Positions 1 through 53,666 of a stretch of 53,666 nucleotides of DNA are shown one piece after another (the stretch's first letter is position 1; every line of letters begins with the position of its first letter). A program made the translations under genes and the position numbers. The stretch lies in the NCBI GenBank assembly GCA_022448945.1, contig JAKVCV010000024.1, positions 1-53,666 of the forward strand, in the 5' to 3' direction. Below the pieces are notes generated by a model. It was not told where the DNA came from. It was given only the letters and a program-made list of their open reading frames with translations, and did not search any database. The DNA is from Saprospiraceae bacterium. Its GTDB lineage: Bacteria > Bacteroidota > Bacteroidia > Chitinophagales > Saprospiraceae.

Positions 1-665
1 TTCCAATCCGAATTGGATTTTAAATGAGTTCCTACATTTGACCCACCTATTGCTGTTTCCAAAATTATCCATTCAGCATCACTCGGCAGGTGCCAGCCAG
101 GAGGACAAACTATATTTGCAGTAGCCCAATCGTATAAACGTCCATATACAGAAGTTGGGTTATTAGGATTTCCCCAGGAACCACTAGTATTGTAATCAAG
201 GTTTTCTGCCAACCATCTTTGAGTGGATATGGTTACAGTTCTATAAATTTTACCATCTCGATTATCCTGCATCCATGCAAATCCTTCTGCAGTAAAGACA
301 ATTGGACTTCCAGTCAGACTATCAGCATATGCAGTAACAGTTTGATTACCTATATGACTTCCTAATGTCCAATGGACAAAAGCTTTGCCCAAATTATCAG
401 TAGTTACTAAATTACTACTAAGTGTCCCAAAAGTATTACTATCAACCTGGAATGATATTTCTACTCCAGGAAATGCCTCGCCTTTATTATCCTTTACCAT
501 AACAACTAATGAATCAGAAAGTTGTTGGGTAATATAGGCACTTTGGTTATTTCCATATACATATAACAAAGATGTAGCTTCAGGAGCAGGAGGCTCCTTT
601 TCACAACTAGTCCATGTAAAAGCTATAAAGCAAAGTGATAGAAAAACAAATAAAATCTTTATCAT
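1..665 (-). CDS. Lipoprotein with FISUMP (Fib_succ_major) domain, C-terminus outside window
   Basis: I translated this by hand from the ATG whose complement is at 663-665; the frame stays open to the window edge, so the C-terminus is missing. The N-terminus is a hydrophobic signal followed by Thr-Ser-Cys-Glu, a lipobox-like site near residue 21, so it is probably an outer-membrane or periplasmic lipoprotein. Next comes an Ig-like stretch (VVMVKDNKGEAFPGVEISF) typical of Big/invasin-like repeats. From about residue 145 the motifs RWLAENLDYN, YGRLYDWATA and CPPGWHLPSDAEW are the hallmark of the Fibrobacter succinogenes major paralogous domain, common in Bacteroidota surface proteins. Its biochemical function is not known. 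The domain call is firm; the lipoprotein call is likely. Confidence 0.8.
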   Translation of the reverse strand, partial: MIKILFVFLSLCFIAFTWTSCEKEPPAPEATSLLYVYGNNQSAYITQQLSDSLVVMVKDNKGEAFPGVEISFQVDSNTFGTLSSNLVTTDNLGKAFVHWTLGSHIGNQTVTAYADSLTGSPIVFTAEGFAWMQDNRDGKIYRTVTISTQRWLAENLDYNTSGSWGNPNNPTSVYGRLYDWATANIVCPPGWHLPSDAEWIILETAIGGSNVGTHLKSNSDW

Positions 666-819
666 GACTTAAGGCATTTTAACTTTGTATGATTTAATCA
701 ATAAAATCCAAGATAGTTATATTATTCAAGAAAAATAACTTTAATGGATTGATGAAAAAAAAATCTAAGGGAAACAATTAGATTTTGCGATTTTCAATCT
801 ATAAACATTATTTATACAA

Positions 820-2046
820 CTAATCCCATGATCCTAAAGAAGTAGCTTTTCGTTCCATTAAAGCCATATAAAACCCATCAAAACCTTCTTCTTGTGGCAA
901 GATCACTTGTTCCCTAACAAGTGTGAATCCTGCTCCTACCGAACTATTAAGGAAGGTTTTAATTTGTTCATGATTTTCACATGGTAATATACTACAGGTT
1001 GCATAAACAATTTTACCACCTTGTTTACAAATCGGGGCATAATCCTGCAATATTTGTTGTTGTTTGCTTAGTGTTTTTTTTAATAGTTTTGGTGTAAGCC
1101 TCCATTTAATATGTGGACTCCTCCTTAATGTTCCCAAACCTGAACACGGAACATCCAACAACAATCTATCAGCTAAATCATGTAACTGAAGAATACTTTT
1201 TTTACTTTTTATTAATTGAGTTTTCAAGATAGTTACAGCTGCTCTTTTTGCACGTTTTTTAAGTTGGCATAACCTATCATTATCTACATCTAATGAAAGA
1301 ATACGTCCTCTGTTTTCCATTAAAGCAGCAATATGTAAACTCTTACCACCTGCACCTGCACAAGCATCTACGACATACATGCCTTTTTCTACTTCTAAAA
1401 ATGGTGCTACCTTTTGTGAAGATGCATCCTGAATTTCAAAGTATCCTCTTTCATAACTTGGCATATTTGTCAATTTTCTGCGTTCTGGAACTACGACACC
1501 AGCGGGAATATCTAGCAATTGAGTATATATACCTTTGCTTTTTAGTTCATTTACAAAACCCATGCGTGACGTTTTTAAAGTATTCGCCCTTAGCACTAAT
1601 TGTGCAGTTTTATTTAAGGCTTTTATACACTCCTCCCATCGATCTCCTAATTCATAAAGACCCAACTCATCTAACCAATCAGGAATCGCTTCTTTTATTT
1701 TTCGGATTTTAGATATTTCCCGATATCGGTTTTCAATATGTTTATTGTCCAATTCAGCAAATTCTTCCCATGGAGGCAATTCATTTCCTTCGATCAACCA
1801 CATTATACCTAATATATGCCACCAATGATTTGTAGTTTTGGGTTCTTTACCATAAACTTCATAATAAAGACGATACCAACGCACAGCATTATAAATTGTC
1901 GCTGCGAGAAATCGTCTGTCTTTGGAGCCCCACTTCTTATTTGAACGCAAAGTTGACTGTACTACCTGATCAGCCAACTTGTTTTGCGAAAATATTTTTT
2001 GTAATGCGTTGATAGACGCAGCTACTAAATTTCGGTATAGTCTCAA
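820..2046 (-). CDS. rsmB: RsmB/NOP-family 16S rRNA (cytosine-C5) methyltransferase
   Basis: SAM-dependent methyltransferase expected to make m5C in rRNA (C967 of 16S if a true RsmB). Residues 5-140 resemble the NusB-like RNA-binding domain of RsmB. The Rossmann methyltransferase domain follows: motif I VVDACAGAGGKS (225-236), motif IV DVPCSG with Cys301, and motif VI YATCS with Cys351. These two cysteines are the release and nucleophile pair of the NOP/RsmB family. The length of 408 aa is normal. The start codon is TTG: an in-frame TAA lies eight codons upstream, no ATG comes before residue 82, and an AAGGAA purine stretch sits just before the TTG. RsmF and other NOP-type enzymes are the alternatives, but the NusB-like N-terminus favours RsmB. 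Confidence 0.88.
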   Translation of the reverse strand: MRLYRNLVAASINALQKIFSQNKLADQVVQSTLRSNKKWGSKDRRFLAATIYNAVRWYRLYYEVYGKEPKTTNHWWHILGIMWLIEGNELPPWEEFAELDNKHIENRYREISKIRKIKEAIPDWLDELGLYELGDRWEECIKALNKTAQLVLRANTLKTSRMGFVNELKSKGIYTQLLDIPAGVVVPERRKLTNMPSYERGYFEIQDASSQKVAPFLEVEKGMYVVDACAGAGGKSLHIAALMENRGRILSLDVDNDRLCQLKKRAKRAAVTILKTQLIKSKKSILQLHDLADRLLLDVPCSGLGTLRRSPHIKWRLTPKLLKKTLSKQQQILQDYAPICKQGGKIVYATCSILPCENHEQIKTFLNSSVGAGFTLVREQVILPQEEGFDGFYMALMERKATSLGSWD

Positions 2047-2054
2047 TTTTTCCT

Positions 2055-2062
2055 TACTTTTG
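2055..2062 (+). promoter_or_regulatory. TAnnTTTG (-7) promoter element, possible promoter of ornithine aminotransferase
   Basis: TACTTTTG matches the Bacteroidota -7 consensus TAnnTTTG and points toward the gene at 2239. No clear TTG lies 17-23 bases upstream, and the implied leader of about 170 bases is long, so this is tentative. Confidence 0.3.
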
Positions 2063-2238
2063 TCATTTTAGAATTCGAAAACTATTAGTTTAATTGTAAT
2101 TAATTGATTATTAATTTTTTAACACATTATCTTTAATCATTAATTATATAGTATGTAGTAAATTTACAGATAAGATTTACAGTATGGTAAAATTTGACTT
2201 ATTTCTTATTAAAATAGCTCATTTAAAATAAAACATAG

Positions 2239-3492
2239 ATGGAAACAACAACAAAAAAACTGAGTTCTGCAGAATTAATGGAGCTGGAAAACAAATATGG
2301 TGCACACAATTATCATCCACTTGGTGTTGTATTGGCAAAAGGCGAAGGCGTTTATGTTTGGGATGTTGAAGGAAAAAAATATTTTGATTTCTTATCTGCA
2401 TATTCTGCTGTCAACCAAGGCCATTGCCACCCTAGGTTAGTTGAAGCAATTAAAACACAAGCTGCAACCTTAAATCTGACTTCAAGAGCTTTTTACAATG
2501 ATCAACTGGGAGTATATGAAAAGTATGTAACTGAATATTTTGGCTATGATAAGGTTTTACCTATGAATACCGGTGCAGAAGGTGTTGAGACAGCTATAAA
2601 AATATGTAGAAAATGGGGGTATGAAAAAAAAGGTATAGCCGTAAATGAAGCTAAAATTATAGTTTGTGGCCAGAATTTTCATGGCAGAACTGTTACCATC
2701 ATCTCTTTTTCTAGTGATCCAGATGCCAGAGGGAATTTTGGGCCTTACACTCCAGGATTTATATCTATACCATATAATAATATCGAAGCCTTAAAGAGTG
2801 TACTAGAAACTGAATCAAAAACTATTGCAGGGTTTTTGGTAGAACCAATTCAGGGTGAAGCTGGTGTTAATGTTCCAGATGAAGGCTTTCTGTTGGAAGC
2901 ATATAAAATGTGTAAACAACACAATGTTTTATTTATTGGCGATGAGATTCAAACTGGGATTGCTAGAACAGGAAGAATGTTAGCTTGTGAATATGAAAAT
3001 GTTAAACCTGACATTTTAATTTTAGGTAAAGCACTTTCTGGTGGCATGTACCCTGTCGCAGCAGTATTAGCAAATGATGAAATAATGGAAGTTATAAAAC
3101 CAGGGCAACATGGCTCTACTTATGGTGGAAACCCAATGGCATGTGCAGTTGCAATGGAAGCATTAAAGATTGTTTCTGAAGAACAACTAGCAGTGAATGC
3201 CTTTGACCTTGGAGTAATATTCCGTAAAAGAATGAATACATTAGCCGAAAAATCAGATTTAGTTTTGAAAGTAAGAGGCAAGGGTTTATTAAATGCTATT
3301 CTTATAAATGACAGCCCGGAATCATCTACAGCAATGGATATTTGTATTGCTCTATCTAAAAATAGTTTGCTTGCTAAACCTACTCATGGCAATATTATTC
3401 GTTTTGCGCCACCATTGGTAATGACAAAGTCTCAACTAGATGAATGCTGTTCTATTATTGAAAAGACAATTTTGAGCTTTAAAAAAGTCTGA
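2239..3492 (+). CDS. rocD: Ornithine--oxo-acid aminotransferase
   Basis: PLP-dependent class III aminotransferase that moves the delta-amino group of ornithine to 2-oxoglutarate, giving glutamate semialdehyde for arginine breakdown and proline synthesis. The N-terminal pattern [12 protein letters not shown] and [18 protein letters not shown] is characteristic of ornithine aminotransferase within the family. PLP contacts are visible: [11 protein letters not shown] (111-121), the Asp of GDEIQTG (Asp235) and the Schiff-base lysine in LGKALSGG (Lys264). The length of 417 aa is typical. The ATG at 2239 begins directly with [10 protein letters not shown]. It is flanked by the reverse-strand rsmB and by unrelated small exported proteins, so it appears monocistronic. 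The substrate call is high confidence because these motifs separate it from acetylornithine and GABA aminotransferases. Confidence 0.95.
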
Positions 3493-3617
3493 TTTACTAA
3501 TTGAATAAACGAAAAAAGACGGCTCAAAAATTCAATATAAAAATAATGAATTTTGAATAAGTTATTAAAAAAATTCCGTTCTTGTCAAAAAGGCTAAATC
3601 AAAGATATAATCATAAC

Positions 3618-4004
3618 ATGAAAACAAGTATTTTAACGATTTTACTTATTTTGTTTTTCATAGGATGTAAGAGCTCAAAAATTGAAAAAATCCAAAATAG
3701 AAGTACTGACATCAATTTATTATTTGGACTATGGAAAGTCACTGCTTTTAGATTTAATGATGGCAGGGTAATGCTAGGAGAATACATGGGCAATCCTGAA
3801 TATGAATTTACTAAAGAAGGAAATCGAATAAAGACACTTAATACAGAACCTGCCCCTCCTGCCGAATCTGTTGAATATAAAATTGAAGGAGATAGTATAA
3901 AATACCCTCAAAAACCTAAATTCCCTAACATGAAAATTGTAAAGTTATCAAAAGACACATTGGTCTTGAGTAATAAAACATTATCATGGTATTTACACAA
4001 ATAA
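3618..4004 (+). CDS. Small lipocalin-like lipoprotein
   Basis: I take the ATG at 3618, not an earlier in-frame codon at 3582, because it begins a clean lipoprotein signal peptide: MKTSILTILLILFFIGCKSS, with lipobox FIGC and Cys17 as the acylation site. The mature part is about 110 residues, with LFGLWKVTAFRF near its start and alternating beta-strand segments ending in KLSKDTLVLSNKTLSWYLHK. This layout (an early Gly-x-Trp followed by a DSI strand and an LxKDTLVL strand) matches small lipocalin-like lipoproteins of Bacteroidota. The ligand is unknown. The next gene, 39 bases downstream, has a similar layout, so the two may be diverged tandem copies. Recognition is by pattern only. Confidence 0.7.
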   Translation: MKTSILTILLILFFIGCKSSKIEKIQNRSTDINLLFGLWKVTAFRFNDGRVMLGEYMGNPEYEFTKEGNRIKTLNTEPAPPAESVEYKIEGDSIKYPQKPKFPNMKIVKLSKDTLVLSNKTLSWYLHK

Positions 4005-4043
4005 AAGATAAATTTAATGCTAAACTATATCAAACTATTAAAC

Positions 4044-4523
4044 ATGTATAAAACACCAAAAATTAATATTATTGTATTATTAATGATTTCCTTTTTGGGT
4101 TTTAATGAATCTTATGCTCAAGATAAAGAAGATAAAAAAATGAATGAAACATTGGCCAAAGTAAATAAATGGCGATGTAAAAAAGTCTTGGTGGATGGCA
4201 AAGAGATAAACCTAGACAGTACGAACATAGGAGTTGTTACAATGGAATTTTCAGTTCTTAAAAAAAGGAAAATAAAAAAAATCACTACCAAAAAAGGAGT
4301 AGAAAAAAATAAAAAAGTATTAGAAATGACTAATGTCTTCAAGATTGAAATGAGTGGAAATGATCGGATATTTAACTATAACATAAAAAACGACTCTATT
4401 CAATTTATGTCTGTCAAAGGCTTCAATGATTATAAAATAATCAGTATTAATGATACAGAGCTTTTATTAGAACATGTCTTAAACAAAAGCAAATTCAGCT
4501 GGCTAATGATTCCAATAGAATAA
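4044..4523 (+). CDS. Small exported lipocalin-like protein
   Basis: An exported protein of unknown function. An ATG at 4017 is also in frame, but the ATG at 4044 gives a standard signal peptide (INIIVLLMISFLGFNESYAQ, cleavage after Ala-Gln) and is preferred. The mature domain has an early Trp (KVNKWRCKKVLVDGKEI), a very Lys-rich middle (about residues 70-95), then FNYNIKNDSIQF and an ISINDTELLLEH strand ending in FSWLMIPIE. The W, DSI, D-x-L-L-L and SW order repeats that of the preceding lipoprotein, which suggests that the two are relatives and probably co-transcribed (39-base gap). There is no lipobox, so it is likely periplasmic or secreted. Confidence 0.65.
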   Translation: MYKTPKINIIVLLMISFLGFNESYAQDKEDKKMNETLAKVNKWRCKKVLVDGKEINLDSTNIGVVTMEFSVLKKRKIKKITTKKGVEKNKKVLEMTNVFKIEMSGNDRIFNYNIKNDSIQFMSVKGFNDYKIISINDTELLLEHVLNKSKFSWLMIPIE

Positions 4524-4716
4524 TACAAAGCAATAAAAGTTTACATTAAAGTAATGCCATAGAAAAAATAGAACTAAAATATAATTTCTATATCATACAT
4601 TCAAGTACTGTATTATAAGCGATTCAATTATTTAAAATTATATAACTAATATCTAAAGCTAATCGATTAATTTCTTTTAGGTCAAGATATCAATAGCTGG
4701 TTGGTTCTAAATAAAA

Positions 4717-4742
4717 TTGAAAAAATTAAACTATTTTTTCAA
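4717..4742. repeat. Short perfect inverted repeat (10-bp arms)
   Basis: TTGAAAAAAT at 4717-4726 is repeated in inverse at 4733-4742 around the loop TAAACT. It lies about 190 bases after the upstream gene and just before a promoter-like element. It could be a weak terminator for the small exported gene pair, but the stem is almost all A-T. Confidence 0.4.
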
Positions 4743-4750
4743 TAATAGTT

Positions 4751-4780
4751 TTGGTGTTTTATATAATTTTATTAGCTTTG
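4751..4780 (+). promoter_or_regulatory. Bacteroidota-type promoter (TTG-N19-TAnnTTTG) for a candidate small RNA
   Basis: TTG at 4751-4753, 19 bases, then TAGCTTTG at 4773-4780. Both elements and the spacing agree with the sigma-ABfr promoter consensus TTG-N17-23-TAnnTTTG known from Bacteroides and Flavobacterium. Transcription would start near 4786-4788. A second exact TAnnTTTG (TAGTTTTG, 4746-4753) overlaps the upstream part. No protein gene follows before the terminator at 4878. Confidence 0.55.
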
Positions 4781-4786
4781 GGCTGT

Positions 4787-4916
4787 CGTTGTAATACATT
4801 AGATATTAGATGTTGTCAATTCGACGGAATAAACATCTAATGTATTACGAATTAATTGATTGATTTTTGGTGATTATAAGGTTTGTTAAACGAAAGTTTG
4901 ACAAACCTTTTTTTTT
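4787..4916 (+). ncRNA. Candidate intergenic small RNA (about 130 nt) with two alternative 5' hairpins
   Basis: Between the promoter at 4751-4780 and the terminator at 4878-4916 lies a segment with two competing stems. Stem A is a perfect 14-bp repeat: GTAATACATTAGAT (4791-4804) with its inverse at 4835-4848. Stem B is a perfect 10-bp repeat: ATTAGATGTT (4805-4814) with AACATCTAAT (4832-4841), extended by GTC/GAC (4815-4817 and 4823-4825). Both need bases 4835-4841, so they exclude each other. The only reading frame inside is a 17-codon ATG frame at 4810, which I regard as chance. The nearest genes end at 4523 (forward) and 5049 (reverse), so neither explains the signals. I do not recognise a known RNA family. 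Confidence 0.5.
4878..4916 (+). terminator. Strong intrinsic terminator, forward strand
   Basis: AAGGTTTGT (4878-4886) pairs with ACAAACCTT (4901-4909). The stem continues inside with AAAC/GTTT around a GAAA tetraloop (4892-4895), interrupted only by a T-G mismatch. A run of T reaches 4916. There is no T-run on the other strand, so it acts forward. It is 355 bases beyond the last forward gene. Confidence 0.8.
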
Positions 4917-5048
4917 GATCTTATAATTACTATCAATTATAGTCTCTAAGCAAAATGATGGAAAATATGAAAATTTAAAAAGGAAAAAGACAATAGTTTT
5001 ATTTTAGTAGAAAATTATAAACCCCTATATGATTAGCACCTATGTACC

Positions 5049-6203
5049 TCAAGCAAGTTGTTGAACATTTCTACGGATAGAGGCAACATTTACCCAAATA
5101 AATAATATAGAGAAAAGAACTCCTGCCAACCATACAATTGGATCTAAATTATAACTCAAATTATATCCTTGTTCTTCAATTTGCTTAGCAATAACATACT
5201 TAATAGGAATAAGAAACATAAAAACTGCAATTACCACTACTCCAAAAAGAAACAACAAATTTCTGGCAAGCACCTGCGCTATTTTGTTTATATGATAACC
5301 AAGTTCTAAAAGCAGCTTAATATCATTACTAAGTTGAGCAATAAGCACTTGAAAATTAAGGGCAAAAACCAACATAGACAAACTAACTATAATAAAACCA
5401 ATAATGATTATCAAAAAAACGAGTAAAAATAAGGTGGTTTTAAGTTCTCCACCTATCAACCCTCCCCGAGAGATTTCATAGTTGTTTTCTTCCAAAAATT
5501 TCTCTAAACTAACACTATATGGGTTGTCAGTAGAAGCAATAACTTGAGTTGGAAGTTTAGTTGCTGTACCATCACCAAATTTATCATTGGCATATTTCAT
5601 AAAAGACTTTGGTGTCAGAATAGAATTTACATTTGGCGTAAATCCACACACATAAGCATCAAAATATTCTATCTTCCCATTGCCGGTTACTGTAATTTTG
5701 AAATCAACTAAACGAATAGAGCTAGCTGAAAACTTGGGTAATCCCTGACTCGGAGCAAAACCAAAATTATACAAAGCTAAATAATCACTTGAGAGTACTA
5801 TTGGAATTCTATCGCCGGGATGCCATTGAAACAAAACTGAATCTACCGACAAAAATGAATGAGGAAGTGATTGAAAAAAAAGAAGAGTCGTGAAACCCAT
5901 TGCTCTACTAGATAAAGATACTTTATATTTGTTGGATTCAAAGGCATCAACTTTCTTAAAGAATGGCTGTTTTTGAATCTCCTGAAATTCTTCATCAGAA
6001 AACTCTAATGGTTTACCATAATTTTTTTCAAAAATCTTATTGATAACCAAAAAGTTGTTGTCTCTAGCCCCTTTGGTAAGAATCTGAATATCAAGATAAA
6101 CCTGAACGGCAAAAAGCAACAAAAAAAGACCAATAAAGATGCCTGCAGAAGCACCGATAGACTGCCAACGATTTTTATTTTTCCAAAGTAATTTATTTAG
6201 CAT
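5049..6203 (-). CDS. FtsX-like (MacB/LolE-type) ABC permease without adjacent ATPase
   Basis: Inner-membrane protein of 384 aa with the FtsX/MacB topology: TM1 at about 16-37, a large periplasmic domain (38-255), then TM2 (257-283), TM3 (315-337) and TM4 (356-375). The segment LLLELGYHINKIAQVLARN between TM2 and TM3 matches the cytoplasmic coupling helix of FtsX-like permeases, which contacts the ATPase. Such proteins act in mechanotransmission or lipoprotein/peptide export rather than in classical import. No ATP-binding partner lies nearby, so the ATPase must be encoded elsewhere. It is the last gene of a reverse series RsgA, 245-aa hypothetical, permease, separated from the hypothetical by 67 bases. 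Confidence 0.7.
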   Translation of the reverse strand: MLNKLLWKNKNRWQSIGASAGIFIGLFLLLFAVQVYLDIQILTKGARDNNFLVINKIFEKNYGKPLEFSDEEFQEIQKQPFFKKVDAFESNKYKVSLSSRAMGFTTLLFFQSLPHSFLSVDSVLFQWHPGDRIPIVLSSDYLALYNFGFAPSQGLPKFSASSIRLVDFKITVTGNGKIEYFDAYVCGFTPNVNSILTPKSFMKYANDKFGDGTATKLPTQVIASTDNPYSVSLEKFLEENNYEISRGGLIGGELKTTLFLLVFLIIIIGFIIVSLSMLVFALNFQVLIAQLSNDIKLLLELGYHINKIAQVLARNLLFLFGVVVIAVFMFLIPIKYVIAKQIEEQGYNLSYNLDPIVWLAGVLFSILFIWVNVASIRRNVQQLA

Positions 6204-6270
6204 GAATTCACAAAAAATGAGATAGGGTAAAAATTAATAAGAAAAGAGAATATATTCTAAAAACAAATAC

Positions 6271-7008
6271 TTATAAATATCTACGTCTAACAAGTTTTAC
6301 AAATTCTTTTGCAACTGGTTTTTTTGTTTTTTTCATCCATTGATGTTGTTCGATAAGCGCAGACTCTATATGTACCCTAGCATCCAAAAAACTATTGCCT
6401 TCATTAAGAATTTTTATCGACGATTGAAATTTATCAACGTCTCCACTAAATAATTCATTGATATAAAGAAATTTTTCATTTAACCCCAATGCTTTATTCA
6501 AATCTTTAATAGGGGCATCACTAAGTTTCTGAGACAGGTCTGCTGCTGCTTTAAAAACAAATAGTTCATCGAAATCATTATTGAACTTTTCAGGTAGAGA
6601 TTTTTCAACGGTTGTTTTTTCTTTAACAACTTTTTCACCAATGACTTTGTTCGAGTAAATATGATCAGGCATATTATCACTTTCAACAATATCAGATACA
6701 GTTTTAGTGTTGTTTGAAGATTTTATTTCTTCAGATAAAACATTTTGCTTTACAGGTTTTCCTATATTTTTATTTTTTTCATCGACCAGAATTCCTTGTT
6801 TTGTATCTGGTGATATGTTTTCATCTTTAGTAACACTTAGCACTTCCTGATTTTCTGAAACATCATCAAAGCAGACATCATATAAATTACGTATAGCTTC
6901 TAAAAAGATATCGTGATCCACTCTTGAAACAAGTTCTTTGTTGCTTTCTAAATAAGCAAAGAAACGATTGACTTTATCTAACTTTATTTTTACTTTTTCT
7001 AATTTCAT
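6271..7008 (-). CDS. Conserved Bacteroidota hypothetical protein, two domains joined by a charged linker
   Basis: A 245-aa soluble protein that I cannot assign a function. The N-terminal 50 residues form a helical segment (KVNRFFAYLESNKELVSRVD). Residues about 55-150 are a low-complexity Lys/Glu/Ser-rich linker. The C-terminal 90 residues contain LNKALGLNEKFLYINELF-type sequence, then FQSSIKILNEGNSFLDAR and a final FVKLVRRRYL. I recall that C-terminal block (a helix with NEKFLFINELF, later a W and a terminal RRRY) from proteins widespread in Bacteroidota and annotated only as hypothetical. There is no signal peptide. It lies between RsgA (167 bases upstream) and the FtsX-like permease. Confidence 0.65.
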   Translation of the reverse strand: MKLEKVKIKLDKVNRFFAYLESNKELVSRVDHDIFLEAIRNLYDVCFDDVSENQEVLSVTKDENISPDTKQGILVDEKNKNIGKPVKQNVLSEEIKSSNNTKTVSDIVESDNMPDHIYSNKVIGEKVVKEKTTVEKSLPEKFNNDFDELFVFKAAADLSQKLSDAPIKDLNKALGLNEKFLYINELFSGDVDKFQSSIKILNEGNSFLDARVHIESALIEQHQWMKKTKKPVAKEFVKLVRRRYL

Positions 7009-7175
7009 CTGTTGTGAATTATAAATTGTGAATTATTAAATAATCGGATCTTTTTACTAATATGATTATGTAATGTCTTCAAATTAGCTTTGTTTGCTTC
7101 TTTGTAAATATCAAATTACGAAATTAATGCCATAAAGCATTTTTTTTATTTATTTTTTCAGAATTAAACGAAAAA

Positions 7176-8120
7176 TCACCAATCTGTCTCTCTTTCCCAT
7201 GAATTTTGTTCCATAATATCTTCAAGAATTGACAAGTAACTTTGATAACGTAAGATATTGATTGAACCAGATTCCACTGATTCTTTAACCGCACATTGAG
7301 GTTCATTTATGTGCATACAGTTCCCATATTTACAATGCTCTGACCTATCAAATATTTCTCGAAAATTATGCGCAACATCCATTGGGTTCATATTTATAAA
7401 ACCCATTTCTTTGATGCCTGGTGTATCAATAATATTCCCTCCATTATCTAATTCATACATTTGGGAAAAAGTTGTAGTATGAATTCCTTTCCCAGAGTAT
7501 TCAGAAACTTGCCTGGTTTCTATTTCTAACCCATTTTGTATTGCATTGATTAAAGATGATTTACCAACGCCAGAGTGTCCCGAAAGCAAAGTAGTCTTAT
7601 CTTTAAGAAGTGATTTCAAATTCTCAATTCCTTCACCATCAAGTGCAGAAACCAAAATAGTCTTATATCCGACTTCTTCATAAAGAGATGCAAGACCTTT
7701 TTGTATATTCATATCATCTTCACTATAGATATCTGCTTTATTAACAATTATATAGGTAGGTATATTATGAGATTCCGTTGAAAGCAAGAAACGATCTATA
7801 AATCCAGGTTTTAACATAGGTTCACGTATAGTAACTATAATAAATGCCTGATCAATATTTGCTGCAATCAAATGCATAAAATGCTTACGCCTTGTTGATT
7901 GCCTAAGTACATAATTCGATCTTGGGTACAATTTTGAAATCATTCCTGTTTCAAGTCCTTTTTCAAGATTAACAAAAACGAGATCACCAACAGCAATTGG
8001 ATTAGTCAACTTTAATTTACCCAATCTAAATTTTCCTTTAATCCTACATCTAATCAACCTTTCGTCTTCCAATTTGACGATGTACCATTTCCCAGTTGAT
8101 TTTGTAACTATTCCTTTCAA
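7176..8120 (-). CDS. rsgA: Ribosome small-subunit-dependent GTPase A
   Basis: Circularly permuted GTPase that assists late 30S subunit maturation. An OB-fold N-terminus (residues 1-65) is followed by G4 NKAD (127-130), G5 SAL (158-160), the P-loop GHSGVGKSS (181-189) and G3 DTPG (232-235): the permuted order G4-G5-G1-G3 defines the RsgA/YjeQ family. The C-terminal zinc knuckle is visible as Cys263, Cys268, His270 and Cys276. The length of 314 aa is normal. ATG at 8118-8120. It is probably the first gene of the reverse series that includes the next two genes. Confidence 0.96.
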   Translation of the reverse strand: MKGIVTKSTGKWYIVKLEDERLIRCRIKGKFRLGKLKLTNPIAVGDLVFVNLEKGLETGMISKLYPRSNYVLRQSTRRKHFMHLIAANIDQAFIIVTIREPMLKPGFIDRFLLSTESHNIPTYIIVNKADIYSEDDMNIQKGLASLYEEVGYKTILVSALDGEGIENLKSLLKDKTTLLSGHSGVGKSSLINAIQNGLEIETRQVSEYSGKGIHTTTFSQMYELDNGGNIIDTPGIKEMGFINMNPMDVAHNFREIFDRSEHCKYGNCMHINEPQCAVKESVESGSINILRYQSYLSILEDIMEQNSWERETDW

Positions 8121-8478
8121 ACGAGTTTAATTTATTGGATATTATATATACTCTTTTTAGTTTTTATTTAAATATACTTTCCTGAAAAAAGTGTAATTTA
8201 TTTATTTTATAATTTAAAAATTCTGCGAGCGTTAACATAAAGGTACACAGTATTAAATTAATTATCTCATGATCCTCCGAATTTTGCATTGTATAAGTTT
8301 CAAGACACATAAAATATAAAAAAAGTTTTATATAATCGATTATTCTCGTTTGTCTTGAAATAACAAAAATCAACAAATAACCTTCTTTTTATTATACAAA
8401 AGCATTACTTTTAACTACTACACTAAGCATGTTTTTTATATCAAATCAATAGATACATACCATACTAACATCCGTTTT
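8121..8478. other. Divergent intergenic region, no gene seen
   Basis: This 358-bp AT-rich gap separates reverse rsgA from the forward glycosyltransferase and must hold both promoters. I found no full TTG-N19-TAnnTTTG match, no strong hairpin and no convincing coding frame. A 70-codon reverse frame at 8164-8376 has no recognisable features. Confidence 0.6.
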
Positions 8479-9849
8479 ATGGGACCACTAAAAAATCTGT
8501 CTGAAAAACATATCCTAACTATAACTCTTATCATAGCGCTTATATTGAGCTTTCTTTGTATCGATCAGGGTCATAATTGGTCTGATGATTTTGCTCTTTA
8601 TATTAGTCAGTGTAAAGCTCTACTAAATGGAAACATATACGAACTATATCATACGAACCGTTTCTCAATGGACAATTCCTATGCGCACACAGGTCCCTAT
8701 TTATATCCTTTAGGGTTCCCAATATTGTTGTTACCTGTATATTTGATTTTTGGCCTTAACTTATATATCATGAAGGTCTATTGTCTTTTGTTTTTTGTTG
8801 CTTCCCTACCTTTAATATACCTGATCTTCAAAAAGCTAACTCCTGAAAAAAATATTCCTTTGGCAATTACAATGTTAATAGGATTCAATTATCATTTCTT
8901 ACGTTTTTCAGATAATGTATTATCTGATCTACCCTTTTTTTTCTTTAGCCTTTTAAGTATATACTCCATTCAAAAACATGAGCGAACGACTGTTGTGAAA
9001 TCGTTTTCATTAGGTTGTTTACTTTTTTTTACGTACTGTATTAGAGACATTGGTATTATACTACTGCCCTGCTTACTATTTTTTCAAATCTCTTTGTACC
9101 AGAAAAAAAAATTATTAACATTTAAAACTTCCTTAATTCCATATTTGGTTTTTATTTTAGGCTCCATAATCCTCTATTATTGGACCCCTTCTACTGACGA
9201 AAAACAATTTGAATTATTTTTTGATTCTTCTTTTGATATCGTAAAAAACAACTTATATTATTATTGGCTTTTGACTGGCAATTATTTTGTAATTTTTCTT
9301 GGGCTTCCAAATATTTTTAAATGGATAATTTCAGCTATAATTACTATTGTTATTATAATTGGCATCCTCAAACAAACAACTAGAATAAATTATATTTTAA
9401 TTTATGTAAGCCTTACACTAGGTTTATATTTTACTTGGGTTAGTTTTCAGGGTATGCGTTTTATGTTCCCTTTATGGCCATTTTTATTATTTTATATGTT
9501 AGTGGGCATAAAGGTATTATTAAAACAAAAAACCCTTATTAATTTTACAATAACAATAATAATAGCAAGCAATCTAATTCAAAGTTGTTCAGTAAGTTAT
9601 TATTATTGGAATCAAGATAGCAATAAAGCGCAGTCAAAAGACATGCAAAGAATCTATCATTTCATTCGGAAAAATTTACCTGAAAATTCAATTATTATTT
9701 TTAATAAACCCAGAGCCCTGAGGTTGTTTACTGATCGCAATTCTGTTCAAAAAAATATTAAAGAAGCCAACTATATCCTCATCCCAACAACTACTAATTT
9801 GAATAATTATTTATTTCAAACTCCGGAATACACTTTAATTAAAAAATAA
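8479..9849 (+). CDS. GT39/ArnT-like membrane glycosyltransferase
   Basis: Polytopic membrane protein (456 aa, about 10-11 hydrophobic segments) of the PMT/ArnT-like GT-C fold, which transfers sugars from polyprenyl-phosphate donors on the outer face of the inner membrane. The first TM (12-29) is followed by WSDDFALYISQ with Asp36-Asp37, the position of the catalytic/metal-binding acidic residues in this clan. Next are HTGPYLYPLGFPILLLP and, in the second loop, LRFSDNVLSDLPFFFFSLL, which matches the conserved SxxxxSD-P region of these enzymes. The C-terminal soluble part (from about 395) is short. Donor and acceptor cannot be read from sequence. It is convergent with the ABC exporter, 23 bases away. 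Confidence 0.75.
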   Translation: MGPLKNLSEKHILTITLIIALILSFLCIDQGHNWSDDFALYISQCKALLNGNIYELYHTNRFSMDNSYAHTGPYLYPLGFPILLLPVYLIFGLNLYIMKVYCLLFFVASLPLIYLIFKKLTPEKNIPLAITMLIGFNYHFLRFSDNVLSDLPFFFFSLLSIYSIQKHERTTVVKSFSLGCLLFFTYCIRDIGIILLPCLLFFQISLYQKKKLLTFKTSLIPYLVFILGSIILYYWTPSTDEKQFELFFDSSFDIVKNNLYYYWLLTGNYFVIFLGLPNIFKWIISAIITIVIIIGILKQTTRINYILIYVSLTLGLYFTWVSFQGMRFMFPLWPFLLFYMLVGIKVLLKQKTLINFTITIIIASNLIQSCSVSYYYWNQDSNKAQSKDMQRIYHFIRKNLPENSIIIFNKPRALRLFTDRNSVQKNIKEANYILIPTTTNLNNYLFQTPEYTLIKK

Positions 9850-9872
9850 AATAAGCGATCGTTAGAACAGAC

Positions 9873-11663
9873 CTATACTTCATTATAACCATTAAGGTTA
9901 TAAGCTGTTTGAACAAGATCTTTATAGTGCCCATTTTCTACTTTCATCAACTCTGTATGAGCTCCAAATTCTGTGATATTTCCACTCTCAAGAACCATGA
10001 TCTTGTCTGCATTTTGAATAGTAGATAATCTATGAGCAATGATAATTGAAGTCCGCTTGGCAATCAATTTTTCTATTGCATACTGTATAACACTTTCTGT
10101 TTCGGGATCTATAGAAGAAGTTGCTTCATCAAGAATAAGAATATCTGGGTCAAATACCAAAGCGCGCACAAAAGAGATTAACTGACGTTGCCCCATAGAG
10201 AGCGTAGCGCCACGTTCCATTACCTCATAATCATAGCCGCCTGGGAGCTTTAAAATAAATTCGTGCGCACCGATAAGCTTCGACGATTCAATAACTTGTT
10301 TTCTGGAAATCTGAGGGGCTTTAAGTGTAATATTATCTAGTACAGATCCTGAGAACAAAAAGACGTCCTGCAAAACTACAGCAATTGACCTACGAAGTGC
10401 AAAAAGTTCAAAACTATCAAGGGCATTCCCATCAATTGTTATCTGACCTTTGTGAATTTTATAAAAGCGATTAAGAATGTTAATAATTGTAGTTTTTCCA
10501 GCACCTGTAGAACCAACTATTGCCAAAGTTTCACCTGCATCTATAGAAAAGCTTATACCATTGAGAATCCAATTTCTTATTTGGTCAGCCGATTGGTCCT
10601 GTTGATATGAAAAATATACATCTTCAAAACATATATCGCCTTTAATAGATGCAAGTGACAATGTTCCATTATTTTGAATAATACTCTCATCATCTAAAAC
10701 TGAAAAAATTCTTTTTGCAACAATAAATCCCATTTGTAGGGTGTTAAATTTATCAGCTAAAATACGAATTGGCCTGAACAACATTCCAAGATATAATGGA
10801 AATGCTATCAAAACACCTAGAGTTACTTCTCCAATTATTACACCCTTCGCTCCATACCAAACCATCAAACCTAATGAGATCGCTGAAAGTAATTCTACGA
10901 CAGGAAAAAAAATTGCATAATAAAAGATTGAATTTATATTGGCCTGAGCATATTTATTATTTATAATTTTGAAGTTCTCCAACTCCTTTTCTTCTGCATT
11001 AAATGTTTGCACAATTCGCATCCCAGTGATTCTTTCCTGCAAAAATGCATTCATCAAAGAGACCTGGGTTCGAACTATTTCATAGGATTTCTTAACAGCT
11101 TCTTTAAAAAGATATGTAGCTATAATCAAAAAAGGAAGTGTAATCAAACAAATTAAGGTAAGTTTCCAACTGGTTATAAACATAACTGACAAGACAACAA
11201 TTAAAGTCAGTAAATCTGCAATAATTGTAATAAATCCCTGTGAAAAAACTGTGTTTATAGTTTCTATATCATTTATTGTTCGAGTAGTAGAAGTTCCTAT
11301 AGGCGTAGCATCAAAATATGACAATCGCAATCTATTAATATGATTAAAAACCCTTACTCTAAGGTCTCTAATTACAGATTGCCCCAACCAACTGGTAGAA
11401 TAAGAAAAAACATAGTACAATACTCCCTGAATAATTAAAGCTCCAAAAAGCAGACTAATCATAAAAAATAAACCATCGCCATTATTACTTATAATACAAT
11501 CATCTACAGCCCGCTGAACAAGATAAGGTCTTAAAATTGATACCGGAGCAAGAACTACAGCCAAAAAACCAGATAATAACAAAACACTTCGGTAAGGCCT
11601 AGCCAATCCTAATATTCTTTTAGCCAACGGCCAATCAGCATATGTCTGTACTTTTTCTTTCAA
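9873..11663 (-). CDS. MsbA-like ABC exporter (fused permease and ATPase)
   Basis: Half-transporter of 596 aa that should dimerise and export a lipid, drug or peptide across the inner membrane. Residues 20-310 form a type-IV exporter membrane domain with six TMs (including RDLRVRVFNHINRL, a coupling helix). The nucleotide-binding domain follows: Walker A GSTGAGKTT (384-392), Q-loop Gln432, signature LSMGQ (488-492), Walker B ILILDEAT (508-515) and switch His544. All ATPase residues are intact. The nearest relatives by pattern are MsbA and YheH/YheI-like exporters; the substrate is undetermined. Confidence 0.9.
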   Translation of the reverse strand: MKEKVQTYADWPLAKRILGLARPYRSVLLLSGFLAVVLAPVSILRPYLVQRAVDDCIISNNGDGLFFMISLLFGALIIQGVLYYVFSYSTSWLGQSVIRDLRVRVFNHINRLRLSYFDATPIGTSTTRTINDIETINTVFSQGFITIIADLLTLIVVLSVMFITSWKLTLICLITLPFLIIATYLFKEAVKKSYEIVRTQVSLMNAFLQERITGMRIVQTFNAEEKELENFKIINNKYAQANINSIFYYAIFFPVVELLSAISLGLMVWYGAKGVIIGEVTLGVLIAFPLYLGMLFRPIRILADKFNTLQMGFIVAKRIFSVLDDESIIQNNGTLSLASIKGDICFEDVYFSYQQDQSADQIRNWILNGISFSIDAGETLAIVGSTGAGKTTIINILNRFYKIHKGQITIDGNALDSFELFALRRSIAVVLQDVFLFSGSVLDNITLKAPQISRKQVIESSKLIGAHEFILKLPGGYDYEVMERGATLSMGQRQLISFVRALVFDPDILILDEATSSIDPETESVIQYAIEKLIAKRTSIIIAHRLSTIQNADKIMVLESGNITEFGAHTELMKVENGHYKDLVQTAYNLNGYNEV

Positions 11664-12020
11664 CTAATTATTTATTTTCAAGAATTTTTCAAACTCATCA
11701 TTTATATATCACAATTTGAAGTTTCAGTCCAATTCCTTAAACACCTCTTATGAAAAATTATGTTACTTCAACTGATATAGTTTTTACATTAATCAATGAT
11801 AACATTAATTACATACTGATAATAAGTTTAATTATAGTAAAAATAATGTAATCAAATTATATAATGACATTGAAACTATTATATTTTCTTAGGTTTATAT
11901 ATTAAAACTCAACATAAAAAACGTTAATTCTAATCCTATAAAGTTCTACCAAAAGTATAAATTATGCATTCTTTTATCATATCACTATGATATAACATAT
12001 GAAAAACGTCAAATCGGTCT
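11664..12020. other. Intergenic region between two reverse genes, no gene seen
   Basis: 357 bp of AT-rich sequence upstream of the ABC exporter. No terminator, strong inverted repeat, TAnnTTTG promoter with proper spacing or coding frame was found. Confidence 0.6.
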
Positions 12021-13601
12021 TTATTCTTTTATAACAAATTTAGACATTATAATTCCTTGAGATGTGAAAACCTGCAATAAATATGCTTCATTATTAAGAT
12101 TCCCAAGAAACACTTCACTCCCTTTACCCTTTAGAACTATTTGACCCATAGTATTATATACAATCCAATGATTGATATCTCCATTTTGGCATACAAGATA
12201 AAGCAAATGACTTGCTGGATTAGGAAAAATTTTCAGTTGTGGCATAAAAGAAGTCATTCCAATAACATTATAAGGAACAGAAATTGGATCCTGAATACTA
12301 ATAAAAGCATCTGAAAAACCCTGTGCAATTAAATTAGTATCGATAAAATTAATATCGTTCTGGAATGCACCAACTGTAATAACAGACCCATTACGATGAC
12401 AATCAATTGCCTTAGCCAAATCAAAACCATTTCCCGACCAATTATTTACCTGAAATTCTTGTCCAGCATCATTCATAATCAATTGAAACGCATCAGAAGA
12501 ACTTGAGGACTGAACCTGTAAATTTTCCCACAAAAAATAATCATTAAAACTGCCACATATAATTAAATAGTTCTCTGTAACACAAAAATCCTCTAAAAAA
12601 CAATCAGATTCAGTTTGACTTTGTGAGGCCCAAAGAACATCCCCATTAAGATCTAATTTTGTAATGAATGCATCCCAATCTCTGTAAGCCGTAGCTAACT
12701 CTATTGAATCTATATTTAATGATCCTTTAAAATTGCCCCCAAGATAAAGATAGTCATGCACCCATTTTATTTCCTTACAATTATTATCGTAAGCCCCACC
12801 AAAATGCTTCTGCCACAAAAAATTTCCGATTGAGTCTACCTTACAAAGAAAAATATCAGGATATACCCAATGGGCCTGAAAACTATCCTGCATCATAGAA
12901 AAATCTCCTTTAAAATTGCCCCCAAGATATACATTATTTAAACTATCAATTGCTAATGCCGTTCCTTCAGCTTCTTCTGCAAAAGTTGACTGTCGGGCCC
13001 ATAATATCGTCCCACCTTTATCAATTTTTATCAAAAAGACATCATTTTTGGAAGTGCCATTCAATTGAAGTGTACTATCTAACATAAAAGTATCCTGAAA
13101 AGATCCTGTTATATAAATATTATCATTCAAATCACAAACAATATCTTCAACATTGACAAGAGATTGGGCATTTAAACATTTTGCCCATATAAGATCACCT
13201 TGTTGATCATGTTTATTAATAATAACAGCCTGCTGTAAACTATAAACTATAGTATCAGAATTTGTATAAAACAAACTATCACTAAAAACAGATGCACTGT
13301 ATATGCTACCATCTGATGCACAAGTTAGTGCCTTAAGCAACTCATTATTGTTGCCACCAAATACATATTGCCAATTTAATTGCCCATAAACATCATATTG
13401 CTGTAGAAAGACATCACTATTGCCCTTACAAACGTCATTACCTAATTGTTGTTGATAAGTGCCACCAACAACAAAAACATCATTATAAACAATCACTTCT
13501 ACAGCCTCTTCTGCACCAACTTCGCCAATAGCCAATACAGTTTGTGCTAATGAATTAATTGCCAAAAAAACAAAAAAGAAGCATTCTATAATTTTTTGCA
13601 T
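12021..13601 (-). CDS. Secreted T9SS cargo with SBBP-like beta-propeller repeats
   Basis: A 526-aa exported protein. Signal peptide at 1-19 (FFFVFLAINSLAQ). The body consists of about eight repeats of roughly 45-55 residues with the pattern GNxLWQKxFGG, then DxxxNVYLGGNFKG, as in LWARQSTFAEEAEG and NFLWQKHFGGAYDNN. This is the SBBP/beta-propeller pattern found in Bacteroidota surface proteins. The last 75 residues begin LKIFPNPASHLLYL, contain WIVYNTMGQIVLKG and end SKFVIKE: a type A T9SS C-terminal sorting domain (TIGR04183 type). It should therefore cross the outer membrane through the T9SS and be attached to the surface or released. No enzyme motif was seen. Confidence 0.85.
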   Translation of the reverse strand: MQKIIECFFFVFLAINSLAQTVLAIGEVGAEEAVEVIVYNDVFVVGGTYQQQLGNDVCKGNSDVFLQQYDVYGQLNWQYVFGGNNNELLKALTCASDGSIYSASVFSDSLFYTNSDTIVYSLQQAVIINKHDQQGDLIWAKCLNAQSLVNVEDIVCDLNDNIYITGSFQDTFMLDSTLQLNGTSKNDVFLIKIDKGGTILWARQSTFAEEAEGTALAIDSLNNVYLGGNFKGDFSMMQDSFQAHWVYPDIFLCKVDSIGNFLWQKHFGGAYDNNCKEIKWVHDYLYLGGNFKGSLNIDSIELATAYRDWDAFITKLDLNGDVLWASQSQTESDCFLEDFCVTENYLIICGSFNDYFLWENLQVQSSSSSDAFQLIMNDAGQEFQVNNWSGNGFDLAKAIDCHRNGSVITVGAFQNDINFIDTNLIAQGFSDAFISIQDPISVPYNVIGMTSFMPQLKIFPNPASHLLYLVCQNGDINHWIVYNTMGQIVLKGKGSEVFLGNLNNEAYLLQVFTSQGIIMSKFVIKE

Positions 13602-13664
13602 AGAATATAATAACCTTAATAAAAGGTTTATAGTTTGATTAAAGATTCTCTAAGTAAATTTTTG

Positions 13665-13672
13665 TATTTTTG
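13665..13672 (+). promoter_or_regulatory. TAnnTTTG (-7) element upstream of ccmE
   Basis: TATTTTTG matches the Bacteroidota -7 consensus and lies 52 bases before the ccmE start, giving a leader of about 46 bases. The nearest upstream TTTG is 27 bases away, longer than the usual spacer. Confidence 0.4.
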
Positions 13673-13724
13673 AGTTTCAAATTACGATTAAATAGAATCA
13701 AAGAATATTTGATATACAAAAATC

Positions 13725-14126
13725 ATGAAAAAAACGCATATAATTGGATTATTTGCAATTGCAATTGCAATTAGTTCATTAATGATCATTGCAGGAGATG
13801 CGAGCACCTATGTTGATTTTGCTACTGCAATGGAATATCCTGAAAGAACACATCAAATTGTCGGACATCTCTCTATTGATAAAGAAATCAATTACAATCC
13901 GGAATTAGATGCCAATTCTTTTTCATTTTATATGAAAGATAAAAAAGGAAAAGAACTAAGAGTAATTTGTCAAAAAGAGAAACCTGCTGAATTTGAACGT
14001 TCTGAACAAATTGTTCTTACAGGAAAAATAAATGACGAAGTTTTTGTGGCCCATGAGATCCTTCTTAAATGCCCTTCCAAATATCAGGATGAAAAATTAC
14101 AGAATAAAAATCTAATCTTTGAATAA
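13725..14126 (+). CDS. ccmE: CcmE heme chaperone, CxxxY type
   Basis: Cytochrome c maturation protein that carries heme in the periplasm to the CcmF ligase. One N-terminal membrane anchor (residues 5-23) is followed by a beta-barrel (OB-fold) domain, for example VVGHL-like strand QIVGHLSID and FYMKDKKGKELRVICQ. The heme-binding site after the last strand reads LLKCPSKYQDE: Cys116-x-x-x-Tyr120. Classical CcmE has HxxxY; the CxxxY form is known from Desulfovibrio and archaea. The protein is short (133 aa) because the C-terminal tail after Tyr is brief. It directly precedes ccmF (48 bases to the ATG chosen there), which supports the assignment. Confidence 0.92.
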   Translation: MKKTHIIGLFAIAIAISSLMIIAGDASTYVDFATAMEYPERTHQIVGHLSIDKEINYNPELDANSFSFYMKDKKGKELRVICQKEKPAEFERSEQIVLTGKINDEVFVAHEILLKCPSKYQDEKLQNKNLIFE

Positions 14127-14174
14127 TATCTAATTTAAGTTTACTGTCTTATTCAGTTTTAATTGAATACAAAA

Positions 14175-17003
14175 ATGATAGAATATATAGGAGAACATCT
14201 TTGGATAGGGCAACTGGGGCAATTCTTGATATTTTTGGCTTTTTGTTCAGCTATAATGTCTTGCATTAGTTACAGTCTTGGCAATAATGAGTCTACTCCA
14301 ATTTTAAAATCCAATTGGCTAAAAATCGGACGGACAGGATTCTTAATCCATGGGTTTTCAATAATCATTATCATTATTTTAATTTTTTATATGATGATAA
14401 TGAAGTATTATGAATATGATTACGTGTGGAGCCATGTATCGAATAGCTTGCCGTTCAGATATACTTTTGCCGCCTTTTGGGAAGGACAAGAAGGTAGTTT
14501 TCTTTTGTGGATGTTTTGGCATTCTATCCTTGGATTTATTCTTATTAAAATTGCTGGGAAATGGGAATATGGTGTTATGGCTGTACTTTCCTTTGCTCAG
14601 ATTTTTTTCGTTTTTTTTATTTTGGGTTTGTTTTTTGATGGAGGTGACCCAAACAATACAAGTTTTTCATTTTTGGGTAATATTTACGGACGTAGCGGAT
14701 TTGTATGGTTAATATTAACAACTCTTTTTTCTTTATTGATTTTTAAAGGCCCAACTAATCTTAAGCTTTTTTTCAAGTTTGGAGCTATAATTCCTACCTT
14801 AATTTTATTAATACTGATTTTTTCTGGCTGCTATCACCTTGGCGAAGTTCGAATTGGAGGTAGTCCTTTCATGTTATTACGGGATGTGCATTTTGCACCT
14901 ATCTTTAATACTGCCAACTATTTAACTTCAATAGAGGGCACAGGACTAAATCCTCTTTTACAAAACTATTGGATGACTATCCACCCACCTACCCTCTTTT
15001 TAGGCTTTGCAACAACAATCGTCCCATTTGCTTATGCTATTGCAGGGTTGTGGAATAAAGACCATAGAGGATGGATGGAACCAGCATTAAAATGGGCGTT
15101 ATGTTCTGCAGCTATTCTGGGTACAGGAATTTTCATGGGTGGTGTTTGGGCCTATGAAGCCCTTAGTTTTGGTGGCTATTGGGCATGGGACCCAGTAGAA
15201 AATGCTTCACTAGTACCATGGATAACACTTATAGCTGGTATCCATACTACATTAGTAGCACGGGCTACAGGATATTCTATAAAAAGTAGCTATATATTTT
15301 ATATTCTGACATTCTTCTTAATAATATATTCTACATTCTTGACCCGGAGTGGGATTTTAGGAGAAACTTCTGTACATGCCTTTACAGAAATGGGACTGGA
15401 ATGGCAATTGATATTATTTATGGGAGTAATATCGTTTTTAGGCATTGCATTATATAAATATAGAAGCAAAGAAATTCCTGCACCAAAAAAAGAAGAGAGT
15501 GGTTATTCCAGAGAATTCTGGATTTTCGTAGGTGCATTGGTTTTGTTATTTTCTTCTGGTTTGATCACCGTAACTACTTCTATTCCTGTTATAAATGCAC
15601 TAACTTCAATAGAACCCTTTAATACAATTATTGACTGGTGTGTTGGTCTGACGAGGAATTTTGAAGATATTTTTATCCTGGGCTCATTTTTTAATTTTTT
15701 TACCATTCTTGATGGAAATAATATTGCTCCGCCAGATGATGTAGTTACTCATCATAATAACTTTCAATTATGGATAGGCATATTAGTAGCTTTGTTATCA
15801 GGCACAGTCCAATATCTAACTTATAAAAAAGATAAATTTATACCCTCGGACATATCAAAATTCAAAAATCCAATTCTTTTGTCTCTAGTATTATCAATGA
15901 TATTTACCATACCTTTAATGTACATAAGTGGCATTCAAGCATGGCAATATTGGTTACTAGTTGGTTGTGGACTTTTTTCTGTTCTGGCAAATTCAATTTA
16001 TTTAGTGCGTATTATTAAGGGGAATCTAAAACTGGCAGGATCTGTATTTTCACATGTTGGATTTGGACTTATGCTTATAGGTGTAGTTTTTTCAGGTGCC
16101 TTGAAACATGCATTATCAGATCCTTTTGCATCTAAAGAGCTTGATGGTCTTTTAGGTGATTTAAACAAACAGACTAATAAAAACATTCTTGTCCCCTTTG
16201 GCCAAACGATTGAACTTTCTAAAGGTTATTCTGTAAGTTATACCAATACCTGGGGAGAAGGGAATGCACAATATTATGCGCTTAATTTTGTTCGAAAAGA
16301 TGAACAAGGCAATATTACAGATCAATTCACAACCACACCCAATGTACTACGAGACACTCTAGAAAATGGCAAACTTAAGTTCCGTGCTGCCAATCCTGAT
16401 ACCAAACATTACATACATGAGGATGTCTTTACACTTGCTGTCCCTCATTGGGCATTTGAAGACCCTGAATCAGAAACCAAACAGGATACAAATTCATGGA
16501 TTGCCAAACACATAGCGCTAGGAGATACATTTTATACTAATCGTTATTATGTTATATACAACAAAAATGATGTTCGTACATACAAACACAAGGATTATGA
16601 ATTTCAGGAAGGTGATATACCTGTTACCGCAATTTTAAAAATCAAAGACATTAACAGTAACAAGGAATGGGAAGCAAGAGTACTTTACTTTATACGTGGT
16701 AACAAACAGTTTAGTTTACCTACTGAAATGCCCAAACTAGGATTGGAATTCAAACTCTCAGCTATCCTTCCTGCTGAGGGGAAAGTTGTATTTGAATACA
16801 AAGATAAAGAACCTAAAAGAGAATATGTGATTATACAAGCACTGATTTTCCCGGGCATCCAATTAGTATGGTCTGGGTGTATACTTATGATGTTTGGACT
16901 TCTTTTTAGTGGATTTCAACGTATAAGGCTAAAAAAATCAGGAAATGAAGTTAAAGAGACCATTACTTTTTCAGACAATCAAAATGAACAGACCAAAAGT
17001 TGA
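14175..17003 (+). CDS. ccmF: CcmF-type cytochrome c heme lyase (CcsA family)
   Basis: Large polytopic inner-membrane protein (942 aa from the ATG at 14175; a TTG four codons earlier at 14163 is possible but less likely). CcmF joins heme to CxxCH motifs of apocytochrome c. The heme-handling WWD domain is present as GGYWAWDPVENASLVPW at about residues 333-349, flanked by conserved histidines in WMTIHPPTLFLGF and in the TM after the WWD motif. Thirteen or more hydrophobic segments are visible, with a large periplasmic domain before the last TM (about 670-895) as in CcmF. The length is greater than in E. coli CcmF (647 aa), mainly through this C-terminal periplasmic part. It sits in an operon behind ccmE. 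Its stop is five bases before the next ATG. Confidence 0.92.
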   Translation: MIEYIGEHLWIGQLGQFLIFLAFCSAIMSCISYSLGNNESTPILKSNWLKIGRTGFLIHGFSIIIIIILIFYMMIMKYYEYDYVWSHVSNSLPFRYTFAAFWEGQEGSFLLWMFWHSILGFILIKIAGKWEYGVMAVLSFAQIFFVFFILGLFFDGGDPNNTSFSFLGNIYGRSGFVWLILTTLFSLLIFKGPTNLKLFFKFGAIIPTLILLILIFSGCYHLGEVRIGGSPFMLLRDVHFAPIFNTANYLTSIEGTGLNPLLQNYWMTIHPPTLFLGFATTIVPFAYAIAGLWNKDHRGWMEPALKWALCSAAILGTGIFMGGVWAYEALSFGGYWAWDPVENASLVPWITLIAGIHTTLVARATGYSIKSSYIFYILTFFLIIYSTFLTRSGILGETSVHAFTEMGLEWQLILFMGVISFLGIALYKYRSKEIPAPKKEESGYSREFWIFVGALVLLFSSGLITVTTSIPVINALTSIEPFNTIIDWCVGLTRNFEDIFILGSFFNFFTILDGNNIAPPDDVVTHHNNFQLWIGILVALLSGTVQYLTYKKDKFIPSDISKFKNPILLSLVLSMIFTIPLMYISGIQAWQYWLLVGCGLFSVLANSIYLVRIIKGNLKLAGSVFSHVGFGLMLIGVVFSGALKHALSDPFASKELDGLLGDLNKQTNKNILVPFGQTIELSKGYSVSYTNTWGEGNAQYYALNFVRKDEQGNITDQFTTTPNVLRDTLENGKLKFRAANPDTKHYIHEDVFTLAVPHWAFEDPESETKQDTNSWIAKHIALGDTFYTNRYYVIYNKNDVRTYKHKDYEFQEGDIPVTAILKIKDINSNKEWEARVLYFIRGNKQFSLPTEMPKLGLEFKLSAILPAEGKVVFEYKDKEPKREYVIIQALIFPGIQLVWSGCILMMFGLLFSGFQRIRLKKSGNEVKETITFSDNQNEQTKS

Positions 17004-17008
17004 TTATC

Positions 17009-17512
17009 ATGAGAATTGGTTTAATGTCAGATACACACAGTCACCTAGATAAAGGCGTTTTCAAATACTTTGAAGATTGCGACCAAATATGGCATGCTGG
17101 TGATATTGGCAATGTTGAAACAGCTGATAAATTAGAGGAATTTAAAAAATTTCGTGCTGTTTTTGGCAATATTGACGGACACCAATTAAGAGCCAGATAC
17201 CCTAAAGAATTACTTTTCGAATGTGGGGGAATTACAATATGGATGACTCATATAGGTGGCTACCCTCCAAAATACTCTAAATATATTTATAGCAAACTTA
17301 AATATTACCGCCCTAATCTCTTTATTTGTGGACATTCACATATTCTTAAAGTCATTAAAGATCAAGAAATAGGTTGTCTCCATATGAACCCTGGTGCATG
17401 TGGGATCTATGGTATTCATAAAATAAAAACACTACTACGTTTTTCGATTATTAATAAAAAGATAAAAAATCTGGAGGTAATAGAACTAGGTTTAAGAGGC
17501 AAAATAACCTAA
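17009..17512 (+). CDS. YfcE/MJ0936-type metallophosphoesterase
   Basis: Calcineurin-like phosphoesterase of 167 aa, from the ATG at 17009. The metal ligands are all visible: SDTH (Asp8, His10), HAGD (Asp33), GNIDGH (Asn55), a His in MTHIGG (about 82) and GHSH near residue 112. Family members hydrolyse phosphodiesters such as bis-pNPP or cyclic nucleotides; the natural substrate is often unknown. It follows ccmF by five bases and so is probably translated from the same message, although no known link to cytochrome maturation exists. The length is normal for the YfcE group. Confidence 0.88.
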   Translation: MRIGLMSDTHSHLDKGVFKYFEDCDQIWHAGDIGNVETADKLEEFKKFRAVFGNIDGHQLRARYPKELLFECGGITIWMTHIGGYPPKYSKYIYSKLKYYRPNLFICGHSHILKVIKDQEIGCLHMNPGACGIYGIHKIKTLLRFSIINKKIKNLEVIELGLRGKIT

Positions 17513-17587
17513 AATCAATGGTATACCAATTTCTTGAATATCAAGAATTTCTCTTTTTTAAGTATAAAAAGAAAACGATTTAAGGCA

Positions 17588-18346
17588 TTATATATTTTTA
17601 GTGTCCTCATCAAACCAAGTATGGTAGATACTCAAGACACCAAAATATAACAAAGAGATTACCGATACTATCCTTGCAATAATTAATTCAGATGGCATAT
17701 CATATTTCCATTCTATTAAGACAAGAAGTGCAAAATTGCTACCTAATAATAATACGGTTGCTAAAATATTGAGCTTTTGAAATTTTTTTGTGCGACTAGG
17801 GTACAAATACTTTATAGGCACAAAATGCAAAATTGCAAAAACAAGAACCAAAATAAAATTTCCTGTTGGTGGTAAATTAGTAACATAGTAAATATAAAAA
17901 GCAACAAGATTCCACATTACAGGAAACCCTACAAAATACATGTCGTTGGAAACCATCCCTTCCTTTCCATAATAAAGTGTAGAAATCAAAAGAATAATAG
18001 CCGCTGTTATAAATCGGAGATCCTGGGGAATAAGGTACTGCCCATCATTTTTTGCCGCATAAATTATATATGCAGGAATAATGGCATAGGTAGCAAAATC
18101 AATCACATAATCCATCGTTTTCCCTGAAACATTAGGTAAAACCTCAGTAACATTGAACATACGGGCAAAAGTGCCGTCCAAACCATCAATTATAACGGTA
18201 AGAAAAAGCATAGCAAAAGCCATAAAAAAATCGCCATTTGCCACAGAGACGATAGCCCAAAATCCAGCAACAATACCGGAAGCAGTAAAGGTATGAACTG
18301 CCCAAGCAGCTGTCTTATGAGCAATTGAATAATTTGTTTTTTTCAC
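17588..18346 (-). CDS. pcs: Phosphatidylcholine synthase (CDP-alcohol phosphatidyltransferase)
   Basis: Integral membrane enzyme that condenses CDP-diacylglycerol with choline to give phosphatidylcholine and CMP. The catalytic motif reads exactly as DG(x)2AR(x)12G(x)3D(x)3D: Asp57-Gly58, Ala61-Arg62, Gly75, Asp79 and Asp83. The 12-residue spacing is the Pcs signature; other CDP-alcohol transferases have 8 or 9. The flanking sequence AVHTFTASGIVAGF, then EVLPNVSGKTMD and IPAYIIYAA, closely follows rhizobial Pcs as I remember it. Length 252 aa with about eight TMs, typical. It is the third gene of a reverse operon after oppB and oppC, 41 bases after oppC. Pcs is well known in Alphaproteobacteria and less so in Bacteroidota. 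Confidence 0.88.
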   Translation of the reverse strand: MKKTNYSIAHKTAAWAVHTFTASGIVAGFWAIVSVANGDFFMAFAMLFLTVIIDGLDGTFARMFNVTEVLPNVSGKTMDYVIDFATYAIIPAYIIYAAKNDGQYLIPQDLRFITAAIILLISTLYYGKEGMVSNDMYFVGFPVMWNLVAFYIYYVTNLPPTGNFILVLVFAILHFVPIKYLYPSRTKKFQKLNILATVLLLGSNFALLVLIEWKYDMPSELIIARIVSVISLLYFGVLSIYHTWFDEDTKNI

Positions 18347-18387
18347 CTTTTAAAAATTTTTCAAATAAAAAACAAACTTATTTTTCA

Positions 18388-20007
18388 CTATTCTCTTAAC
18401 CTGGGATCAAGTGCATCTGTTAAGCCTTCCCCAATCAAATTAAACATTGTAACTGTAATAAATATAGCAAAGCCAGGAAAAACTGCTAGCCACCATGCCG
18501 AAAATTTATCCCTGGATAGTCTCAAAAGAGAACCCCAGGTTACTTGATCATCTGGAATCCCAACACCAATAAAGGACAAAAATGCTTCAGTTAATATAGC
18601 TGACGCAACACCAAAAGCAATGGCAATAAATACTGGAGCTAGAGCATTTGGGATAGCATGACGCATAATAATCCGAAAATTACTGTATCCAAATGCCTGT
18701 GCCGCTTCGATGTATTCAAGACGGCGAATCCGTAATAATTCTGCACGAATAAACTTAGCAATTGGTGTCCACATAACCGATCCGATAATCACCATCACAA
18801 ATAAAACAGATGGTTTTTCTATTATTGCTACAATGGCTAAAATTAGAATCAATAATGGTATGGAATTTACAACCTCTATTAATCGCATAATAATAATATC
18901 TACTGCGACTGTTACCTTCTTACCTAAAAAGGGTATCTTTTGAAGTGGTATTGTCAATAAATTAGCAATAAAAAACACAAGCATAAACCACGCAATAATC
19001 ACACAAATAGCAGAAAATAAATTCCCAGCTCCTATCATATCAGAAATTATATATCCATTGGAAATAAATGAAAAAAAGAATGCCATAATGAATGCTAATA
19101 AATTTAGAAGAATCCTAATGCGAGAAGCTTTTAATCGTTCATCTCCAAAATACCCCGAAAGAGCACCAAAAAACAAACCAATAAAAGTAGCAATTGACAT
19201 TGCAACGACACCAACAAGCATTGCTGTACGAGTACCATGAATCATTCCTGCAGCTACATCCTGCCCTATACGTTCCGTACCTAAGAAATGCCAACCTCCA
19301 TTACTGTCTTCGGGGAATTCCTGAGGACCAAATGGACTTTTAAATTTATTATTTCTTGCATCCCGGGTGGTAGAAGAATAAGTGATAGGCGGGAAAATTG
19401 CAAATTCATATTTATGTTCAAGCCATTTTGTAGAAACAAAAATTTCATCCCATGACAATAATCCCAAATCAACAAAATATTGTTTAAAAATCGGGAAATA
19501 AGAAAGTTTGGTAGAATCTACAGAAATAACAGAGGTATTAATAAACAAGGTATCATATTTTATTATCTTTCTTGACATTAATTTATTAGATTGTGATTTC
19601 TGGATAGAATCCTCAATTTCAACATAAGCGATCTTTTTAAGCTCATGTTTTAAAATATATCTGTTAGGTACTTCAACCTGCTGATCTAATGTCTTATTTG
19701 TATTTTGTGAGTCATAAAACTTATCATCATTATTTAATAAAATAGTATCTATTTCTATTAATGTATCAAGTTTTACATCCGTAGTATCTCTTTGGGTCTC
19801 TACATTAAGGATACAATATATTGGCCTCTCATTGGCAATAAAATCTGCCATTAGAGCAATAAAAAAGACCCCGTAAAACAAGCGCAATGACCATACTGCT
19901 AAACGGTTCTTATAGAACTGTTTACGAACTATAGCCCAATACCCATTTTCATCGGCCTCTTCTATGGCTTTTGCAATTTGATCTGTCCTTTTTTTACCAA
20001 ACAACAT
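18388..20007 (-). CDS. OppC/DppC-type ABC permease with large periplasmic insertion
   Basis: Inner-membrane permease of the peptide/nickel importer family. Beyond an N-terminal TM (about 40-57), the canonical OppC sequence resumes at HFLGTERIGQDVAAGMIHGTR (240-260) and continues with five TMs, the EAA loop (AAQAFGYSNFRIIMRHAIPN) and EAFLSFIGVGIPDDQVTWG near the end. Between TM1 and the LGT motif sits an insertion of about 140 residues (62-205), rich in Asp, Ser, Thr and Lys, which makes the protein 539 aa against the usual 300-380. It begins five bases after oppB and precedes pcs. No substrate-binding protein or OppD/OppF ATPase is in the window. Confidence 0.9.
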   Translation of the reverse strand: MLFGKKRTDQIAKAIEEADENGYWAIVRKQFYKNRLAVWSLRLFYGVFFIALMADFIANERPIYCILNVETQRDTTDVKLDTLIEIDTILLNNDDKFYDSQNTNKTLDQQVEVPNRYILKHELKKIAYVEIEDSIQKSQSNKLMSRKIIKYDTLFINTSVISVDSTKLSYFPIFKQYFVDLGLLSWDEIFVSTKWLEHKYEFAIFPPITYSSTTRDARNNKFKSPFGPQEFPEDSNGGWHFLGTERIGQDVAAGMIHGTRTAMLVGVVAMSIATFIGLFFGALSGYFGDERLKASRIRILLNLLAFIMAFFFSFISNGYIISDMIGAGNLFSAICVIIAWFMLVFFIANLLTIPLQKIPFLGKKVTVAVDIIIMRLIEVVNSIPLLILILAIVAIIEKPSVLFVMVIIGSVMWTPIAKFIRAELLRIRRLEYIEAAQAFGYSNFRIIMRHAIPNALAPVFIAIAFGVASAILTEAFLSFIGVGIPDDQVTWGSLLRLSRDKFSAWWLAVFPGFAIFITVTMFNLIGEGLTDALDPRLRE

Positions 20008-20012
20008 AAAAT

Positions 20013-21782
20013 TTATTTAAAAGATACACGAGGGTCAACAATTGCATACAAAATATCTGCTATCAAATTCCCAATCATTGTTAAGATAGCAGCAAACATA
20101 ACAATTGTAAACACAACAGGCCAATCTCTTGAAGTAATCGAAGTTAAAACTAACCAACCCATTCCAGGAATTGCATATATCAATTCAATGGCAATAGACC
20201 CAGATAATGCTCTTGGGAATACAGCACTAAATAAAGTAATAATTGGAAACAAAGAATTACGGAATGCATGTTTCCATACTACCCTTGCTTCTGATAATCC
20301 CTTAGCTCTTGCCGTTCGTATATAATCCTGACGGATTACCCCAAGCATAGAACCCCTCATTTGTCTTGACAAATATGCTAATGCACCATAAGTTATACAA
20401 AAAATCGGCAATGTCAGATGATGAAGAATATCCACAAACTTTACCCATTCAGCAACATTTGGATTTTCCTTTAGATTATAGTCTTGCGCACCACTAGTAG
20501 GAAACCAATCTAACCACTCACCATATTCTGCTGTTGTGAAAAAAACCAACAAAATTGTACCTATCCAAAAACTAGGCAAAGAATACAATATAAAAAGAAA
20601 AGCAGTACTAATATTATCTATTAATTTTCTGCCACGTAACTTCCACATAGCACTCTTTACACCCAAAGGAATAGAAATAAGATAAGAGATCAAAATTGCA
20701 AAAAAGTTCATAATTAAGGTCCAATATAATGCGTCCCCAATTTTCACCGCGACCTCTTTTCTATCTTTATATGAAATTCCAAAATCACCCCTTAAAAAGC
20801 CTTTACTTGCATAGCGTACAATAATAGAAGATAAAGAATCCCTTTCTGCAGACAAAACAGCCAATGTATCATTAAAATACTCCTGATGATCTATATATTG
20901 TTTTATTTGCATTAAATTAGTTGCAAGCATTTGCCTTAGGCTATCAGAATTTTGAAAGAGAGGATTATTGTTTATCTTAGTTTGAATCTTCAAATTTTTC
21001 CCCCTAAGCTTACTAATAGAATTGTCAATAGCACGCTTTTGGGGAACAATTTCTTTAATTTTTGTAGACAATTCAGCAACCCTGTAATTGTTAGTACTAT
21101 CAACAGAACTAAACCAGGGATAATCTCCAAACATCCAGGTATGAAACTGAGTATTCAATCCGTACCATCGTATGGTAGGAATGTAAAGATTGATTTTCAT
21201 AGGGTTATCCTTAATGAAATTATACTTATCTATTAGGACTTGCCAGTCATCAAGAATAACTTGCATTCCTGTCGTATCTATAAGTAAATGATCTTTCATT
21301 AAATTAAGCTTGTAAACTATTCCCCCATCTTCATAATCCGAAAACAATCCATTAATACTTTCACGAGTAGTACTAGTAATCGAAAAGCTAGCTCCACTTA
21401 CATCGGCACTTTTATATTGTACTTCTTTTAAAGTATTGTAATAGTCCATTACGGCATCTGAATTTCCGTACAGGTCAATTAATCGACTAATGGTCTCCCG
21501 GTGATTACTTTTATTGATCTTGTGAAGATCAGAAGGATAGGCAGCAGCAGTGAACTGAAAATAGAAAGATGGTTTATCCAGGCCTAGTTGAGCAGCAACT
21601 TCAGCATAGGCTTTTTCACCATTTATAATATCTGCACGTTGTCCTACTCCTTTGTCATCTCCTCCCATCACCACTAACACAGGGTCGCCCGGTGCCAGTT
21701 TACTCAAACCAAAGATGAGCAATGAAATGACAAAAAAGGTTGGAATAAAAATCAATATACGTTTAATTATATATTGAAACAT
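20013..21782 (-). CDS. OppB/DppB-type ABC permease with about 245-residue periplasmic insertion
   Basis: First gene of the oppB-oppC-pcs operon. TM1 (8-28) and APGDP are followed by the family motif AQLGLDKPSFYFQF (64-77), which normally continues within 20-40 residues to GDFG-S. Here GDFGISY is at 332-338, so about 245 residues are inserted in the first periplasmic loop. The insert includes charged heptad-like stretches (about 235-275 and 281-320) suggestive of coiled coil. The remaining canonical parts are present: TM2-TM6, the EAA loop (ARAKGLSEARVVWKHAFRN) and IELIYAIPGMG. Total 589 aa against about 310-340. The insert probably contacts the binding protein or the matching insert of OppC. 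Confidence 0.9.
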   Translation of the reverse strand: MFQYIIKRILIFIPTFFVISLLIFGLSKLAPGDPVLVVMGGDDKGVGQRADIINGEKAYAEVAAQLGLDKPSFYFQFTAAAYPSDLHKINKSNHRETISRLIDLYGNSDAVMDYYNTLKEVQYKSADVSGASFSITSTTRESINGLFSDYEDGGIVYKLNLMKDHLLIDTTGMQVILDDWQVLIDKYNFIKDNPMKINLYIPTIRWYGLNTQFHTWMFGDYPWFSSVDSTNNYRVAELSTKIKEIVPQKRAIDNSISKLRGKNLKIQTKINNNPLFQNSDSLRQMLATNLMQIKQYIDHQEYFNDTLAVLSAERDSLSSIIVRYASKGFLRGDFGISYKDRKEVAVKIGDALYWTLIMNFFAILISYLISIPLGVKSAMWKLRGRKLIDNISTAFLFILYSLPSFWIGTILLVFFTTAEYGEWLDWFPTSGAQDYNLKENPNVAEWVKFVDILHHLTLPIFCITYGALAYLSRQMRGSMLGVIRQDYIRTARAKGLSEARVVWKHAFRNSLFPIITLFSAVFPRALSGSIAIELIYAIPGMGWLVLTSITSRDWPVVFTIVMFAAILTMIGNLIADILYAIVDPRVSFK

Positions 21783-22137
21783 CTGCTTCGTTTAATTAGT
21801 ATTATCCTTTAAAACAAGTGTGTAAAAGGCTGGAATAAATCAAAAGATTACTGAGCAACATACAAAAGCTATATAACTCAATCCTTTAATCATTTTTGCC
21901 CACCTCTATAATTGCTCCAAAAATAGAGAATCATTTTGTATTTATGGCACTTTAATTCAATTGATTTACAAGAAAAATAATTATTGAAAACAACGGACAT
22001 TATCCTATGGTAGAATACAGGTAATTCCAAACCAATTTCTTTTCTTTTTCAAGAGGATTACATAGATATAATTGTATATCAAAATTTAACAATAATATAC
22101 ATTATTGAATGAAACCAAAATATGATTATAATAAAAA
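21783..22137. other. Intergenic region upstream of the oppB operon, no gene seen
   Basis: 355 bp that should contain the promoter of oppB-oppC-pcs. No consensus promoter with correct spacing, no hairpin with a T-run and no convincing reading frame was seen. Confidence 0.6.
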
Positions 22138-22914
22138 TCACCTTTCCCTTAGTACAAGTAGAGGAATTGTAGTTTTAAAGGCCATTTTCTGAGCTTTGCT
22201 ATAACGGAAGATTCTTTGTAAAGTATTCCTATTAGAAGATATAGTAACCAACAAATGCAAATTATTATTGTAAGCAAATAAATTTAGAGCCCTAACATAA
22301 TCGTCCAACACGATATGGTTTTCACCATTGAGAACATCATATTTTGCATTCGGCAAATGTGTAATAAACAATTTGGCAGCAAAATCAACAGATATTTGTT
22401 TTACCTGATCGCAGATAGAACGCCACCCTTTGGAATCGGGAGCAAGGTATGCAATATTCTGAATATCCTGAAAGATTATACCTTTGGGTATTACAAGAAC
22501 AGGAACACGAGCAGACTCTACCGTTTTAGATATAATAGTACCCCATATGATTTTGGTTAAACTATTATTATCTTCCGTTCCCATTGCAATAAGATCAAAA
22601 TCTCCAGCCTTATTAGCAAACGATGCAATCGTTTCTTTAGCAAAACCCATTTCCACATCATGATTAAAAGGAATATTATGCACCTCAAATTCTTTAATCC
22701 AATGGGCAAGTTTTTTTTCAGCGATCTGCTTTTGTTCTCTTAGCAATTGATAGCGCATAACACTTGGTGTAAGAATATCTATAGATGGTTCACAAACATG
22801 CAAAACATCAACGCTAGCACCAAAATATTTGGCCATTGAGAGTGTGTATCTAAATGCTTTTTTTGCATTTTCGCTACAACTAGTAGGGAACAGTATTTTT
22901 TGTATGTTTGGCAT
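22138..22914 (-). CDS. Universal stress protein, tandem UspA-like domains
   Basis: Soluble cytoplasmic protein of 258 aa. The ATG at 22914 (MPNIQKILFPTSCSENA) is chosen because UspA domains begin exactly this way; an extension to 22995 would add 27 residues that fit no domain. The first domain (1-140) has KILFPTS, the MAKYFGASVDVLHV helix-strand and DLIAMGTE, ending in VPVLVIPKG. The ATP-binding loop Gly-x2-Gly-x9-Gly-Ser/Thr is not intact (GTEDNNSLTKIIWGT), so nucleotide binding is uncertain. The second domain (about 145-258) is degenerate but ends with IPLLVLRER, like other Usp strands. Regulation is not visible. It is a single gene behind the PorX terminator. Confidence 0.85.
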   Translation of the reverse strand: MPNIQKILFPTSCSENAKKAFRYTLSMAKYFGASVDVLHVCEPSIDILTPSVMRYQLLREQKQIAEKKLAHWIKEFEVHNIPFNHDVEMGFAKETIASFANKAGDFDLIAMGTEDNNSLTKIIWGTIISKTVESARVPVLVIPKGIIFQDIQNIAYLAPDSKGWRSICDQVKQISVDFAAKLFITHLPNAKYDVLNGENHIVLDDYVRALNLFAYNNNLHLLVTISSNRNTLQRIFRYSKAQKMAFKTTIPLLVLRER

Positions 22915-23299
22915 TGTGAATGTTATATCTCTTAACAATACAAGGTAACATTTCTTATTATATATGCCAAAATTTGATCTTTTTTTATGCCTCAAAAATA
23001 GATGCTAAAGATTAGGTACTCTAAAAAGTAAAACCTGATTTAGAAACCAAAAGCCATAAAAAAATAAATAAGAACTTAGTGAAGAATTTATTTTGCCACT
23101 TTACTAACATAAAAAATGTCAATAAAATAATTAATGGATATTCTGGCAACTTGAAAATAATAAAACTATTCTGAGTATTAGTTTGTAAAATCGATCTACA
23201 AAAAATAAAATGTAGAAAGGACCAATAAGTCTTTCTACATTTTATTGCATATATAATAGTATCTAATCTATAGATTTAGACACCACATAAAAAGTAAGA
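22915..23299. other. Intergenic region between porX and usp
   Basis: 385 bp. It holds the terminator of porX (23204-23246) and, on the usp side, only AT-rich sequence without a recognisable promoter consensus. Confidence 0.6.
23204..23246 (-). terminator. Intrinsic terminator of porX, 16-bp perfect stem
   Basis: AATAAAATGTAGAAAG (23204-23219) is perfectly repeated in inverse at 23231-23246, with an 11-base loop. On the reverse strand the stem ends in TTTTATTTTTTG, a suitable U-rich tail, and it lies 54 bases past the porX stop. The forward direction also has a T-rich end, so it may work both ways. Confidence 0.75.
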
Positions 23300-24865
23300 T
23301 TAAACCTTTTTACTCCTAAGTTTAACTATTGGAATAATAACTTCTTCAAGGGAAATACCTCCATGCTGAAAAGTATTTTTATAATATTTGTTATAATGAT
23401 TATAGTTATTTGGATAAAGAAAAAACTTATCATTCTTTGCAAAAATAAAAGTTGACGAGACATTTGGCGTAGGAAGTTTAGCATCTACAGGATTGCGTAC
23501 ATCTAATACATCCTTACGATTATACTGCAGGTTTTTTCCTACTTTATAACGCAAATTAGTTGTTGTTTCCCTATCTCCTACAACTTTAGTGGGTTCATGT
23601 ACTCGTATGCTACCATGATCAGTAGCAATAAACAATTGCACATCATGTTCAGCGATAATTTTTAATGCCTCCCAGATCGATGAATGTTCAAACCAAGATC
23701 TAGTTAATGACCTGTAAGCTTTCTCATCACTTGCCAACTCTTTAAGTATTTCCATTTCTGTTCGTGCATGCGATAACATATCTATAAAATTATATACGAT
23801 CGCTGTAAAATCATTGTTGAGATAATTACGAATATTATCTACCAAATGTTTGCCTCTTTCAACAGTAGTAATTTTTTGATATCCAAACTTAATATTCTTA
23901 CGAAAAGTACGACGTATTTGCTCTCCGAGTAATTTCTCCTCATGCATATTCTTACCACCTTTATCTTTATCATTAAGCCAACAATCTGGAAAATACTCTT
24001 CAATTTCACTGGGCATTAGACCTGCAAAAATTGAATTACGACTATATTGAGTTGTTGTGGGTAAGATACTGTAAAAATAATCCTCTTCCTCTATTCTAAA
24101 ATATTCAGTAACAATAGGTTCAATCATCTTCCACTGATCATAGCGAAGATTATCAAGTAATAAAAAGAAAGTAGGTCTTTCTTCATTAACATCAGGGAAA
24201 ACCATGGAACGTAATAAATCATGAGACATCACAGGAGCATCTTCATCACTCTCTATCCAATCTAAATAATTTCTTTCTACAAATTTTGAAAATTCAGAAT
24301 TTGCCTGTTCTTTTTGGGTAGACAAGATCTCAGACATACTAACAGTTTTTGAGTTATCTAGTTTTAGTTCCCAATGTATAATCTTTTTATATATATCAGC
24401 CCATTGATTATAATCTAATCCACTGTTAATCTCCATGAAAATCTTACGAAATTCCTGTTGATAATCAGTAGCAGTCTGTTCTCGTACCAATCTAGAAGAA
24501 TCAATAAGTTTACGTATAGAAGTTAAAATCTGAACAGGATTTACAGGTTTAATAAGGTAGTCATTAATCTGAGCTCCAATAGCTTGTTCCATAACGCCTT
24601 CCTCTTCATTTTTTGTGATCATCACAACAGGAACATTTGGGAGGATCTCTTTAATTTGTGGTAGTGTATCTAGACCTGATACTCCAGGCATATTCTCATC
24701 AAGGAATATTACATCAATATTTCCCATATGCTCCTCTACTTCTTCTAAGGCATCATGACCATTAGAAACTGTAATAACATTATAACCTTTTTTCTCAAGA
24801 TATATAATTTGGGGTTTGAGGAGTTTTATCTCATCATCAGCCCATAAAATTGTGATATCATCCAT
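23300..24865 (-). CDS. porX: PorX-type T9SS response regulator with PglZ/alkaline-phosphatase-fold effector
   Basis: Two-component response regulator that, with the kinase PorY, controls T9SS genes in Porphyromonas and related bacteria. The receiver domain (1-120) has the acidic pocket Asp10-Asp11, phosphoacceptor Asp56 (IFLDENMPG), Thr84 region MITK and Lys106. A helical linker (about 125-220) leads to a PglZ-type domain of the alkaline phosphatase superfamily, with LLLDNLRYDQW, the nucleophile region TTTQYSRNSIFAGLMP and the metal-binding TDHG. Family PorX hydrolyses cyclic and linear oligonucleotides in a zinc-dependent way. The length of 521 aa is normal for PorX. No DNA-binding domain is present. 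porY is not adjacent. The ATG begins MDDITILWADDE. Confidence 0.95.
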   Translation of the reverse strand: MDDITILWADDEIKLLKPQIIYLEKKGYNVITVSNGHDALEEVEEHMGNIDVIFLDENMPGVSGLDTLPQIKEILPNVPVVMITKNEEEGVMEQAIGAQINDYLIKPVNPVQILTSIRKLIDSSRLVREQTATDYQQEFRKIFMEINSGLDYNQWADIYKKIIHWELKLDNSKTVSMSEILSTQKEQANSEFSKFVERNYLDWIESDEDAPVMSHDLLRSMVFPDVNEERPTFFLLLDNLRYDQWKMIEPIVTEYFRIEEEDYFYSILPTTTQYSRNSIFAGLMPSEIEEYFPDCWLNDKDKGGKNMHEEKLLGEQIRRTFRKNIKFGYQKITTVERGKHLVDNIRNYLNNDFTAIVYNFIDMLSHARTEMEILKELASDEKAYRSLTRSWFEHSSIWEALKIIAEHDVQLFIATDHGSIRVHEPTKVVGDRETTTNLRYKVGKNLQYNRKDVLDVRNPVDAKLPTPNVSSTFIFAKNDKFFLYPNNYNHYNKYYKNTFQHGGISLEEVIIPIVKLRSKKV

Positions 24866-24910
24866 TATAATTAAATATTTGCAAAGTGTAAATTACTATT
24901 AATAATATTG

Positions 24911-24918
24911 CAAAGATA
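24911..24918 (-). promoter_or_regulatory. TAnnTTTG (-7) element upstream of porX
   Basis: On the reverse strand this reads TATCTTTG, an exact TAnnTTTG, giving a start near 24904 and a leader of about 39 bases before the porX ATG. No TTG is present at the expected distance upstream. Confidence 0.45.
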
Positions 24919-25106
24919 CAATAAGATCAAGCGTAAAAAAAATAAATAGAAAGTGTAAAGATTGCGCTATTGTTCGATAGATTTTTGTAATAAAAACTTT
25001 ACTTATGGAAGAGTGACTTAAATATACTGTTTAAACTTAATAATGTCAAGTTAAGTTTGCAAGATTCAGAACTTTAAACTTTCCTTAAGGTTTTTTGGGG
25101 TGAATA

Positions 25107-25997
25107 TTAATCAAAATCCCAATATGGCTTATCAAAATCAACATCGGGCAACCATTCTTTAAGTGTTTCTAACTTCCTTTTTGCAATCAAATCAGGAACT
25201 TGTAAATCAGAAAGCTTATACAACTGGCTCAACATTCTTGGCTCTATATCTCTCAAAGGATTTTCGTGTAGACGCAATGTGTTTAGTTTCTTGAGTCGGC
25301 ATATAGTACGTGGACATTTTGTAAATTTATTATTACTCAAATCAAGAATTCGCAAATGAATTAGCTGATTAAAAGATTCTGGCATTTCTGTAAGTTTATT
25401 GCCAGAAAGATAGAGTTCTTCAAGTGAAGGTGCTTCACTTATACTTTCTGGCAAAAAATTCATTCGGCAGCCTTCGGCAAACAATCTTTGTAGCTCAGGT
25501 AATTCGCTAGCAGCATTTAGAATAGGATGCTGATTCCAATAATGTTTTGCATTCCATTGCAACTCTTTCAAATATTTAAACCTTGGAAGAATTTTAGCAA
25601 ATTCTCCTATCTCATTATAATGTCCAAAAAAACTAGGTGTGATTATCAATCTAGTGAAATACCTCAAAAAACTTTCATTGTTCTCCTGCTCTGCCCAAAA
25701 AATCATTTTTTCAGCAGACCTTGCTACCATTTCAAACATTTCATCATCCCATTGCATTCCTAATCCAGTCATAAACATAGCTGCAAGTTGATGGTTACCC
25801 ATATCATCACTCTGCACAAACTGTTTAACCTGAGCAAACTGTTGTTCTTCTTCTGACAAAACGAGTTTATCTGCTATTGAAGCCACTAATAATTCGTTCT
25901 CTAATTCATCAGAAAAGTCATTTTCAACAATTTCAAAATCCTCTATTTGATTTTGCTGAGGTCTAAACCAAGATTTTATTTTAGCTAGTAATTGCAA
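25107..25997 (-). CDS. Cytoplasmic leucine-rich-repeat protein
   Basis: A 296-aa protein without signal peptide or TM. Residues 1-140 are acidic and helical, with no recognised domain. Residues about 150-270 contain five to six LRR units of about 23 residues, for example LEELYLSGNKLTEMPESFNQL and LRILDLSNNKFTKCPRTICRL, of the LxxLxLxxNxLxxLP type used in protein-protein binding. The start is taken as TTG at 25997 because an in-frame stop lies immediately before it and the next ATG (residue 66 region) would remove the helical domain. It follows hemE by 27 bases on the same strand and may share its transcript. Binding partner unknown. Confidence 0.78.
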   Translation of the reverse strand: MQLLAKIKSWFRPQQNQIEDFEIVENDFSDELENELLVASIADKLVLSEEEQQFAQVKQFVQSDDMGNHQLAAMFMTGLGMQWDDEMFEMVARSAEKMIFWAEQENNESFLRYFTRLIITPSFFGHYNEIGEFAKILPRFKYLKELQWNAKHYWNQHPILNAASELPELQRLFAEGCRMNFLPESISEAPSLEELYLSGNKLTEMPESFNQLIHLRILDLSNNKFTKCPRTICRLKKLNTLRLHENPLRDIEPRMLSQLYKLSDLQVPDLIAKRKLETLKEWLPDVDFDKPYWDFD

Positions 25998-26024
25998 TTA
26001 TATTGTATGAATTATAAATAAAAA

Positions 26025-27062
26025 CTATGTGTTTTCTACTAAATTAAACCGCTTAACAGTTTCAACAAAAACCTTTACATTGTCAAGTGGGGTATCCGGA
26101 TAAACACCATGACCAAGATTTGCTATATAATGCGGACCAAATTCATGCAACATTGTATTGGTCATTTTTCGGATAGTATCTGCGTCAGCATACAAAGCAC
26201 ATGGATCAAGATTACCCTGAAAAACTTGTTTTTCCCCTAGTAATTTACGTACATCTTTAGGACTTTGAGTCCAATCTAGACCAATTACATTACAACCCGT
26301 ATCTGCTATTGCATTCAATGAATGCCATGTCCCTTTAGCAAAAAGTGTTACAGGAACATCTTTTATTTCATCAACAATTCGCTTCAAATAAGGGAGTGAA
26401 TAAGTTGCGAAAGAATGAGGGGTTAAAACACCTGCCCACGAATCAAATACCTGTATAAGGTCAGCACCTGCTTTTATTTGATTTTTTAGGTAAGCAATGG
26501 TCGATGACGTTATCTTGTCAAGAAGTATATGAGCTAGACCGGGATTCTGATATATAACTTTTTTAGCCTTCGAAAAAGTCTTAGATCCCTGCCCTTCAAA
26601 CATATAACAAAATATAGTAAAAGGTGCTCCTGCAAAGCCAATTAAAGGCACCCTGTTATTCAATTCCTTCTTCGTTAATTCTATAGCATCAAATACATAA
26701 TTAATTGAAGCAGCTGCTTCTTCACCCTCTAGCAATTGATGAACATCTTCTGCTGAAGTAATAGTTCTAGGAAAAAAGGGACCTTTCCCAGGTATCATCT
26801 CATAGGGCAATCCCATTGCGTCAGGGATTACAAGGATATCAGAAAATATGATTGCAGCATCTACATCAAGTTCATCAACTGGTTGAATTGTAACCTCGCA
26901 AGCCAATTCAGGTGTCTCAACCAATTCTTTAAATCCTGAAAGGCTAGCTCTTAGAGATCTATACTGAGGGAGTATTCTACCTGCCTGACGCATTAACCAT
27001 ACTGGTGGACGCTCAGTATGTTCGCCTCTTGCTGCTCTTAAAAATAAATCGTTTTTTAACAT
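26025..27062 (-). CDS. hemE: Uroporphyrinogen decarboxylase
   Basis: Cytosolic enzyme that removes four carboxyl groups from uroporphyrinogen III to give coproporphyrinogen III in heme synthesis. The ATG at 27062 ([14 protein letters not shown]) is preferred over an upstream TTG at 27080. Family signatures are clear: [17 protein letters not shown] (about residues 19-35), the catalytic Asp in [29 protein letters not shown], and [11 protein letters not shown] near the C-terminus. The length of 345 aa is standard. No other heme genes are adjacent, but heme is needed by the ccmE-ccmF system elsewhere in the window. Confidence 0.97.
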
Positions 27063-27212
27063 TGACCTTATTAATTTCAATTAACTTAATTTTTTCCTAG
27101 ATAGATAAAAAACAAATAAATTAGGGCGTTCTGTTGATAACAGCACAAAGGAATTTAATTTTTATATATCAGAAGGATAAAGATAACCAAGATAATGTAT
27201 CTATTCATCTAT

Positions 27213-29261
27213 TTATGACAATAATTTATCCAGATAATAATCATAAAGCATAAGTTGACATCTTTTTGGATCTGAGTTATCATCCAGTTTATAAGTGTTA
27301 GTCTGCCCTTTTTCAATTATTCTAGCCTTTACATTATCCTGAAACTGGATAGCCAGAAAGTCTATAATCTCTTTTTTAATATCCTGATCATATATTGGAA
27401 AAGCACATTCTATACGATAAAACAAATTTCGTGTCATAAGGTCTGCAGACGAAAGGTATATTTTTTCTTTTCCATCATTATGGAACATATAAATTCTAGA
27501 ATGTTCTAAAAACCGATCAACAATGCTTATTACCTCTATATTTTCACTAAAACCAACCTCCCCAGGGACAAGACTACAGGCACCCCTTACAATCATTCTG
27601 ATTTTTACTCCAGCATTACTGGCATCATACAAACGAGCAATCATTCTGGGATCCTGAATACTATTTAGCTTTAAAGTAATCTCAGCTTTTTTACCATCCC
27701 TTGCATTTGCGATTTCCTGATCTATTAGTTTATAAATATTACGGCGCATCCTAAACTGTCCGACTAATAAATGATTAAACAATTTAGTAGGTCGCATATT
27801 AAATTCCAAAAATTCAAATACACGGACTACTTCTTTAGTTATTCTATCATCAGTGGTAAACAAACCAAAATCACTGTATATTGTTGAAGTATCTTCGTTG
27901 AAATTGCCTGTGCCCAGATAGACAAATTGTTTTTCTTTGCGGTTTATCAATAACAACTTGGCATGTACTTTCAATTCAGGAAAACTATACATTACTTTAG
28001 CTCCCCAGGATTCTAAGCGTTCTGCCCAATACAAATTTGCTTCCTCATCAAACCTTGCCTTTACTTCCATAAAAACCATCACATTTTTCCCTTCTTGAAT
28101 GGCAGAACGCAATGCTGCTATGATACGAGAATCTTTTGCCATCCGATACTGAGTGATTTTTATATCTGTAACATTTGGATCATGTGCTGCCTGCTCTAGC
28201 AAACGAATTACATAATCATATTTATGGTACGGGAAATTCAGTAATACATCTTTCTTATCTATTACTTTAAAAAGATTATTTTTATTATGAAGATCTATAT
28301 GACTTAAAGGGGGCAATGGTGGATCCTTATGTTCTAATAAACCAAAATCAGGAAAATTAATAAAATCAACATTGTTATGATATCTACCTTCTTCTTGTAA
28401 ATCTTGTTCTTTAACCTGTAAGCTCTCAGTCAAAAAGCTAAGCATATTTTGAGGCATCAATCTGTCATATACAAATCTCGTTCCTTTTCCAATATTTCGT
28501 TTTGCTATACCTTTACGAATTTTTTCTATAAGATCACCAGAATATTCATCCTCTATATAAATATCGGCATCCCGTGTCATTTTTATAGAATAAACTTCTT
28601 CTACAAAATAACCTGGAAACAATTGTGGCAAGCAATAGCGAACAATATCATCGAGAAAAAATAATTCTTTCCTTTTAGATTTTCTGCTCGGAAACTGTAT
28701 AAATCTGGGAAACCTTTTAGATGGAATTTCAAGTACAGCATACCTGTTTTTTCTTCCTTTAGTTTTCAGTCTGATGGCAAAATACAAAACACCACTTTTA
28801 AGAAAAGTTTTTATCTTATTTTGAACTAATAATACAGGCTGAAAATGTTGAATCAACTTTTCTTTAAAAAAGTTATCAAGAAATTGATGATGATATTTCT
28901 TAAAATCCAATGAATGTAATAACCAGATATCACAAGAACGCAACTCGGGAATAATTTGATTGTTATAAATTTCAACAAATTCCATTTGCTGTTTTGTAAC
29001 AATTTGTCGAATTTCCTCAAGAATCTTATCAGGAGGAAAATTCAACTTGCGTTTAGTTTTGGCACCTAAACGTATCAAAGTCTTGATTGCAGCGACACGG
29101 ACACGAAAAAAATCATCAAGATTAGAAGAATATATCCCTAGAAATTTAAGTCGTTCAAACAAGGGCACAGAAGAGTCTTTGGCCTCCTGAAGGACTCTAT
29201 AGTTAAAAGACAACCAACTTATATCTCTATGAACAATTGGGATGTTTTTATTATTCAACAT
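27213..29261 (-). CDS. ppk1: Polyphosphate kinase 1
   Basis: Makes inorganic polyphosphate reversibly from ATP. The N-terminal domain starts HRDISWLSFNYRVLQEA (11-27) and contains NLDDFFRVRVAAIK. The autophosphorylated histidine is His433 in LKVHAKLLLI, equivalent to E. coli His435, and the second catalytic His587 is in RFLEHSRIYMF, equivalent to His592. The PLD-like C-terminal domains carry YLGTGNFNE and LSSADLMTRNL. The 682-aa length is typical. It is reverse strand, 150 bases upstream of hemE, and probably its own unit. It connects functionally to the phosphate uptake pair at 39-42 kb. Confidence 0.97.
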   Translation of the reverse strand: MLNNKNIPIVHRDISWLSFNYRVLQEAKDSSVPLFERLKFLGIYSSNLDDFFRVRVAAIKTLIRLGAKTKRKLNFPPDKILEEIRQIVTKQQMEFVEIYNNQIIPELRSCDIWLLHSLDFKKYHHQFLDNFFKEKLIQHFQPVLLVQNKIKTFLKSGVLYFAIRLKTKGRKNRYAVLEIPSKRFPRFIQFPSRKSKRKELFFLDDIVRYCLPQLFPGYFVEEVYSIKMTRDADIYIEDEYSGDLIEKIRKGIAKRNIGKGTRFVYDRLMPQNMLSFLTESLQVKEQDLQEEGRYHNNVDFINFPDFGLLEHKDPPLPPLSHIDLHNKNNLFKVIDKKDVLLNFPYHKYDYVIRLLEQAAHDPNVTDIKITQYRMAKDSRIIAALRSAIQEGKNVMVFMEVKARFDEEANLYWAERLESWGAKVMYSFPELKVHAKLLLINRKEKQFVYLGTGNFNEDTSTIYSDFGLFTTDDRITKEVVRVFEFLEFNMRPTKLFNHLLVGQFRMRRNIYKLIDQEIANARDGKKAEITLKLNSIQDPRMIARLYDASNAGVKIRMIVRGACSLVPGEVGFSENIEVISIVDRFLEHSRIYMFHNDGKEKIYLSSADLMTRNLFYRIECAFPIYDQDIKKEIIDFLAIQFQDNVKARIIEKGQTNTYKLDDNSDPKRCQLMLYDYYLDKLLS

Positions 29262-29727
29262 TGCATTTACAAAAGTTCAACAATTGAAATCTTAAAATTA
29301 GAATTTTAAACCCTAAAATATCTTAATACATGAAAATTACGAAATAAAACATTTTTTGTTGAATTAAACACTATAGATTTTACTAAAATATAAAGTGGGA
29401 AAACAGTTCTAATAATCAAAAAAAATTAAAATTAAAACGAAGTTAGAATCAATTGGATAATCAAATTTAATTGAATAAAGTAAATAAAAAGCCTATTACA
29501 CCCTTTTATATGAATATTTCAACATATTTTTTTTAATAGAGGTAACAACAAATACATCATTTACATAAAAGGCAATAGTAATAAGTAAATATTTTATAAT
29601 CATGTAAAGTTTATGTTTTTTTAAATTTATTTATCTATGATTTTTATTACTTATTAGATATATAAATTCACATACTGTTACAATAATAAAACGCAAAATA
29701 TTCAACTTAAATAAATTGCAAAAAGAA
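29262..29727. other. Divergent intergenic region, very AT-rich, no gene seen
   Basis: 466 bp between ppk1 (reverse) and the TPR protein (forward). It should contain promoters for both, but I found no TTG-N19-TAnnTTTG match in either direction, no strong hairpin and no reading frame of interest. Confidence 0.55.
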
Positions 29728-30534
29728 ATGTTAACAAATAATGAAATAACACACTTAGAAACATATTCATATAAAAAAATTTCTAAGTCAAATAGTGCCA
29801 AAATCGAACAAAAAATACTTAAAAGCTCAATATATAATAAGGAAGCAAGCGTTTACCTTGATTTATTTTCCGGATTTAAAGCCCTAGAGTTAGAAGCAGT
29901 ATCGAATCATATAAATAGGTGGGAAATAAAATATATGAAATCGCTTGAAAACCCAGAACAAAAAATATATTCAATAAATCGGATGCTGAAATATGCTGCT
30001 GCTGCAATATTAATTTTATCTTTTATACCCCTTGGATATCTTTTGATGAATAAGGAAATGAACTCTGAGAAAATCTTTGAGGCAAATTTTTCACCTGTTC
30101 TTACTCAAAATTATTATACCAGCAGATCAAAAGCCGTAGACAACAAAATAAATCTCAGTAAAGGAATCTCTGCTTATATATTAGAAGATTATTCTGAAGC
30201 AATAAAATATTTAAATATATATATTGATAATAATAATTATGGCGATTTTGATAATAACTCAAATAATATTGAGCTTTATCTAGGCATCTCTTATTTGGCT
30301 GAAAACCATTTAAAAGAAGCTAAAAATATTTTTGAAAAAATATCTAACAAAGGAACTGAAATAAGACAACAACACACAGAATGGTACCTAACTTTAAGCC
30401 ATGTCAAAGAAAACAATATTCAAAAAGCTAAGGAACAACTAAAATCTATTAGGAGTCAAAAATTGCACCTTTACTTCGATAAGGCAATACAACTAGAAAA
30501 ACAAATTGAAGTATTAAAAATCAATAAAAATTAA
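29728..30534 (+). CDS. Membrane-anchored TPR-like protein, function unknown
   Basis: 268 aa from the ATG at 29728 (a TTG at 29716 is also in frame). The N-terminal 90 residues are soluble and charged. One TM follows (about residues 87-108, YAAAAILILSFIPLGYLL). The outer part has TPR-like helical pairs such as GISAYILEDYSEAIKYLNIYI and LYLGISYLAENHLKEAKNIF. This soluble-TM-TPR plan resembles membrane proteins that Bacteroidota often encode beside ECF sigma factors, where the N-terminus may act as an anti-sigma segment. No sigma factor is adjacent here, so that role is only a possibility. It is followed by a strong terminator and so is a single-gene unit. No family recognised with certainty. 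Confidence 0.65.
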   Translation: MLTNNEITHLETYSYKKISKSNSAKIEQKILKSSIYNKEASVYLDLFSGFKALELEAVSNHINRWEIKYMKSLENPEQKIYSINRMLKYAAAAILILSFIPLGYLLMNKEMNSEKIFEANFSPVLTQNYYTSRSKAVDNKINLSKGISAYILEDYSEAIKYLNIYIDNNNYGDFDNNSNNIELYLGISYLAENHLKEAKNIFEKISNKGTEIRQQHTEWYLTLSHVKENNIQKAKEQLKSIRSQKLHLYFDKAIQLEKQIEVLKINKN

Positions 30535-30568
30535 TGCTCAACGGTTTTCAAAATAATACCTTGTCAAA

Positions 30569-30598
30569 AAACCTTGTTAAGCCAACAAGGTTTTTTTT
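30569..30598 (+). terminator. Intrinsic terminator after the TPR protein
   Basis: AAACCTTGTT (30569-30578) and AACAAGGTTT (30584-30593) form a perfect 10-bp stem with loop AAGCC, followed by a run of T to 30598. It lies 35 bases past the stop. Confidence 0.85.
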
Positions 30599-30774
30599 AT
30601 TGTATTGTTGTAGTTTAAGGGAGTAATATTCAAAAAGATTTTTAATTAAAATAAATCTATACACCAAAAAAAAGAACTTTTGCATCTTTATATTCAGATA
30701 ACATATTTACTATTGTATTTTTAATTGCATTTTGTTTTTTGGAAAGAATATGATGTTAGGTTCAAAAAAAAAAT

Positions 30775-30782
30775 TAACTTTG
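30775..30782 (+). promoter_or_regulatory. TAnnTTTG (-7) element upstream of gcvH
   Basis: TAACTTTG is an exact -7 match 52 bases before the gcvH ATG. No TTG at the expected -33 distance. Confidence 0.4.
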
Positions 30783-30833
30783 AAGCTTAGAATTTTTTAC
30801 ATCATTTATCTAACATTTTAATAGATTTGATCC

Positions 30834-31214
30834 ATGGACTTTCCTGAGAATTTAAAATACACAAAAGACCACGAATGGATTCGTGTAGAAGACAATATTG
30901 CATATGTTGGAATTACTGACTTTGCTCAAAATGAATTAGGAGATGTAGTATATATTGACATTGATTGTGAAGGAGATACACTAGAACAAGAAGAAGTGTT
31001 TGGGAGTGTTGAAACGACGAAGACTGCATCTGATTTATTTATGCCAATTTCTGGTACGATCACAGAAATCAATAGTGCACTAGAGGATGAACCTGAATTA
31101 GTAAATTCTGACCCTTATGGTGAAGGATGGATGTTGAAAGTTGAAATAAGTGATGTTTCTGAACTCGATGGATTAATGGATGCTACGGCTTATCAGAGTT
31201 GTACAAGTGCGTAG
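30834..31214 (+). CDS. gcvH: Glycine cleavage system H protein
   Basis: Lipoyl carrier of the glycine cleavage system, shuttling the aminomethyl group between GcvP, GcvT and Lpd. The sequence starts MDFPENLKYTKDHEWIRVE, as in most GcvH proteins. The lipoyl-lysine is Lys63 in SVETTKTASDLFMPISG, followed by NSALEDEPELVNSDPYGEGW, which is conserved across the family. Length 126 aa, normal. The other glycine cleavage genes are not in the window. Its 3' end overlaps the next gene, so the two should be translationally coupled. Confidence 0.97.
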   Translation: MDFPENLKYTKDHEWIRVEDNIAYVGITDFAQNELGDVVYIDIDCEGDTLEQEEVFGSVETTKTASDLFMPISGTITEINSALEDEPELVNSDPYGEGWMLKVEISDVSELDGLMDATAYQSCTSA

Positions 31215-31602
31215 ATTATATAAAACAAGGTATTTTTTTCCGGTAGTGCTCTGGTCAATTTTAATTTGGTCACTTTCTACTGCCTCAAAAATACCACACG
31301 TCCCGTTCGACTTTTTATCTTTAGATAAATTAGGACATTTGACGTTTTATGCTATAGAAACACTGTTATTGATATGGGGATTTGCTAAAACCCAAGAATG
31401 GGTAACAAGTAGTTATAGCTGGATAATGATTTGTATGGTTTTTGCAGGAATATATGGTACATCATTAGAATTTGTTCAAGCAGGAATTCCTGAGCGATCA
31501 TTTGATTATGCTGATATGATTGCAAATTTTATTGGTACAATTGTTGGCGCATTAATATATTATAAAACAGCAACGAAATATTTTTTAAATAAAATCATCT
31601 GA
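31180..31602 (+). CDS. VanZ-like membrane protein
   Basis: Small membrane protein of 140 aa with four TMs, of the VanZ-like family (VanZ in enterococci gives low teicoplanin resistance; the biochemical function is unknown). Signature elements are WSLSTASKIP after TM1, LDKLGHLTFYAIETLLL (the D-K-x-x-H pattern) and GTSLEFVQAGIPERSFDYADMIANFIGTIVG, with the E-x-x-Q and D-x-x-A-N-x-x-G residues typical of the family. The start is uncertain: the ATG at 31180 overlaps gcvH by 35 bases, and a GTG at 31207 overlaps it by 8. In Bacteroidota a VanZ-like gene often follows gcvH. Confidence in the family is high. Confidence 0.85.
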   Translation: MLRLIRVVQVRRLYKTRYFFPVVLWSILIWSLSTASKIPHVPFDFLSLDKLGHLTFYAIETLLLIWGFAKTQEWVTSSYSWIMICMVFAGIYGTSLEFVQAGIPERSFDYADMIANFIGTIVGALIYYKTATKYFLNKII

Positions 31603-31689
31603 TAACTTTTTGAACGCAGATGACAATTAGAATATTTTTTCTTAATTTTATCATTAACTATTTTTAATTTTTAATTAAAAGCAAAATTT

Positions 31690-32658
<969 letters not shown>

Positions 32659-32674
32659 AAAATTATTCAAAATC

Positions 32675-32710
32675 AAAAAAAGCGATTCCCTAAAAAGAAT
32701 CGCTTTTTTT
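32675..32710 (+). terminator. Intrinsic terminator after tonB
   Basis: AAAAGCGATTC and GAATCGCTTTT form a perfect stem (arms 32675-32688 and 32697-32710) around CCTAAAAA, with an A-run on one side and a T-run on the other, so it may act in both directions. Confidence 0.85.
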
Positions 32711-32823
32711 AGCTTTATCTACTAATAAATTCAACTCATCATCCATCATACGTAAACATAAAGTCAATAAAAATCCTCAAAAAGATTTACTTTTTTTATA
32801 TTTTGGCTAACAAAGAAAAAAAT

Positions 32824-33396
32824 ATGAAAACAGGTCTATTTTTTGGTTCATTCAATCCTATTCACTCAGGTCATCTCATTATTGCAAATTATATTGTAGA
32901 AAATTCTGATCTTGATGAACTTTGGCTTGTCGTAACTCCACATAATCCACATAAAAAACGATCAACATTAGCAAATGATTATGACCGTTTGTTTTTAGTA
33001 AATTTAGCAGTCGAAGATCATCAAAAATTACAATCATGTAATATTGAATTTGACATGCCTAAACCCTCATATACAATAGATACACTTACTTATCTCAAAG
33101 AACAATACCCTGATAAAGAATTTGTTTTGATTATGGGAGGAGATAATTTAGGTTCTTTTCACAAATGGAAAAACTATGAAGTTATTTTGAAAAACCATCA
33201 AATATATGTTTACAAACGCCCCAATTATGAGCTGGGAAAACTCCATACACACCCAAATGTAAAATTAATCAATGCCCCACAGATGGAAATTTCATCCTCA
33301 TTAATTCGGAAATTTATAAAAGAAAAAAAATCGATACAATATTGGGTCCCCGATAAAGTACTAGAAGAAATTCAACGTTGCTCTATGTATTCTTAA
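32824..33396 (+). CDS. nadD: Nicotinate-nucleotide adenylyltransferase
   Basis: Converts nicotinate mononucleotide and ATP to deamido-NAD in NAD synthesis. The ATG at 32824 (MKTGLFFGSFNPIHSGH) is chosen over an in-frame TTG seven codons earlier because the family begins with this nucleotidyltransferase strand. The H-x-G-H motif is His14-Ser-Gly-His17. Other signatures: WLVVTPHNPHKK, PSYTIDTLTYLK, FVLIMGGDNLGSFHKWKN and the C-terminal ISSSLIRKFI. Length 190 aa, normal. It precedes the LRR lipoprotein by 15 bases. Confidence 0.95.
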   Translation: MKTGLFFGSFNPIHSGHLIIANYIVENSDLDELWLVVTPHNPHKKRSTLANDYDRLFLVNLAVEDHQKLQSCNIEFDMPKPSYTIDTLTYLKEQYPDKEFVLIMGGDNLGSFHKWKNYEVILKNHQIYVYKRPNYELGKLHTHPNVKLINAPQMEISSSLIRKFIKEKKSIQYWVPDKVLEEIQRCSMYS

Positions 33397-33411
33397 TTTG
33401 ATGTTTTACTG

Positions 33412-34485
33412 ATGCGTTACAAACTACTATTAATATCCATTTACTTTTGTTATTCATGTCTTCAAGGCGAGACGACTCCTATAATAGATAGACCCATAGT
33501 TTTTAAAGACACATTGACAGTATTTGACAAAAACATATTAACAATCCAAAACAAAATTCAAGATGATTTAGCAGAAGAATTATACATTATATCACTTCCA
33601 AAATTACCCCACAACAAAGATTATCTAGCTAAAATACAGTTAACTGCTTTGAAGTTTGGTAGCCAAAAAGCCCTTAAAAAGAATTACCAGCAAATTGCAA
33701 TACCATATGACAATACAAATTATGAAATAGTCAAACACCTTGATTTATCGTATCAAAATATTCATTTTATTCCAAACAAAATCACCCGCTATCATAACCT
33801 CCAATACTTATCTTTAAAAAGCAATTTAATCCAAGCCATTAACCCCAATTTATATCTTTGTAAAAATCTCAGGAAACTAGATTTATCCTCAAATGGATTG
33901 AAAAAAATTCCTTATGGAATGCATTTTCTATCACAAATAAAAGAACTTGTACTCGCAGACAACAATCTAACAACACTCCCCTCTTTACTTTCTAATTTAA
34001 CGAATCTAAAAAGTATAGATATTAGTAATTTTCACACTAATATGGCTGAGTATTATAATGAAATCCAGCAAGTTCCTAGAGTCTTATTTAGAATGCCTGG
34101 CATTGAAAAAATATTTTTGGATAAACTCCCCCTTAGAAACCTCCCGAATGGACTTAAAAAGATAACTTCATTAAAAGTGATTAGTCTAAATGGTGTTCGA
34201 GGACTTAATCTTGCTCAGGCATTTAATGTCATGTCTGAAATACCCAATCTATTAGCTTTGGATCTTTCATTTATGGGTAGGCAGACATTACCTCCGAATA
34301 TTGCCAAGCTTCAAAACCTAAAAATTTTGATTTGGCATGAAGAAGAGCAAATGAATGAGGATTATATCCTTGAAACGCTAAAAAATTTGCTTCCAAACAC
34401 AAAAATATTTTATGGTAAAAAAGGAATAGCAACACCTTTTCTTAGAGGCAATTCAATTTCTACATTAACAAGTGCTGGATACTAA
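33412..34485 (+). CDS. Exported LRR protein, probable lipoprotein
   Basis: A 357-aa protein with an N-terminal signal (MRYKLLLISIYFCYSCLQ) whose Cys13 or Cys16 could be lipidated, although the lipobox is not canonical. From about residue 100 there are eight or so leucine-rich repeats, for example LQYLSLKSNLIQAINPNL, LRKLDLSSNGLKKIPYGM and IKELVLADNNLTTLPSLL, then less regular units to the end. It resembles the LRR proteins of Bacteroidota surfaces, with a role in protein binding. No catalytic motif. It may be co-transcribed with nadD, and its stop is 10 bases from the convergent monooxygenase gene. Confidence 0.75.
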   Translation: MRYKLLLISIYFCYSCLQGETTPIIDRPIVFKDTLTVFDKNILTIQNKIQDDLAEELYIISLPKLPHNKDYLAKIQLTALKFGSQKALKKNYQQIAIPYDNTNYEIVKHLDLSYQNIHFIPNKITRYHNLQYLSLKSNLIQAINPNLYLCKNLRKLDLSSNGLKKIPYGMHFLSQIKELVLADNNLTTLPSLLSNLTNLKSIDISNFHTNMAEYYNEIQQVPRVLFRMPGIEKIFLDKLPLRNLPNGLKKITSLKVISLNGVRGLNLAQAFNVMSEIPNLLALDLSFMGRQTLPPNIAKLQNLKILIWHEEEQMNEDYILETLKNLLPNTKIFYGKKGIATPFLRGNSISTLTSAGY

Positions 34486-34495
34486 ACAACTAGTA

Positions 34496-35968
34496 CTATA
34501 TCATTTCAAAATCTTTAACGATAATACGTCTTGTTTTATTTCTAAAAGATGCTGTTAACCCTGGCCATATTGTTGAGTTCCTACCAGAATTATGTAAATA
34601 CCAACTATTACATCCCGAAGCCCATACCATTCCATGAAGTTTTTTTTGTAATTTATCATTAAATTTCTTTTGAGCTTCAACTTTCACATCCATATACGAA
34701 TGATTCGGCAATTTATTAAGTTGCTTGTAATAATCAATTATATAATTGAATTGTGATTCAATTATATGTAATTGAGAATTGTGGCCAAGACCTGTATTAG
34801 GCCCCATAAGAAACATTAACCCTGGAAATCCACTGATACAAGTACCATAATATGCCTCCGGGCCTTTTTCTTGCCACTCTTCAAACAAATTAGAATTATT
34901 TCTACCTAAAATCTTAATATCCCTTTTTTCAAAATCAGCTACGTGAAACCCAGTGGCAAAAATGATAATATCCGCATCATATTCAACACCATTTTTATCA
35001 ATTACACTAGAAGAAGTTATTGTTTCAATTGAATCTGTAACAAGTTCTACATTATTTTGCATTAAACTTGGATAAAAATCATCTGAAGGCAAACGGCGCT
35101 TACATCCGATCTGGTAATCAGGAGTTAATTTTTTTTGTAATTCAGGATCTGTAATAGAATTTTTTAAATGTTTTTTTGCCAAATTTCTTGTGATAGTCCT
35201 TAAAAAATTATCCTTAAAAAGGGCCATCCCAATAAATTCATAAAACCAGAATATTAACCAACGTTTTAGTTTCTGAATAAAAGGAAAAGTTTTGAATAAC
35301 TTTTGAGAAAATACTGAAATATCTTTATCAAATTTAGGTAAAATCCAGGGGGCAGATCTTTGAAATAAAGTTAATCGCTCTACTTCTGCAACTATTGAAG
35401 GGACTATTTGAATAGCACTAGCACCAGTACCAACAACAATCACCTTTTTATCTTTCATATCAATTGAAGAATCCCATTCAGAAGAATGAAAATAGTCTCC
35501 TTCAAATTCATGAATTCCTTTATAAAAAGGAACTTTTGGAACATTCAATGGCCCAATAGCGAGAATAACCGTACGTGTAGTAATTTCCTTTCCATATTTG
35601 TCTAAAAGCCTCCAGCATCTATCTTCTTCTTCAAACTTAGCCTCAACAATTGTTGAATTAAACTCAATATATTCATCCAGTTTATATTTATTTTTGACAT
35701 TAATAATATATTCCAATATTTCTGGCTGACCAGAATAAGCCCTCGACCAATTGGGATTCATTTCAAAGGAATAAGAATATAAATGAGAAGGGATATCACA
35801 AGCACAACCAGGGTAAATATTATCTCTCCAGGTCCCTCCTACTTCTGCCGCTCTTTCAAATATTATAAAATCTTTCTTCCCATTCTTAATTAATTGAATC
35901 GCGATACCCAATCCAGCAAAGCCACCACCAATAATAGCTATATCATGATCGACTTTATACGTTATCAT
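34496..35968 (-). CDS. Flavin-dependent monooxygenase, Baeyer-Villiger type
   Basis: Soluble 490-aa enzyme with two Rossmann folds: FAD-binding GGGFAG (near residues 14-19, IAIIGGGFAGLGIA) and NADPH-binding GTGASA (about 179-184). The linker between them has FEGDYFHSSEWD, which fits the Baeyer-Villiger monooxygenase fingerprint FxGxxxHxxxW(P/D). Other supporting parts are ERAAEVGGTWRDNIYPGCACDIPSHLYSYSF and IIFATGFH. It should insert oxygen into ketones or oxidise heteroatoms using NADPH and O2; the substrate is unknown. A short hydrophobic segment (about 228-250) may give membrane association. It stands between unrelated genes with no accessory partners. Confidence 0.88.
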   Translation of the reverse strand: MITYKVDHDIAIIGGGFAGLGIAIQLIKNGKKDFIIFERAAEVGGTWRDNIYPGCACDIPSHLYSYSFEMNPNWSRAYSGQPEILEYIINVKNKYKLDEYIEFNSTIVEAKFEEEDRCWRLLDKYGKEITTRTVILAIGPLNVPKVPFYKGIHEFEGDYFHSSEWDSSIDMKDKKVIVVGTGASAIQIVPSIVAEVERLTLFQRSAPWILPKFDKDISVFSQKLFKTFPFIQKLKRWLIFWFYEFIGMALFKDNFLRTITRNLAKKHLKNSITDPELQKKLTPDYQIGCKRRLPSDDFYPSLMQNNVELVTDSIETITSSSVIDKNGVEYDADIIIFATGFHVADFEKRDIKILGRNNSNLFEEWQEKGPEAYYGTCISGFPGLMFLMGPNTGLGHNSQLHIIESQFNYIIDYYKQLNKLPNHSYMDVKVEAQKKFNDKLQKKLHGMVWASGCNSWYLHNSGRNSTIWPGLTASFRNKTRRIIVKDFEMI

Positions 35969-36013
35969 TATTGTTTTTTATATAATTATTAATTACAATA
36001 ATATATGAATGGT

Positions 36014-37519
36014 TTAAAATAATGGGTATTTCTTAACAACTCCAGACGAATGTTTGAGAAAGACTTGTTTAGCCTTATATTTATAATCGTATGAACTATA
36101 CTCAATAGGTAGAAGGATACGTCCTCCTGCAGCGACAACCCCCCAAAGGCCTCTTTGTTTTACCAGAAAAGTTCTATTAGGTAGTGTTACCATATCATCG
36201 TAATCAGGAGATAAGATAACTCCTTTTTCAGGTGAAACAATTCCCCATTTATTGCCTTTCTTTACAAAGAAAAAGTTTTTCTTAGGCCTGTAATCAAATT
36301 CATCATATAAAAGTGGAATCATTACATTACCCTTTATATCCATCAAACCCCATTTATTGCCTTTCTGAACCATTAGCTGGGTTAAATTCATCACATGAAT
36401 TTTATTATAAACAATAGGGATAATTTGTTCACCATCTATTGTCAACATTCCCCATTTATTGCCTTCCTTCACCATTACGCGATTAATATTTGGATAATAT
36501 TTAACATCATTATACCTAAGGTCAAATAGTGTTTGATCATTAAAAAAATAATCGATTTTATCCTTAAGACGAACCTTTATTTTTAAAGTGTGCTCTTCAA
36601 CCCAAACATCAGAATATTGAATTGGCACAGAAGTCAGTACATTACCCGAGCTATCTATTCTCAAAATTCCTACTTTTTTATCTTTTCCTACAAGGATAGC
36701 GTTCAGATACCTCAAGAAAAATGGAGACATGAAATCATAGTCAAAAGGTAAGAGTTCTTTGGCATTTATATCTAAAAGCCCAAACTTGTCATTATCTCTA
36801 GCAATAAAATAATCAGAGAAATAATCAATAGAATTATAATTTTTATTAAATGTACAGGGTTTATCTTTTATCCAATTATGTACAGACCATTTATCTCCTA
36901 ATTTAAGATTTGTATGGCTAATATATTCATGGTGTATAATTTTATCAAAACAAATTGGTATTAATTCTTTACCATTTATATCCATTAAACCCCATTTATT
37001 ACCTTTACTAACTTTATAACGATATCCATCAAAACCAATTTCATCATATTCCGTGTCAAGAATCACATGTCCATCAGCATTTAAAACCCCATACTTATCT
37101 TCTGATTTTACACTAATATAATGTTCATTCCTTTTAGAAATATAATTCAGTTGATCATATTTAACTGGCACCCAATCCGACCTATTTGAATTGAGTAAAC
37201 CCCACTTACCATTCTCTTTAATTTGATAAAACCCTTTCTTTTGTTTGTATAGATAACGGTATATTATTGTATCATATTTGGGTGTACTAAGCGTTTCATT
37301 GTTATCCATATTATAAAATCCCCACATAAAACTATTATCCTGCCATACTTTATATAAGTTGTCCATCAAGAAAAAAACCTGACCTTTTTCATAATTATTT
37401 TCTTGTGGCTTAACTAAAAATGCATATCTTTTTTTATAAGTAGATGTATCTTCTTGGCCGATAATATCTAAATGAAAAAAAAACGATAATAAAAAAATAA
37501 TAACTATTTTATAATACAT
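36014..37519 (-). CDS. Exported WG-repeat protein
   Basis: A 501-aa protein with a signal peptide (MYYKIVIIFLLSFFFHLDIIGQ). Most of it consists of WG (KWG) repeats of about 45-50 residues: KENGKWGLLNSNRSDWVPV, KGNKWGLMDINGKELIPI, EGNKWGMLTIDGEQIIPI, KGNKWGLMDIKGNVMIPL and KGNKWGIVSPEKGVILSP are the clearest of eight to ten units. WG repeats form beta-propeller-like folds of unknown function and are abundant in Bacteroidota. No sorting domain at the C-terminus, so it is probably periplasmic. The reverse-strand TACTTTTG at 37671-37678 could be its -7 element. Confidence 0.88.
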   Translation of the reverse strand: MYYKIVIIFLLSFFFHLDIIGQEDTSTYKKRYAFLVKPQENNYEKGQVFFLMDNLYKVWQDNSFMWGFYNMDNNETLSTPKYDTIIYRYLYKQKKGFYQIKENGKWGLLNSNRSDWVPVKYDQLNYISKRNEHYISVKSEDKYGVLNADGHVILDTEYDEIGFDGYRYKVSKGNKWGLMDINGKELIPICFDKIIHHEYISHTNLKLGDKWSVHNWIKDKPCTFNKNYNSIDYFSDYFIARDNDKFGLLDINAKELLPFDYDFMSPFFLRYLNAILVGKDKKVGILRIDSSGNVLTSVPIQYSDVWVEEHTLKIKVRLKDKIDYFFNDQTLFDLRYNDVKYYPNINRVMVKEGNKWGMLTIDGEQIIPIVYNKIHVMNLTQLMVQKGNKWGLMDIKGNVMIPLLYDEFDYRPKKNFFFVKKGNKWGIVSPEKGVILSPDYDDMVTLPNRTFLVKQRGLWGVVAAGGRILLPIEYSSYDYKYKAKQVFLKHSSGVVKKYPLF

Positions 37520-38224
37520 ATTTTATTAAAGATTTAAAAAAGCAACAATTTTAATTAAAAATATAACATAAAAATCAGACTATTATTATGAACAATATGA
37601 TTTTAAATATAGAATAATAGATACTAAAGTATATAAACTTTATTAATAGATTGTAACTTAAATAAAAATTCAAAAGTATCTAAAAAATAAAGTATAATAC
37701 TTAATCAGTAAATAATTATAATCACTTCTAAATAATTTTCCACAAAACAAACAAGATTCCAAAATTTAGAATGTATTATAAATATTAATATTTATAAAAC
37801 ACTGTTAAACAATATTTAAATATTGGCAAGCCATTTGTAGTTATAAGAATAGAAATCACTTAATTTTATCAAATTCTCTCTATTTACTTTTCATTAAAAT
37901 TACTAAGAAGACGTCAAAGCATTAATAAATAAAACATAATCAATTTATATCAAAGGAAAATAAATGGAGTGAAATATAGTAACTTTATTCGATTGAATTT
38001 TAAGCAATTCGGTATATACTCAAAAAAATAAATGCAGGTAAAAGTACAAGAGACCTGAACTGTAAAAAAGACATCCCAAGAGATAACAAAGTGCTTATTA
38101 ATTCAAATTGTAATAAATATTAATAGATTTTTAAGAATAAGGGTATTATCAATTAAATTGGTAATACCCTTTTTTTATTAGCATGAATATTACCCAATCT
38201 AAAATTTATCCTATTATGTAAACA
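37520..38224. other. 705-bp gene-free gap with lone forward terminator
   Basis: The longest gap in the window. It is very AT-rich, with no credible coding frame on either strand. It contains a possible long hairpin (37967-38021: GAGT and ATATA arms, with CGATTG/CAATTCG inside) and a forward-type terminator at 38139-38176. Both flanking genes are on the reverse strand, so a forward transcript here would be non-coding. TAACTTTA at 37979-37986 is the nearest approximation to TAnnTTTG. Confidence 0.5.
38139..38176 (+). terminator. Intrinsic terminator in a gene-free gap
   Basis: AAGGGTATTA (38139-38148) pairs with TAATACCCTT (38162-38171), with an inner CAATT/AATTG stem, and is followed by seven T on the forward strand. 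The reverse strand lacks a comparable run (CTTATTCTTAAAAA), although weak action for the aquaporin gene, which ends 49 bases away, is possible. Confidence 0.7.
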
Positions 38225-38860
38225 TTATTCCTTCAGCAACTTAAATGTAATTGCAGCTAAAATAACTCCTAAAACAGGTGCTATGATATAGATCCATAGA
38301 TGTTCAAGATTACCATTAACCAATGCAGGCCCTATCGACCGTGCAGGATTCATAGATGCACCGCAAATCGGTCCGGCGAACCAAGCTTCAAGTGCTACTG
38401 TAGCACCTACTGCAACTGCTGTAAAATGCGCCGTATCCTTGTTTTGGCTAACAAACAATATAACAACCATTAAAAAATAAGTCAATATAATTTCCAGAAT
38501 AAAAGACTGCAAAATAGTTCCAGAAGGTAAGGTTGCTCCCAAATTCCCATGTTCAACAAAAAGCAAAAGCAATGTCAAAGATGCCCCACAAGCTCCAATA
38601 ATCTGTGCAATAATATAGGGTACTACTTCTTTCTTATCAAAACAACCCGAAATTTGAAAACCAATAGTTACAGCAGGATTAATATGGGTTCCTGAGATGG
38701 GCCCAAAAGTATATATCATAACTGTTACTATGAGGCCAAAAACAATACAAATTCCAGAATGCGTAATAGCACCATTAGTAAGGTCATTCACTAATATAGC
38801 ACCAGTACCAAAAAACACAAGTGCATATGTTCCAATAAATTCTGCAATATACTTTTTCAT
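38225..38860 (-). CDS. MIP-family channel (aquaporin/glycerol-type)
   Basis: Six-TM channel of 211 aa with both NPA boxes: GPISGTHINPAVT (NPA 61-63) and GASMNPARSIGP (NPA 171-173). It should pass water and perhaps small neutral solutes. The sequence begins MKKYIAEFIGTYALVFFGTGA. The short loop E and the GPISGTHINPAV stretch look more like bacterial aquaporin/NIP-type proteins than GlpF, which has a longer loop; selectivity cannot be settled by reading. A reverse-strand TAAGTTTG at 38936-38943 is a likely -7 element. It stands alone, and its 3' side faces the gene-free gap. Confidence 0.92.
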   Translation of the reverse strand: MKKYIAEFIGTYALVFFGTGAILVNDLTNGAITHSGICIVFGLIVTVMIYTFGPISGTHINPAVTIGFQISGCFDKKEVVPYIIAQIIGACGASLTLLLLFVEHGNLGATLPSGTILQSFILEIILTYFLMVVILFVSQNKDTAHFTAVAVGATVALEAWFAGPICGASMNPARSIGPALVNGNLEHLWIYIIAPVLGVILAAITFKLLKE

Positions 38861-38935
38861 AAAATTTCCTTATTAATTATTGATTAAGAATCGTGGCTAT
38901 TTAGATTCCAAAAATAATAAAGAATCAGATGGAAA

Positions 38936-38943
38936 CAAACTTA
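38936..38943 (-). promoter_or_regulatory. TAnnTTTG (-7) element upstream of the aquaporin gene
   Basis: Reads TAAGTTTG on the reverse strand and would give a leader of about 70 bases. No TTG at the right distance upstream. Confidence 0.35.
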
Positions 38944-39068
38944 CAGTACAGATATTGGATTTGTAGAAAAACAAACAGATAAATATCTACACAAAAATAA
39001 TGTTTAACAAATTGATAAACAAACAATTAAGACACAAAATCTAACTGTGAAAAAATGATGATATTTAA

Positions 39069-39113
39069 ATAACACTCAGTTAACTTTAACTTAACATTCA
39101 AATTGTAGTTTTG
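39069..39113 (+). promoter_or_regulatory. Candidate Pho box and TAnnTTTG promoter of the phosphate porin/transporter operon
   Basis: Three six-base half-sites repeat every 11 bases: ATAACA (39069-39074), TTAACT (39080-39085) and TTAACA (39091-39096), each separated by five bases. Nine bases later comes TAGTTTTG (39106-39113), an exact Bacteroidota -7 element, with no proper -33 TTG. The start would be near 39120, 43 bases before the porin ATG. The half-site and spacing match the TTAACA-N5 PhoP box of Bacillus and share the 11-bp period of the E. coli PhoB box. Activator sites that replace a missing -33 element are the normal arrangement for Pho promoters. The match is read from sequence; the regulator is inferred. 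Confidence 0.6.
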
Positions 39114-39162
39114 TGTATGATTAATAAAATACTACAATTTTTTTAACATTAAATCCATTTCT

Positions 39163-40371
39163 ATGAGACACTTTAGATTTATTTTAATTGTTTGTATAAG
39201 TTTATGTTCAGTAATCTCTAATGCGCAATTTAAAATGCCCAAATTTGGTAAAGGATTAAATTTTGTTTCAAAAGACACCTCTTTTAAAGTGAAGTTTAAT
39301 GTAAGAATTCAAAATTTATTCATCGTAGAGTACGATATGGGTAGTACCGATTCTATAATAATGAATCGTTTTGATGCGAACTTTTTGGTTCGAAGGGCAA
39401 GGTTAAAATTTGGTGGTTATGCTTTCTCACCAAATATCGAATATAAAATGGAATTTGGACTTTCAAATAGAGATATCAGCACCAATAAGGAAGATGGACT
39501 AGGTAGTGATGCATCAAGAATAATATTAGATGCTGTATTAAAATGGAAATTTGGTAAAAATAAAAATTATGCAATATGGGTAGGACAAACAAAATTACCT
39601 GGAAATAGAGAACGAGTGATATCATCGGGAAGTTTACAGTTAGTTGATCGGTCATTGGTAAATAGTAGATTTAATATAGATCGTGATATGGGTATACACT
39701 TAAAAGCTAAATGGAAATTTGGCAATGTAGTCGTTGCTCCAACTGTAGTTGTATCACAGGGTGAAGGTAGAGATATTACTGCTGGAAACTTTGGTGGACT
39801 TTCATATACGGGACATTTAGAATTTAAACCTTTTGGTGATTTTACAAAAAAAGGAGATTTTGTTGCTGCCGATTTATATCGAGAGGAAAAACCCAAATTA
39901 GCTATTGGTTTAACTGCTAATTATAATGATCGTGCTATTCGTCAAGGGGGGCAACTTGGATCATTTGTTAAAGATACACTTGGTAATTACGTAGAAAATT
40001 CTCTCACTAATTACATGGCTGATTTAATGTTTAAATACAAGGGGCTTTCGATCCATTCTGAATTTGGATATCGTATGGCTGCTAAACAATTAGACTTTAT
40101 TTCTAAAAACTTTAATACTGGGTATGGATTTAATTTCCAAATGGGGTATCTATTTAAGAATAATTTTGAAGTTGCAGGGCGTTTTACTATGGTAAGAAAA
40201 GATAATGATTATTCTGGAATAAATGACACAAATGAATATACTCTAGCATTTTCTAGATATATTGTTGGACACAACTTAAAGATTCAGACCGATATTGGGT
40301 ATTCACATGATCCAGCCTTTATATCTGAAGGGGTTATCCGTTATAGATTACAATTTGAAATACAATTTTAA
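39163..40371 (+). CDS. Phosphate-selective porin O/P family outer-membrane protein
   Basis: Outer-membrane beta-barrel of 402 aa with signal peptide (ILIVCISLCSVISNAQ, cleavage after Ala21). It has the OprO/OprP pattern: KVKFNVRIQNLFIVEYD, then NRFDANFLVRRARLKFGGYAFSPNIEYKMEFG, and the WKFGKNKNYAIWVGQTKLPGNRERVISSGSLQ block, where RARLKFGG and GQTKLPGNRER are typical of the Bacteroidota members of this family. The C-terminus ends VIRYRLQFEIQF with terminal Phe, as expected for an outer-membrane barrel. It precedes the Na/Pi cotransporter by 52 bases and likely forms the outer-membrane step of phosphate uptake. A candidate Pho box lies upstream. Confidence 0.9.
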   Translation: MRHFRFILIVCISLCSVISNAQFKMPKFGKGLNFVSKDTSFKVKFNVRIQNLFIVEYDMGSTDSIIMNRFDANFLVRRARLKFGGYAFSPNIEYKMEFGLSNRDISTNKEDGLGSDASRIILDAVLKWKFGKNKNYAIWVGQTKLPGNRERVISSGSLQLVDRSLVNSRFNIDRDMGIHLKAKWKFGNVVVAPTVVVSQGEGRDITAGNFGGLSYTGHLEFKPFGDFTKKGDFVAADLYREEKPKLAIGLTANYNDRAIRQGGQLGSFVKDTLGNYVENSLTNYMADLMFKYKGLSIHSEFGYRMAAKQLDFISKNFNTGYGFNFQMGYLFKNNFEVAGRFTMVRKDNDYSGINDTNEYTLAFSRYIVGHNLKIQTDIGYSHDPAFISEGVIRYRLQFEIQF

Positions 40372-40423
40372 TATTTTGAAATACAAACACTATTAATTTT
40401 ATAAATAAACAAAAATATAAACA

Positions 40424-42106
40424 ATGGAATTTGGCATAAGTAATATTATTGAAATAATTGGTGCCCTCGCATTTTTTGTCTACGGTATGAAAATGATGAG
40501 TGATGGTATCCAACGAGCTGCTGGTTCTCAATTACGAAATATCTTGAGAACTATGACTCAAAATAGATTTCTTGGTGTTTTTACTGGTTTTTTAATAACA
40601 GCACTTGTACAGTCTTCCTCTGCAACAACCGTAATGACTGTTAGTTTTGTAAATGCGGGATTATTATCATTAGTTGAATCTGCAGGAGTAATGATGGGAG
40701 CAAATATTGGTACTACCATCACAGGATGGCTAGTTTCTATCCTTGGTTTTAAAGTAAAACTTGCCCACTACTCTATCCCTTTATTTGCCATAGGTGTTCC
40801 TATGTTTCTAATTGGACGATCAAAATTTAAACACTGGGGTGAGTTTATTATTGGTTTTGCAATTTTATTTATGGGGTTAAGTTATTTAAAAGGTGCCGTA
40901 CCAGATATTAAACATAACCCTGAAGTATTAGATTTTTTGAAAAACTTCACAGAATGGGGAATTCTTTCAAGATTATTCTTCGTCTTAGTTGGTACACTTT
41001 TAACCATTGTAGTACAATCTTCTTCTGCGTCTATGGCTATTACGCTTACAATGTGTGCACAAGGTTGGCTTCCATTAGATGTAGCAGCAGCTATGGTACT
41101 TGGTGAAAACATCGGCACAACTATAACTGCAGAACTTGCATCATTAGTTGGTAATACAACAGCTAAACGATCTGCTAGAATTCACTCTATGTTTAACATA
41201 ATAGGTGTCACATGGATGGTTTTACTTTTACCATGGTTTCTACCTGTTTTATCTAGTGGATGTGAAGCAATTATGGGAATTGATACAACCTCAAAAAATG
41301 ATATTCCTTTAGCACTAGCAGCTTTTCATACAAGCTTTAATACAATAAATGTTTTAATAATGTTAGTCTTTGTTCCTTGGCTTGTAAAAGTAGCTACATT
41401 AAGTGTCAAAGAAAAGGAAAGTGAGAAAGCTGAGCGTTTAATGTTCATTAACAATCCAGCAATAACACCTGAATTGAGTACTGATGCTATACAAAAAGAA
41501 ACTGCTCATTTTGGTGAAATAGTTAGTCGTATGAATAACTTTATGAAGCAATTGATTAATTCTACTGAATCTAAAGAAAAACGTGAAGCAATTAAGCGAC
41601 TAGAAAAATATGAAGAAATTTCGGATACCATGGAAATTGAGATTACTCAATATATTACTAAATTGGCCAATCAAAAACTAACAAGCAAGACTTCTACAAG
41701 ACTCAGAAGTTATATGAATATTGCCAATGATTTAGAGAGGATTGGTGATATATATTTTCAGATCTCAAAAACACTAGAGCATAAAATAGAGTCAAAAATT
41801 TATTTCCTTCCTCAACAACAAAATGGATTGAATACAATGATTGATTTAATTAATTCTGCTTTTGAACAAATGAACACCAATTTATCTGCTTCAAGTTATG
41901 ATTTAGTAGAAAAAACACAAGCAAGAGTACTAGAAGAAAGAATTAATACGCTTAGAAATAACTTGAGAAAGGAAAATCAAGATAATTTGGGCGAGAAAGA
42001 TTATAGTATTGATGCCGCAATGATATATAATAATCTATTCTCTTCACTTGAAAGAGTTGGAGATCATATCATTAACGTTACTGAATCTGTTGTTGGAGAA
42101 ATTTAA
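40424..42106 (+). CDS. Na/Pi cotransporter (NptA/PhoU-domain type)
   Basis: Inner-membrane sodium-dependent phosphate transporter of 560 aa. The two inverted Na/Pi repeats carry the QSSSA signature: ALVQSSSATTVM (about 62-73) and IVVQSSSASMAI (about 199-210), each followed by GANIGTT or GENIGTT. The C-terminal part (about 350-560) is a helical PhoU-like domain (NDLERIGDIYFQISKTLE and ERVGDHIINVTES). This whole layout is the standard bacterial NptA/YjbB-type protein. It is second in an operon with the OprO/P-like porin and is followed by a strong terminator. Confidence 0.95.
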   Translation: MEFGISNIIEIIGALAFFVYGMKMMSDGIQRAAGSQLRNILRTMTQNRFLGVFTGFLITALVQSSSATTVMTVSFVNAGLLSLVESAGVMMGANIGTTITGWLVSILGFKVKLAHYSIPLFAIGVPMFLIGRSKFKHWGEFIIGFAILFMGLSYLKGAVPDIKHNPEVLDFLKNFTEWGILSRLFFVLVGTLLTIVVQSSSASMAITLTMCAQGWLPLDVAAAMVLGENIGTTITAELASLVGNTTAKRSARIHSMFNIIGVTWMVLLLPWFLPVLSSGCEAIMGIDTTSKNDIPLALAAFHTSFNTINVLIMLVFVPWLVKVATLSVKEKESEKAERLMFINNPAITPELSTDAIQKETAHFGEIVSRMNNFMKQLINSTESKEKREAIKRLEKYEEISDTMEIEITQYITKLANQKLTSKTSTRLRSYMNIANDLERIGDIYFQISKTLEHKIESKIYFLPQQQNGLNTMIDLINSAFEQMNTNLSASSYDLVEKTQARVLEERINTLRNNLRKENQDNLGEKDYSIDAAMIYNNLFSSLERVGDHIINVTESVVGEI

Positions 42107-42128
42107 TCCTCAACTAACAGTTTATAAT

Positions 42129-42166
42129 AAAAGGCCAATTGACAAAACAATTGGCCTTTTTATTTT
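42129..42166 (+). terminator. Intrinsic terminator of the porin-Na/Pi operon
   Basis: AAAAGGCCAATTG (42129-42141) and CAATTGGCCTTTT (42148-42160) form a perfect 13-bp stem with loop ACAAAA, then a T-rich tail. It lies 22 bases after the stop. Confidence 0.9.
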
Positions 42167-42219
42167 ATATAACCCTTAAAAAATGAATTATAATAATTTC
42201 TTTAACAATATACTACCCC

Positions 42220-45200
42220 TTATTCTCTAGTAACGATCAATCGTTTATTAAAAATTTGGCCATCAATAATTAAATGAACAAAATAAACAGCACTTGAATA
42301 ATCAGACATATTAATTATATAAGTCTCTGAAAGTGTTTGATTATAGTTTTTCGACATAATTATGTGACCTAATATATCTATAACTCTAATCTGAACAGAA
42401 GATACCTCAGCCAATTCAAATTGTAAAACAGCATTGGATTGTGTAGGATTAGGAAAAAGATTAAAAAATAAAGTTGGATCTTTTTGATTTACTAGCGTAA
42501 CTCCATCCTGAATAAATACGCTATCAATCACATTACAACCATTTAAATCAGTAATAGTAACATAATACATCCCAGATATTAAACTATCAATATCTTCCGT
42601 AGTTGCACCATTGGACCAATCAAAAAGATATCCTTGTGCCTGATTTCCCCCTGATACCGTAAGATCTATAGCTCCATCATTTCCTCCAGGAGTAGAAACA
42701 TCAGTTACTAAGGTGCTAGCAAATAAAGCTGAAGATGGTTCTGTGACTGTAACTGTATGCAAAACAGAACAATTGTTAGTATCTGTTATAGTGGCTTGAT
42801 ATACACCTGTACTTAATCCTGTTGCAATTGAATCAGTGGATGTATTTGACCATAAATAAGTATACCCTCCATTCCCATTAGTTACAACTATAGTAACTGT
42901 AGCTGTTGAATCACCATAACACAATACATCATTTACTGTAGAAGTTACCGTTGGTTCTGCTAAATTATTTAGGGAAGTAGCCAAAACACCTGTACATCCA
43001 TTCATATCCGTTATTGTTACAGTATAGCTATTAGCGGACAATCCTGTTGAAACCATATCTGTAGCACCATTTGACCATAAAAAACTATAAGGACCATTGC
43101 CATTCATACCTGATACTGATACAACTCCATTTGATGCGCTACAAGTTTCATCTGAAATATTAGTAGACCCTGTAATAGTTATTGAATTATCAGGTACTGT
43201 TACTGTATTCGTTCCTTCACAACCATTCGAATCTGTTATTGTAACTGTATAACTCATTGATGTTAATCCCGTCGCTGTTGGATCCGTAGATCCATCTGAC
43301 CACAAATAACTATATGAACCTGTACCATTTGTAACTGCTACAGTCGCTGTACCACTTATATTACAATTTAATGGCGTACTACTCGTATTACTCGTCAATA
43401 CTATTGAATTATCAGGTACTGTTACTGTATTCGTTCCTTCACAACCATTCGAATCTGTTATTGTAACTGTATAACTCATTGACGTTAATCCCGTCGCTGT
43501 TGGATCCGTAGATCCATCTGACCACAAATAACTATATGAACCTGTACCATTTGTAACTGCTACAGTCGCTGTACCACTTATATTACAATTTAATGGCGTA
43601 CTACTCGTATTACTCGTAATATTAAGATTATTTGAACCAACATTTACAACATCAGTTTGTTCACATCCATTATTATCCGTAACTGTTACCGTATATGAGT
43701 TTGATAACAAAGCGTTAATTGAAGCATCTGTATGACCTGTTGACCAAAGGTAAGTATATGGCGACATTCCACCAATTGGAATTACAGCAGCAGTGCCATC
43801 GGAAGCTGTACAATTTTCACTTGTTGAAGTCTGACTTATTGAAATTGTAGTTACATTAGCAATAACAGGAACTTTAGTGGATCTACAGGGAGACTCCTGT
43901 ATTTCCCAATCATAATAATAATAATAATAATTCTGGCCTGCCGAAGAACTTATTATATCTACAATCCCAGATAAATTATAAGGGTAACTAACATTATTAT
44001 TATTACGGAACATATTCATATTGGAACCTCCTATACTATATGTACCTGATGTAGGAATATTTAAATTTAAATTAATACGCTGTGGCCCTATTGCTGTTAT
44101 ATTGACAGTAACTTGATCTACTAAATTTCCACCACCATCTATATCATCCCAAATACTAATCGTCTTATTACCTGTATTATTTGCATCTATCCAAACTGAT
44201 ATAATTGTAAAAGCAGTATACGTTGTAAAATTAAGCGTGAATACTGAACCAGGGTTATGGTATCCTCCATTTCCAAAAGAATTATCTGTTGGTAGTGTAT
44301 ATTGAGATGGTTGAAAAATCACATTCTCGACCATATATGTCGTTGAAGTATTAAGAACAGGAGTAGTATATGTCGAAGTTGTATCCAGTGCTAATGTGCC
44401 AGTAGAATCATACCATATAATAGTTCCGGAAGCTGATGCATTAAGTATTGCGGTTTGATTTAAACAAACAGTATCATTTGAAGCAATAGCTGGATCAGGC
44501 ATAGATATAGTTACATTATAAGATATTGAATCAGAACCTATATTGTTGGTGGCAACTAATTTCACGGTATAGATCCCTGACATAGCAAATGTATGTGTGG
44601 GATTAGGAACAGTATCAATACTGCCGTCTCCAAAATCCCATAACCACGATTGAGGAACTAAAGTAGACAAATCTGTAAATGCAACGGTACCACCACAAGA
44701 CGTAAGAATTACATTACTAAAATCTGCATTAGGCGGTTGCGTTGGAGCCATGCATTGCGCAGGAAGGTCAAATGCTTCTGATTGATCTGAAGCACTATTA
44801 ACAGATCCTTGACTTGCACTATAACCAAGACCTCTAGCTGCAAAAACATTCCAGATCATACATTCATGAGCCCCTCCATATAATGCTTGATCAGCAGCTA
44901 AAATGGCATCCCTCCCATCTACAAATCCAGGATTACAAGGCTGTAATTTCATTGCCTCCATGATTAACATCATAGCTTTATTATTACCACCTATGCCTGT
45001 ATATAGATCAGAATCATAACCATAAAGATTAATGAATTCCCAACTTAAATCCCAAAGCATAGTACACCAAACAAAACCAACACCATGAGGAATAGAAGCA
45101 GAATTAGAATAATTATAAGTAGCATTATTAACAGCGAGGTCCGTAGAATAAGGCATAGGTCTGATTCCACCTCCAGTAACAGCCTCATTAATTGCAAAAG

Positions 45201-47085
45201 TACCAATTCCTCGAATATCCGTTCCAAGATCACCTGGTTCAATAGTTAACATTAATCCAAACCAATCAGACCATCCTTCTCCCATTTGTTCATCATTATT
45301 TAAACAATTTACATTTGATGGGCCTCCAGTTAAACGATTAGAAATACCATGCCCATACTCATGAGCAATAATACCATTATCAAAGTCACCATCATTATCA
45401 AATGGACCTCCTTGATCCTGTATAGTTCCATTTACCGTATTTGAAGTCATGGCTGCAATAATAGCTGCACCATCAACATCTGAAACCATAATAGCTGGTA
45501 TTGTAATTGAACCAGATGTACCACCCATTGAGATCGGAGCTCCAGGAACATTATTAATAACAATTGCAGCTATAGCTCCTGCATCTTGAGCAACTTGAAC
45601 CTTATTAACGAAAGTGCAACTACCTCTTCTTAAAACAGCTATTTTACCTGTCATTGTGGAATTATTCAAAGCAGAACAACCATCAGTAACATCAGGCGTA
45701 CCATCATCTGCCAATTCAAAATCCGCAGTAATAGGTGTAGCCGGTATCGCTCCGCCAAAGCCTGCAGCTTCTCCTAAATATTGACCTGAAATTCCTAAGG
45801 GACTATTAATTGTTAATAAATATTGAGCCCCACCTGACCATAGATACATCTGCATACGCGGATTACTACCATCACCAGGAGTAGCAAAATTTGCATTATT
45901 AGTACCACCTCCATCCTGGGCTTCTGCATAAACAACATCAGATGCTGTACCACCCCTTCCATAGTTGTTTTCCTGGAAATTACCAGAGACTTCATCAAAT
46001 CCATAATGATACCATACATCATGCATGATATTATTCATATAAAACAAATTTGTTATTGCTGCATCTTCGTAATTTAATGCAGCCTGATTCATATTCAATG
46101 GAAAATCAAAGTCTAAAGAAGCTGTACCATCTGGAAAATAACCCGTCCCATTATTATCATCCCTGTCTTCGGTAGCCCTAACATTATTCCCTCTAGTTAT
46201 TGTATATTCAGCACCTGCAATACCATCATCATCATGCCAACCATATGGGGAAGCTAGTATATCAGAGGGTCCTACAACTAAAGATCTAGTCCCATGATTA
46301 GGACTCTCTACAGGTATAGCGAAAACTCTATATTGATCTGTCGAAGGTGGTAATGGAGAAGGTAAAAAAGATAAAAATGATTGTTTTTGTGATTGATGTG
46401 TATTTACCCTTCTTGAAGAGTGTTGATGTTTGGTAATACTACAATTTTCAAAATTACACGAAACAACCCAATCAACCTTATCAAGAATTTCTCCTGTGAG
46501 CGCATCTATTCTTATACTCCACCAATGATCTCTGCTAGGGAGATATATACTCAAATCCCAAGCCAGACGTATTTCAGGGTTTTCATTATCCAGAGGCTGA
46601 TACATCAACTTAACAGGGATGTTTTCCAAAGATATTCCTACTCCATCAAATATAAAATTATGAGCATTTATGGATTCTAAAACATCAATAGATTCATTAA
46701 TTTTCAAACCAAGCTGTTCCGCAGCATAAGTAATTGCTTGAATAGGCGTTAGTTTAGGCTGAGTAGTATTTACTCTTTTTGAAATATCAGCTTCCAATCG
46801 ATTACCCATAGACAATACTTTATCATCTTTGAAGCTGAAATTTGCAACAGCATTATAAACTTCTATTCCAGCATATAGTTGACGAATATGGACATGAGTA
46901 ATTTTAGATTTCTTAGATTTATATTGATCATAAATCAACCAGTCTTTTATATCTTCGGAGCTAAGTCCAAGTTCTGTTTTTTGTGCTTCTAAGAATTCTT
47001 GAACCAGAAAATCATAATTCTGCCCATTAATAGAAAAAGTAAACAATAACAGAACTAACGAAAAAAAAGTAAACCTTGTCTTCAT
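42220..47085 (-). CDS. Secreted M36 (fungalysin) metalloprotease with PA, PKD, six SprB repeats and T9SS sorting domain
   Basis: A 1621-aa secreted protease. Order of domains (approximate residues): signal peptide 1-21; FTP-type propeptide 30-115; M36 catalytic region 260-790 with zinc site HEYGH at 575-579, downstream Glu in GEGWSDWFG, and a PA domain (about 455-550) inserted before the zinc site; PKD domain 789-870 (WLWDFGDGS); a beta-rich segment with six consecutive Tyr (about 1055-1063); six SprB-type repeats from about 1076 to 1510 (each with Y-x-Y-L-W-S and Y-T-V-T-I-T-D-x-N-G-C); and a C-terminal type A T9SS sorting domain (FNLFPNPTQSNAVLQF to KRLIVTRE). The propeptide implies self-activation after export. 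Repeats 2 and 3 are almost identical at DNA level. Confidence 0.95.
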   Translation of the reverse strand: MKTRFTFFSLVLLLFTFSINGQNYDFLVQEFLEAQKTELGLSSEDIKDWLIYDQYKSKKSKITHVHIRQLYAGIEVYNAVANFSFKDDKVLSMGNRLEADISKRVNTTQPKLTPIQAITYAAEQLGLKINESIDVLESINAHNFIFDGVGISLENIPVKLMYQPLDNENPEIRLAWDLSIYLPSRDHWWSIRIDALTGEILDKVDWVVSCNFENCSITKHQHSSRRVNTHQSQKQSFLSFLPSPLPPSTDQYRVFAIPVESPNHGTRSLVVGPSDILASPYGWHDDDGIAGAEYTITRGNNVRATEDRDDNNGTGYFPDGTASLDFDFPLNMNQAALNYEDAAITNLFYMNNIMHDVWYHYGFDEVSGNFQENNYGRGGTASDVVYAEAQDGGGTNNANFATPGDGSNPRMQMYLWSGGAQYLLTINSPLGISGQYLGEAAGFGGAIPATPITADFELADDGTPDVTDGCSALNNSTMTGKIAVLRRGSCTFVNKVQVAQDAGAIAAIVINNVPGAPISMGGTSGSITIPAIMVSDVDGAAIIAAMTSNTVNGTIQDQGGPFDNDGDFDNGIIAHEYGHGISNRLTGGPSNVNCLNNDEQMGEGWSDWFGLMLTIEPGDLGTDIRGIGTFAINEAVTGGGIRPMPYSTDLAVNNATYNYSNSASIPHGVGFVWCTMLWDLSWEFINLYGYDSDLYTGIGGNNKAMMLIMEAMKLQPCNPGFVDGRDAILAADQALYGGAHECMIWNVFAARGLGYSASQGSVNSASDQSEAFDLPAQCMAPTQPPNADFSNVILTSCGGTVAFTDLSTLVPQSWLWDFGDGSIDTVPNPTHTFAMSGIYTVKLVATNNIGSDSISYNVTISMPDPAIASNDTVCLNQTAILNASASGTIIWYDSTGTLALDTTSTYTTPVLNTSTTYMVENVIFQPSQYTLPTDNSFGNGGYHNPGSVFTLNFTTYTAFTIISVWIDANNTGNKTISIWDDIDGGGNLVDQVTVNITAIGPQRINLNLNIPTSGTYSIGGSNMNMFRNNNNVSYPYNLSGIVDIISSSAGQNYYYYYYDWEIQESPCRSTKVPVIANVTTISISQTSTSENCTASDGTAAVIPIGGMSPYTYLWSTGHTDASINALLSNSYTVTVTDNNGCEQTDVVNVGSNNLNITSNTSSTPLNCNISGTATVAVTNGTGSYSYLWSDGSTDPTATGLTSMSYTVTITDSNGCEGTNTVTVPDNSIVLTSNTSSTPLNCNISGTATVAVTNGTGSYSYLWSDGSTDPTATGLTSMSYTVTITDSNGCEGTNTVTVPDNSITITGSTNISDETCSASNGVVSVSGMNGNGPYSFLWSNGATDMVSTGLSANSYTVTITDMNGCTGVLATSLNNLAEPTVTSTVNDVLCYGDSTATVTIVVTNGNGGYTYLWSNTSTDSIATGLSTGVYQATITDTNNCSVLHTVTVTEPSSALFASTLVTDVSTPGGNDGAIDLTVSGGNQAQGYLFDWSNGATTEDIDSLISGMYYVTITDLNGCNVIDSVFIQDGVTLVNQKDPTLFFNLFPNPTQSNAVLQFELAEVSSVQIRVIDILGHIIMSKNYNQTLSETYIINMSDYSSAVYFVHLIIDGQIFNKRLIVTRE
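43181..43617 (-). repeat. 222-bp tandem duplication inside the M36 protease gene
   Basis: Copy 1 (43181-43395) and copy 2 (43403-43617) agree over 215 bp with one visible difference (GATGTTAAT against GACGTTAAT near 43260). The period of 222 bp encodes exactly 74 residues, one SprB repeat, so the frame is kept. The neighbouring SprB repeats are much more diverged, which marks this duplication as recent or kept alike by gene conversion. Confidence 0.9.
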
Positions 47086-47430
47086 ATAATAACGGGTTAT
47101 GCAAGTAGTGAAAAAATAAAAAATTAGGCAAACTAGATGGGGAGCTTTGGTTTAGTTTTGCCAATTAACCATTTTTAAAGTAATTATTTGGACATTTTTA
47201 CGGATGAAGTACTAGGGTTGTATATAATATTTAATGTAAATTCTGAGAATTTGTTACCGTTCTAAATTAAGTATGTATTTTTTTAACTGATATGCCTACT
47301 TTTTTTTATTTTTTTACAATTAATAATTTAAAGTTTTTAACTTGTTTATTATGAAAGATATTTTAGTCAAATAAAGACTGTTTAGCATGTTTTATTAGAT
47401 TCACTGCCTTTATAAATAATAAAAGAAACT
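47086..47430. other. Divergent intergenic region between the M36 protease and deoD
   Basis: 345 bp, AT-rich. A forward TAGTTTTG (47153-47160) fits TAnnTTTG but lies 270 bases before deoD and lacks a spaced TTG. No hairpin of note and no reading frame. Confidence 0.5.
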
Positions 47431-48126
47431 ATGAGTTTACACATTGGTGCAAAAGAAGGAGAAATTGCCGAGAAAGTATTACTCCCCGGAGACCCCCTTA
47501 GGGCAAAATGGGTAGCAGAAACATTTCTTGAAAATACTTTTTGTTATAATACGGTAAGAGGAATGAATGGTTATACAGGAACATATAAGGGTAAAAGAGT
47601 TTCAGTACAAGGAACTGGAATGGGTATGCCTTCAGCGTCTATTTATGTAAATGAGTTAATAAATAGTTATGGCGCAAAACAACTAATTCGAATTGGCACT
47701 GCAGGTTCTTATCAAAAAGATTTAAAGGTAAGAGATGTTGTTTTGGCAATGTCTGCTTCAACAGATTCAGCGATTAACAAAAGACGTTTTAAAGGAATGG
47801 ATTATGCACCAACTGCAGATTTTGAATTATTTCTAAATGCCGTTAAAGCTGCAGAGGCAAAAGGAATCAAAGTTAAAGCTGGCAATATTCTTTCTGCTGA
47901 TGAATTCTATGGTGATGAATTTGAAGCCTATAAACATTGGGCTAAGTTTGGAGTTTTATGTGTTGAAATGGAAACTGCAGCAATTTATACGCTAGCAGCA
48001 AAGTTCAATGTTAAAGCATTAACCATTCTAACTATTTCAGACGAATTGGTTACAGGCATAGAATCCACAGCTCAAGAAAGACAAGAAACACTTAGTGAAA
48101 TGGTTGATATAGCTTTAGAGATATAA
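47431..48126 (+). CDS. deoD: Purine-nucleoside phosphorylase, DeoD type
   Basis: Hexameric PNP of the low-molecular-weight (bacterial) class, splitting purine nucleosides with phosphate to base and ribose 1-phosphate. Length 231 aa. Key features: His4 in [13 protein letters not shown], phosphate-binding GDPLRAKW (20-27, Arg24), RIGTAGS (87-93), the VEMETAAIY block (178-186) and the catalytic Asp204 in TISDEL. The sequence reads like E. coli DeoD throughout. It is convergent with fumC, 19 bases away, with no hairpin between. Confidence 0.97.
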
Positions 48127-48145
48127 TTCAAAATTACCTAGTAAT

Positions 48146-49540
48146 TTATTTTAAACCACCAGTCATATCTTCAGGCCTTACCCACTCATCAAATTCTGAT
48201 TCACTTAGATAACCCAAACTAATTCCAGCGGCTTTTAAAGTTGTTCCCTCTTTATATGCCTTTTTAGCAATATCTGAAGATTTATCATAACCAATCTTCG
48301 TATTTAATGCAGTAACCAACATTAAGGAATTGTTCAAATTTTCTTTAATAGCCTCATAATTTGGTTTTAAACCCGTAGCACAATTTTCATTAAAACTATT
48401 GCAGGCATCACCTATTAATTGAGCAGAAATCAAAAAATTGTAAATCATCATAGGTTTAAACACATTCAATTGAAATTGACCTGTCATACCTCCTATGTTA
48501 ATTGCAACATCATTTCCTATGACTTGTGCCATAGCCATAGTCATCGCTTCTACCTGCGTAGGGTTAACTTTACCTGGCATAATAGAAGATCCAGGTTCAT
48601 TTGCTGGAATAATATACTCCCCAATACCACATCTTGGTCCAGATGCCAACATTCGAATATCATTAGATATCTTCATCAAAGCAACTGCAGCGGTTTTTAA
48701 AGCACCATGAGCTTCAACAATAGCATCGTGAGCAGCCAGCGCTTCAAATTTGTTTTCAGCAGTAACAAAAGGCAACCCTGTAAGTTCTGAAATTTTCTTT
48801 GCCACTAAAACATCATAACCCTGTGGAGTATTTAATCCTGTACCAACTGCTGTGCCGCCTAAAGCAAGTTCAGATAGGTGATCTAGAGAATTTCTAATTG
48901 CTTTTACAGAATGATCTAATTGAGAAACAAAACCTGACAACTCCTGCCCTACTGTTACTGGAGTTGCATCCATAAAATGTGTCCTTCCAATTTTTACTAC
49001 ATCTTTAAATTCCTTTGATTTTATATCAAGTGTATTCCTTAAACCTTCAATTGCAGGAATAGTAAGTTCTACTACTTTTTTATATGCAGATATATGCATT
49101 GCTGTAGGAAAAGTATCATTTGAAGATTGTGATTTATTAACATCATCGTTGGGATGTACTGATTTTTTAGTATCTAGTAGCGTTCCTCCGTTGAGAACAT
49201 GTGCACGATTTGCAATCACCTCATTTACATTCATATTAGACTGGGTTCCTGAGCCTGTCTGCCATACAACCAAAGGAAATTGATCATCAAGTTGACCTGT
49301 TAAAATTTCATTGCAAACCTTTCCGATAAGTTCAGCCTTATCCATAGACAATACGCCCAATTCTGCATTTGTATTTGCTGCTGCCTTTTTCAATATAGCA
49401 AAAGCCTTAATGACCTCGTTAGGCATTTTCTGCCCACCTATTTTAAAATTTTGAAGCGAGCGTTGGGTCTGAGCTGCCCAATATTTTTCAGCTGGTACCT
49501 CTATAAAACCTATAGAATCTTTTTCTTTACGAAATCCCAT
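48146..49540 (-). CDS. fumC: Fumarate hydratase class II
   Basis: TCA-cycle enzyme that adds water to fumarate to give L-malate; oxygen-stable, metal-free. Length 464 aa. Signatures: [41 protein letters not shown], the [16 protein letters not shown] block and the catalytic serine loop [16 protein letters not shown]. The aspartase/fumarase superfamily also contains AspA, but [10 protein letters not shown] and the overall match favour FumC. Reverse strand, own transcription unit. Confidence 0.97.
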
Positions 49541-49857
49541 AACATAAGTGCTTTTGTAATGATGAAAAAAATGAAAAGTAAATGTCGCAAAATTCTATTC
49601 TTTATACAAACTAAGAATAAAAAATAATTGACAATTTTGAAATTAATATAATCAAATAAATTCAACTATTATTCCATTTGATTTCGTATTATATAGTTGT
49701 ATAACTGAATCTAATCAAACCCAATTAGTTCTTTGATTCTTAATTAAATGCTTTAACAATCGCTTATACAATTATTATAGTTAAAAAAATAGTATTAAGT
49801 TTGTAATGAATAAGATTAATATATTATACAATTATTAAAGTAAAAGAAGAATAAAAA
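49541..49857. other. Divergent intergenic region between fumC and the DUF1573 gene
   Basis: 317 bp, AT-rich. The only recognisable site is the TAnnTTTG at 49796-49803 listed separately. No hairpin with a T-run and no reading frame. Confidence 0.5.
49796..49803 (+). promoter_or_regulatory. TAnnTTTG (-7) element upstream of the DUF1573 gene
   Basis: TAAGTTTG is an exact -7 match, 54 bases before the ATG at 49858. No spaced TTG upstream. Confidence 0.4.
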
Positions 49858-50460
49858 ATGGAAAACAAAGAGAATTTAATATTAGGTGGCATGGCAGTTA
49901 TGTTTTTATGGCTTTCAATACTAACGTATAGTTTTTATACAGACGGTGCCAGTTCAAGTACATTAGCTGCTGCAAAAGCACTAAACAATCCTACTACTAA
50001 TTTAACTGCTAATACGCCTCCACCATCCAATATAGATCCAAATACAGGTCAACCAGCTATTAAACCAACTAATACAAATACGCAGCCTCAACAACCAGAA
50101 GTTGATCCTGCTAAAGCTGCAAAAATAGTCCTTAAAGAAAAATCTTTTGACTTTGGCACCCTTCAAGAAGGTGAAAAAGTTGAACATATTTTTGAATTTA
50201 CCAATACATCTAACAACCCACTTACCATATCTAATGCCAAAGGAAGTTGTGGGTGTACAGTACCTGAATGGCCAAAAGAACCAATTGCACCAGGTGAAGT
50301 TGGTGAAATAAAAGTAAAGTATGATTCTAAAGGTAAAAAAGGAAAACAAAGTAAAACTGTAACCTTAACAGCAAATACAATCCCAGCAAATACTCTAATT
50401 ACAATAACTTCTGATGTTATTAAATTAGAAGACGATAATGAGGCTGATGCAACTAAATAA
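49858..50460 (+). CDS. Membrane-anchored DUF1573 protein
   Basis: A 200-aa protein with an N-terminal TM anchor (about residues 8-27), a Pro/Asn/Thr-rich linker (40-80) and a C-terminal DUF1573 domain (about 88-190). That domain is an Ig-like fold of the ASPM-SPD-2-Hydin type, recognised by KSFDFGTLQEGEKVEHIFEF, then ISNAKGSCGCTVPEW, where the SCGCT cysteine pair is characteristic, and PGEVGEIKVKYDSKGKKG. It is periplasmic. No biochemical role is established for this family, which is very common in Bacteroidota. Confidence 0.92.
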   Translation: MENKENLILGGMAVMFLWLSILTYSFYTDGASSSTLAAAKALNNPTTNLTANTPPPSNIDPNTGQPAIKPTNTNTQPQQPEVDPAKAAKIVLKEKSFDFGTLQEGEKVEHIFEFTNTSNNPLTISNAKGSCGCTVPEWPKEPIAPGEVGEIKVKYDSKGKKGKQSKTVTLTANTIPANTLITITSDVIKLEDDNEADATK

Positions 50461-50491
50461 ATAACAAGTTATATAACTTTACTTCTATACA

Positions 50492-50523
50492 AACTCTACA
50501 CAAAATTATTTCTGTGTAGAGTT
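50492..50523 (+). terminator. Stem-loop after the DUF1573 gene, possible terminator
   Basis: AACTCTACACA (50492-50502) and TGTGTAGAGTT (50513-50523) form a perfect 11-bp stem with a 10-base loop, 31 bases past the stop. There is no clear T-run afterwards (GTATCTATTATTG), so it may be a stabilising hairpin or an imperfect terminator. Confidence 0.5.
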
Positions 50524-50633
50524 GTATCTATTATTGTATAATCTTAGAGAAATTATTGAAAGTTCAGAAAACTGATAAAGTTGATTATGTTAAAACGAGT
50601 TTTAAACTTTTTTGCCTTCTTTAAAATTTCCAT

Positions 50634-51497
50634 ATGAAAAATTATCTTTCTCTTATAAAGTTTAGCCATACAATCTTTGCCATTCCTTTCGCCTGTATTG
50701 GTTTCTTTTTGGCAAGCACGAACCAATCATTATCATCAGGTACTGATTGGTTATTGTTTTTAAAAGTTATTTTATGTATGGTTTTTGCAAGAAGCGCAGC
50801 TATGGCATTTAATAGATATGCGGATAGAGATATAGATGATAAAAATCCACGAACTGCTGAACGGGAAATACCAGCTGGAATAATTTCTCCTAACAATGCC
50901 TTATATTTTGTAATCGTAAATTGTATCTTATTTACACTAATCACTTACCTAATAAACCCACTTTGTTTTATACTCTCTCCTATTGCCCTACTTATTATAT
51001 TAGGTTATTCTTATACCAAACGATTTACAGCTCTATGCCATTTTGTATTAGGCATTGGTCTTGCACTCTCACCAATTGGTGCATATATTGCTGTCATAGG
51101 ATCATTTGATAATAACTCAATTATTCCTATTATTTTCTCTTTTGTCGTTCTTTTTTGGGTCTCAGGGTTTGATATTATCTATGCTCTACAGGATGAAGAT
51201 TTTGACAAATCGCTTGGGTTAAATTCTATTCCTGCATCTATTGGAACAAAACATGCATTAATGCTTTCTAATATCTTACATGTGATTTCTGCATCATTAG
51301 TTGTTTTTGCTGGGTATAAATCCGAGGCAGGTATATTTTATTGGATTGGCTGTGGAATTTTTATTTTGCTACTTATCTACCAACACTTTTTAGTAAAACC
51401 GAACGACCTCAGCAAAGTTGATTTAGCTTTCTTTACTACTAATGGAATTGCAAGTGGAATATTTGGTGTTTTTGTTATTACAGACTTACTGGTATAA
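50634..51497 (+). CDS. UbiA-family prenyltransferase (UbiA/MqnP-like)
   Basis: Integral membrane prenyltransferase of 287 aa, with about eight or nine TMs. The first Mg-binding motif is N60-RYAD-RDID (NRYADRDID, 60-68) followed by NPRTAEREIPAG, as in 4-hydroxybenzoate and futalosine-pathway prenyltransferases. The second motif is FDIIYALQDEDFDKSLGLNS with its Asp cluster, followed by IPASIG. It attaches a polyprenyl chain to an aromatic ring for quinone synthesis. Since Bacteroidota use menaquinone, a role as MqnP or as a UbiA-like protein of the futalosine route is plausible, but the substrate cannot be set by reading. Single gene. Confidence 0.88.
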   Translation: MKNYLSLIKFSHTIFAIPFACIGFFLASTNQSLSSGTDWLLFLKVILCMVFARSAAMAFNRYADRDIDDKNPRTAEREIPAGIISPNNALYFVIVNCILFTLITYLINPLCFILSPIALLIILGYSYTKRFTALCHFVLGIGLALSPIGAYIAVIGSFDNNSIIPIIFSFVVLFWVSGFDIIYALQDEDFDKSLGLNSIPASIGTKHALMLSNILHVISASLVVFAGYKSEAGIFYWIGCGIFILLLIYQHFLVKPNDLSKVDLAFFTTNGIASGIFGVFVITDLLV

Positions 51498-51953
51498 CTA
51501 AATTACATTATCAATATAATATTCCTTACCTCTGAAAATAAAAGCATCTCCAGCCTTTTTTTGAAACAACTGTTTACCAATGGGAGAAGCTAGTGTTATA
51601 GCAAAAAATTCCTTTCCCTCAATTAATAATTTTCCGGCACTTATAGCAATATAAAAACACTCATGATTGGTCATAACCAAAGCACCTTGTTCTACTTCTG
51701 AAAAGGTCAAATCTGTTTTTACATTACTAAGGTTTTGCTTATGATCTTTCAAAACCGCCAACTGAGTCATTTGTTTTTCTTTTTCCAAATGCAACATCGC
51801 ACGACCAGTTTCATATTTATCCCCTACACTACTTTTAGTTTCTGAAGCTAATGACTCATTAATATCATCCAAACGTTCCTTTATGGCATCCAAACGTAAT
51901 TGAAGATACATTTGACAAGCATTATATAATTTCGTTTTTAATTCCAGAGTCAT
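51498..51953 (-). CDS. Gre-like protein (GreA/GreB C-terminal domain with coiled coil)
   Basis: A 151-aa protein from the ATG at 51953 (a GTG at 51986 would add 11 residues). It has an N-terminal helical, coiled-coil-like part (about 1-80) with LRLDAIKERLDDINESLAS and GRAMLHLEKEKQMTQLAVL, then a small beta domain ending with ASPIGKQLFQKKAGDAFIFRGKEYYIDNVI, which corresponds to the C-terminal FKBP-like domain of Gre factors (SPLGRALLGKKVGD type). True GreA has two acidic residues at the coiled-coil tip for RNA-polymerase transcript cleavage; the tip here may be around ASETKSSVGDKYETG, with Asp and Glu present. Such proteins in Bacteroidota are often misnamed 3-oxoacyl-ACP synthase. It is convergent with ubiA, one base away from its stop. 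Confidence 0.72.
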   Translation of the reverse strand: MTLELKTKLYNACQMYLQLRLDAIKERLDDINESLASETKSSVGDKYETGRAMLHLEKEKQMTQLAVLKDHKQNLSNVKTDLTFSEVEQGALVMTNHECFYIAISAGKLLIEGKEFFAITLASPIGKQLFQKKAGDAFIFRGKEYYIDNVI

Positions 51954-52021
51954 TTCGCTATATACATGTCCAAAAAACAAAAACACAAACAGTCATAATA
52001 AACTATTTGTGCTCACTTTAG

Positions 52022-52095
<74 letters not shown>

Positions 52096-52208
52096 TTCAT
52101 ATTATTGAGTCGCGAATATACGATGAATTATTTTTCTAAACCAATTTTTTTCTATAGAAAGTTCTTAAGTTAGAAGTAAAAGCTATAAAAAGTCTAAATA
52201 GCAATTAA

Positions 52209-53324
52209 TTAAAATGTAGGACAACCTTCTTGCCTATTTTGCTGACTACCATCTCGTGTATATATAATTGAGAACTCTAATGCACCCTGTCCATTAGAAA
52301 CTGCTGTTAAAGAAGAAAGGTTGATATCATAGCTAATTCCAAATTGGAAAGTCTGATAATCGAGACCAACTATTAACATAAGAGCATCTGCATCAATAGA
52401 ACTCTCCAGTTTATTTGCCAAACGCGTCCATACAGAAAACCTAAGTGCAAAATCATCATACTTTGCTCTTTGGTATTTTATACCCAAACCCATATTCAAT
52501 TCCATTGATGGACCTTGAAACATACCAACAAAACCAGGTAATAAACTTAATGAAGCACCCCTGCCACCAACTAATAACTCTCCTCCTGCATGAGCTGTTA
52601 TTCTCATATATAAGCGTTCAATATCTGCACTGGCTGAAGCAGCAGTTCTATTAAACAAAGATATCTCAGGCCTGTTTAAATGAAATAAACCAAATCCTGC
52701 ATAAACACTTTTCCTTGGGCCCATAACTCCATACCATAGAGCACCAACACTTAAATCAGGATAGATTTTAGTATCTCTTCTATTAGGGTTTTCTCCACTA
52801 TAAATATTTTGATCATAACCATCTCCTGATTCGTCGGTATAATATTGAGTACTATATGTCAAATTTAACCATTTTACACTCCTTTGGCCAATTCCTAACT
52901 GAGCACCAGCAACAAGATATGAAGTCATAGCACCTCTATTTGAACGTCGACTACCTGATAATTGCTTCATGTAACTTGCACTCAAATTTATATCAGTCAC
53001 ATTATACATACCTTGACCTGAAATATCTGACATTGCAGAGAACCCTAATCCAACAAAATCAGATTTAAAAGCTTGTAATTTTCCATCTGCTGTAAATGCA
53101 AAAGTGTTATATGGTTTATGCATAACCGAACCCCACTGCGTTCTGAAATTTGCTCCAACACGCCACAATCCTTCAAACACACCTGCCATTGCTGGATTTA
53201 ACCGTAAAGGTGCATTATAATACTGTGTATATCTAGGATCTTGTGCCTGTAATTCCTGAGAAGGTAAAAAGATGCCCCCATTAAAAACAATTGCAACAAG
53301 TACGAGTCTAAAAATAAATTTCAT
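52209..53324 (-). CDS. PorP/SprF-family type IX secretion outer-membrane protein
   Basis: Outer-membrane beta-barrel of 371 aa, from the ATG at 53324 (an earlier TTG at 53330 is possible). Signal peptide to about residue 27 (FLPSQELQAQ). The mature protein starts DPRYTQYYNAPLRLNPAMAGVFEG, the diagnostic PorP/SprF beginning, followed by RVGANFRTQWGSV. It has LALRFSVWTRL-like strands, and FGISYDINLSSLTAVSNGQGALEFSIIY at the C-terminus is also typical of the family (TIGR03519). PorP and SprF work with the T9SS, linking to PorE/SprB-type partners. Bacteroidota usually have many paralogues often next to adhesin genes; here no adhesin is visible in the window upstream, apart from the truncated gene at the edge. 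Confidence 0.93.
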   Translation of the reverse strand: MKFIFRLVLVAIVFNGGIFLPSQELQAQDPRYTQYYNAPLRLNPAMAGVFEGLWRVGANFRTQWGSVMHKPYNTFAFTADGKLQAFKSDFVGLGFSAMSDISGQGMYNVTDINLSASYMKQLSGSRRSNRGAMTSYLVAGAQLGIGQRSVKWLNLTYSTQYYTDESGDGYDQNIYSGENPNRRDTKIYPDLSVGALWYGVMGPRKSVYAGFGLFHLNRPEISLFNRTAASASADIERLYMRITAHAGGELLVGGRGASLSLLPGFVGMFQGPSMELNMGLGIKYQRAKYDDFALRFSVWTRLANKLESSIDADALMLIVGLDYQTFQFGISYDINLSSLTAVSNGQGALEFSIIYTRDGSQQNRQEGCPTF

Positions 53325-53595
53325 AACCAATAGGATTAAAGATTTTCCAAATAATTAAGTTTAATTCCGTTATATTCTTTTAATTAAAAACTATTATCCT
53401 TATGAATAAATCGAAAAACAGTGTCAATAAAAAGAATATTTTACTAAGTTCTATAAAAGTCCGTATGAACCACGAAAAAATTTCTGTTAATTATATAACG
53501 TAAGATCTTCGCTATTCTTGTAACAATTATACTATTTATTTAAAATAAATTGTAGAAATTTTTATGATAAAACATCTACAATATACATTTTTTTT

Positions 53596-53666
53596 CTACC
53601 TCAACAACAAAACATCTCCTTTTATTACTTCTGTATGACCATCCAAGAATAACACCTCAGCATACC
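53596..53666 (-). CDS. C-terminal end of an unknown gene, cut by window edge
   Basis: On the reverse strand the frame ending at TAG (53596-53598) is open to the window edge and reads YAEVLFLDGHTEVIKGDVLL plus two residues, a protein-like mix with normal composition. The other two frames close early. Only 23 codons are visible, so no family can be assigned. It may be the gene upstream of the PorP/SprF protein on the same strand. Confidence 0.4.
   Translation of the reverse strand, partial: YAEVLFLDGHTEVIKGDVLLLR

Follow-up and report, generated by a model that had tools for sequence, protein, structure and literature searches.

Anatomy of the Locus

What is produced from a stretch of DNA in which a promoter and a terminator stand without a protein gene? 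The question is raised by a locus in the window, i.e., the whole stretch of 53,666 nucleotides that was analyzed (contig C17 of genome G000). An earlier note on this DNA had read a TTG-N19-TAGCTTTG promoter, a 14-bp repeat, a 10-bp repeat, and a terminator, and had proposed a free-standing small RNA (sRNA) of about 130 nt that could switch between two folds. All of these elements were present at the places given there (Table 1), and no open reading frame of ≥ 60 amino acids covers the locus. The spacer between TTG and TAGCTTTG is 19 nt in the window sequence, and we take the two boxes (TTG and TAnnTTTG) to be of the Bacteroidota promoter type. The arms of the terminator stem occupy positions 4878–4891 and 4896–4909, and the T-run reaches 4916; this was the sole terminator found by a consensus scan of 4500–5100, for which shuffled sequences gave an expectation of 0.0. 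Two features go beyond the description in the earlier note: the most conserved element of the locus is the linker between the two stems (4856–4876), and an inverted repeat, AAACT-N14-AGTTT (4728–4751), abuts the −33 box.

Table 1. Features of the sRNA locus, in positions of the window.
Feature	Position	Strand	Basis
Inverted repeat AAACT-N14-AGTTT, candidate operator	4728–4751	+	conserved; ends in the −33 box
−33 box, TTG	4751–4753	+	read in the sequence; TTTTG aligned in congeners
−7 box, TAGCTTTG (TAnnTTTG)	4773–4780	+	read in the sequence; similar boxes in relatives by eye
Predicted sRNA transcript, ~130 nt, 5′ end approximate	4786–4916	+	promoter-to-terminator span; covariance-model match
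5′ hairpin, sequence variable, pairing conserved	4789–4850	+	fold; pair changes on both sides
Competing 10-bp repeat, most likely a chance overlap	4805–4841	+	ensemble probability ~0.002; absent from six congener hairpins
Invariant linker, proposed seed, TTGATTGATTTTTGGTGATTA	4856–4876	+	found without mismatch in 13 of 398 genomes of the family; identity 1.00
Intrinsic terminator, 14-bp stem, GAAA loop, T-run	4878–4916	+	sequence, fold, scan, pair changes

No Rfam family reached the gathering cut-off at the window locus or in seven loci, so that the Rfam comparison recommended in the earlier note assigned the RNA to no family. In 4700–5000, six weak hits with E values of up to 10 all stayed below the cut-off. 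Two side observations concern the surroundings. A perfect match to TTGACA-N18-TATAAT at 4898–4927 overlaps the terminator; it probably arose by chance, because the phylum uses another promoter type, the Bacteroidota type being different from TTGACA/TATAAT. Additionally, positions 3582–4004 and 4017–4523 encode two small secreted-type proteins with no Pfam or NCBIfam match; they are neighbors of the sRNA in G000 and G007, and in G003–G006 their place is taken by other genes.

Secondary Structure and the Proposed Switch

The fold of positions 4787–4916 had an energy of −40.3 kcal/mol, compared with −19.9 kcal/mol (standard deviation 3.1) for shuffled sequences (z = −6.57), and none of 200 shuffles was as low. 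The 5′ hairpin is built on a 14-bp perfect repeat (4791–4804 with 4835–4848), which the fold extends by two pairs to 4789–4850. We analyzed covariation in seven distinct copies, using a structure taken from the window copy, which favors that structure; 93.4% of the pair cells were standard pairs. In both stems together, 13 of the 29 pairs changed on both sides, and the covariation score was 0.345 vs. 0.178 in shuffles; neither of these values, nor the share of standard pairs, was equaled in 500 shuffles, and the count of pair types was reached by nine of the 500. When the partners were slid by one to three columns, pairing dropped to 58% or less. Changes on both sides were seen in eight of the 15 pairs of the 5′ hairpin (90.0% of cells paired) and in five of the 14 pairs of the terminator stem (96.9%). 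The 5′ hairpin varies greatly in sequence and length, and is short in G002 and G007.

The main hairpin and the terminator covary. The competing stem was seen in none of the six congener hairpins that were folded. This stem (arms 4805–4814 and 4832–4841, plus GTC/GAC) depends on a short TTAGAT duplication, seen in the window copy only. A switch between two mutually exclusive hairpins, with both named folds populated and conserved, is therefore not supported. Both repeats do exist in the window, but the 5′ domain with the alternative stem enforced had an energy of −16.5 vs. −22.2 kcal/mol, and this gap of 5.7 kcal/mol, together with a probability of ~0.002 for a central pair of that stem, speaks against the switch. 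The G006 copy (L014) retains the main hairpin with most of the six assumed 5′ ends; with one of them, three bases further upstream (75 nt before the seed), it folds differently and part of the linker becomes paired. Refolding as such may therefore occur in some species, but we give the two-state switch between the named folds next to no probability.

Distribution of the sRNA Gene

To follow the locus in other genomes, positions 4740–4930 were used as a similarity query against 60 genomes (G000 itself, eight congeners, and 51 genomes of other genera). Matches with E values of 1.5e-6 or better were found in seven of the eight Aureispira congeners, and none better than E = 0.01 was found in the 51 genomes of other genera. 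A covariance model built on seven copies was searched in 398 genomes of the family and matched 21 of these at E ≤ 0.01. Eight of these are of the same genus (G000 counted). G106 and four members of a second genus, g79, which may be Saprospira, all had E ≤ 1.3e-7, and G317, which also belongs to g79, had E = 0.007. In the window, the match covers 4783–4920 with 138.6 bits, the window copy itself being part of the model. The seven further matches (E = 0.001–0.01) were rejected as members because those genomes lack the seed even with two mismatches allowed.

The linker TTGATTGATTTTTGGTGATTA occurs exactly in 13 of the 398 genomes, i.e., seven of the same genus (g1; G000 counted), G106, and five of g79; G002 has 20 of the 21 bases, with one mismatch. 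Members in further genera were sought among the 23 other genomes that contain the seed with one or two mismatches, and were rejected: by eye, no terminator follows the seed in any of the 21 readable loci. Six named records contain the seed (four from Aureispira, one from Aureispira sp. Cli_1, and one from an uncultured Saprospiraceae); the Cli_1 copy is identical to that of G106, and Aureispira sp. CCB-QB1 carries the gene. In G001, whose assembly is 92% complete and in 560 contigs, the covariance-model search did not find the gene. A repeated or mobile element was rejected as an explanation, since G000 has one copy and the covariance-model and seed searches returned one match per genome.

In G106 and in the congeners except G002, an FtsX-like permease gene is always found to the same side of the sRNA gene wherever the stretch read extends that far. 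The genes between the sRNA and the permease, and those upstream, differ: two small secreted-type genes are present in G000 and G007, and another gene is on the permease side of the sRNA in G003–G006 and G106. In G002, the four close g79 genomes, and G317, the sRNA gene stands among other neighbors than in Aureispira. From these differences we infer that the gene moved, or that its surroundings were rearranged, at least twice, and the invariance of the linker in such varied surroundings fits action in trans. Promoter-like boxes (by eye), the stem, the linker, and the terminator are kept in the relatives; the lack of conservation that the earlier note had named as a refutation was thus not encountered. 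The presence of the gene in 14 genomes from three genera, the covariation, and a shared promoter and terminator anatomy argue for the free-standing RNA of ~130 nt that had been proposed, and on these comparative grounds the conserved sRNA gene is in all likelihood real.

The Invariant Linker and Its Pairing Partner

Among seven non-redundant copies, the linker had a mean pairwise identity of 1.00, compared with 0.48 over the 75 nt that precede it and 0.73 over the 36 nt that follow. The centroid fold of the window copy leaves the linker unpaired, and the minimum-energy fold places a weak 5-bp stem in it. A coding function was considered and rejected: every position is invariant, and the only open reading, by eye, consists of about five codons from a TTG.

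Complements of the seed were sought with a 15-mer and up to two mismatches in three genomes (G000, G005, and G087). The numbers of sites, which include the sRNA itself, were only weakly above those of the reversed pattern (54 vs. 40, 52 vs. 29, and 22 vs. 19). For gapped complement patterns, the reversed control was poorly matched owing to codon effects, and no enrichment was drawn from them. Of the 104 sites in G000 and G005 (sRNA excluded), 103 were read with start codons sought within 90 nt, and no orthologous start-proximal pair emerged at first; the 103 include the G005 phasin site, whose start codon lies beyond that limit, and the 22 sites of G087 were outside that round. Among the matches listed for G087 was a 16-nt perfect complement located 32 nt upstream of the ATG of a phasin-family gene, after a promoter-like box, TACCTTTG (by eye). 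The target was thus found post hoc, from the site list of one genome, before the homologous leaders were read.

Phasin homologues were present in 14 of the 15 genomes looked up (G008 was left out), the exception being G340, which is 63% complete, and they form two-gene sets. Against PF05597 (cut-off 28.8 bits), the first cistron of G087 scored 30.6 bits and the second cistron of G000 29.3; the second G087 cistron stayed under the cut-off with 22.7 bits, and no Pfam family matched the first cistron of Aureispira. The first gene in G000, G005, and G007 is 29–32% similar to the G087 query. In G001, G003, G004, and G006, the match was in the second gene, and the leader used is that of the preceding gene, identified as a homologue by the start of its sequence and its place.

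The site was found in 13 of the 14 first-gene leaders, with the seed pairing over ~20 nt at −18.4 to −23.8 kcal/mol. Over all 14 leaders, the mean seed–leader energy was −20.4 kcal/mol, compared with −12.1 (standard deviation 1.4, best −17.2) for 300 dinucleotide shuffles of the seed, none of which was as low; for single leaders other than that of G002, zero to five of the 300 shuffles did as well. Because the leaders of the four g79 genomes are nearly identical, the number of independent cases is smaller than 13. The G002 leader has no site (−10.2 kcal/mol), though 20 of the 21 linker bases are kept there. The G001 leader has one (−19.4 kcal/mol), and the failure to find the sRNA in that genome means either that the gene falls in a gap of the assembly or that it was lost. 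In the four g79 genomes, the site is near perfect, ATCACCAAAAATCAA; in G106 and G317 it is interrupted; and in seven Aureispira genomes it is AATCATCAACAATCAAT, whose pairing with the seed includes one G-U pair and a single mismatch. These 17 nt are the longest invariant block of the seven Aureispira leaders. Furthermore, the second phasin cistron is also preceded by a site in G106 and the four g79 genomes.

In G000, the target lies on contig C6 and the sRNA on C17. The phasin leader of this genome ranked first among 606 sampled genes (−20.0 kcal/mol vs. a mean of −9.8, standard deviation 2.1, next −17.7), in a sample that covers 854 kb, about a fifth of the genome, and includes the phasin contig by choice. 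This ranking also bears on the idea that the linker serves mainly to bind a protein, its match to the phasin leader being incidental. Full invariance over 21 nt exceeds the need of most seeds, which speaks for a bound protein. However, besides the first rank of the phasin leader, 13 of the 14 leaders retain the site, which in Aureispira is surrounded by leader sequence that varies, and we regard a mainly protein-binding linker as very improbable. The phasin leader as a base-pairing partner of the sRNA is, in terms of sequence comparison, strongly supported. Since the invariant 21-nt stretch matches the leader of the phasin genes, which are of the granule-coating type, in nearly all genomes examined, this predicted sRNA of gliding bacteria probably controls the phasin operon by base pairing.

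Possible Mode of Action

By sequence, the locus has features of a trans-encoded antisense sRNA gene: its own promoter and intrinsic terminator, an intergenic and non-coding position, and a conserved unpaired seed that is complementary to an mRNA leader encoded elsewhere. The explanation that we favor, and hold to be probable, is that a stand-alone, trans-acting antisense sRNA anneals by its seed to the leader of the PF05597 operon and lowers the expression of that operon. The promoter would yield an RNA of ~130 nt with three modules (the 5′ hairpin, the 21-nt seed, and the terminator), the seed would anneal over ~20 nt to the 5′ leader of the phasin-family operon, and annealing would reduce phasin expression. 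The conserved gene, its structure, the invariance of the linker, and the complementarity are computed results, from which we infer expression of the sRNA, pairing in the cell, and a negative sign of regulation.

The position of the site suggests two ways in which annealing might act. In g79, G106, and G317, it spans −36 to −10 from the start codon, where annealing would keep ribosomes from loading. The Aureispira sites span −102 to −53, some 20–40 nt from the predicted 5′ end and beyond the usual ribosome footprint. In the seven Aureispira leaders (L324, which is that of G000 on C6, L325, and L327–L331), the site is closely followed, before the start codon, by a terminator-like hairpin, GGGATGA...CATCCC, which in G000 has a run of seven U; annealing beside it may instead affect attenuation or RNA decay. 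The consensus terminator scan did not list the G000 hairpin, we suppose because of its inner loop.

This hairpin invites the opposite sign. With the hairpin before the start codon, phasin expression would need read-through, and the sRNA might activate the operon in Aureispira by promoting read-through or by protecting the mRNA when it anneals beside the hairpin, which lies closely 3′ of the site in all seven leaders. However, when five Aureispira pairs were cofolded, binding of the sRNA left the hairpin intact, and no such hairpin was seen in the leaders of G087, G106, and G317, whose sites are close to the start codon. Activation is therefore unlikely in our judgment. The geometry of the G000 leader could also be that of a sponge, in which transcription mostly stops at the hairpin and the short RNA released, made up almost entirely of anti-seed and hairpin, titrates the sRNA from its real targets, such as those suggested by candidate sites in single genomes at sucA and at thiolase, acyl-CoA dehydrogenase, acyl-CoA carboxylase, and aldehyde dehydrogenase genes. 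That each of these sites is known from one genome only, that the leader hairpin is limited to Aureispira, and that the consensus scan does not list its G000 form as a terminator make a sponge quite improbable as the main explanation. Repression is more likely as the sign of regulation overall, because the start-proximal geometry occurs in three lineages; the Aureispira arrangement would also suit attenuation, antitermination, and sponge models.

Comparison With Known Small RNAs

Like 6S RNA and other housekeeping RNAs, the RNA described here is a free-standing small RNA. The shape of 6S RNA is one long bulged duplex, in contrast to the two hairpins and open linker found here, and no Rfam match at gathering scores was obtained.

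In an excerpted description (PMC7366714), GibS of Bacteroides thetaiotaomicron resembles this sRNA in being an intergenic RNA of Bacteroidota with a long, conserved, single-stranded seed, which pairs with the translation initiation regions of metabolic mRNAs. It differs in that its seed lies in the 5′ portion, its targets are others, and it belongs to another genus; the two are compared by description only. The same text gives 6–10 nt as the typical seed length of Hfq-dependent sRNAs and presents GibS, in 2020, as the first trans-encoded Bacteroidetes sRNA with targets from a genome-wide screen; since it is called the first of its kind, supported sRNA targets in Bacteroidota seem to be few. 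MmgR (alpha-r8) of Sinorhizobium meliloti exerts negative post-transcriptional control, direct or indirect, on PhaP1 and PhaP2, according to excerpts of two reports (PMC8401924, PMC9049629). In common with our sRNA, it is trans-encoded, controls phasins (here a prediction), and has a promoter with a conserved dyad motif; unlike our sRNA, it is alphaproteobacterial, 77 nt long, and Hfq-dependent, and the two are likened by role alone (PMC8401924, PMC9049629). In the titles and abstract openings listed for Aureispira, Saprospira, Saprospiraceae, and Bacteroidetes phasins or sRNAs, no report of this RNA was found.

Here, comparative genomics alone provides both sides of the proposed interaction: the 21-nt seed, which is invariant, and its site, which 13 of 14 genomes have in the leader. 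If our reading is right, sRNA control of phasins would exist in two phyla, and the very long, unchanging seed would offer a natural case for the study of RNA pairing. A direct test is feasible because a named strain, Aureispira sp. CCB-QB1, carries the gene.

Wider Targets and Control of the sRNA Gene

Seed complements before other metabolic genes were also recorded. In G106, a 15-nt perfect complement lies 32 nt before sucA (L304), whose product has E1_dh and 2-oxogl_dehyd_N domains (2-oxoglutarate dehydrogenase E1); it was among the matches listed, as were sites before thiolase and sterol-desaturase-like genes in G005 (L240 and L392) and before an aldehyde dehydrogenase gene in G087 (L407). 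In G000, sites before acyl-CoA dehydrogenase and acyl-CoA carboxylase genes (L378 and L367) ranked sixth and seventh of 606. The gene names in G005, G087, and G000 were assigned by eye. A broader proposal, possible but doubtful, is that a new Bacteroidota sRNA family governs carbon storage and the flux of acyl-CoA as a master regulator, its one long seed pairing with the phasin, thiolase, acyl-CoA dehydrogenase and carboxylase, and aldehyde and 2-oxoglutarate dehydrogenase leaders; that the Aureispira phasin leader doubles as a terminated sponge; and that the sRNA and a PRK07568-type aminotransferase are under the control of the same transcription factor palindrome. If this were true, the role of MmgR would have been invented independently in another phylum.

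The palindrome is AAACT-N14-AGTTT, a candidate operator of a transcription factor, judged from its sequence and position. It abuts the −33 box of the sRNA promoter in all eight genomes searched, partly by construction, as the strict pattern was derived from these same promoter sites; in the G317 promoter, no clear form was seen by eye. In G000, the sRNA promoter was the only strict match, and a looser pattern gave two further sites vs. one in the reversed control. The strict pattern had 12 matches in the eight genomes, namely eight at the sRNA, three at orthologous aminotransferase genes, and one elsewhere, compared with four for the reversed control, so that matches away from the sRNA are no more numerous than in the control. 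No clear form was seen at the aminotransferase gene in seven of the 13 genomes read, G000 among them. By eye, the palindrome precedes the PRK07568-type aminotransferase gene in G006, G007, and G008, and in its strict form it stands a few bases before the start codon of that gene in G003, G004, and G005 (L217, L225, and L219).
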